This document shows positions 1 through 23,347 of a stretch of 23,347 nt of DNA, in pieces (within the stretch, counting starts at the first letter, position 1; each line of letters opens with the position of its first letter). The position numbers were made by a program, and so were the translations under genes. The stretch comes from a virus. The DNA lies in the IMG/VR virus record IMGVR_UViG_3300033571_010102, positions 1-23,347 of that record, one strand, 5' to 3'. The notes beneath the pieces were generated by a model that was given only the letters and a program-made list of their open reading frames with translations, ran no database searches and was not told where the DNA came from.

Positions 1-2
1 TG

Positions 3-158
3 ATCGTCGATCTTCAACACTATGTTGAGGTTCTAAAGAAGCATGAGGAAACTCGTGCTTCTACAGACGAACGAAATGCGTATTGGGCGCTATATAAGCT
101 AACTAAGCAAGAACCGCTACCAATTCCAAAATCTCTATCAAGGTTTGAACACGGATAA
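3..158 (+). CDS. C-terminal end of an unidentified protein (cut by window edge)
   Basis: An open frame enters from the left edge and ends at TAA 156-158, giving about 51 residues that end in SLSRFEHG. It is rich in charged residues and contains an ERNAYWALYKL segment. The start lies outside the window. The next gene begins four bases after the stop, so it belongs to the same transcription unit. I do not recognise the family. Confidence 0.6.
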   Translation: MVDLQHYVEVLKKHEETRASTDERNAYWALYKLTKQEPLPIPKSLSRFEHG

Positions 159-161
159 AAA

Positions 162-305
162 ATGTTACTAGCTGCTGCAATGCTAATTGGATTTATACCT
201 ATGCTGTTTTGGGCTATTGCTGAACTACGTCCACCAAAGAAACAATCAAGAAAGACTCGCCATGAGCAGCCAAAACAAACACCTTGGGGCGACGCAGAAA
301 GATAG
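162..305 (+). CDS. small membrane protein
   Basis: This 47-residue frame starts at ATG 162, just after the preceding stop. Residues 1-21 (MLLAAAMLIGFIPMLFWAIAE) form one hydrophobic membrane segment, followed by a basic, proline-rich tail (RPPKKQSRKTRHEQPKQ), so N-out/C-in insertion is likely. The 3' end overlaps the next gene in another frame. It is probably a phage inner-membrane micro-protein; function unknown. Confidence 0.55.
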   Translation: MLLAAAMLIGFIPMLFWAIAELRPPKKQSRKTRHEQPKQTPWGDAER

Positions 306-483
306 CGTAACCTTTTCTTATGGAACAGCTGCTGTTACAGTAGCGCGAGATAAGATTTTTAATAAGCGATATCGTACTGTGATATGTTATACAGAAAATC
401 CGTATGAAGGAATTTCTGTAGATGCTCGTATGTTAGTTGCAGCTATTCGTGAACTTTATGGAGATGAGGTTAATAATTGGTAA
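262..483 (+). CDS. hypothetical protein, 73 aa
   Basis: The ATG at 262 (MSSQNKHLG) is preferred over an upstream in-frame ATG at 187, which would bury the start deep in the membrane-protein gene. AAGAAAGA lies upstream as a possible ribosome-binding site. The product is a small soluble protein with alternating strand-like segments (SVTFSYGTAAVTVARD, YRTVICYTENPYEG) and a helical end. Its stop overlaps the TTG start of the following HNH gene, implying translational coupling. No family recognised. Confidence 0.6.
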   Translation: MSSQNKHLGATQKDSVTFSYGTAAVTVARDKIFNKRYRTVICYTENPYEGISVDARMLVAAIRELYGDEVNNW

Positions 484-974
484 AAATTCCTACAAACCCA
501 GAGAAACTAGGCCATGCCAATATGGCATTCCATCAAAAAATATGGGCCAGACAAAGGTTATTTGATAACCAAAAAACTGAGCTGCCTAAAGCACAAAGAC
601 AAAAAAGAGACGATGACCTAATAGCTGAATGGCTATCAAAAAATGAAGTGTGTAAACTAGATAAACACGGATTTAAACTAAACTCTGAAACCGTAAGTAA
701 GAGGCAAGCAAACGCATTTTACAAAACTGCAGAGTGGAAAACTTTAAGAGCAGAATTAAAGAAGTCTGCAGGCCCTATTTGCGTAATGTGCAGTAGAGAC
801 TTTAAAAAATATGGATTAACAAAAAATGCAGACCACATAAAACCTTTGATGTATGCTTGGGATTTAAGACTAGATCCTGAAAATATTCAGATTATCTGTA
901 GTGAGTGCAACAAAGCAAAAGGCAGTTACAATCTAGAATCGTTAGAATCTATGAAAGCTATACAGAGTAAATAA
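477..974 (+). CDS. HNH endonuclease, likely homing type
   Basis: The 165-residue product has a C-terminal HNH zinc finger: C102-x2-C105, then the catalytic ADHIKP around residues 117-122, then NIQIICSECNKAKG with the second C-x2-C near 140-143. The N-terminal half is basic and lysine-rich, as in DNA-binding regions of phage homing endonucleases. The likely start is TTG 477, overlapping the upstream stop; an internal ATG near 522 is an alternative. The base composition is A-rich compared with neighbours, fitting a mobile gene. It would cut DNA near its insertion site; the target is not visible. Confidence 0.8.
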   Translation: MVKIPTNPEKLGHANMAFHQKIWARQRLFDNQKTELPKAQRQKRDDDLIAEWLSKNEVCKLDKHGFKLNSETVSKRQANAFYKTAEWKTLRAELKKSAGPICVMCSRDFKKYGLTKNADHIKPLMYAWDLRLDPENIQIICSECNKAKGSYNLESLESMKAIQSK

Positions 975-1481
975 ATGGTAAAACTACTTGTAGTAGGTCA
1001 TGGGAGACATGGCAAAGATACAGTGTGTGAAATTCTCTCACAACACTATCATCTAACTTTTCAGTCTAGCAGCATGTTTTGCGCTCAGCAATTTATATAC
1101 GATAGAATGAATGCAGATCTAGGCTATAACTATTCTACATTCGAAGAATGTTATGCGGATAGGCACAACAATCGTGAGATCTGGTATAATATGATTAGAG
1201 ATTACAATAAGCCTGATCCTACTAGGCTTGGTAGAGAAATTTTTGAAAGCTATGATATTTACTGCGGATTGCGAAATAAAGCAGAGTTTCATGCGCTAAA
1301 AAATTCTAGCTCGTATGACTACGCTATTTGGGTTGATCGTAGCGATCACCTGCCTCCAGAAGATAAAAACTCTAATACGATTGAGCCTTGGATGTGTGAT
1401 TTTGTGCTAGACAATAATGGTTCATTAGACGATCTTAAATTTAACGTAGATCTACTGATGGACCGTATTCTAAGTCACTGA
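975..1481 (+). CDS. phage deoxynucleoside monophosphate kinase-like P-loop protein
   Basis: This 168-residue protein opens with strand LLVVGHGRHGKDT, a Walker A loop of the GxxxxGKD(T/S) type (residues 8-16), and has an adenylate-kinase-like layout. The segment ECYADRHNNREIWYNMIRDYN and the later LGREIF segment resemble large-phage dNMP kinase proteins. The expected role is phosphorylation of dNMPs to feed phage DNA synthesis in the cytoplasm. Its ATG directly follows the stop of the HNH gene. Substrate specificity cannot be read from sequence, and an ordinary NMP kinase is the alternative. Confidence 0.7.
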   Translation: MVKLLVVGHGRHGKDTVCEILSQHYHLTFQSSSMFCAQQFIYDRMNADLGYNYSTFEECYADRHNNREIWYNMIRDYNKPDPTRLGREIFESYDIYCGLRNKAEFHALKNSSSYDYAIWVDRSDHLPPEDKNSNTIEPWMCDFVLDNNGSLDDLKFNVDLLMDRILSH

Positions 1482-1485
1482 GTAG

Positions 1486-1514
1486 TTGCTCAACGCTGTT
1501 TATAGTGTTATATT
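1486..1514 (+). promoter_or_regulatory. promoter TTGCTC-17-TATATT
   Basis: The -35 TTGCTC (1486-1491) and -10 TATATT (1509-1514) are separated by 17 bp, directly after the kinase stop and upstream of the gene at 1540. It matches the promoter form repeated elsewhere in this window. Confidence 0.6.
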
Positions 1515-1539
1515 TAATTATAGAAAGCGGGAGATAGCA

Positions 1540-1725
1540 ATGTCAGATAATCATGCCTTTAACTATATTAAAGAAATGTTACATGCCTATGTAGATCAGG
1601 CTACAAACAAAGCTGATGCTCTACACGATATTTCCCACATTTCATTCGTTCTTCACCATGAATATGAGAAAGAGGCAGAAGTTGAAGCAGCAAATAATCA
1701 ATTCCTTGCAGAATGGTATTGTTAA
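1540..1725 (+). CDS. hypothetical protein, 61 aa
   Basis: ATG 1540 follows GGGAGA (a ribosome-binding site) at a good distance; an upstream in-frame ATG at 1486 overlaps the promoter and is rejected. The protein (MSDNHAFNYIKEMLHAYVDQATNKADALHDISHISFVLHHEYEKEAE...) looks wholly alpha-helical and acidic, ending in LAEWYC. No family recognised. The next gene starts within it in another frame. Confidence 0.6.
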   Translation: MSDNHAFNYIKEMLHAYVDQATNKADALHDISHISFVLHHEYEKEAEVEAANNQFLAEWYC

Positions 1726-1918
1726 CATTAAGTTTCGTAAAAAAGATGGTAGCATTCGTGATATGAAAGCTACCCTCGTTTCAGATCTGATTGGGATTAA
1801 CACGTTTAGTATCTCTAAAGGTCCAGAGCATGTCCAAAGCGTATGGGATGTAGAAAAGGGCGAGTGGCGTTCATTTAGATGGGACTCGCTTATCGAACAT
1901 TCCAAAGAGGCAATGTAG
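1658..1918 (+). CDS. DUF2693-like SH3-barrel phage protein
   Basis: The core VNIKFRKKDGSIRDMKATL...VWDVEKGEWRSFRWDSL matches the small beta-barrel DUF2693-type proteins common in large phages: a KKDGS hairpin, then the VWDVEKG-WRSFRWD signature near the C-terminus. Function unknown. The start is uncertain. ATG 1658 or 1664 gives about 85 residues, the usual family length, but neither has a strong ribosome-binding site, and both overlap the preceding gene by about 65 bases. Confidence 0.7.
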   Translation: MNMRKRQKLKQQIINSLQNGIVNIKFRKKDGSIRDMKATLVSDLIGINTFSISKGPEHVQSVWDVEKGEWRSFRWDSLIEHSKEAM

Positions 1919-1938
1919 AAATTAAAATAATTTTTTAC

Positions 1939-1967
1939 TTGCCTACTTGCTGAGTTTAAGTTATATT
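1939..1967 (+). promoter_or_regulatory. promoter of the RNA region, TTGCCT-17-TATATT
   Basis: TTGCCT (1939-1944) and TATATT (1962-1967) with 17 bp spacing. The spacer (ACTTGCTGAGTTTAAGT) is close to that of the promoter at 8892-8920 (ACTTACTGTTTTTAAGT). Initiation would fall near 1975, just before the first structured RNA. Confidence 0.65.
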
Positions 1968-1980
1968 GTTTATATAAAGA

Positions 1981-2079
1981 AATCTTGGGTGATCTGTAAG
2001 CTAACGGCTACACAGCTAAGCTGATTACTAAGATGCCTTGTTGTCAAGGCTACGCAGGTGTAAATCCTGCCCCAAGATT
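1981..2079 (+). ncRNA. structured RNA with tRNA-like T-arm (closed by 9-bp stem)
   Basis: The ends pair perfectly over 9 bp (AATCTTGGG 1981-1989 with CCCAAGATT 2071-2079). Inside are a hairpin GCCTT/AAGGC with a 6-nt loop (2035-2050) and a T-arm-like hairpin GCAGG-TGTAAAT-CCTGC (2054-2070) that abuts the closing stem as in tRNA. It is laid out like a class II tRNA, but no 7-nt loop with a sensible anticodon can be drawn. I regard it as a tRNA-like non-coding RNA or a decayed tRNA. It is the first RNA after the promoter at 1939. Confidence 0.5.
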
Positions 2080-2085
2080 GTTAAT

Positions 2086-2241
2086 AATTAGCACTACCTA
2101 TCCGGGGGTTATAGCCGGGATACTAACTATCCTGATTGTTCTATAGGCGATAGTAAGAGATCGTAGAGTTCGTATCGAACATACACTTTACACCTAAAAG
2201 TACCTGCCTTCGCGGAGCAGCGTAAATTAGGAGTGCTAGTT
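2086..2241 (+). ncRNA. structured RNA of about 155 nt, ends paired
   Basis: TAGCACT (2089-2095) pairs with AGTGCTA (2232-2238), continued by CCTA/TAGG with one bulge and by A-T pairs outside. Internal hairpins include GGATA-CTAAC-TATCC, CTAT-AGGCG-ATAG, GTTCG-TAT-CGAAC and CTGC-CTTCGCGGA-GCAG. No open reading frame with a ribosome-binding site lies inside. No known RNA family recognised. The following 2242-2454 holds only a further weak closed hairpin (GACACA 2300-2305 with TGTGTC 2343-2348). Confidence 0.45.
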
Positions 2242-2454
2242 TTTAACTATACGGAAGATCCTGTTTTTGCGAGCCCTTTGTATTAGTATGTGATAGGCGG
2301 ACACATGGCGGGAAGGCGATACAAGCGAGAAGGCGGGGGCTGTGTGTCGAAATTAATTTTATGATATACTGTTTTTTGTCTATGACACGGGGATAGGCTT
2401 TATGCCATTCGGCGGTATATCTTCAAATTCATTAATTAACTAGGGAGTAGTAAT

Positions 2455-2526
2455 ATGCACATTATGCGTTGTGAGAAGTTTTATATTTCTATGATCCGAC
2501 CTGCTGAGGGTTCTGGAAACGTGTAG
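2455..2526 (+). CDS. possible 23-aa micro-protein
   Basis: ATG 2455 is preceded by AGGGAG at suitable spacing; the peptide is MHIMRCEKFYISMIRPAEGSGNV. The stop codon touches the first of two hairpins that lead into the terminator at 2553. It is the only translatable frame with a credible ribosome-binding site between 1919 and 2597, but it could be a chance frame or a leader peptide. Confidence 0.35.
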   Translation: MHIMRCEKFYISMIRPAEGSGNV

Positions 2527-2542
2527 TGTTGTGTGCAACACT
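2525..2542 (+). other. hairpin preceding terminator
   Basis: AGTGTTG (2525-2531) and CAACACT (2536-2542) form a 7-bp stem with a TGTG loop. It overlaps the stop codon of the micro-protein and lies ten bases upstream of the terminator stem. It may act in transcript end protection or as a leader structure. Confidence 0.4.
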
Positions 2543-2552
2543 CTCTAGTTTC

Positions 2553-2591
2553 AAGGCCTCTAAGCATCGCTTAGGGGCCTTTTCTATTTCT
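2553..2591 (+). terminator. intrinsic terminator upstream of the tRNA array
   Basis: AAGGCCTCTAAG (2553-2564) pairs with CTTAGGGGCCTT (2570-2581) around the loop CATCG, followed by a T-rich run (TTCTATTTCTT). tRNA-Cys begins only six bases later with no clear promoter between, so termination may be partial or controlled. Confidence 0.75.
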
Positions 2592-2596
2592 TAATC

Positions 2597-2678
2597 GGTG
2601 AGTGGCCCGGACGGTAAGGGGTCGGATTGCAAATCCGAAGCACGAAAGTAGTCAGTTCGATTCTGACACTCACCTCCA
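2597..2678 (+). tRNA. tRNA-Cys (GCA)
   Basis: Acceptor GGTGAGT/ACTCACC, anticodon arm TCGGA-TTGCAAA-TCCGA (GCA), T-arm GTCAG-TTCGATT-CTGAC, discriminator U73 as expected for Cys, encoded CCA. The variable loop is unusually long, about 12 nt. Confidence 0.92.
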
Positions 2679-2685
2679 ATACAAT

Positions 2686-2757
2686 GGTGACACCGCACGG
2701 TGCGGACTTGGGTCTCATAAGCCCGAAGAGATAGTTCGAGTCTATCTGGCACCACCA
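2686..2757 (+). tRNA. tRNA-Met (CAT), elongator or Ile2 type
   Basis: Acceptor GGTGACA/TGGCACC with one mismatch, anticodon arm TGGGT-CTCATAA-GCCCG (CAT), T-arm GATAG-TTCGAGT-CTATC, encoded CCA. The D arm is very compact (CCGC-ACGGT-GCGG). CAT could also be the lysidine-modified Ile tRNA; sequence alone does not decide. Confidence 0.88.
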
Positions 2758-2763
2758 AATAAT

Positions 2764-2839
2764 GGGCCGTTAGCTGAGTTGGTTTTAGCACGTGACTTTT
2801 AATCATGGGACATAGGTTCGAATCCTATACGGCTCACCA
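2764..2839 (+). tRNA. tRNA-Lys (TTT)
   Basis: Acceptor GGGCCGT/ACGGCTC, D arm TAGCTGAGTTGGTT-type, anticodon arm CGTGA-CTTTTAA-TCATG, T-arm ATAGG-TTCGAAT-CCTAT, encoded CCA. Confidence 0.95.
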
Positions 2840-2849
2840 TTATTTTGAT

Positions 2850-2936
2850 GATACACTGCCAAGACGTTGGGTATGATACGTGGACAGGCTGATAACCTGT
2901 GCTACTATGGTTTGAGTCCATAAACCACGGTGTATC
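2850..2936 (+). ncRNA. tRNA-like RNA carrying an Ile-type (GAT) anticodon arm
   Basis: The ends pair (GATACAC 2850-2856 with GTGTATC 2930-2936). A hairpin CCAA-GACG-TTGG follows the 5' strand. An inner 5-bp stem CGTGG/CCACG (2879-2883/2925-2929), stacked directly on the outer stem, encloses a perfect anticodon arm ACAGG-CTGATAA-CCTGT, a 5-nt variable region and a T-arm TATGG-TTTGAGT-CCATA. It is a D-arm-less tRNA-like module on an extra stem. This is the plan described for bacterial Y RNAs of the YrlA type, but it could also be an aberrant tRNA-Ile. Confidence 0.55.
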
Positions 2937-2959
2937 TTCTAAGTAATAATTATTTTAAC

Positions 2960-3111
2960 GTGTGTAGTGGCTGTGGTCAGTTTCTATCTAGAAGATGACG
3001 AACATCCTTAAATCGACTCTCGTCGCAGCCGGGTTTGGCCACCCAATTGCAAGATACGTCAGCAGTGAGAACCAGTAATTCTAGAACCTTACTGGAGTTT
3101 ATGCTACACAC
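2960..3111 (+). ncRNA. multi-hairpin structured RNA, about 152 nt
   Basis: The ends pair over 8 bp (GTGTGTAG 2960-2967 with CTACACAC 3104-3111). Inside, GGCTG pairs with CAGCC to enclose TTCT-ATCT-AGAA and CGAC-TCTC-GTCG hairpins. A GGG...CCC hairpin and a 7-bp hairpin CCAGTAA/TTACTGG follow. No credible coding frame. It lies between tRNA-like RNA 2850 and tRNA-Phe. No family recognised. Confidence 0.5.
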
Positions 3112-3122
3112 TTTAAAGTAAT

Positions 3123-3198
3123 GTACTTGTAGCTCAGTTGGTAGAGCAGCGGATTGAAAATCCGCGTGTCAGGAGTTCAATTCTCTTCAAGTACACCA
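3123..3198 (+). tRNA. tRNA-Phe (GAA)
   Basis: Acceptor GTACTTG/CAAGTAC, D arm GCTCAGTTGGTAGAGC, anticodon arm GCGGA-TTGAAAA-TCCGC, T-arm AGGAG-TTCAATT-CTCTT, encoded CCA. Confidence 0.96.
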
Positions 3199-3203
3199 AT
3201 TAC

Positions 3204-3308
3204 GGGACAGTAGCTCAGGTAGATTAGCCGTCTATTAGCTGGTCTGAGTAGAGCGGGAGTGTTGGCTAACACTTCGCGTCGTTGGTTCAATTCCAACCTG
3301 TTCCACCA
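3204..3308 (+). tRNA. tRNA-Ala (probable GGC) with expanded D loop and anticodon arm
   Basis: Acceptor GGGACAG/CTGTTCC has the G3-U70 wobble that defines alanine tRNAs, A73 and an encoded CCA. The T-arm (GTTGG-TTCAATT-CCAAC) and D stem (GCTC/GAGC) are canonical, but the D loop is about 34 nt. The anticodon arm is 20 nt, best drawn as GGAGTG/CACTTC with an 8-nt loop TTGGCTAA. The anticodon is GGC if U33 is the second T. It could be a functional odd tRNA-Ala, one with quadruplet potential, or one needing processing. Confidence 0.7.
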
Positions 3309-3317
3309 ATATTACGT

Positions 3318-3346
3318 TTGCTGCCTTGCTTAAAACAAGCTATTAT
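3318..3346 (+). promoter_or_regulatory. promoter TTGCTG-17-TATTAT
   Basis: TTGCTG (3318-3323), 17-bp spacer, TATTAT (3341-3346), directly downstream of tRNA-Ala and upstream of the gene at 3370. Confidence 0.55.
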
Positions 3347-3369
3347 GTATTAAGAGAAAAGGAAAATTT

Positions 3370-3630
3370 ATGTATCATCTTTTTGCAATACATAAGCTAA
3401 GCGATGTTTGGGATGAAATTCCTTATGAAAAGCGTGAGTGGTGGGTGTTAACTTACTCAAATGCTAGTAAACAAGCTGTGCTAGACTGGCATAGCACTCA
3501 CAAGCTAAACTTCGTCTATAAAATTGTTAACAGTGATAGAACGCTAAAAGATATATTCTATCCTAGGCAAGAGATTAAAAAATCAACACAAACAGCTTTA
3601 ATGTTAAGAGCTGTAAACTATACACCATAA
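3370..3630 (+). CDS. hypothetical protein, 86 aa
   Basis: ATG 3370 follows AAAAGGA. The protein (MYHLFAIHKLSDVWDEIPYEKREWWVLTYSNASKQAVLDWH...) is aromatic-rich with a basic C-terminal half. It sits between tRNA genes under its own promoter, and tRNA-Ile begins three bases after the stop, so protein and tRNA are probably cotranscribed. No family recognised. Confidence 0.65.
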   Translation: MYHLFAIHKLSDVWDEIPYEKREWWVLTYSNASKQAVLDWHSTHKLNFVYKIVNSDRTLKDIFYPRQEIKKSTQTALMLRAVNYTP

Positions 3631-3633
3631 TAT

Positions 3634-3709
3634 TGTCGCATACTTCAGTTGGTAGAAGGCTGAGCTGATAACTCAGATGTCACTGGTTCGATCCCAGTTG
3701 CGACAACCA
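3634..3709 (+). tRNA. tRNA-Ile (GAT)
   Basis: Acceptor TGTCGCA/TGCGACA, anticodon arm CTGAG-CTGATAA-CTCAG, T-arm ACTGG-TTCGATC-CCAGT, A73, encoded CCA. Confidence 0.95.
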
Positions 3710-3715
3710 AAATTC

Positions 3716-3799
3716 GGGAGTGCCGCCTCAAGGTGAGGCAGCGGACTGTAACTCCGTCGAGGAAACTCATGTTGGGTTCGATTCCCTTCACTCCCACCA
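3716..3799 (+). tRNA. tRNA-Tyr (GTA)
   Basis: Class II tRNA: acceptor GGGAGTG/CACTCCC, anticodon loop CTGTAAC (GTA) on stem GCGGA/TCCGT, long variable arm (CGAGGAAACTCATG), T-loop TTCGATT, encoded CCA. Confidence 0.93.
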
Positions 3800-3807
3800 A
3801 ATATCAT

Positions 3808-3884
3808 GTCCCCATAGATTACGTTGGCTAGATCATCGCCCTTTCAAGGCGAAGAAGCGGGATCGACACCCGCTGGGGATACCA
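3808..3884 (+). tRNA. tRNA-Glu (TTC)
   Basis: Acceptor GTCCCCA/TGGGGAT, anticodon arm TCGCC-CTTTCAA-GGCGA, T-arm GCGGG-ATCGACA-CCCGC, encoded CCA. Confidence 0.93.
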
Positions 3885-3900
3885 ATTCAAGGAAATGCCT

Positions 3901-4107
3901 ATGCCTAAATCACCTGTTTATGGTAGAGGTCGCAACCGCAATCATCGTCCTCCAAAGAGTCCTATTCACGCCTCTGCAGCAAACATTAATATGCGCGGTA
4001 AAAAAAGTAAATCCGATCACTGCTGGTGCTGTGTATGCATTGACATGCGTGAAAAAATAACTCATAGCATACACACAAAGGAAATGAAAAATGAAACAAG
4101 ATCGTAA
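3901..4107 (+). CDS. small basic protein with C-terminal Cys cluster, 68 aa
   Basis: ATG 3901 is preferred to ATG 3895 because AAGGAA (3889-3894) is the right distance from it. The N-terminal part is strongly basic and proline-rich (MPKSPVYGRGRNRNHRPPKSP), followed by DHCWCCVCIDMRE with four clustered cysteines that could bind zinc. A nucleic-acid-binding role is plausible but unproven. The end overlaps the start of the HAD gene by 17 bases. Confidence 0.55.
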   Translation: MPKSPVYGRGRNRNHRPPKSPIHASAANINMRGKKSKSDHCWCCVCIDMREKITHSIHTKEMKNETRS

Positions 4108-4651
4108 ATATCCGATGTCTTTAGACGTTGAACAAGATCGTAAATATCTGGTGTTTTTAGACATTGACGGAGTTTTTACTAGCTCGCGTGTTCACCTTGC
4201 TCACAATGCTGTTTACAATATGTGGCAGAGATTTGATCCTGTTGCAGTAGACTTCATGAATAAGATCCATGATCGTTATCCCGTTGAATTCGTGCTAATT
4301 TCAACTTGGAAAAATGATCTACGCAACGACGATAATACTGTTGAACACTGGATTCGTGCAGCTTTTGCTAACTCCGGCTTTCGCGGTGACTTTGCGAGGA
4401 TGTGGAAAACTGATCCAGACAATCTGTGGGCTGCTAGGGCAAAACCTTATGATCGTTCTCACGAAATACGTGAGTATCTTGAAACCTATGGCCAAGACAT
4501 TGTAGACTATATAATCTTTGATGATAACGACTACGGTTTTGAGCAGGTTCTAGGTAAAAAGCGCTGGGTTCGTACTGACCCTCAAAACGGGTTGCTATTC
4601 AAACATATGCTAAATGCCCAATCAATAATGGGGATGTGGAATAAAAAATAA
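4091..4651 (+). CDS. HAD-superfamily protein resembling Swiss-army-knife RNA-repair HAD domains
   Basis: HAD motif I is FLDIDGVF (Asp24 and Asp26), motif II is LISTWKND, and motif IV is IIFDDNDYGF. The RSHEIREYL segment and the RTDPQNGLLF end fit the HAD_SAK type of small phosphatase domain known from RNA-repair proteins and large phages. The expected activity is metal-dependent hydrolysis of a phosphate monoester, possibly at an RNA end. The N-terminus shows a tandem repeat (QDRKY...LDVE / QDRKY...LDID) from a 36-bp duplication. It lies between tRNA-Glu and tRNA-Arg; an RNA-repair role is inferred from domain type and context. Confidence 0.7.
   Translation: MKQDRKYPMSLDVEQDRKYLVFLDIDGVFTSSRVHLAHNAVYNMWQRFDPVAVDFMNKIHDRYPVEFVLISTWKNDLRNDDNTVEHWIRAAFANSGFRGDFARMWKTDPDNLWAARAKPYDRSHEIREYLETYGQDIVDYIIFDDNDYGFEQVLGKKRWVRTDPQNGLLFKHMLNAQSIMGMWNKK
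4095..4166 (+). repeat. 36-bp tandem duplication at the HAD gene start
   Basis: Copy 1 (4095-4130) and copy 2 (4131-4166) share AACAAGATCGTAAATAT and TTTAGAC blocks with a few substitutions, mostly transitions. The second copy encodes the catalytic FLDIDG strand; the first encodes a non-catalytic imitation (MSLDVE). Confidence 0.85.
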
Positions 4652-4652
4652 T

Positions 4653-4729
4653 GCTTCTGTAGCTCAATGGATTAGAGCAACACGCTACGAACGTGTAGGC
4701 TAGGGGTTCGAGTCCCTTCAGAAGCTCCA
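4653..4729 (+). tRNA. tRNA-Arg (ACG)
   Basis: Acceptor GCTTCTG/CAGAAGC, D arm GCTCAATGGATTAGAGC, anticodon arm ACACG-CTACGAA-CGTGT, T-arm AGGGG-TTCGAGT-CCCTT, encoded CCA. It starts immediately after the HAD stop codon. Confidence 0.95.
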
Positions 4730-4736
4730 AAAAATA

Positions 4737-4817
4737 TCTAGGTTATTCGAGACAAGGTGGGGACCGCCCCATGGATTTTTGACGGGAGTAGCTACCCATA
4801 ATCATATAATTCCTAGA
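4737..4817 (+). ncRNA. small structured RNA, ends paired
   Basis: TCTAGG (4737-4742) pairs with CCTAGA (4812-4817), extended by TTAT/ATAA across a two-base bulge. Inside are TGGGG-ACCG-CCCCA and GGG-AGTAGCTA-CCC hairpins. It has no T-loop or anticodon arm. It fills the whole spacer between tRNA-Arg and the next gene. Confidence 0.45.
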
Positions 4818-4855
4818 CGATAATCTGGAGGCGCTATTCAAAAAAGGATATAACC

Positions 4856-5200
4856 ATGCTAGATAAAGCATACGATTTGACTATTAAAGCAGCATTAGGC
4901 CAGCCTCTTACTGATGATGAAAATCAGTATTTGAGCAATCGTAATGCTAAGTACGAGATTGTACGTTATGTGTACATTGAAAAAATGCGACATGACGGAG
5001 TAGACCTGCAAAACTTCCACCTTACTCCTGGTGACTCATTCATGGAAACTCCTATCATTGATATTGTGAATGGATTACTTGAAGTGAACAAAGCTATCAA
5101 AAACGGCGACTATGATGTTGTCGACTTTGGTGATTCGTCATTAGTTAAATCTAATCCGCCACACACTGGTAAAGAAAAAACAACGCTGGATAAGGTGTAA
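4856..5200 (+). CDS. hypothetical protein, 114 aa, 3' end overlapping tRNA-His
   Basis: ATG 4856 follows AAAAAAGGA. The protein begins MLDKAYDLTIKAALGQPLTDDENQYLSNRN and is mainly helical and acidic. No family recognised. Its last five codons and stop lie inside the tRNA-His gene (5185-5259), so RNase P cleavage at the tRNA 5' end would remove the mRNA stop codon. Either tRNA maturation and translation of this gene compete, or the annotated end reflects recent fusion of two genes. Confidence 0.6.
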   Translation: MLDKAYDLTIKAALGQPLTDDENQYLSNRNAKYEIVRYVYIEKMRHDGVDLQNFHLTPGDSFMETPIIDIVNGLLEVNKAIKNGDYDVVDFGDSSLVKSNPPHTGKEKTTLDKV

Positions 5201-5259
5201 TGGTTGCATCCCTCACTGTGACTGAGGTGGACGTGGTTCGATCCCACTATCCAGTACCA
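5185..5259 (+). tRNA. tRNA-His (GTG)
   Basis: Acceptor GCTGGAT/ATCCAGT, anticodon arm CCTCA-CTGTGAC-TGAGG, T-loop TTCGATC, A73, encoded CCA. The discriminator A, instead of the usual bacterial C73, matches the atypical alphaproteobacterial tRNA-His class. The first 16 bases overlap the end of the preceding coding gene. Confidence 0.9.
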
Positions 5260-5286
5260 AAGCATACAGCTGTTTCAAATTATGTA

Positions 5287-5315
5287 TTGCTTGTTACTTA
5301 ATTATTAGCTATATT
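5287..5315 (+). promoter_or_regulatory. promoter TTGCTT-17-TATATT ahead of the TROVE block
   Basis: TTGCTT (5287-5292), 17-bp spacer, TATATT (5310-5315). It lies downstream of tRNA-His and would drive the zinc-ribbon micro-gene, RNA-A, RNA-B and the TROVE gene. Confidence 0.65.
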
Positions 5316-5344
5316 AATAATATAAAGAAAATAGGATCGCACAG

Positions 5345-5467
5345 ATGATTAACTGGTTTAAAAATCTTTTTAAAATAAAAACATGTAAGCACGATGGGTG
5401 TGGGTATCTACAACCTAATGTGCACGACCACAAATGTGCAATCTGCCGTCTTCCTATGGGAGAATGA
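5345..5467 (+). CDS. 40-aa putative zinc-binding protein
   Basis: ATG 5345 follows AGGA. The peptide MINWFKNLFKIKTCKHDGCGY...HDHKCAICRLPMGE has an amphipathic N-terminus, then CKHDGC and HDHKCAIC: paired Cys/His ligands typical of a single zinc ribbon or knuckle. Its stop is five bases before RNA-A and it is the first gene after the promoter at 5287. No family name recognised. Confidence 0.6.
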   Translation: MINWFKNLFKIKTCKHDGCGYLQPNVHDHKCAICRLPMGE

Positions 5468-5471
5468 ATAT

Positions 5472-5544
5472 AGGATCGCTTCAGCATACTTAGCTATGAA
5501 AGCACTTCACTTGTAATGAAACCAAAGCCGAAAGGCACGATCCT
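5472..5544 (+). ncRNA. RNA-A: candidate Y-RNA-like small RNA (73 nt)
   Basis: A perfect 7-bp closing stem AGGATCG/CGATCCT (5472-5478/5538-5544) is followed at once by CTTCAGCA, the motif shared with RNA-B and RNA-D. Inside are CATA...TATG and TTCA-CTTGTAA-TGAA arms and a GCC-GAAA-GGC tetraloop hairpin. The size and 7-bp stem resemble tRNA, with a TGT anticodon-like loop, but a T-arm is lacking. Position: just upstream of RNA-B and the TROVE gene. I infer a Ro-associated RNA; a degenerate tRNA-Thr is the alternative. Confidence 0.5.
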
Positions 5545-5564
5545 GAATAAACTATTGAAACCAT

Positions 5565-5653
5565 AGGTTGGTTTCAGCAACTAAAAACCGGGAATGGTTC
5601 CCAATTTGTCTATTAAACAAACTTAACGGTTCGAATCCGTGAAATACCAACCT
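5565..5653 (+). ncRNA. RNA-B: candidate Y RNA with tRNA-like module (89 nt)
   Basis: Closing stem AGGTTGG/CCAACCT (5565-5571/5647-5653), then TTTCAGCA, with TTTCA able to pair with TGAAA across a two-base bulge. Three hairpins inside imitate a tRNA cloverleaf: GGGAA-TGG-TTCCC, TTTGT-CTATTAA-ACAAA (a perfect 7-nt anticodon-type loop) and ACGG-TTCGAAT-CCGT (a T-arm). The T-arm does not abut the closing stem, so it is not a standard tRNA. Bacterial Y RNAs of the YrlA class pair both ends and carry such a module. It ends 13 bases before the TROVE start. Confidence 0.6.
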
Positions 5654-5666
5654 GAAAGGAAATATT

Positions 5667-7094
5667 ATGTCGTTTGTTAACGCAGTTAAAAATCAAAAGA
5701 ATAATGCTCCTGCTCGTACCGCTAATGGTATGAAGGCACGTGCCACTTCTGCATCACCTGTTCTTGATTTGTTCGGTATCATCGGTTCTGCACGCGGCAC
5801 TGATATTACCAAGCAATTTGTAGCAGCTTTTGTAGAAAACAAAGAGCTTACTCTTCGTATGCTTCTTTGGGCTCGTGATATTCGCGGTGGTGCTGGTGAA
5901 CGTGCTACCTTCCGTAATCTGCTCTCCGCGCTAGAGACTACCGACCCAACTCTAGCGGGTAAGCTTATGTCCAAGGTTCCTGAATTGGGACGTTGGGACG
6001 ACTTGTTCACCTACCGTGATCCGATCAACCGCAATAAAGCATTTGCATTCATTCGTGAAGCTCTTGCTAATAGCGATGGTCTTGCTGCAAAGTGGATGCC
6101 GCGTAAAGGTCCGATTGCTGTTGAATTGACTCGGTTCCTGGAACTGAGCCCTAAGCAGTATCGTAAGCTCATCGTTGGTCTGACTAATGTTGTTGAAAGC
6201 AAGATGTGTGCTAAGGAATGGGAAGCAATCAACTTCTCGCATGTTCCTTCAGTAGCTTCTGCTCGCTATCAAAAGGCTTTTGGTCGTAATGCAAAAGACG
6301 CATACTCTGCGTATATTGCAGAACTAAAGAAGCCGGTTGAACAGCGTGACCCTAAAGTCAAGATCAACGCGGGAGCAGTTTACCCTTACGATATCATTAA
6401 GTCGGTTGTAAAGGGTAATGCAGCTGTTGCAGATGAACAGTGGAAGGCTCTGCCTAACTACATCGGTGACGCTCGCATTCTGCCAATGGTTGACGTATCT
6501 GGTTCCATGGGTAGCCTCGGTTACTCTCATGGTTCACAACTGTCGCCTATTGACGTTGCAGTTTCGCTCGGTCTTTACTGTGCAGACAAGAACACTGGAG
6601 CTTTCAAGGATCTGTTTCTGACCTTCTCTAGTAGGCCGAAGATGGAACACCTTAAAGGTACTCTGTCTCATAAGATGGCTCAGATGAGCCGTGCTAATTG
6701 GGAAATGACCACTAACCTACATGCAGCGTTTGATGAGATTCTCAAAATCGCTGTGAACGGTAAAGTTTCTCAAGAGGACATGCCTCAGATGTTGCTTATC
6801 CTCTCGGACATGCAGTTTGACCAGTGCACTCGCTACGACGACTCTGCTATGCAGATGATTGCTCGTAAGTACGAAGCTGCTGGATACGCTGTGCCTAAGA
6901 TTGTGTTCTGGAACCTGTCAATGTACGGCAAAGAGAACGGTAACAGCCCCGTCAAGTTTGACGAACGCGGTACTGCTCATATCTCTGGCTTCTCGCCTGC
7001 GATCATGAAAAGCGTTCTTGCAAACGACCTTGAGGACTTTACTCCATACAATGTTATGGTAAAGACTCTTATGAACGATCGCTACGCCTACTAA
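5667..7094 (+). CDS. rsr: TROVE-domain Ro60/Rsr-like RNA-binding protein
   Basis: This 475-residue protein has the TROVE/Ro layout: helical-repeat region from about residue 20 to 265 (DLFGIIGSARGTDITKQF..., LLWARDIRGGAGERATFRNLL), then a von Willebrand A domain with a MIDAS motif DVSGS (276-280), threonines at 348-349 (MTTNLHAAF) and a later LSDMQFD. In characterised Ro proteins the helical ring binds misfolded RNA ends and Y RNAs, and bacterial Rsr works with exoribonucleases in RNA quality control. The start follows GAAAGGAAATATT. Candidate Y RNAs lie immediately on both sides. The gene is richer in GC and in optimal codons than its neighbours, suggesting strong expression. Confidence 0.9.
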   Translation: MSFVNAVKNQKNNAPARTANGMKARATSASPVLDLFGIIGSARGTDITKQFVAAFVENKELTLRMLLWARDIRGGAGERATFRNLLSALETTDPTLAGKLMSKVPELGRWDDLFTYRDPINRNKAFAFIREALANSDGLAAKWMPRKGPIAVELTRFLELSPKQYRKLIVGLTNVVESKMCAKEWEAINFSHVPSVASARYQKAFGRNAKDAYSAYIAELKKPVEQRDPKVKINAGAVYPYDIIKSVVKGNAAVADEQWKALPNYIGDARILPMVDVSGSMGSLGYSHGSQLSPIDVAVSLGLYCADKNTGAFKDLFLTFSSRPKMEHLKGTLSHKMAQMSRANWEMTTNLHAAFDEILKIAVNGKVSQEDMPQMLLILSDMQFDQCTRYDDSAMQMIARKYEAAGYAVPKIVFWNLSMYGKENGNSPVKFDERGTAHISGFSPAIMKSVLANDLEDFTPYNVMVKTLMNDRYAY

Positions 7095-7101
7095 GGCGTA
7101 G
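7082..7101 (+). other. inverted repeat around the TROVE stop codon
   Basis: CTACGCC (7082-7088) and GGCGTAG (7095-7101) form a perfect 7-bp stem with the TAA stop in its loop (TACTAA). No T-run follows, so it is not an intrinsic terminator. It may protect the mRNA 3' end or insulate the gene from RNA-C. Confidence 0.5.
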
Positions 7102-7111
7102 CTACTAAAAT

Positions 7112-7205
7112 AGGTTAGTTGCAGCAACAAATTTATAGCAGGTTCGATTCCTGTCTATCCAACCATAATCTGGACAGACGCCCATGGCGGGCAAAATGCT
7201 AACCT
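7112..7205 (+). ncRNA. RNA-C: candidate Y RNA downstream of TROVE (94 nt)
   Basis: Closing stem AGGTTAG/CTAACCT (7112-7118/7199-7205), then TTGCAGCA, a one-base variant of the RNA-A/B/D motif. Inside are a T-arm mimic GCAGG-TTCGATT-CCTGT and a hairpin GCCC-ATGGC-GGGC. The 3' side reads GCAAAATG next to the stem, like ACAAAAA in RNA-D. An overlapping tRNA-like end (CTATCCAACCA) exists, but no full tRNA can be drawn upstream of it. It begins 18 bases after the TROVE stop. Confidence 0.5.
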
Positions 7206-7228
7206 GAGTAAAAATTTTTAAAAAACTA

Positions 7229-7257
7229 TTGACTGCTTGTAAAAAATGAGTTATAAA
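7229..7257 (+). promoter_or_regulatory. promoter TTGACT-17-TATAAA
   Basis: TTGACT (7229-7234), 17-bp spacer, TATAAA (7252-7257). It would start transcription near 7264, just before a structured leader and the HNH gene. Confidence 0.6.
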
Positions 7258-7267
7258 TATTAAGTAA

Positions 7268-7316
7268 AGGCGAAAAGGGTAGCTCCCCTGACTTGTGCTC
7301 GCTCACAGTCTAGCCT
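7268..7316 (+). ncRNA. structured leader ahead of the HNH gene
   Basis: AGGC (7268-7271) can pair with GCCT (7313-7316), enclosing GGG-TAGCT-CCC and a hairpin with GACT/AGTC and GTG/CAC pairs around CTCGCT (7290-7310). It sits at the 5' end of the transcript from the promoter at 7229. It may be another small RNA or a 5'-UTR control element; no known riboswitch consensus is seen. Confidence 0.35.
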
Positions 7317-7335
7317 ATATTTAGCGAGAAATAAT

Positions 7336-7896
7336 ATGAAAGATATAGATCTAGAACCCGTAGCAGTATGGAGAAAAAATTTAAAGCAAAGAGCAGTTAA
7401 TCTATTTGAAGGTAAATGCTGTGTATGTGGTTACAATAGATGTTTAGCTGCTTTAGAATTTCATCATTTAGACCCTTCTAAAAAAGATTTTTCTATATCC
7501 CAGGCATATGCTAATCCCAAAAAATGGGAATACATAGTAGCAGAATTAGAGAAATGTGTTTTAGTATGTTCTAATTGCCATAGGGAAATACATCAAGGAA
7601 TTCTAGAATTAGAAAATAAAACCTATATACTAACTGAAAAAGACTATAGAATAGTAGAAAAAACACATCATCACTGTACATGTGGTTCTGTAATTAGATT
7701 ATCTGCTAAATACTGCTCTCCAGAGTGTTCTTCTAAAGGAGCTATGACTAAAGATTGGTACGCAGAAAAAGATAATATTATAACTATGCGTGATGACAAA
7801 AAACTATCATATGTTGCAATAGGATTACACTACAAAGTATCCGATCATACAGTTAGAAAATGGTATTTAAAATTTAAAAATAGCATTCCCAGTTAG
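7336..7896 (+). CDS. HNH endonuclease with C-terminal zinc ribbon and HTH, inserted in the tRNA array
   Basis: In this 186-residue protein, CCVCGYN...LEFHHLDPSKKDF...CVLVCSNCHREIH (about residues 29-94) is an HNH module with two zinc-binding Cys pairs and a FHHLD catalytic centre. A second Cys cluster (CTCGSVIRLSAKYCSPEC) and a helix-turn-helix-like tail (LSYVAIGLHYKVSDHTVRKWYLKFK) would read the target. The gene is markedly AT-rich beside the tRNAs. Its last four codons run into tRNA-Asn, overlapping the acceptor strand, as expected for an element that arrived beside a tRNA. Likely a free-standing homing endonuclease. Confidence 0.82.
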   Translation: MKDIDLEPVAVWRKNLKQRAVNLFEGKCCVCGYNRCLAALEFHHLDPSKKDFSISQAYANPKKWEYIVAELEKCVLVCSNCHREIHQGILELENKTYILTEKDYRIVEKTHHHCTCGSVIRLSAKYCSPECSSKGAMTKDWYAEKDNIITMRDDKKLSYVAIGLHYKVSDHTVRKWYLKFKNSIPS

Positions 7897-7964
7897 CACT
7901 CTAGGCGAGCGCGTTCGGCTGTTAACCGAAAATAAGGTTGGTTCGAATCCAACACTGGGAGCCA
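7887..7964 (+). tRNA. tRNA-Asn (GTT)
   Basis: Acceptor TCCCAGT/ACTGGGA, anticodon arm TTCGG-CTGTTAA-CCGAA, T-arm GTTGG-TTCGAAT-CCAAC, G73, encoded CCA. The first ten bases overlap the HNH coding end. Confidence 0.95.
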
Positions 7965-7972
7965 AATATCAT

Positions 7973-8048
7973 TGCGGGGTAGAGAAGAGGCATCTTGCTT
8001 GGCTCATAACCAAGAGATCGGAGGTTCGAGTCCTCCCCACCGCAACCA
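7973..8048 (+). tRNA. initiator-like tRNA-Met (CAT)
   Basis: TGCGGGGTAGAG at the 5' end, GGCTCATAACC at the anticodon and CCGCAACCA at the 3' end closely follow bacterial tRNA-fMet. The first position is T opposite A72, a weak pair where E. coli has C1/A72. The anticodon stem CTTGG/CCAAG has two of the three G-C pairs typical of initiators. T-arm GGAGG-TTCGAGT-CCTCC, with one extra C before the acceptor strand. It could act in initiation, or be an elongator or Ile2 tRNA. Confidence 0.8.
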
Positions 8049-8049
8049 A

Positions 8050-8211
8050 AATTGATCGGTAACGCGAGGTGGTACTTACTTATTGATCGAAACCGCAGAC
8101 CCGCTAGTCGGGGTAGAATAGTGGAAGATATAGTCGGCTTCCACATTATAGCCAACGTCCTAGACACTGCGAAACCTGCGGCTTTGTAGCAGTTATAGAT
8201 AGCTAGGAGAC
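8050..8211 (+). ncRNA. structured RNA spacer between tRNA-fMet-like and tRNA-Ser
   Basis: Hairpins CCCG-CTAGT-CGGG (8100-8112), GTGGAAG/CTTCCAC (8121-8127/8138-8144) and a long nested hairpin TCCTAG/CTAGGA (8158-8163/8203-8208) enclosing ACTGC/GCAGT. ATTGATCG occurs twice (8051, 8082) as a direct repeat. I find no single closing stem here. No coding frame with a ribosome-binding site. Confidence 0.35.
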
Positions 8212-8243
8212 CTGCCATGAGGGAGTAGATTGGCAATTATAGA

Positions 8244-8331
8244 GGAAAGTTGGGCGAGCGGTTTATGCCTACAGTCTTGAAAACTGTCGAACCGCAAGGT
8301 TCCGTGAGTTCGAATCTCACACTTTCCGCCA
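8244..8331 (+). tRNA. tRNA-Ser (TGA)
   Basis: Class II tRNA: acceptor GGAAAGT/ACTTTCC, anticodon arm ACAGT-CTTGAAA-ACTGT, variable arm GAACC-GCAA-GGTTC, T-arm GTGAG-TTCGAAT-CTCAC, G73, encoded CCA. Confidence 0.96.
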
Positions 8332-8337
8332 TGTTTA

Positions 8338-8402
8338 AGGATCGGTTCAGCAAAACTTTACGCTAAATCATTTGGATTGTCTTAGCGGACAAAAACGATC
8401 CT
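8338..8402 (+). ncRNA. RNA-D: RNA-A-like small RNA (65 nt)
   Basis: Its closing stem AGGATCG/CGATCCT (8338-8344/8396-8402) is identical to that of RNA-A, followed by GTTCAGCA and, on the 3' side, ACAAAAA. The body is one long hairpin (CGCTAA/TTAGCG with inner ATC/GAT) and has no tRNA features. The shared stem and motif with a different body argue that the closing end is the functional, conserved part, as in Ro-binding stems of Y RNAs. Confidence 0.5.
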
Positions 8403-8412
8403 GTTATTATTT

Positions 8413-8485
8413 GGGGCGGGTAATGGGTTACGGGTGATCCTTGCAAGATCGCTGTCGTTGGGTTCGATTCCCAGTCGCTCCACCA
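8413..8485 (+). tRNA. tRNA-Ala (TGC)
   Basis: Acceptor GGGGCGG/TCGCTCC with the G3-U70 alanine determinant, anticodon arm TGATC-CTTGCAA-GATCG, T-arm TTGGG-TTCGATT-CCCAG, A73, encoded CCA. Confidence 0.93.
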
Positions 8486-8491
8486 AGTTAC

Positions 8492-8590
8492 CGGTTTTCG
8501 GTTACGTCCGGTCTACTACTGGCAAGCTGCTCGGCTCGATTAAGTTGCGGTATGAGGGTTAGCCCAAGGGTAAGATGTAGATAAAAACCG
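8492..8590 (+). ncRNA. structured RNA, ends paired (99 nt)
   Basis: CGGTTTT (8492-8498) pairs with AAAACCG (8584-8590). Then CGG...CCG forms a hairpin and TCTAC pairs with GTAGA as an inner stem, holding AGC...GCT and GGG-TTAG-CCC hairpins. The outer stem / hairpin / inner stem order recalls the RNA at 2850. It fills the spacer between tRNA-Ala and tRNA-Gly. Confidence 0.45.
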
Positions 8591-8601
8591 ATTAGAATAA
8601 C

Positions 8602-8676
8602 GCGGAGGTAGCTCAGGGGTAGAGCTTCTGCTTGCCAAGCAGACGGTCGTGGGTTCGAATCCCATTCTCCGCTCCA
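8602..8676 (+). tRNA. tRNA-Gly (GCC)
   Basis: Acceptor GCGGAGG/TCTCCGC, D arm GCTCAGGGGTAGAGC, anticodon arm TCTGC-TTGCCAA-GCAGA, T-arm GTGGG-TTCGAAT-CCCAT, encoded CCA. Confidence 0.96.
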
Positions 8677-8680
8677 AATT

Positions 8681-8792
8681 AGTGTATGTGTAAGATTCAG
8701 AGCCTAACGATTTTCTATCCTGTTCCTAGGAATGCGGGTGTGGGGATACGGTGAGGGTATCGCATAACCCTTGTATTGCGGTGGCATACACT
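8681..8792 (+). ncRNA. structured RNA, ends paired (112 nt)
   Basis: An 8-bp closing stem AGTGTATG/CATACACT (8681-8688/8785-8792) encloses TATCC/GGATA around TTCC-TA-GGAA and a hairpin GGGTAT/ATAACCC with one bulge. ATTCAGAG near the 5' side faintly recalls the TTCAGCA motif of RNA-A/B/D. It fills the tRNA-Gly/tRNA-Asp spacer. Confidence 0.45.
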
Positions 8793-8801
8793 ATTCAAAT
8801 T

Positions 8802-8875
8802 GGCCCTATGGTATATAGGTATTACACTAGGCTGTCTACCTGGTGAACGCGGTTCGAGTCCGCGTAGGGTCGCCA
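8802..8875 (+). tRNA. tRNA-Asp (GTC)
   Basis: Acceptor GGCCCTA/TAGGGTC, anticodon arm CTAGG-CTGTCTA-CCTGG, T-arm CGCGG-TTCGAGT-CCGCG, G73, encoded CCA. Last tRNA of the array. Confidence 0.94.
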
Positions 8876-8891
8876 TAAATCAATTTACTAA

Positions 8892-8920
8892 TTGCATACT
8901 TACTGTTTTTAAGTTATATT
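8892..8920 (+). promoter_or_regulatory. promoter of the stand-alone ncRNA, TTGCAT-17-TATATT
   Basis: TTGCAT (8892-8897), 17-bp spacer, TATATT (8915-8920). The spacer closely matches that of the promoter at 1939. Initiation is expected near 8927. Confidence 0.65.
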
Positions 8921-8926
8921 ATTAAA

Positions 8927-9138
8927 TATAGAGTTTCCGAATTCTACTCTGCGGAGAGGTAGTAGGAATGGTTTTCGCAGTTGTACCTTAACAACTGCCT
9001 TTAGTATCAGTTGGGACATCCTAGCTGCTTACGTCATAGACAATGCAGGCCAAATAATTTATAGCCTACTGATATTTACCTTGCTAACGCAAGTGATAAA
9101 GCTAGAGTATTGCTACTCTAGCTTTATTCTTTTTTATT
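8927..9138 (+). ncRNA. stand-alone structured ncRNA with own promoter and terminator (about 210 nt)
   Basis: The transcript from the promoter at 8892 to the terminator at 9098 has no credible coding frame. It holds a hairpin ATTCTA-CTCT-GCGG-AGAG-type (8941-8969), a perfect 8-bp hairpin GCAGTTGT/ACAACTGC (8977-8998) and a closed domain TATCAGT/ACTGATA (9005-9011/9068-9074) with CTGC/GCAG and GGC/GCC helices inside. It is the clearest dedicated non-coding gene here besides tRNA and tmRNA. No family recognised. Confidence 0.6.
9098..9138 (+). terminator. intrinsic terminator after the ncRNA
   Basis: A perfect 10-bp stem AAAGCTAGAG/CTCTAGCTTT (9098-9107/9116-9125) with loop TATTGCTA, then ATTCTTTTTTATT. 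Confidence 0.85.
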
Positions 9139-9140
9139 GC

Positions 9141-9170
9141 TTGCTTGTGTTTTTTATGATAACTTATAAA
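9141..9170 (+). promoter_or_regulatory. candidate promoter TTGCTT-18-TATAAA
   Basis: TTGCTT (9141-9146) and TATAAA (9165-9170) spaced by 18 bp lie between the terminator and the gene at 9183. The last bases are very close to the ribosome-binding site AAAGGAG, so the leader would be short. Confidence 0.4.
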
Positions 9171-9182
9171 AAAGGAGTTATC

Positions 9183-9575
9183 ATGTTAGAGTTACTATTA
9201 ATTATATTTCTTATAATATTTCCGCTAATAGCTATCTTCTCTTTTGTATCTACTGTAACTACGGGTGTATATGACTGGTCTAAAAATCAGACACGAGAAA
9301 ATAATTATTACGAACCTGAAGATGATAGTAATTACTATGATCCGGCAGCATATGATAATCATTATGAACCAGTTCAAAGCACTAAAACTATTAAACCAGC
9401 TAAACAGAGTAAAAGTATTTATAAACGCACTAAGCCTAGCAAGCCTAAAAAGCAAAAAACTGATTTCTCTGACTATGCTGGGTATCCAGAAAGTTTTGAG
9501 GACTCAGAAGAGTTTAAACAGTTATTAGAGACTAGTGACTTTGATGTTAGGGACTATTTGAAAAAGAATGATTAA
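9183..9575 (+). CDS. membrane-anchored hydrophilic protein, 130 aa
   Basis: ATG 9183 follows AAAGGAGTTATC. An upstream in-frame ATG at 9081 is rejected because it lies in the ncRNA and terminator. Residues 1-24 (MLELLLIIFLIIFPLIAIFSFVST) form one transmembrane helix. The rest is soluble, first Tyr/Asp/Asn-rich, then a Lys/Thr/Pro-rich stretch (KTIKPAKQSKSIYKRTKPSKPKKQK), then an acidic end. An inner-membrane anchor with a cytoplasmic tail is likely; function unknown. Confidence 0.7.
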   Translation: MLELLLIIFLIIFPLIAIFSFVSTVTTGVYDWSKNQTRENNYYEPEDDSNYYDPAAYDNHYEPVQSTKTIKPAKQSKSIYKRTKPSKPKKQKTDFSDYAGYPESFEDSEEFKQLLETSDFDVRDYLKKND

Positions 9576-9690
9576 GCGTCTTAGTGTTATAATTATAAGC
9601 GCAATAGCTGCTATATACATTAGCTTTATATGGTATAATGTAGCTATTGATTTCGTTAAATCTTTAGAGGAACTTGCAAGTTATGATTAA
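9568..9690 (+). CDS. 40-aa membrane micro-protein
   Basis: ATG 9568 overlaps the stop of the previous gene in ATGATTAA, with AAAAAGA upstream. Residues 5-27 (LSVIIISAIAAIYISFIWYNVAI) form a membrane helix followed by an acidic tail. Coupled translation with both neighbours; the same ATGATTAA junction recurs at its own end. Confidence 0.5.
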   Translation: MIKRLSVIIISAIAAIYISFIWYNVAIDFVKSLEELASYD

Positions 9691-9874
9691 ACCTTTAGAC
9701 ATTGCTATAGCTTTTATGTTTGCAGATACCTGGGCTAAAGTATTTATGATTTGGCTTACTGCAGAAACGCTACTTTTAGATATGGTATCTTTTATAGTGT
9801 TGTGGTTTATTTGGGATGTGTGGTCGTCAGGATACTGCAAATTACGAAAACAGGTGGCAAACAATGGATTATAA
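9683..9874 (+). CDS. 63-aa membrane protein
   Basis: ATG 9683 overlaps the preceding stop. Two hydrophobic segments (residues 5-30 and 33-50, with WLTAETLLLDMVSFIVLWFIWDVW) suggest a small two-helix membrane protein with a basic C-terminus (KLRKQ). It may form a complex with the two membrane proteins before it. No family recognised. Confidence 0.55.
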   Translation: MIKPLDIAIAFMFADTWAKVFMIWLTAETLLLDMVSFIVLWFIWDVWSSGYCKLRKQVANNGL

Positions 9875-10049
9875 TATAATTGATGAAGGTACAATAAGAA
9901 TTATTGATTTTGAAAAACCTCATTGGCAGTGGTGTTTAGATGGTAATTGGAGTTTAGTATTCTCTTCATATTCTGCGCCAAACCCATTCAACAGGCTGAT
10001 GCAAAAGTTAATTTTAGGAATTCATTGGAGAAGAATAAATGACCGATAA
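9864..10049 (+). CDS. hypothetical protein, 61 aa
   Basis: ATG 9864 follows AGGTGGC and overlaps the previous stop. The protein is rich in Trp and Asn (HWQWCLDGNWSLVFSSY) and ends in a basic helix. Downstream it overlaps the gene at 10039. No family recognised. Confidence 0.5.
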   Translation: MDYNIIDEGTIRIIDFEKPHWQWCLDGNWSLVFSSYSAPNPFNRLMQKLILGIHWRRINDR

Positions 10050-10368
10050 GTATGTGCTAATCACTACAATTTCTACTTTTAGACATAGGTATGCTGTGCC
10101 GCTCTCAGCTATGCAAGCTGTGGCCAAAGATTATGGTGTAGAGCTTACCGATGAGCAAGCTATTGAGTGGGCTAAAGATAGTGTTGTTATGAACGAAGTA
10201 CGTGAGTTTTCTCAAAGTCACGTAAACGAAGATATTATTGACGCAGTGCTGCTCACTCAGGACGAAACTTTGAAGCAGTTTGATGCAGACAACTCATATC
10301 TTTCTGGTTGGTCGTTTGAACAAAAACTTAAATATCTTGACAATTGGGAGGAAAACCACGATGCCTAA
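10039..10368 (+). CDS. hypothetical protein, 109 aa
   Basis: ATG 10039 lies inside the end of the preceding gene. The protein starts MTDKYVLITTISTFRHRYAVPLSAMQAVAKDYGVELTDEQAIEWAKDSV and is acidic, soluble and mixed alpha/beta. The pattern of a short beta start followed by helices is common among small phage proteins, but I recognise no named family. Confidence 0.6.
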   Translation: MTDKYVLITTISTFRHRYAVPLSAMQAVAKDYGVELTDEQAIEWAKDSVVMNEVREFSQSHVNEDIIDAVLLTQDETLKQFDADNSYLSGWSFEQKLKYLDNWEENHDA

Positions 10369-10540
10369 ACACTGCGCATATCTATCTGTTAGGCTGTTGA
10401 TTGAAACTGAGGACACTCTTACTACCGAAGAAGTAGATGAACTCATCAGCTCTCTTGACTATAGTTTTGAGTCTGAATACGGAACTGTCTCTACTCAGAT
10501 TTCAGAACAAGAAATTATGTGGATCAATAAAAATGTTTGA
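10361..10540 (+). CDS. hypothetical protein, 59 aa
   Basis: ATG 10361 follows GGGAGGAAAACCACG and overlaps the previous gene by eight bases. MPKHCAYLSVRLLIETEDTLTTEEVDELISSLDYSFESEYGTVSTQISEQEIMWI has a beta-alpha-beta feel (a ferredoxin-like half). No family recognised. Confidence 0.55.
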   Translation: MPKHCAYLSVRLLIETEDTLTTEEVDELISSLDYSFESEYGTVSTQISEQEIMWINKNV

Positions 10541-10697
10541 AGTTAGACTAATTAACAAAGAAACAGGTAAAGTCCACTGCATAGACGACCATCCGGTTAT
10601 TATTACTACAGAATTTCCAGGATATGTTGCAGATGAACTTCTACGAAATAGGAATTTAGATAAGTGGTCAATAGAAATAAGAGAACTAAGAAGCTAA
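10533..10697 (+). CDS. hypothetical protein, 54 aa
   Basis: ATG 10533 overlaps the preceding stop by eight bases. MFEVRLINKETGKVHCIDDHPVIITTEFPGYVADELLRNRNLDKWSIEIRELRS has beta-strand-rich ends and a short helix. No family recognised. Confidence 0.5.
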   Translation: MFEVRLINKETGKVHCIDDHPVIITTEFPGYVADELLRNRNLDKWSIEIRELRS

Positions 10698-10918
10698 GAA
10701 TATTTAGCATAACTAAGTTTTATTTAGGTGGCTGCATATCTGTAGGTAGCTTTGTGTTTGCAGAAAATCTTGCAACAGCTGATATGCTACCTATTAATTG
10801 GGATCAGCTATCTCATATCGCAGTCTGGCTTCCACTAACTCATATAGGACTTAGTTTAGAATTTATGCCTAATCGCTGGCCTAAGTTAGTTTATGTAAAT
10901 TTAAATAAATTCCTGTAG
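10664..10918 (+). CDS. putative membrane protein, 84 aa
   Basis: The open frame starts at GTG 10664, within the end of the previous gene, and no strong ribosome-binding site is visible, so the start is uncertain. After a basic N-terminus come hydrophobic stretches (FYLGGCISVGSFVFAENLA and LSHIAVWLPLTHIGLSLEF), possibly two membrane helices. It ends exactly where the Pho-box-like promoter begins. Confidence 0.45.
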   Translation: MVNRNKRTKKLRIFSITKFYLGGCISVGSFVFAENLATADMLPINWDQLSHIAVWLPLTHIGLSLEFMPNRWPKLVYVNLNKFL

Positions 10919-10957
10919 CTGTCATAAAATTGTTACAAAATTGTGATATTCTATAAT
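10919..10957 (+). promoter_or_regulatory. PhoB-type promoter of pstS (three 11-bp Pho-box repeats plus -10)
   Basis: CTGTCAT-AAAA (10919-10929), TTGTTAC-AAAA (10930-10940) and TTGTGAT-ATTC (10941-10951) form three 11-bp direct repeats of the Pho-box form (7-bp half-site plus 4 A/T-rich bases). A perfect -10, TATAAT (10952-10957), follows. The first repeat equals the classical CTGTCATAAAA. No good -35 is present, as is typical of activator-dependent PhoB promoters. This implies induction by the host PhoR-PhoB system under phosphate limitation. Confidence 0.8.
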
Positions 10958-10995
10958 TAGCATAGAATGCTCTATGTAATTTATAGGAGAAACTC

Positions 10996-11958
10996 ATGAT
11001 AAAAACTTTAACTATTGCTGGTATATTAGCTATATCTACTTCTAGCGTTTATGCTAGAGATCAAATTCAAGTAACTGGATCTTCAACTGTTCTGCCATAT
11101 GCAACTATTGTAGCAGAAGCATTTGGTGAAAACTTTGATTTTCCATCGCCTGTTGTAGAAGGTGGTGGGTCTGGTGCTGGCCGTAAAAAACTATGCGAAG
11201 GAGTTGGCGAAAACACTGTTGACATTGCAAACTCTTCTTCAAAAATGAAAGACGAAGAATGGGCCAAGTGTGAAGCTGCTATTGGCGCCATCACTGAAGT
11301 TCGCTTTGGTTATGATGGAATTGTATTCGCTTCAAATATTGATGCTTTAAATCTTGATAATGTAACAGTAGCTCAACTATATACTGCGCTACACGCAGAC
11401 AGCACTGCGCGTCTATGGAGTGATGTAGACTCTACACTACCAGCTACCGAAATTCTAGCTTACATTCCAGGTACTAAACATGGAACACGTGAAGTGTTTG
11501 ATGTAAAGGTCATGGAAGCTGGCTGTAAAGAAGTACTAGGAGTTGAAAAACTAGACGACGATCAGAAAAAGGCATGTGTGAAGGTACGTACTGACGGTGC
11601 AGCCGTTGACATCGATGGCGACTATACAGAAACACTTGCTCGTCTCGATGCAAACAAGACATCACTCGGCGTATTTGGTCTAAGCTTCTATCAGAACAAT
11701 ACTGATAAACTAGAAGTGTCTACAGTAAGCGGTGTTACGCCTAGCGTAGAAACAATCTCAAGTGGTGACTACCCTATCAGCCGTCCACTCTACTTCTACG
11801 TTAAGAATGCGCATCTTGACGTAATTCCTGGATTAAAAGAGTATGTGGCATTCTTTTTAAGTGATGATATGTCAGGTCCAGACGGTGCATTAGTACAATA
11901 CGGTCTTGTTCCAGATCCTGAGCTAGCTACTACACAAGCTGCAATCGCTTCTTGGTAA
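10996..11958 (+). CDS. pstS: phosphate-binding periplasmic protein PstS
   Basis: This 320-residue protein has a signal peptide (MIKTLTIAGILAISTSSVYA, cleavage likely after residue 20). The PstS phosphate-binding signatures follow: TGSSTVLPY at 27-35, GGGSGAG at 56-62, and IANSSSKMKDEE. The later ISRPLYFYVKN segment is typical of the family. It would bind phosphate in the host periplasm and deliver it to the host PstCAB transporter, supporting phage DNA synthesis. ATG 10996 follows AGGAGAAACTC. The length fits phage and marine bacterial PstS. The dedicated Pho-box promoter and terminator make it a self-contained gene cassette. Confidence 0.93.
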   Translation: MIKTLTIAGILAISTSSVYARDQIQVTGSSTVLPYATIVAEAFGENFDFPSPVVEGGGSGAGRKKLCEGVGENTVDIANSSSKMKDEEWAKCEAAIGAITEVRFGYDGIVFASNIDALNLDNVTVAQLYTALHADSTARLWSDVDSTLPATEILAYIPGTKHGTREVFDVKVMEAGCKEVLGVEKLDDDQKKACVKVRTDGAAVDIDGDYTETLARLDANKTSLGVFGLSFYQNNTDKLEVSTVSGVTPSVETISSGDYPISRPLYFYVKNAHLDVIPGLKEYVAFFLSDDMSGPDGALVQYGLVPDPELATTQAAIASW

Positions 11959-11981
11959 TAGCAATACATCTATCTCTTTAA

Positions 11982-12010
11982 AAAGAGGGTTGACAAGCCC
12001 TCTTTTTTTA
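11982..12010 (+). terminator. terminator of pstS with promoter -35 in its loop
   Basis: AAAGAGGG (11982-11989) pairs with CCCTCTTT (11998-12005), followed by TTTTATTT. The loop TTGACAAG contains the consensus -35 box of the next promoter. Confidence 0.85.
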
Positions 12011-12018
12011 TTTATAAT
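11990..12018 (+). promoter_or_regulatory. consensus promoter TTGACA-17-TATAAT
   Basis: Perfect sigma70 consensus: TTGACA (11990-11995), 17-bp spacer, TATAAT (12013-12018). It is embedded in the pstS terminator and drives the gene at 12039. Confidence 0.85.
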
Positions 12019-12038
12019 ACCCTATATGGAGTAAAACA

Positions 12039-12185
12039 ATGAGCATCAAAACACTAGGATACATTAAAGCCGCTATTAGAATTGTAGCGTTTGCTGGATT
12101 AGCTGTAGGGCTGTTTTCAGGAGCTACCACAGCTACGTTGCTGTTGGCAGCTGAACTCATTAACCTTAAATGTTTAATGGCTTAA
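12039..12185 (+). CDS. 48-aa membrane protein
   Basis: ATG 12039 follows TGGAG. MSIKTLGYIKAAIRIVAFAGLAVGLFSGATTATLLLAAELINLKCLMA has a basic N-terminus and a long Ala/Gly-rich hydrophobic stretch that could be one or two helices. It is expressed from a consensus promoter. A toxin-like, holin-like or regulatory membrane peptide is possible; function unknown. Confidence 0.6.
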   Translation: MSIKTLGYIKAAIRIVAFAGLAVGLFSGATTATLLLAAELINLKCLMA

Positions 12186-12186
12186 A

Positions 12187-12549
12187 GTGATTAAAGCATT
12201 TAGAGCAAAACAAGTTGAGTCTATCATTGAACGATATGATTCAAACACCTATGGTATTTATATTGGTTATCAAGCTATTGGTGACTGTATAGGTCCAACG
12301 AAGATTGGGCGTACTATCAATTTGAAAGCAATCGAGCGCGGACGCGCTCAAGGCGGAGCAGACTGGTGGTTTCACTCTTTCTGGCTACTCGACAGTCGTG
12401 CAGAAACTTATAGCGTAGAGTCTCGCATTAAAGCAAGCCTAAAGCAGTACAAAATTAAAGGCACGCAGTCACAAACAGAATTATACTCACTATCTTTAGC
12501 AGAAGCCGAAACGCTAGTTTCACAACTGCTAGGGCCTTCTGCAATTTAA
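12187..12549 (+). CDS. T5orf172 / GIY-YIG-superfamily protein
   Basis: The start is GTG 12187, one base after the previous stop. In this 120-residue protein, YGIYIGYQAIGDCIGPTKIGRTINLKAIERGRAQGG contains the KIGRT motif and strand layout of T5orf172 (Mug113-like) domains, a GIY-YIG nuclease relative. A later SRAETYSVESRIKASLKQYK segment offers the conserved Glu. A DNA endonuclease or mobile-element role is likely, though many family members are uncharacterised. It lies directly upstream of the tmRNA locus. Confidence 0.7.
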   Translation: MIKAFRAKQVESIIERYDSNTYGIYIGYQAIGDCIGPTKIGRTINLKAIERGRAQGGADWWFHSFWLLDSRAETYSVESRIKASLKQYKIKGTQSQTELYSLSLAEAETLVSQLLGPSAI

Positions 12550-12570
12550 TAAGCTCTGATTACGTAAATT

Positions 12571-12613
12571 AGACGCAGGTAAGACTCGGGGGCGGTACCC
12601 GACGACTCCACCA
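12571..12613 (+). ncRNA. ssrA: permuted tmRNA, acceptor piece
   Basis: In order: CAGGTAA (12576-12582), the 3' strand of helix P2; the T-arm TCGGG-GGCGGTA-CCCGA (12586-12602); the acceptor 3' strand CGACTCC (12603-12609); A73 and encoded CCA (12611-12613). CGACTCC pairs with GGGGTCG at the start of the coding piece, with the G3-U70 pair needed for alanine charging. The 5' boundary is approximate; the upstream trailer may include 12550-12570. Confidence 0.88.
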
Positions 12614-12712
12614 AAGATACTCCGCCACTTAATACATAAATGCGGAGTATTTCCGGAACACTTTCCGCGGGTCAGTCAGTGGTTCGAAACACTGCCGTGG
12701 AGTATCTTTGAT
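12614..12712 (+). other. tmRNA intervening segment with competing hairpins
   Basis: This is the segment removed when a permuted pre-tmRNA matures into two pieces. Its ends pair perfectly (AAAGATACTCC 12613-12623 with GGAGTATCTTT 12699-12709). The same 5' strand can instead pair with GCGGAGTAT at 12642-12650. A T-loop-like hairpin CAGTG-GTTCGAAA-CACTG (12676-12693) also lies inside. At 99 nt it is long for such a segment. Confidence 0.75.
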
Positions 12713-12882
12713 GGGGTCGAAATAGGATCGATTACTTGAAGACGAAGAAACCAGGAGCCAGTGCGCAAGCGACTGTAACCGCAAGAAAATTAACAATTGC
12801 AAACGATAACTTTGCTCCTAAGGAATTTGCACTAGCTGCATAATCCTGTGGGTATGGGCTCCACCTAGAAACAGAACGGGCC
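12713..12882 (+). ncRNA. ssrA: permuted tmRNA, coding piece with tag ANDNFAPKEFALAA
   Basis: It starts with the acceptor 5' strand GGGGTCG (12713-12719) and the AAATAGGATCG D-like region. TTACTTG (12732-12738) pairs with CAGGTAA of the acceptor piece as P2. The tag frame begins at resume codon GCA 12799 and ends at TAA 12841-12843, giving 14 residues of the alphaproteobacterial ANDN...AA type. GGAGCC (12754-12759) can pair with GGCTCC (12857-12862) around the tag. tmRNA with SmpB rescues stalled ribosomes and tags nascent chains for proteolysis. The 3' boundary is estimated. Confidence 0.9.
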
Positions 12883-12906
12883 TACTGTTGTAAAAATGTA
12901 ACAGTA
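12883..12906 (+). other. hairpin at the tmRNA 3' border
   Basis: TACTGTT (12883-12889) and AACAGTA (12900-12906) form a 7-bp stem with an A-rich loop. No T-run follows, so it is more likely a processing or stability element than a terminator. Confidence 0.45.
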
Positions 12907-12929
12907 AACTAGTTTTGGTTGAGAGATGC

Positions 12930-12958
12930 TTGACATTTACATAACATTATGTTAATAT
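12930..12958 (+). promoter_or_regulatory. promoter TTGACA-17-TAATAT of the beta-barrel gene
   Basis: A perfect -35 TTGACA (12930-12935), 17-bp spacer, TAATAT (12953-12958), about 50 bp upstream of ATG 13010. Confidence 0.75.
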
Positions 12959-13009
12959 AACTCATAAGCTAAGAAATTAGTTTTATTAACAACTTAAGAG
13001 GTGAAAACT

Positions 13010-13762
13010 ATGAATAAACTATTACTTTCTGTTGCATTTTTAGCTATGTTAGCTGGCACTGCAATTGCTGCTGAAATTGGCGGAAGCATTGAACTTGAAG
13101 TAGAAAAGAATGTTGCAGACAATTATGGCGCTGCACTTACTTATAACCTAAACTATACTGGCGGTAGCGAAGAGCTAGGCGCAAGTGCAAGCATTGGTTT
13201 TGAAAATGATGCAATTGACTCTTGGTCTTTGGGAGTTAATCTTATGGGAGCCGGTATCTCTGTTGGAGATCAAGGCAGCCTATTCATCGAAGGCTATGAT
13301 GGAGCTACTTTAGCTGATCCAGCTATTGACGAGTCTCTAAGAGTTAACTACTCTGGAGCTAGCGTAGCACTAGGCTTTGGAGACTTTGAAAACGATTTAA
13401 CTGATATTGAAAGCGTACAAGCTGCTTATGAAATGGCAGTAGCTGGTGTAGATCTTGCAGCCGCTGTAGACTACAACCTAGATAGCGAAGACTATGCAGT
13501 TGGCGTGTTAGCTAGCTATGCTATGAATGATAAGCTACGCGTAGGTGGAGCTGTTACTTACTCTGACATTTTAGCTTATGAAGCTACTGTTAGCACACTA
13601 GGAGTTACTGGATACATCAACGGTGACGAAGATGAGTTTGCTCAGAATGTTGGAGCTGGTTATGAAACTAAGCTAAACGGACTAGCACTAAACGCAAAAG
13701 TTAACTATAATCTAGATAGCGAAGAGATTGCTCCTACTCTAGGAGTAGCATTCAAGTTCTAA
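13010..13762 (+). CDS. secreted outer-membrane beta-barrel (porin-like) protein
   Basis: ATG 13010 follows AGAGGTG. An in-frame GTG at 13001 is part of the ribosome-binding region. In this 250-residue protein the signal peptide is MNKLLLSVAFLAMLAGTAIA, with cleavage before AEIGG. The mature part is a series of amphipathic strands with Gly/Ala/Tyr-rich alternation and Asp/Glu-rich turns, and ends in LGVAFKF; a C-terminal Phe is the usual BAM recognition signal. It would insert in the host outer membrane. Roles could be superinfection exclusion by receptor alteration, or solute (perhaps phosphate) uptake. It has its own strong promoter and terminator. The family within porins is not recognised. 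Confidence 0.75.
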   Translation: MNKLLLSVAFLAMLAGTAIAAEIGGSIELEVEKNVADNYGAALTYNLNYTGGSEELGASASIGFENDAIDSWSLGVNLMGAGISVGDQGSLFIEGYDGATLADPAIDESLRVNYSGASVALGFGDFENDLTDIESVQAAYEMAVAGVDLAAAVDYNLDSEDYAVGVLASYAMNDKLRVGGAVTYSDILAYEATVSTLGVTGYINGDEDEFAQNVGAGYETKLNGLALNAKVNYNLDSEEIAPTLGVAFKF

Positions 13763-13790
13763 TATATTAATTATACTGTGAACTCAACTG

Positions 13791-13826
13791 AGACTGGGAC
13801 TAATACTCCCAGTCTTTTTTATTTTT
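13791..13826 (+). terminator. intrinsic terminator of the beta-barrel gene
   Basis: A 9-bp perfect stem AGACTGGGA/TCCCAGTCT (13791-13799/13807-13815), then TTTTTATTTTT. Confidence 0.92.
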
Positions 13827-13829
13827 AGT

Positions 13830-13858
13830 TTGACTGTTACTGTGTGTTATGCTATATT
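13830..13858 (+). promoter_or_regulatory. promoter TTGACT-17-TATATT
   Basis: TTGACT (13830-13835), 17-bp spacer, TATATT (13853-13858), immediately after the terminator. It heads the operon that begins at 13882. Confidence 0.7.
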
Positions 13859-13881
13859 CTTAGTATAAAGGAGATATTATC

Positions 13882-14082
13882 ATGCTTAAACAACTAATTA
13901 CACACGCTGTAGATAACTACGAAAGTGACGGTTGGGATATTATGGTTGAGACTATGGACGATTCAGACATTGAGTCTATCATTGCTCACTGTGAATCACT
14001 TGAAGAAGCTATTGAAACCATGAGAACTTATCTACAGCCGATATATGAAAATCGTGAAGAAATTCGTTCAACCGCTTGGTGA
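13882..14082 (+). CDS. hypothetical acidic protein, 66 aa
   Basis: ATG 13882 follows AAAGGAGAT. The protein (MLKQLITHAVDNYESDGWDIMVETMDDSDIESIIAHCESLEEAIETMRTYL) is acidic and helical. First gene of a long run of small overlapping genes. No family recognised. Confidence 0.65.
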   Translation: MLKQLITHAVDNYESDGWDIMVETMDDSDIESIIAHCESLEEAIETMRTYLQPIYENREEIRSTAW

Positions 14083-14086
14083 TAAC

Positions 14087-14254
14087 ATGGAACTCATTAA
14101 AGAAACGATTAGTAAAGAAATTGATTCTATTAGACGATATATTAATAGCTTAGAAGATCAATATGTTGAACGCACTTACGAGTTAGATGAAGCATATCAA
14201 CTACTAGAAGCATATAAGCTAGTACATTTTGATATGTTTGGAGAAGATTATTAA
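14087..14254 (+). CDS. hypothetical coiled-coil protein, 55 aa
   Basis: ATG 14087 (MELIKETISKEIDSIRRYINSLEDQYVERTYELDEAYQLLEAYKLV) lies four bases after the previous stop. It is predicted as one long helix with heptad-like Leu/Ile spacing. It ends in TTAATG, overlapping the next start by one base. Confidence 0.55.
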   Translation: MELIKETISKEIDSIRRYINSLEDQYVERTYELDEAYQLLEAYKLVHFDMFGEDY

Positions 14255-14421
14255 TGGATACGAGTAGAGTAAACCGCGTAGAACTTATTGAAGTTGGTAG
14301 CGGTCGTAAGTATGTTAAATATCGCGTAAAAGAAGTTAACTTTGAACTACAAGATAATAGACACACTCTAAAGATTTTTGTGACTCCAGAAGAGCATGAA
14401 GAGGAAATATTCAATGACTAG
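14254..14421 (+). CDS. hypothetical protein, 55 aa
   Basis: ATG 14254 shares a base with the preceding TAA. MDTSRVNRVELIEVGSGRKYVKYRVKEVNFELQDNRHTLKIFVTPEEHEEEIFND is strand-rich with an acidic end, probably a small beta protein. It overlaps the next start (ATGACTAG). No family recognised. Confidence 0.55.
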   Translation: MDTSRVNRVELIEVGSGRKYVKYRVKEVNFELQDNRHTLKIFVTPEEHEEEIFND

Positions 14422-14608
14422 CGCTAAAGTGCATAGCATAGAAGAGCATAGCGATGGTAGTGCTACCTATTTATTCGACATAGCTGAGGACATGATTCCT
14501 ATGCTGTCTAGCATCGGTTTAAAATTTTCACTTTACTGTTTAAGTAAAAATTTAACTGTAGATCAAGGATTTGAAGCACTTCTTACTCAAATCAGTAAAA
14601 CAGAGTAA
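14414..14608 (+). CDS. hypothetical protein, 64 aa
   Basis: ATG 14414 follows GAGGAAATATTCA inside the end of the previous gene. MTSAKVHSIEEHSDGSATYLFDIAEDMIPMLSSIGLKFSLYCLSKNLTVDQGFEALL is a mixed alpha/beta small protein of a type seen often in large phages. No function known. Confidence 0.6.
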   Translation: MTSAKVHSIEEHSDGSATYLFDIAEDMIPMLSSIGLKFSLYCLSKNLTVDQGFEALLTQISKTE

Positions 14609-14609
14609 A

Positions 14610-14885
14610 ATGATGTTTAAGCTGTCCGACTTTATTATGATGGAAACGCAGTTTCCCCGCGGGGTACAGGTTGTGTTAGACTTTGACGTCTATCATCTTA
14701 GTATTGTGTGTAACGATATGTCTGCCGGGCATGAGGACGGATTGTACGAAACAGCCCTATTCAATTCCAAAAAGGGTATTGCAATGGACACTATTGAAGT
14801 AAAAGGACGCTTGACAGAGGCTGATGTTGATGTTATTATTAATGATATTCACCAACTAACTAAGATTAGCCCTATTCAAGTATGA
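14610..14885 (+). CDS. hypothetical protein, 91 aa
   Basis: ATG 14610 (or 14613) directly follows the previous stop. The central part FPRGVQVVLDFDVYHLSIVCNDMSAGHEDGLYETALFN is strand-rich and acidic, followed by a DTIEVKGRLTEADVDVIINDIHQL helix. No family recognised. Confidence 0.6.
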   Translation: MMFKLSDFIMMETQFPRGVQVVLDFDVYHLSIVCNDMSAGHEDGLYETALFNSKKGIAMDTIEVKGRLTEADVDVIINDIHQLTKISPIQV

Positions 14886-14892
14886 GAGCGCC

Positions 14893-15063
14893 ATGTCAAT
14901 CAAAGCATTATTTCTAAGCTATGTAGAACATCAAAGAGCTGCTAACGATTTTAAGGTTGCAAAAGGCTTTAATCATCCTATTACTGTTGAAGCGTATGAT
15001 AAGGCTAATAATCTTAAACGTAAGATCTTAGAACAGCTTGATGAATTGGAGAGCGTCCAATGA
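14893..15063 (+). CDS. hypothetical helical protein, 56 aa
   Basis: ATG 14893 follows GAGAGCGCC. MSIKALFLSYVEHQRAANDFKVAKGFNHPITVEAYDKANNLKRKILEQLDELESVQ is nearly all helical. The stop overlaps the next start as ATGA (15060-15063). Confidence 0.5.
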   Translation: MSIKALFLSYVEHQRAANDFKVAKGFNHPITVEAYDKANNLKRKILEQLDELESVQ

Positions 15064-15227
15064 AATATGCGCTAAAGCTATTAATGAACTCTGACTACAG
15101 CTATGTCACTAGACCTAGTGGTAAAATGTATGAAGTAGAAGTAGTTACCTATGATAGCTATGAAGAAGCGGAAGCAGCTGCGGCACCTTGGGGCAGAGGC
15201 GTAAGAATTGTGGAGTATGAAAAGTGA
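15060..15227 (+). CDS. hypothetical protein, 55 aa
   Basis: It starts in the ATGA overlap with the previous gene and ends in a GTGA overlap with the metallophosphoesterase. MKYALKLLMNSDYSYVTRPSGKMYEVEVVTYDSYEEAEAAAAPWGRGVRIVEYEK has a beta-hairpin start and an acidic helix. Translation is coupled on both sides. Confidence 0.5.
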   Translation: MKYALKLLMNSDYSYVTRPSGKMYEVEVVTYDSYEEAEAAAAPWGRGVRIVEYEK

Positions 15228-15874
15228 CCCTCACTAGACTAATTGGCGATATTCACGGTATGGTGAATGACTACAAGCTGTACTCAATTGACAAGTTTGA
15301 AGGGCCTACTATTCAGATTGGCGATTTTGGAGTTGGGTTTGGTCAAAGCGATTATTGGCACGAGTCAATGGACGCATATCATAATGCTGGTAATCATCGC
15401 TTTATTCGTGGAAATCACGATAATCCTAGCCAGTGTAAAAGCATGAGTTCTTGGATTACTGACGGTAGAGTTGAGAATGATGTGATGTTTATCGGTGGAG
15501 CTTGGAGTATTGACAATCCTGATGCTCCTCCTGGCTGGTATAAACGTACTGCTGATGTGAATTGGTGGGCGGATGAAGAGTGCAGCGACGCTCAGTTTGA
15601 GCAGATGTACGAGATTTACAAAACGATAAAGCCGCGTGTAATGATTACTCATGATTGCCCTGCTAGCATCAGCTATCAAATGTTTTGGGGTAGCGGTTTT
15701 ATTAAAGGGCCTGTGTATCCTAATCGTACAGGAGCTTGGTTTGATCGCTTTCTTAATGCTCATCAACCAGATGAGTGGTACTTTGGACACTGGCATAAAA
15801 CTATGGCATACAAGTATGGACGTACTGCGTTTCAATGTATAGGCGAGCTTGACTATATTGACGTGGAGCTATAA
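15224..15874 (+). CDS. calcineurin-like metallophosphoesterase 1
   Basis: The start is GTG 15224 in a GTGA overlap. In 216 residues it carries the full metal-binding set: GDIHG (8-12), IGDFG (32-36), RGNHDNP (62-68), ITHDCP near 143-147 and FGHWH near 187-191. It would hydrolyse phosphomonoester or phosphodiester bonds using two metal ions in the cytoplasm. Known phage relatives include PP2C-like, 2',3'-cyclic and RNA-end phosphatases, so the substrate is open. A second, unrelated-looking enzyme of the same fold lies at 18209. Confidence 0.85.
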   Translation: MTLTRLIGDIHGMVNDYKLYSIDKFEGPTIQIGDFGVGFGQSDYWHESMDAYHNAGNHRFIRGNHDNPSQCKSMSSWITDGRVENDVMFIGGAWSIDNPDAPPGWYKRTADVNWWADEECSDAQFEQMYEIYKTIKPRVMITHDCPASISYQMFWGSGFIKGPVYPNRTGAWFDRFLNAHQPDEWYFGHWHKTMAYKYGRTAFQCIGELDYIDVEL

Positions 15875-16237
15875 ATGTCAGACCTATTAAAATCACTAGT
15901 AGACGTGTCAAAATATGAAGAAGAGTATCGCTTAAAATACGAAGCAGAGGTTAACTCTTGGTGGGAATCTCTGCCTCAGAATCAACGCGAGTTTGCTTTT
16001 TATGCAGTAGTAAGTCGTATTTATAAAGCTGAGATTGTTGAACATAAATCTTACAGAGGAGTGCTGTATGATACTTTCGGGTTCGATCCTGGTTTTTATA
16101 TGGATGGCATGAACTGCGGATATATGACTCTGCATAACAGTATTTATACAGCTGAAGAAATGCACAACTTAAGAGATAGAGAGCTAGCTGCTAGCAACGT
16201 TAAAGTTATCACTAACAAAACTGTAAAGGAAATATAA
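15875..16237 (+). CDS. hypothetical protein, 120 aa
   Basis: ATG 15875 directly follows the phosphoesterase stop. The protein is helical and aromatic-rich (KYEEEYRLKYEAEVNSWWESLPQNQREFAFYAVVSRIYKAEI), then a turn-rich part (FGFDPGFYMDGMNCGYMTLHNSIYTAEEM). Its stop shares a base with the next start. No family recognised. Confidence 0.7.
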   Translation: MSDLLKSLVDVSKYEEEYRLKYEAEVNSWWESLPQNQREFAFYAVVSRIYKAEIVEHKSYRGVLYDTFGFDPGFYMDGMNCGYMTLHNSIYTAEEMHNLRDRELAASNVKVITNKTVKEI

Positions 16238-16974
16238 TGCGCGTTAAAATTGGACCGTATAGAAAATGGTTTGGTCCCTACCAACTTGCAGAAAAAATTA
16301 TGTTCTGGGTGCCAAAAGAGCGCGACGAGCATGGATACCTGGGTAATGCAGATCGCGTTCATCGTTTTGGTGAATGGCTTGCTCATGGCAGCATTCAGCC
16401 GGAGGCTGAGGTAGGTGAAACCGTTGAGTGGGCTGGAGATCGCCATACCACTATTCTTACCAAACTGCTTGCTTGGATTGACTCCAAAAAGAAGCGTAAG
16501 ATTAGTGTTCGCATTGATCGCTGGGATACTTGGAACATGGAAACTACGCTTGGATACATTATTCGTCCTATGCTACAGCAACTCCATGCAAATAAGCATG
16601 GCGCTCCTTGGGTAGACGATGAAGATGTGCCTGAGCATCTTCGTAGCACTGCCGCTCGTGAACTTACCCAAGAAGAACGCGATAATGGTCATACTGACGA
16701 CAATCACTTCAAGCGTTGGGATTGGGTTCTCGACGAAATTATCTTCGCATTTGAAAGTCTTGAAGGCGGTATCAACGAAGACTGGGAAGAACAGTTCACT
16801 AGTGGTGAGTATGATTATCAGTTCAAAAAGATTGAGGAAGATGGCACTAGCCAGTTAGTTCGCGGACCAAATCATACTGCAGAAACTGATTGGGATGGTC
16901 ATCGTGCATACAGCGCTCGCATTCAAAACGGTTTCCGTCTTTTCGGCAAATACTATCAAAACCTTTGGGATTAA
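16237..16974 (+). CDS. conserved large-phage protein of unknown function, 245 aa
   Basis: ATG 16237 overlaps the previous TAA. The segment SVRIDRWDTWNMETTLGYIIRPMLQQLHANKHGAPWVDDEDVPEHLRS, followed by HFKRWDWVLDEIIFAFESL, is a pattern I associate with proteins found in many large myoviruses, without assigned function. It is acidic with many Trp and His and better codon use (CGT, GCT) than its neighbours, hinting at good expression. A HAD, nuclease or structural role is not visible. Confidence 0.75.
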   Translation: MRVKIGPYRKWFGPYQLAEKIMFWVPKERDEHGYLGNADRVHRFGEWLAHGSIQPEAEVGETVEWAGDRHTTILTKLLAWIDSKKKRKISVRIDRWDTWNMETTLGYIIRPMLQQLHANKHGAPWVDDEDVPEHLRSTAARELTQEERDNGHTDDNHFKRWDWVLDEIIFAFESLEGGINEDWEEQFTSGEYDYQFKKIEEDGTSQLVRGPNHTAETDWDGHRAYSARIQNGFRLFGKYYQNLWD

Positions 16975-16984
16975 GGAACATATT

Positions 16985-17161
16985 ATGTGGATTTTAGTTT
17001 ACATTAATTTAAGTGTGCAAGCAGGAATTACTACAATGCCTATTAATTCCTACAACACAAAAGAAGAATGTGCTATTGGATTGCAAAGCAATCAGCACAA
17101 TATCGTAGCAAGCAACGAACAGTTAACTTGCATTCAACTGCTTATTGCGGAAGAAGCATGA
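16985..17161 (+). CDS. hypothetical protein, 58 aa, possibly exported
   Basis: ATG 16985 follows AAGGAACATATT. MWILVYINLSVQAGITTMPINSYNTKEECAIGLQSNQHNIVASNEQLTCIQLLIAEEA begins with a short hydrophobic stretch and carries two cysteines, compatible with a small exported disulphide protein, but the signal is weak. Confidence 0.5.
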   Translation: MWILVYINLSVQAGITTMPINSYNTKEECAIGLQSNQHNIVASNEQLTCIQLLIAEEA

Positions 17162-17214
17162 TAGAGCTAGCTATTCTAGCTATTTGTTTAATGCTACTAA
17201 TAGGGAGTAAATAA
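17158..17214 (+). CDS. possible 18-aa membrane peptide
   Basis: ATG 17158 overlaps the preceding TGA as ATGA. The peptide MIELAILAICLMLLIGSK is one hydrophobic stretch. The next gene starts immediately after its TAA. It may exist mainly to couple translation across the junction. Confidence 0.3.
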   Translation: MIELAILAICLMLLIGSK

Positions 17215-17478
17215 ATGTTATTCTTCAAAAAGAAGCAACCACCAGCACCACCTCAACAACCACCACGAGTAAGACAAAAAGTTACTATAGACGCTGCTGA
17301 CAACCTATTTGTTCGCGCAGAAAAGATTGTAGCAATGTTAGGTCTTAGTGGTGAAACTAGAACATCTGAGTACGACGTATATCGTGCGTTACACACTTAT
17401 GCAGAACTAGATGCAGAAGCAGCCAAAACTGCAAAGCCTGCAGACGCTGCCAAACTCTGCCAATGCGATAAACCTTAA
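17215..17478 (+). CDS. hypothetical protein, 87 aa, proline-rich N-terminus
   Basis: ATG 17215 follows AGGGAGTAAATAA. MLFFKKKQPPAPPQQPPRVRQKV is basic and proline-rich, then comes a helical Ala/Asp region (TIDAADNLFVRAEKIVAMLGLSGETRTSEYDVYRALHTYAELDAEAAK) ending in CQCDKP. Function unknown. Confidence 0.65.
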   Translation: MLFFKKKQPPAPPQQPPRVRQKVTIDAADNLFVRAEKIVAMLGLSGETRTSEYDVYRALHTYAELDAEAAKTAKPADAAKLCQCDKP

Positions 17479-17502
17479 GTAGCCTAGTATTTAATATTTT
17501 GT

Positions 17503-17531
17503 TTGTATCTTAGCTTAATACATGTTATTGT
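17503..17531 (+). promoter_or_regulatory. candidate promoter TTGTAT-17-TATTGT
   Basis: TTGTAT (17503-17508), 17-bp spacer, TATTGT (17526-17531), in the only longer gap of this gene run (17479-17553). Weaker than the other promoters. Confidence 0.4.
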
Positions 17532-17553
17532 TATTTATAACAAAGGAACAATC

Positions 17554-17856
17554 ATGAACTTTTTAACTAAAGCACAACGCATTGAGCAAGCTCGTCGGGA
17601 GCTTCATGCAACTCTTGCTCGTGTAGGATATAGCGGTAAGAAGCGTGGCAGCTCTACGCTGCACATTCCTGCTCCTGTAAAGTCTGCCGTCAGCACTAGT
17701 GATGCCATTCCGGGCAACGGAGTTGCAAAGGACCGTAAGGTTTATACTGGTAATGAAATTGCAGGCATTGCTACTATGCACAAAAGCAATGCAGTGCCTG
17801 TTCGTAAAGACAACAAACAATCTATTATTGATATTGCTAATATGAGGCGTGGATAA
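17554..17856 (+). CDS. hypothetical basic protein, 100 aa
   Basis: ATG 17554 follows AAAGGAACAATC; an upstream in-frame ATG at 17503 lies within the promoter and is rejected. MNFLTKAQRIEQARRELHATLARVGYSGKKRGSSTLHIPAPVKS is basic with a helical start. The middle is Ser/Gly/Lys-rich, and the end (DNKQSIIDIANMRRG) is helical. A nucleic-acid-binding role is possible, not shown. Confidence 0.65.
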   Translation: MNFLTKAQRIEQARRELHATLARVGYSGKKRGSSTLHIPAPVKSAVSTSDAIPGNGVAKDRKVYTGNEIAGIATMHKSNAVPVRKDNKQSIIDIANMRRG

Positions 17857-17857
17857 C

Positions 17858-18007
17858 ATGAGCTGGTGTGATACTAAGCAAATGAAACGTTGGACTGAAT
17901 TGGAAATTGTTGATTGGTACGATCAACATCCAGATATTGTCCTTAGTGAGTATGCTAAGTCATTGAACTTGTCGATCAACCGTTTAAAGCAGATTTTGAT
18001 GCCATGA
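17858..18007 (+). CDS. 49-aa helix-turn-helix-like protein
   Basis: ATG 17858 is one base after the previous stop. The segment VLSEYAKSLNLSINRLKQILM has the spacing of a helix-turn-helix (SEYAKSL-NLS-INRLKQIL), and DWYDQHPD precedes it. It is probably a small DNA-binding regulator or a terminase-like HTH fragment. The stop overlaps the next start as ATGA. Confidence 0.55.
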   Translation: MSWCDTKQMKRWTELEIVDWYDQHPDIVLSEYAKSLNLSINRLKQILMP

Positions 18008-18198
18008 AAACTATTATTTTAGCTATGCTACTTGTTAGCGGTTGTGCTAGCATTGATCCTGAGCTGCAAGATCATCTTGAAGCTGAGGCTGACTTTGCTC
18101 GCCATCAGTATCACGTAGAGCAGATGTATACAGGTTCGTTTGAGCATGTAGAAGATTGCTACTACGCAGATGAAGAGCTTATCTGCAACCTTTATTAA
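18004..18198 (+). CDS. small lipoprotein, 64 aa
   Basis: MKTIILAMLLVSGCASIDPEL has a lipobox (LVSGC) with the lipidated Cys at residue 14, after a short hydrophobic signal. The mature part is acidic with two more cysteines (EDCYYADEELICNLY). It would be anchored in the host envelope. An outer-membrane spanin subunit is one option, but no paired inner spanin is visible. Confidence 0.65.
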   Translation: MKTIILAMLLVSGCASIDPELQDHLEAEADFARHQYHVEQMYTGSFEHVEDCYYADEELICNLY

Positions 18199-18208
18199 GG
18201 TACCTATT

Positions 18209-18745
18209 ATGTCGAAGAACATATGGATTACATCAGATACACACTTTAATCACGCTAATATTTTAAATTTTACTGACTCTAAGACTGGTAATCGTATTCG
18301 CCCACAATTTAGCTGCGTTCAAGAAATGAACGAAACCATAATTCAGCGCTGGAACGAAGTCGTTCGTCCTGGTGATAAGGTTTATCATCTTGGCGATGTG
18401 GTGATGGGTACGGACAAAGAAACTTGGATGAATAAGCACTGGCCTCGTCTAATAGGTAAGAAAAACCTAATTGTGGGGAACCACGACGATATAAAGAGTT
18501 TATCTTCAGGTGGTTGGTTCGCAAAAGTTCAAATGTGGAGGGTTCTGCCAGAGTTTGGGCTTACGCTAACTCATGTACCTATTCACGACAGTGGTTTGTT
18601 TAGGGGGGCCGAAAGCGGTAATCAAATGCTTAATGTTCATGGGCATATTCACCAGAATCCTTCACCAAAAGGTCCGTATCGTAATGTTAGTGTAGAAGTA
18701 ACTAACTACTATCCTATTAACATCGAAGATCTGAGGATCAAATAA
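18209..18745 (+). CDS. calcineurin-like metallophosphoesterase 2
   Basis: ATG 18209 follows AAGGTACCTATT. In 178 residues the motifs are SDTHFNH (9-15), LGDVV near 62-66, VGNHDD near 91-96, LTHVPIH and VHGHIHQ. DTHFNH plus GHIH is the form of the small phosphoesterases (YfcE/MJ0936-related) often found in phages. Substrate unknown; a phosphodiesterase acting on nucleotides or RNA ends is plausible. It differs in length and motif detail from the enzyme at 15224. Confidence 0.85.
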   Translation: MSKNIWITSDTHFNHANILNFTDSKTGNRIRPQFSCVQEMNETIIQRWNEVVRPGDKVYHLGDVVMGTDKETWMNKHWPRLIGKKNLIVGNHDDIKSLSSGGWFAKVQMWRVLPEFGLTLTHVPIHDSGLFRGAESGNQMLNVHGHIHQNPSPKGPYRNVSVEVTNYYPINIEDLRIK

Positions 18746-18928
18746 ATGAAAAGCATGATTATTGTAACCGAAGATGGATGTCTTAGTAGGCAGTCTCGTA
18801 ACCTAATTGAAAATGCTCCTGAGGAAGTATGTATTCGAGTAAAAGTTTCTAAAAACTATATTACTGGATACTCCGTAAACCACATTATTATGGATGATAT
18901 TTATGATACCCGAACCGTTAAAACGTGA
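18746..18928 (+). CDS. hypothetical protein, 60 aa
   Basis: ATG 18746 directly follows the phosphoesterase stop. MKSMIIVTEDGCLSRQSRNLIENAPEEVCIRVKVSKNYITGYSVNHIIMDDIYDTRTVKT has strand-rich ends. It overlaps the next gene by about 26-35 bases. No family recognised. Confidence 0.5.
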   Translation: MKSMIIVTEDGCLSRQSRNLIENAPEEVCIRVKVSKNYITGYSVNHIIMDDIYDTRTVKT

Positions 18929-19364
18929 TATTGCTAATGTAGGATACGCCAAACTATTTGGATCGCGAAGCATGGCAGTTAGGCCTTCTAGCGCCAGTTT
19001 CGATCCGGCATGGTCTATTGGTCGTAGAATCACTCCCACCACTGACTGGGATTTTTCTCAACAGCACAGTGCAGAAACGCACAACTATCTAGTCTCAGCC
19101 GGATACGAACATCATCACAATATAGACTACTTTGATGATCTTACAGTTGGCGTGTACGCCAAAAGCATTGACGGATACAGCGCACACTTTGTGCTACATA
19201 ACAACGAAGAGTTGTTTAGGCGGGTTTGGGATTCGATTAGTGCTGAGTTTTATCACAAATTTCTTTGGAAACGATCTGATTTATACGCATTCGAACAGCG
19301 CCTGAATATTAAAAAGAGTATCAAACAAATTATGAACCAACTATATGAAACAGGAGCTAACTAA
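18903..19364 (+). CDS. putative nucleotidyltransferase-like protein, about 153 aa
   Basis: The start may be ATG 18903 (MIPEPLKRDI) or ATG 18894. FGSRSMAVRP...TPTTDWDFS resembles the GS...DxD core of minimal polymerase-beta-type nucleotidyltransferases. The later VLHNNEELFRRVWDSISAEFYHKFLWKRSD is a segment I associate with a phage family often named nucleotidyltransferase. It would transfer an NMP from NTP to an unknown acceptor. The GS-to-DxD distance is longer than usual, so activity is uncertain. Given the RNA theme, RNA or tRNA could be the acceptor, but nothing in the sequence shows it. Confidence 0.5.
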   Translation: MIPEPLKRDIANVGYAKLFGSRSMAVRPSSASFDPAWSIGRRITPTTDWDFSQQHSAETHNYLVSAGYEHHHNIDYFDDLTVGVYAKSIDGYSAHFVLHNNEELFRRVWDSISAEFYHKFLWKRSDLYAFEQRLNIKKSIKQIMNQLYETGAN

Positions 19365-19549
19365 TGGCTTTTTATACTTTAATCGGACTTCTTGCAGTAG
19401 CAGCTGTCCTAGCTGCTGGTGTGTATTGGGTTATTGCAAACATCAGCTTCAAACGTCAACCTGAGCGCTACACCTATATGAAGGATGAAGCTGGTAACGA
19501 ATACGTACAAGATAACTCGAAAGGTGAACAAAGTGATCCAAAAGCCTGA
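19364..19549 (+). CDS. 61-aa single-span membrane protein
   Basis: ATG 19364 shares a base with the previous TAA. MAFYTLIGLLAVAAVLAAGVYWVIANISF is one membrane helix, followed by a polar tail (KRQPERYTYMKDEAGNEYVQDNSKGEQSDPKA). It is coupled to the SPFH gene, overlapping it by 17 bases, so the two may function together at the membrane. Confidence 0.6.
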   Translation: MAFYTLIGLLAVAAVLAAGVYWVIANISFKRQPERYTYMKDEAGNEYVQDNSKGEQSDPKA

Positions 19550-20492
19550 ACGCTACGATTATAACTCTCGTGGAGAGTATGAAGCTGCTCTTAAACAATA
19601 TGAAATCAATGTAAGGAAATTTAAAATGAATGCTGTTATTGGCGGTACTATTGCTACTCTTGTCGGTATCGTTGCTCTTACTGTTATCGGCGGTAGCTGG
19701 TATACTGTTAATGAGGGTTATCGTGGGGTTCAACTGCGTAACGGAGCTGTGATTGGAACATCAGAGCCGGGTCTTGGCTTTAAACTGCCAATTATTGAAT
19801 CTGTTGTTGATATTAGCGTTCAATCGCAAGCTCAGCTGTATGAGAACATTCTTGCGTATAGCCGTGACCAACAAACTGCTGGCTTGAACCTGTCTGTTAA
19901 CTATCGCTTCCCTGCAGACCAAGTTGAGACGATCTATCGTGAGTATGGCGGTGAAGCTGGTGTTATCTCGCGTCTGCTCGATCGTCAGGTACTTGAAGAA
20001 GTGAAGAACGTGTTTGGTAAGTTCAACGCTTCCACTGCTATTCAGGAACGCGAACGACTCGCAGCTGAAACTCAGATGGCTATTCAAAAGGCTGTAGTTG
20101 GGCCGATCATTGTTGAGTCTGTACAAATCGAGAACATTGACTTTAGCGATGCCTATGAAAACTCAATCGAAGCTCGTATGCTTGCCGAAGTTGAAGTGCA
20201 GAAGGTTCGTCAAAACGCAGAACGTGAAAAGGTTACTGCTGAGATTACTGTGATTCAAGCTCAGGCAGAAGCTGATGCACAACTTGCTCGTGCTACTGCA
20301 GAAGCCGAAGCTACTCGTATTCGTGGGGACGCAGAAGCTGCTGCTATCAAAGCAAAGAGCGAAGCGCTTAAAGACAATGCTGGGCTCATCGCACTGACTC
20401 AAGCTGAGCGTTGGAATGGCGCACTGCCTACTACTATGATTCCCGGTTCGACCGTTCCGTTTATGGATGTAGCAACTAAGCCTGCACAATAA
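19533..20492 (+). CDS. SPFH-domain (prohibitin/HflK-like) membrane protein
   Basis: The likely start is GTG 19533 after AAAGGTGAAC; ATG 19626 is an alternative. With about 319 residues, it has a membrane helix near residues 35-54 (IGGTIATLVGIVALTVIGG). The SPFH region follows (YTVNEGYRGVQLRNGAVIGTSEPGLGFKLPIIESVVDISVQSQ... through NIDFSDAYENSIEARM), then a long Ala/Glu/Arg-rich coiled coil. Such proteins form membrane rings; the bacterial homologues HflK/HflC regulate the FtsH protease. Prohibitin-like genes are known in large marine phages, role unsettled. GC-richer and codon-optimised, followed by a terminator. Confidence 0.85.
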   Translation: MIQKPERYDYNSRGEYEAALKQYEINVRKFKMNAVIGGTIATLVGIVALTVIGGSWYTVNEGYRGVQLRNGAVIGTSEPGLGFKLPIIESVVDISVQSQAQLYENILAYSRDQQTAGLNLSVNYRFPADQVETIYREYGGEAGVISRLLDRQVLEEVKNVFGKFNASTAIQERERLAAETQMAIQKAVVGPIIVESVQIENIDFSDAYENSIEARMLAEVEVQKVRQNAEREKVTAEITVIQAQAEADAQLARATAEAEATRIRGDAEAAAIKAKSEALKDNAGLIALTQAERWNGALPTTMIPGSTVPFMDVATKPAQ

Positions 20493-20513
20493 TTAAAATA
20501 AACTGCACTAAGA

Positions 20514-20536
20514 GAGCGCTTCGGCGCTCTTTTTTA
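20514..20536 (+). terminator. intrinsic terminator after the SPFH gene
   Basis: AGAGCGC (20514-20520) pairs with GCGCTCT (20524-20530) around a very short loop, followed by a run of T. Confidence 0.88.
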
Positions 20537-20565
20537 TTGCGTATCTACTAGCGCTGTGTTATTAT
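20537..20565 (+). promoter_or_regulatory. promoter TTGCGT-17-TATTAT
   Basis: TTGCGT (20537-20542), 17-bp spacer, TATTAT (20560-20565), directly behind the terminator. It heads the last operon of the window. Confidence 0.65.
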
Positions 20566-20587
20566 AATTAAAGATAAGGAGAGATCT

Positions 20588-20656
20588 ATGACCTGCCCAC
20601 CCTGCAACAACAACTGTAATCAAGGGCGTGACTGCCCTAATCGGAGAACAAAATGA
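20588..20656 (+). CDS. 22-aa Cys-rich micro-protein (CNQGRDC type)
   Basis: ATG 20588 follows AAGGAGAGATCT. The peptide MTCPPCNNNCNQGRDCPNRRTK has four cysteines, and its CNQGRDCP core resembles a short motif recurring in tiny proteins of phages and enterobacteria. Zinc binding is likely; function unknown. It overlaps the next start as ATGA (20653-20656). Confidence 0.6.
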   Translation: MTCPPCNNNCNQGRDCPNRRTK

Positions 20657-20865
20657 CTGACGCAGAACTGATTCATGCTCTACGCACGAACGCTCTGTGG
20701 GTTACTACTCATGATGCTGCTGACCGTATTCAAAGTTTGATTGATAAAATAGAGCGTATGTGGGATGCGCTAGAGTATGTTGACGCACATATTGATCTTG
20801 AAGAAGAAATAAGTGAAGAGTTTGCAGAAACTGTGAGAATACTGCTATGGGAGAACAATGAATGA
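20653..20865 (+). CDS. hypothetical protein, 70 aa
   Basis: It starts in the ATGA overlap. MTDAELIHALRTNALWVTTHDAADRIQSLIDKIERMWDALEYVDAHIDLEEEISEEFAETVRILLWENNE is acidic and helical, with the start pattern of small phage helical proteins. The next gene overlaps it by ATGA. Confidence 0.6.
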   Translation: MTDAELIHALRTNALWVTTHDAADRIQSLIDKIERMWDALEYVDAHIDLEEEISEEFAETVRILLWENNE

Positions 20866-21068
20866 TTAATAAAACTCCTACTGGCTGGACTGGTTGGCTA
20901 GAAAAGCAGCTTGGAAATGAAATCCTCTCAAGAGCTGATGTATATGACACAACTTGCTGGCGTGTATCAGCCATATTAGGCCCAGATGGTCAGCCACTAA
21001 TGATTAGCGTTCCAAGACAAAAGATTGGTTTTCATGTAGATAACGTTAAAAAAGGGAGCACCAAATGA
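20862..21068 (+). CDS. hypothetical protein, 68 aa
   Basis: ATGA overlap at both ends. MINKTPTGWTGWLEKQLGNEILSRADVYDTTCWRVSAILGPDGQPLMISVPRQKIGFHVDNVKKGSTK is a mixed alpha/beta small protein. No family recognised. Confidence 0.55.
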   Translation: MINKTPTGWTGWLEKQLGNEILSRADVYDTTCWRVSAILGPDGQPLMISVPRQKIGFHVDNVKKGSTK

Positions 21069-21517
21069 CTGATCGTTACTATGATACCACTGCAGGCGAG
21101 TTTATTGACTTTGAAACGCTTGATGATTGGGCAGCACGCAATGCAGCAAAGGATGCTCGTATAGCAGCCCTTGAAGCCAAACTTGAACGAGCTGAAGAAC
21201 AAGAAGTAAAGGCTCATCGTCAAGGGTACGAGCAAGCTCGTGCAGCGTGTACAGAATTTACTAGAGCTTTGGTAGAACGCATTAAGAGCCTAGAAGCCGA
21301 GCAGAATAGGTTGAGCCAGCAGTGCGAGGGACTCGCACAGGCGGCTAGTAACAATGGTCAGGCTCTTATTCTCGCAGAAAGCAAGCTGGCGAAGGCAGTG
21401 GAGACGCTAAACGCTCTTGATGCCACACTTGACCGTAACGGTTGGCATGTTGCCAGCATTGCGCGGGAAGGTATTCGCACCACCCTCGCAGAGATCAAAG
21501 GAGCAATCCATGACTGA
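21065..21517 (+). CDS. coiled-coil protein, 150 aa
   Basis: ATGA overlap at its start. Residues 25-110 form a long Ala/Glu/Lys-rich coiled coil (AKDARIAALEAKLERAEEQEVKAH..., SLEAEQNRLSQQCEGLAQAA). The C-terminal part SKLAKAVETLNALDATL...TLAEIKGAIHD is related to the end of the next gene's product. The KGAIHD codons contain the AAAGGAG ribosome-binding site for the next gene. Confidence 0.65.
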   Translation: MTDRYYDTTAGEFIDFETLDDWAARNAAKDARIAALEAKLERAEEQEVKAHRQGYEQARAACTEFTRALVERIKSLEAEQNRLSQQCEGLAQAASNNGQALILAESKLAKAVETLNALDATLDRNGWHVASIAREGIRTTLAEIKGAIHD

Positions 21518-21863
21518 TAAGAAATACTGGGTTCACCCTTGGGAAGCTGATGCGCCTGAGCAGATTTGGGCTTGGGGGTGGCGGGCTGATAGTCCGTGGC
21601 AAGGGCAAACTTGGCAGCTTGAAGACGAGCCGATCAGCACAATGAAATACGTCCGAGGCGATCTAATAGCAGTCCTTGAGGCAAAACTGGCAAAGGCGAT
21701 AGGTACATTAGAGCTAATCCAAATTATGGACACGCATGAGCTGATAGATATTGAAACATATGAACCTTGTGGCGAGGATCTAGGTACGTGTGGACGACTA
21801 GCTCGCGACACTTTAGCAGAACTAAAAGGAGCAATTCATGACAGACCCACTACCGAGAAATAA
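21510..21863 (+). CDS. hypothetical protein, 117 aa, related C-terminus to its upstream neighbour
   Basis: ATG 21510 overlaps the previous stop. The N-terminal part YWVHPWEADAPEQIWAWGWRADSPWQGQTWQLEDEP is Trp-rich and resembles no family I know. The C-terminal part AKLAKAIGTLELIQ...RDTLAELKGAIHD parallels the upstream product, implying duplication of a cassette end. It reads on past the next start (21838). Confidence 0.6.
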   Translation: MTDKKYWVHPWEADAPEQIWAWGWRADSPWQGQTWQLEDEPISTMKYVRGDLIAVLEAKLAKAIGTLELIQIMDTHELIDIETYEPCGEDLGTCGRLARDTLAELKGAIHDRPTTEK

Positions 21864-22221
21864 GTGTATTGTAGCAGGTTGTGTCAATCACAAGCACGAA
21901 GGTCTGTTCGTAGGCGATCTGTGCGGGCCATGTTTTCAAATGTTAACTAGCGGTGACAGCAACTATGGCAACACATTTATTCATGAGTTGCAAGCTCGTG
22001 TTAAGACGTTAGAACTCGCACTGGCTGCATACGAACGAGAGCGAAACCGTTTTAAGCATAGCAAGCCTGAGATTACTGGAGCATACTTTTTGTCTGGCGG
22101 TTACGGGCCTAAAAATGCTAATAGTCTTCCTCAGTTTGTAGAGATTTGTCCTGCATACGGATGCTCTTGGGTTCAGGTTTACGAAGATACAGGTCGTACT
22201 ATTAGTTATGAGGGATCATGA
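21838..22221 (+). CDS. hypothetical protein with N-terminal zinc-binding cysteines, 127 aa
   Basis: ATG 21838 lies within the end of the previous gene, after AAAGGAGCAATTC. KCIVAGCVNHKHEGLFVGDLCGPCFQML has two Cys pairs (C-x4-C and C-x2-C), a zinc-ribbon layout common in small phage proteins. A helix ARVKTLELALAAYERERNRF and a strand-rich end follow. Stop overlaps the next ATG as ATGA. Confidence 0.65.
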   Translation: MTDPLPRNKCIVAGCVNHKHEGLFVGDLCGPCFQMLTSGDSNYGNTFIHELQARVKTLELALAAYERERNRFKHSKPEITGAYFLSGGYGPKNANSLPQFVEICPAYGCSWVQVYEDTGRTISYEGS

Positions 22222-22589
22222 ACGAGTTTAGGATTTTAGTGTGTGGCGGTCGTAACTACGCAGACGCTGCTAAAGTAAATGCTACACTGGACAACATTGT
22301 AGCTAATATTCAATTGACAGCTAGCAATCAAAGTGTTAGACTTATTCACGGAGCTGCACGAGGAGCAGATTCACTAGCTGCCGCATGGGCATCCTCCAGA
22401 GGGCTTGCAGCCACTGCATATCCAGCTAAATGGGATATTCATGGTCGTAGTGCAGGGTTTGTTAGAAATACTCAAATGCTCGAAGAAGGTCAACCACATC
22501 TTGTGGTCGCGTTTCCCGGCGGAGCTGGCACTGCGATGATGATTCGCATAGCCCGTAACGCAGGTGTTACTGTAAAGGAAGTAAAATGA
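22218..22589 (+). CDS. SLOG-family protein (YspA/DUF2493-like)
   Basis: In 123 residues the features are RILVCGGRNYAD at 5-16 (the family's VCGGRDY-type start), LIHGAARGADSLAAAWASSRGLAATAYPAKWDIHGRSAGFVRNTQML and VVAFPGGAGTAMMIRIARNAG. These match the Rossmann-like SLOG fold of the cpYpsA/YspA type related to DprA and LOG proteins, thought to bind a nucleotide or nucleic-acid ligand. Its role in phages is unknown. The SLOG fold also serves as a sensor in some defence systems. Confidence 0.85.
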   Translation: MNEFRILVCGGRNYADAAKVNATLDNIVANIQLTASNQSVRLIHGAARGADSLAAAWASSRGLAATAYPAKWDIHGRSAGFVRNTQMLEEGQPHLVVAFPGGAGTAMMIRIARNAGVTVKEVK

Positions 22590-22780
22590 TACTAGTAGTT
22601 TTACACCATCAGGATCGTGACTACTACGATGCGTACGGTAGAGTAACTGAACGAGCAGGAACATATGTTTCTCACGGAATTGATACTGAAAATGGACGAA
22701 CTGTAATCCTTCCGTGTGAACGCTGGGAAAATTTTAGATATAATTGCATCATGTACGAAGGAGAATGGTACTTAAAATGA
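22586..22780 (+). CDS. hypothetical protein, 64 aa
   Basis: ATGA overlap with the SLOG gene. MILVVLHHQDRDYYDAYGRVTERAGTYVSHGIDTENGRTVILPCERWENFRYNCIMYEGEWYLK is strand-rich, probably a small beta barrel. Ends in an ATGA overlap with the next gene. Confidence 0.55.
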   Translation: MILVVLHHQDRDYYDAYGRVTERAGTYVSHGIDTENGRTVILPCERWENFRYNCIMYEGEWYLK

Positions 22781-22959
22781 TTAAACTACTTGACAATCTT
22801 ATTGACCAACTTCCTATTATTCTACTTGCAGCTGTATCAGTGTTCTTTTTATGGGGTATTGGATATTTGATTTTGGCTGATATGGAATATAGTAGAGTGT
22901 TTAAAGAACAGTGTGTTGCTGCTGGAAATCAATATGTTGGGGGAAGCTGTGTGAAATGA
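22777..22959 (+). CDS. 60-aa single-span membrane protein
   Basis: ATG 22777 lies in an ATGA overlap, with GAAGGAG further upstream. Residues 11-35 (LPIILLAAVSVFFLWGIGYLILADM) form a membrane helix. The C-terminal EQCVAAGNQYVGGSCVK, with two cysteines, is likely periplasmic. Confidence 0.6.
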   Translation: MIKLLDNLIDQLPIILLAAVSVFFLWGIGYLILADMEYSRVFKEQCVAAGNQYVGGSCVK

Positions 22960-23189
22960 CGTTTAAACAGACAAAACAATACCTATGGGTTAAAGCAGAT
23001 CGTGCTCCTATATTTGTAACCGATCTTGTTGCACTGTATAAAGATCGTGAATACGACCCAGATCAGGACAAGATTTACGAACTAGGACCAGAAGTAAAAC
23101 TGGAATTGAACGTTAAAGTAACTCCTACGAAACCGGTTACTCGTGAAAACACATCAGGCTATCGCACTACTTTTGAAAATAGGGACTAA
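22956..23189 (+). CDS. hypothetical protein, 77 aa
   Basis: ATGA overlap at the start. MTFKQTKQYLWVKADRAPIFVTDLVALYKDREYDPDQDKIYELGPEVKLELNVKVTPTKP is mixed alpha/beta. No family recognised. Confidence 0.55.
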   Translation: MTFKQTKQYLWVKADRAPIFVTDLVALYKDREYDPDQDKIYELGPEVKLELNVKVTPTKPVTRENTSGYRTTFENRD

Positions 23190-23190
23190 T

Positions 23191-23347
23191 ATGATGAAAG
23201 ACATTATCCAAAATACTCCTGGTACTATTGCTGAGACGAAGCGGTGGCGTGATAAGAATCCAGAAATGCCTCTGGCTAACGCTGCGTATAATGGAAAGGC
23301 ATCTATTCTTATGGATGAGCTGAATGATATTCGATACACTCGAGTAA
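23191..23347 (+). CDS. partial hypothetical protein (runs off the right edge)
   Basis: ATG 23191 (or 23194) opens a frame of at least 52 residues: MMKDIIQNTPGTIAETKRWRDKNPEMPLANAAYNGKASILMDELNDIRYTRV. It is helical and soluble with no family assignment; no stop before the window ends. Confidence 0.55.
   Translation, partial: MMKDIIQNTPGTIAETKRWRDKNPEMPLANAAYNGKASILMDELNDIRYTRV

Follow-up and report, generated by a model that had tools for sequence, protein, structure and literature searches.

Four small RNAs, RNA-A to RNA-D, are very probably Y-RNA-like partners of a Ro-like protein that is encoded between them on a viral genome fragment. The end that the RNAs share, a 7-bp closing stem with a CAGCAA element, recurs beside related Ro-like genes in phages, bacteria and archaea. 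The best reading of the sequences is that these partners belong to a distinct Ro clade with its own recognition signature, and the CAGCAA RNAs appear to form a new class of bacterial 'Y RNA' with a wide distribution. The stretch analysed (the window) is a 23,347-base IMG/VR virus record, so the counts given for it rest on one fragment. The relevant features are:

4091 to 4651, plus strand: HAD_SAK_2 phosphatase, a member of the RNA-repair family called 'Swiss army knife'; RNA-A follows 0.8 kb downstream
5472 to 5544, plus strand: RNA-A, 7-bp closing stem AGGATCG/CGATCCT, C-TT-CAGCA, then G5545
5565 to 5653, plus strand: RNA-B, stem AGGTTGG/CCAACCT, T-TT-CAGCAA, then G5654; orthologues aligned and folded
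5667 to 7094, plus strand: Ro-like protein of 475 aa, DUF2828 and DUF7788, phrog_850; Ro60 ring and vWA fold, MIDAS DVSGSM
7112 to 7205, plus strand: RNA-C, stem AGGTTAG/CTAACCT, TTG-CAGCAA, then G7206
8338 to 8402, plus strand: RNA-D, stem AGGATCG/CGATCCT, G-TT-CAGCAA, then G8403

The first-pass annotation had placed the four RNAs at these coordinates, and we found all of them there, each closed by a perfect 7-bp stem of the form AGG-N4...N4-CCT and carrying the motif it had described (NTTCAGCA in A, B and D, TTGCAGCA in C). Likewise, RNA-A and RNA-D have the stem AGGATCG in common, the four bodies differ, 13 nt separate the end of RNA-B from the ATG at 5667, and RNA-C begins just past the gene, with 17 nt between it and the stop codon. 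The fixed core is NNN-CAGCA(A), not TTCAGCA, and a G lies directly 3' of the stem in 4/4 of the RNAs. RNA-A to RNA-D are the only Watson-Crick-perfect NNNCAGCA elements near the Ro-like gene; elsewhere in the window, a match is obtained only with G-U pairs or a mismatch, or falls within coding sequence.

The body of RNA-A includes an anticodon-arm-like hairpin (TTCA-CTTGTAA-TGAA) and a GCC-GAAA-GGC hairpin. RNA-B contains three hairpins, namely GGGAA-TGG-TTCCC, an anticodon-arm mimic (TTTGT-CTATTAA-ACAAA) and a T-arm (CGGTTCGAATCCG). RNA-C has the body of a YrlA-like permuted tRNA, with a T-arm, a capped acceptor-like stem and the D-arm-like hairpin GCCCATGGCGGGC. The T-arm mimics of B and C and the three hairpins of B had been recognised at the outset. 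RNA-D, which sits between a tRNA-Ser and a tRNA-Ala-like gene, reads CGCTAA ... GTC-TTAGCG-GAC and may form a pseudoknot. Single-sequence folding of the RNAs was weakly better than that of shuffles (z of -1.7 to -2.1). As had been expected, they are not ordinary tRNAs: ARAGORN called none of the four, and Rfam, scanned permissively over the entire window, put them in no family at threshold, with no Y RNA family at their positions.

The gene between the RNAs had been called TROVE (Ro60/Rsr). Its product gave no match over cut-off to Pfam TROVE (PF05731); DUF2828 and DUF7788 were the sole matches, and the label of its family, PHROG 850, is 'RNA-binding protein'. Within the genomes of the DUF2828/DUF7788 family, a TROVE match occurred in one Woesearchaeota genome only, and it was weak. 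Sequence searches of the PDB with phmmer and with a profile yielded only hints of TROVE, and a comparison of folds was therefore needed. The AlphaFold model is confident (pLDDT 84.8, pTM 0.84), and its only significant Foldseek matches, the top three, are a TROVE domain, Xenopus Ro and Deinococcus Rsr. Aligned by VIA-align with 1yvp (Ro bound to RNA), the model gave a Z of 19.5 and an rmsd of 4.0 over 404 residues, covering both the ring and the vWA domain. The metal site DxSxS...T...D is invariant (D276, S278, S280, T349 and D381). Given these Ro-type structural matches and the invariant metal site, yet no Pfam TROVE match, the modelled protein is Ro60-like by fold and lies in a separate, distant clade. 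The earlier call thus stands for the fold, whereas membership of Pfam TROVE gives way to DUF2828/DUF7788.

Relatives of this protein were identified in no fewer than 682 records of sequenced phages (Listeria phage P100 among them), in IMG/VR and in many bacterial or archaeal genomes, and most are annotated as hypothetical or 'RNA-binding'. We assembled 154 non-redundant Ro-like loci (70 viral, 16 named-phage, and 68 bacterial or archaeal) and scored each of the 1024 pentamers for how often it stands three nucleotides after a 7-bp stem strand. CAGCA ranked top by a wide margin, with 252 sense and 7 antisense occurrences, and the next unrelated pentamer reached 36. Recurrence near other Ro-like genes, which the first-pass annotation had proposed as a check, was found at 125 of the 154 loci, where the element lies within 2.5 kb of the gene (60/70 viral, 12/16 named-phage and 53/68 bacterial or archaeal). 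Carriers include Listeria phage P100, Staphylococcus Sextaecvirus, Felixounavirus, Campylobacter, Enterococcus and cyanophages, and mycobacteriophage Silverleaf, as well as Clostridia, Akkermansia, Treponema and a Woesearchaeon; the family, first described as phage RNAs, is thus not restricted to phages.

One spacing between stem and core predominates, well beyond chance. An exact stem at 3-nt spacing accompanies 203 of the 361 sense CAGCAA sites beside Ro genes (56%, against a background of 1.9%), compared with 1/62 antisense sites; the next best spacing has 62 sites, including stems longer than 7 bp read in a shifted register. At loci outside the motif definition, a stem was present at 151/283 CAGCAA sites; permuted hexamers averaged 0.9 stem-bearing sites each. 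A G follows the perfect stem in 213/218 cases, a position never used in the search. Altogether, the 434 unique elements comprise 164 distinct stem sequences in which pairing is kept. Covariation had been proposed as another check: stems vary across the family and stay paired, while aligned orthologous copies of RNA-B show almost no covariation signal. None of the sequence-level conditions that the first-pass annotation had set for its own refutation was borne out. Upstream positions relative to the gene account for 368 of the 434 elements; there are up to five elements per locus, and copies also lie downstream and kilobases off among tRNAs.

The association with Ro was also recovered by an independent route. 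A DNA pattern containing no protein information retrieved 120 stretches from IMG/VR, 35 of them stem-bearing; a Ro-like gene was present in 19/35 stem-bearing records and in 0/50 of the stemless records tested (Fisher p about 1e-9, p-values being nominal because the loci share ancestry). The stem-bearing matches that have no Ro gene are mostly on short contigs. About a quarter of the Ro-like loci, e.g. that of Aeromonas phage AsFcp_1, lack the strict element, and KVP40 has candidates only far upstream. We searched the 29 loci lacking the element for an alternative 5' motif and found none.

Mimicry of tRNA parts is frequent in the bodies. T-loops were found in 105 of the 434 bodies (0.7 in shuffled sequences), and 7-nt loops of the anticodon-arm type CUNNNAA number 83 in the 434 elements (1.7 in shuffled sequences), both counts including kin sequences with shared ancestry uncorrected. 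The CUNNNAA count replaced one of YUNNNRW loops, a pattern that takes in T-loops as well. Among the 83 loops, 63 have U36 (T frequency 0.27), while positions 34-35 vary, giving triplets such as UGU, GUU, UUU, UAU and UCU. A subset of the family (RNA-C, the loci L004 and L034, Silverleaf and others) has the form of a circularly permuted tRNA with a T-arm, an acceptor stem with a short loop, and a D-arm; an alignment of RNA-C with 12 relatives has the same order, the acceptor stem being capped. RNA-A, RNA-B and RNA-D carry other bodies and have no permuted tRNA domain. For the possible pseudoknot of D-type bodies, L014 provides one compensatory change, TCC/GGA in place of GTC/GAC. Many elements lie among tRNAs, and some database records mark their neighbours as pseudo-tRNAs.

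The permuted body links the family to bacterial YrlA. When searched alone, RNA-C matched the YrlA model RF02553 end to end at 14.7 bits; permuted members scored 33-40 bits, which is significant and below the gathering threshold of 69 bits, and no tested family member reached this threshold (best 40 bits). Only matches coinciding with closed elements were used, because neighbouring tRNAs in arrays imitate the permuted order. True bacterial YrlA, fetched as a comparison, adjoins classical Ro and RtcB. The likeness to bacterial Y RNAs suggested earlier is strengthened by this permuted tRNA body, common to YrlA and the CAGCAA-family subset.

In nine phages with a TROVE-type Ro, we found credible CAGCAA elements near the gene in 0/9 cases, the two formal matches lying inside coding sequence. 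Several TROVE-Ro phages carry YrlA-like RNAs adjoining Ro, with a motif of about TTACTTC; the structure of one phage TROVE-type Ro60, that of Thermus phage phiLo, has been solved (9l5y). These comparisons suggest that RNA signature and Ro clade go together, and of all the observations this pairing points most strongly to the common end as the putative protein-binding site.

Y RNAs adjoining Ro in bacteria and phages were reportedly described by Chen et al. 2014. The idea of phage Y RNAs had already been proposed; for the CAGCAA signature we found no description in a literature search that did not extend to the primary Y RNA papers. A member of the same protein family as the window protein, CKA15_055, was detected in purified virions of Listeria phage CKA15, and abundant upstream RNAs were suggested to be Y RNAs (PMC12282133). 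CKA15 has three elements at 25,217-25,565 (OR088597.1, minus strand), between CKA15_055 and _056, which are undescribed in that report; conservation of the region extends to 54 Listeria phage records. We could not confirm that the abundant CKA15 non-coding RNAs are CAGCAA elements, as the top non-coding region (26,236-26,727; PMC12282133) contains no element.

We propose that the elements would be transcribed as separate RNAs and that the Ro-like protein would recognise their common end, i.e. a 7-bp stem irrespective of its sequence, with NNNCAGCAA on the 5' side and a single G following the 3' strand, leaving the RNA body exposed. The bodies imitate tRNA parts: an anticodon arm in A, an anticodon arm and a T arm in B, a permuted YrlA-type domain in C, and possibly a compact knot-like hairpin in D. 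If bacterial Rsr/YrlA is a guide, the RNA may act as gate and tether by occupying the Ro ring, and its tRNA-like body may attract enzymes that act on tRNA, or an exoribonuclease (PNPase, for instance), perhaps in the service of RNA quality control or RNA repair while infection proceeds. In the case of YrlA, Rsr attaches to the basal stem and PNPase to the tRNA-like domain, in which DusA and TruB also introduce modifications (PMC8394870). From this precedent we infer the same division of labour here, in which the CAGCAA end would be the handle for Ro and the bodies interchangeable baits for tRNA-acting proteins. The upstream HAD_SAK_2 phosphatase, itself a possible partner of the Ro-RNA system, and the placement of phage Ro proteins in RNA repair by a review of jumbo phages (PMC7824862) both agree with this proposal.

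Other readings of the elements were considered. They could be mainly cis-acting leaders or trailers, with Ro binding its own mRNA for translational autoregulation or transcript protection and no free Y-like RNA of importance. The preponderance of upstream positions would fit, as would RNA-B, which reaches just to the edge of the ribosome-binding site, but multiple elements per locus, downstream and distant copies among tRNAs (such as RNA-D), the conserved 3' G at a defined end, and tRNA-mimic bodies like those of the free RNA YrlA make this rather unlikely. Two further readings are scarcely credible. If the elements were normal or degenerating tRNAs of a phage tRNA cluster, or processing hairpins in it, this would explain why many of them lie among tRNAs and why some records annotate neighbours as pseudo-tRNAs; against this, ARAGORN made no calls, the shared end is not that of a tRNA, the arm order is permuted, and the elements are tied to the Ro gene and not to tRNA clusters. 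Inverted repeats acting at the DNA level, e.g. as recombination or packaging sites, would account for 7-bp repeats with a fixed core, but hardly for the strand bias relative to the gene (252 to 7), for bodies conserved as RNA structure, or for occurrence in unrelated phages and chromosomes.

A different purpose can also be imagined for RNAs bound to Ro. The bodies could be a panel of tRNA decoys in which anticodon, T and D arms displayed by Ro soak up anticodon nucleases of the host, or other defences that cut tRNA, so that the phage tRNAs are spared. The excess of CUNNNAA loops, mostly U36-A37-A38 with variable positions 34-35 and hence variable triplets, is in favour of this, as are the wealth of tRNAs in these phages and the nearby RNA-repair phosphatase. 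However, no defence gene or nuclease is linked to the elements, an anticodon arm is absent from many bodies, the RNAs also occur in bacteria that have no phage tRNA arrays, and the loop counts include kin sequences with shared ancestry uncorrected. We consider this purpose improbable, if conceivable; the idea of anticodon-nuclease decoys is attractive but unsupported beyond the loops. Its fuller form is more doubtful still: a modular RNA counter-defence in which Ro of the DUF2828 clade, common in phages, would present interchangeable tRNA parts on one universal handle, the stem with CAGCAA, and these would serve as bait or decoys for host defences that cut tRNA.

With Y-RNA-like partners as the preferred reading, the DUF2828/DUF7788 proteins gain candidate RNA partners and a short putative recognition code. 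Ro clades and RNA signatures are suggested to split together, and the family supplies many natural variants for probing the role of bacterial Ro-Y RNA particles, a long-standing question.

Compared with known systems, the CAGCAA RNAs resemble YrlA (RF02553, rsr-yrl-rtcBA operon) in that their ends pair in a basal stem, they are encoded beside a Ro protein with several tandem copies, and a subset has the permuted tRNA-like domain. They differ in the basal motif, which is GGCGA-AUGC ... CUUGUCGCC in YrlA and any 7-bp stem with NNNCAGCAA and a 3' G here, and most members are shorter and have no full tRNA domain. The YrlA-like RNAs of Olaya, CcrPW, Gurke, Quantum and TM61 are likewise phage-encoded, often several directly beside Ro, and have the permuted tRNA body too, some with an anticodon-arm mimic; their post-stem motif, however, resembles TTACTTC, not NNNCAGCAA, and their Ro is of the PF05731/PF25045 type. 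With the metazoan and Deinococcus Ro60/Rsr-Y RNA particles, the window system has in common the fold (ring and vWA with MIDAS) and small RNAs with paired ends, whereas the Pfam families differ, identity is about 14%, and the RNA signature is another one.

The body of RNA-D (8338-8402), one of the candidate Y-RNA-like elements around the Ro-like gene, is shared with loci L003, L009, L014, L016, and L023. In this D-type body, CGCTAA precedes a downstream GTC-TTAGCG-GAC hairpin, the stem of which is TCC...GGA instead of GTC...GAC in L014. This upstream segment is complementary to the loop of the hairpin, and pairing between the two could possibly form a pseudoknot.

Besides these elements, the window contains the following genes, the three tRNA-like ones being detected by Infernal and not by ARAGORN:
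477-974, HNH endonuclease
3204-3305, tRNA-like
3716-3795, tRNA-like
7336-7896, HNH endonuclease, between RNA-C and the tRNA cluster
8413-8485, tRNA-like, Ala-type TGC anticodon
10996-11958, phosphate-binding-protein-like (PBP_like_2)
19485-20492, Band 7/SPFH

Both HNH endonucleases are probably of the homing type. SPFH genes also lie near Ro in some other Ro-carrying phages (L183, L384). An Rfam scan placed a permuted two-piece tmRNA at 12515-12886 (RF04321, 104 bits; alpha_tmRNA, 95 bits), suggesting that the host is an alphaproteobacterium and that the phage carries a trans-translation RNA.

In Listeria phage CKA15, 26,236-26,727 is an extremely abundant non-coding region (PMC12282133). The CAGCAA element (7-bp closing stem, three nucleotides, then CAGCAA) is absent from this region and from its Listeria P100 counterpart, L177:6015-7040. 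The TROVE-type phages L386, L388, L382, L387, and L383 carry YrlA-like RNAs with a common TTACTTC-like motif, often together with the anticodon-arm mimic TCGACTGTTAATCGA.

On gut Firmicutes chromosomes, two related genes precede the Ro-like gene (L267:1460-3623, L235:1521-3669), and one or both of them encode a WYL domain. RtcR regulates rsr in response to nucleic-acid signals; by analogy, the Firmicutes Ro-like gene may possibly be under similar control.

Follow-up and report, generated by a model that had tools for sequence, protein, structure and literature searches.

Positions 10919–10952 of the analyzed viral DNA are highly likely to form a PhoB-dependent sigma-70 promoter, at which phosphorylated PhoB and the sigma-70 RNA polymerase of the host would transcribe the phage pstS gene under phosphate starvation. 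The starvation alarm of the infected cell would thus very probably turn on viral pstS. Judged from its sequence, this gene is preceded by a genuine Pho box. The box consists of two repeats rather than the three reported in a preliminary description of this DNA, which was correct in essence and erred on two points, the number of repeats and the position of the -10 hexamer. Conservation among relatives, spacing, and the match to a matrix of host-group sites make the case for this predicted promoter stronger than a single-site prediction.

The pstS Locus and Its Predicted Promoter

The whole stretch analyzed, a virus record of 23,347 bases, is herein referred to as the window. It contains phage-type genes, and no near-identical public phage was matched in a near-identity search of phage records. 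Thirteen tRNA genes were found at 2597–8875 by ARAGORN, as well as two weaker tRNA-like Rfam matches at 3204–3305 and 3716–3796. The window also encodes a permuted, two-piece tmRNA of the alphaproteobacterial type (12515–12886; Rfam RF01849 and RF04321), the tag of which reads ANDNFAPKEFALAA by eye. The window PstS scored 176 bits against the PstS family (PBP_like_2), for which the curated cut-off is 27. Coordinates of the locus are given in Table 1.

Table 1. Features of the pstS locus in the window
Feature	Position	Strand	Basis or remark
Two-unit Pho box (PhoB-type site), CTGTCATAAAA + TTGTTACAAAA	10919..10940	+	27.0 bits, host-derived matrix
6-nt spacer TTGTGA, ending in TGA of the extended -10	10941..10946	+	Start of the formerly proposed third repeat, 10941–10951
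Most likely -10 hexamer, TATTCT	10947..10952	+	Register conserved in relatives
Alternative -10 of the preliminary description, TATAAT	10952..10957	+	Out of the conserved register; closer to consensus
Stem-loop GCATAGA-ATGC-TCTATGT, predicted 5' end of pstS mRNA	10960..10977	+	MFE structure
Shine-Dalgarno sequence AGGAG	10985..10989	+	Sequence
pstS, periplasmic phosphate-binding protein, 320 aa, apparent signal peptide	10996..11958	+	PF12849, E = 1.3e-51
Terminator-like hairpin with T-run, 3' of pstS	11980..12007	+	

A perfect sigma-70 consensus, TTGACA-17-TATAAT (11990–12018), overlaps the terminator-like hairpin, so termination of one transcript and initiation of the next may take place within the same stretch. 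Further downstream, at 13001–13762, a porin-like beta-barrel protein of unassigned family was recognized by eye; its distant relatives, with 38–40% identity, were found in three related phages. A candidate Pho box before the porin-like gene (12885, 2.9 bits) was rejected, and relatives of this gene lack the box.

For the PhoB-site matrix, expectation-maximization was applied to sequences preceding bacterial pstS (68 after dereplication, almost all from Rhodobacterales and Rhizobiales), with phage sequence excluded. The matrix converged on CTGTCACAAAA-CTGTCACAAAA. On both strands of the window, the best 22-bp site for this host-only matrix was the one at 10919–10940 (27.0 bits). The second-best register, at 10930 and overlapping the Pho box, scored 9.4 bits, and the best non-overlapping site scored 5.6 bits. 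The top scores of 100 order-3 Markov windows had a mean of 9.0 bits and a maximum of 18.65 bits. The earlier claim of a PhoB-type box upstream of phage pstS is therefore borne out, with a score lying well outside the background of the window.

As half-sites, unit 1 (14.6 bits) and unit 2 (13.1 bits) ranked first and second among 46,674 positions, and the pattern TGTYAYA-N4-TGTYAYA had one exact match in the window vs. 0.015 expected. A Pho box was taken to comprise at least two direct repeats of the CTGTCA type, 11 bp long and in phase, that stand in for the -35 element and lie about 6 nt upstream of the -10. Such repeats are present as units 1 and 2, with TATTCT following at 6 nt.

The interval 10919–10957 reads CTGTCATAAAA-TTGTTACAAAA-TTGTGATATTC-TATAAT, exactly as quoted in the preliminary description, in which TTGTGATATTC was counted as a third repeat abutting the TATAAT box. 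As a half-site, this unit scored -1.3 bits, and 1.5% of window positions score as well; it overlaps the promoter spacer and the -10. The supposed repeat is mostly the 6-nt spacer plus the predicted extended -10 (TGA-TATTCT, 10944–10952), and three functional repeats are consequently unsupported.

Spacing of the -10 was analyzed in 40 distinct viral pstS promoters aligned on the second unit. Because this alignment was anchored on GTTACA, its second-unit columns are biased, and evidence was drawn from its -10 columns and from the host matrix. With a 6-nt gap after unit 2, TA...T was found in 25 of the 39 relatives, and the mean match of the hexamer to TATAAT was 4.21 vs. 2.15 for the null (sd 0.19). 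With an 11-nt gap, which is the spacing of TATAAT in the window, TA...T was found in 9 of the 39. Therefore, the window -10 is most likely TATTCT, five bases upstream of TATAAT; the latter hexamer does literally adjoin the repeats, as described before, but by comparison it is probably not the working -10. The TG of the extended -10 is present in 17 of 37 promoters. The former observation that the promoter has no -35 is roughly right: the sole candidate for TATAAT is a degenerate TTGTTA located 16 nt upstream, within unit 2 (TTGTTA-16-TATAAT, 10/12 in a sigma-70 scan).

Conservation in Phages and Hosts

Fifty distinct upstream regions were obtained from 80 viral pstS loci, Pelagibacter phage Mosig, and the window. 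The host matrix scored at least 12 bits in 26 of these regions and at least 8 bits in 37, vs. none and 0.5%, respectively, of 1,871 stretches sampled as controls from the same contigs. The corresponding Mann-Whitney p-value of 3.7e-27 is only indicative owing to non-independence among the relatives. Scores below 8 bits were found for 13 of the 50 regions; among these, a single strong TGTTACA unit is retained in L002, L006, and L043, and no box was found upstream of pstS in L003, L007, L049, and L054. Four in-phase units were recognized by eye upstream of pstS in three phages (L017, L023, and L026). The pstS gene of L055 has no box of its own and is preceded by a gene for the alkaline phosphatase PhoX (L055:943–2778; PF05787, E = 6e-167), upstream of which a four-unit Pho-type array of 14.7 bits is located. 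Likewise, the pstS gene of L059 has no own box, and such an array lies before the upstream gene. Another viral contig carries two different pstS genes in tandem (L065:5053–5991). The record CAKLQF020000007.1 (L082, "Acinetobacter phage MD-2021a") contains a bacterial pstSCAB operon beside lrp, ipdC, and aroP and looks like a mislabeled bacterial chromosome; therefore, Acinetobacter "phage" PstS matches were left out of the phage set.

The bacterial PstS proteins closest to that of the window belong to Rhodobacterales, being about 60–66% identical. PhoB was found above the NCBIfam cut-off in all 16 of the 16 genomes with the nearest PstS, the true host being presumed. Both this similarity and the tmRNA type agree with the alphaproteobacterial setting suggested earlier, and it is through these two features that the host is indirectly assigned to Alphaproteobacteria. 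In the PstS tree, the window protein and 25 other viral proteins form one group. Among the viral sequences, six bacterial PstS (L087, L090, L096, L100, L119, and L128) were also placed; at the three of these loci that were inspected, the genes after pstS read by eye as other pst and pho genes.

The pstS promoters of the hosts usually consist of four 11-bp units, about 6 nt, and then TAGAC, and they share the order TGTCAT-then-TGTTACA. By this comparison, the predicted phage promoter is a shortened host form, with the strong TGTCAT/TGTTACA pair adjoining the -10. Three or more repeats would not be unusual, as four in-phase 11-bp units occur in the host pstS promoters and in that of Escherichia coli pstS.

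The predicted pstS mRNA begins with a stem-loop, which for the window alone is only moderately significant (z = -1.4). For its analysis, 24-nt slices were folded at fixed distances from the -10 and compared with dinucleotide shuffles. In the phage pstS promoters, a sharp peak of stability starts 4 nt after the -10 hexamer, with a mean of 2.8 kcal/mol below the shuffles (t = -7.6), and the signal is near zero at most other places. At this peak, a fold of -3 kcal/mol or lower was found in 26 of 37 promoters. The same peak was found about 8 nt after the -10 in the host pstS promoters (loci L084–L163; t = -10.6, n = 56), together with a smaller stability dip at -16 (t = -5.0). Among 37 strong sigma-70-like promoters from the same phage contigs, only 2 have the stem-loop, and the idea that phage promoters in general carry the hairpin was rejected. 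Stem sequences vary from phage to phage; therefore, structure rather than sequence seems to be kept, and a DNA operator is unlikely.

Stem-loops at the 5' terminus stabilize mRNAs such as ompA against RNase E, and a similar protection of pstS mRNA is our guess. It is conceivable, though rather doubtful, that the phages took over the whole host pstS control unit, promoter and RNA leader together, and that the structurally kept hairpin is a 5' shield or a regulatory element sparing phage pstS mRNA while other host mRNA is destroyed. No report on point for this hairpin was found in the literature searched, mostly open-access papers.

Proposed Mechanism and Alternative Readings

In the proposed promoter, two 11-bp half-sites would replace the -35 element and be followed by the 6-nt spacer and the extended -10 (TGATATTCT). 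During phosphate starvation of the host, PhoR would phosphorylate PhoB, and PhoB~P would bind the predicted box and recruit the host sigma-70 RNA polymerase. The phage pstS mRNA would then be made when phosphate is short, beginning with the stem-loop that probably protects its 5' end. The phage PstS, acting as its family suggests, would be exported and would feed PstCAB of the host, because the phage brings no transporter: PstB was not found in 20 viral records, some of them incomplete, and in these pstS stands without the rest of the system. A boost of phosphate uptake under limitation would be expected.

It is unlikely that a third PhoB subunit occupies TTGTGATATTC, with TATAAT at 10952–10957 as the -10. 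In favor of this reading, three or four good units are frequent among the hosts, and TATAAT matches the consensus hexamer perfectly. TGT is also retained at the in-phase third position in 13 of 37 promoters, far more often than base frequency predicts, so partial contact with a third subunit may still be made. The low score of the third unit, however, and the -10 of the relatives, which falls 6 nt after unit 2 and within this unit, speak for the two-unit box; moreover, the corresponding stretch of E. coli pstS reads TTGTCC, which gives TTGTGA of the window a counterpart in a classical spacer. More improbable is an ordinary, phosphate-independent sigma-70 promoter with an extended -10, in which the boxes would be remnants of the host gene. 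Such a promoter would agree with the extended -10, the 4/6 match to the -35, and the frequency of strong constitutive early promoters in phages. Nevertheless, the box is kept in most of the 50 distinct viral upstream regions, which are otherwise strongly diverged and AT-rich, and remnants would not retain both units and their spacing.

Two further readings would assign pstS to the transcription program of the phage itself. Among the relatives, the contigs of which reach 330 kb, the T4-type major capsid protein Gp23 was found in six long ones; another window protein has an 84–86% identical copy in two long relatives, one of which (G005) also has Gp23. T4-like phages can pair a box upstream of the -10 with a phage activator, and pstS could have a middle promoter served by a MotA-like phage protein instead of PhoB. 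We consider this very improbable, since the matrix was derived from bacterial promoters and the dyad does not precede many genes. In the 22 long records scanned, exact dyads are located at pstS wherever the position was checked, and one-mismatch dyads elsewhere are about as frequent as those of a reversed-pattern control; a phage-wide MotA-like element was thus rejected. The OmpR-type DNA-binding domain (Trans_reg_C) was not found in 26 viral records by a search that was positive in 10 of 14 control genomes, and a phage-encoded PhoB was rejected as well. Least probable of all is transcription of pstS along with the virion genes from a T4-type late promoter (TATAAATA). The sequence TATAATTA is located at 10952, and TATAAATT was found in 5 of the 50 upstream regions, but TATAAATA itself is absent from 50 of the 50 viral pstS upstream regions and precedes gp23 in 3 of the 5 phages tested. 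Therefore, the late promoter was rejected for pstS, which seems to be read by the host-type sigma-70 polymerase.

Comparison with Known Systems

The proposed PhoB-dependent promoter resembles those of E. coli in its spacing. E. coli phoA has two units, CTGTCATAAAG-TTGTCACGGCC, followed by 6 nt (GAGACT) and TATAGT (the query sequence was found before phoA), and E. coli pstS has four units, TTGTCC, and TATTTT. The E. coli units are mostly TGTCA, whereas unit 2 of the window contains TGTTACA. Closer is the Rhodobacterales pstS promoter, which shares with the window the 11-bp units, the TGTCAT-then-TGTTACA order, the distance between the last unit and the -10, and the 5' stem-loop. It differs in usually having four units, vs. 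two strong ones in the window; the phage promoter, for its part, is AT-rich and its -10 elements are better.

Among isolated phages, the alphaproteobacterial myovirus Pelagibacter phage Mosig EXVC030M (MT647606) has a lone pstS, the product of which is 42% identical to that of the window. Upstream of it, no site of the Rhodobacterales type was found (-7.4 bits), although TGTTAA can be seen to repeat at an interval of 11 bp. A GGCC-ACGAA-GGCC hairpin was seen by eye in its leader (L083, upstream of 4001). Possibly, the Mosig leader has the same layout with a different box. On Pho boxes in alphaproteobacterial phages, nothing on point was found in the literature searched, mostly open-access papers.

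The textbook case of host-regulated phosphate genes in phages is based on cyanophages. The pstS gene of cyanophage P-SSM2 is under host PhoBR control (Zeng and Chisholm, 2012, as cited in PMC10976474), and phage S-PM2d has Pho-box genes with PhoB-bound promoters (PMC10976474). According to the same cyanophage study, a Pho box predicted in a phage genome is not a reliable sign of PhoB binding (PMC10976474). In P-SSM2 and S-PM2d, as predicted for the window, phage genes are under host PhoBR, the gene in P-SSM2 likewise being pstS. The cyanophages, however, have cyanobacterial hosts and the box PyTTAAPyPyT/A, whereas the window has an alphaproteobacterial tie and a CTGTCA-type box, as in enterobacteria and Alphaproteobacteria. 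The window PstS is also alphaproteobacterial, and its 5' stem-loop is common to the host leaders.

The mechanism is best read as the cyanophage logic extended to a different, widespread host group. That this predicted wiring recurs in many T4-like phages linked to Alphaproteobacteria suggests that infections responsive to phosphate are common outside cyanobacteria as well, and such infection is testable in culturable Rhodobacterales. The comparison yields a precise predicted promoter, with box, spacer, -10, and start. It also reveals a conserved 5' hairpin, which was unexpected, in the pstS mRNAs of hosts and phages.
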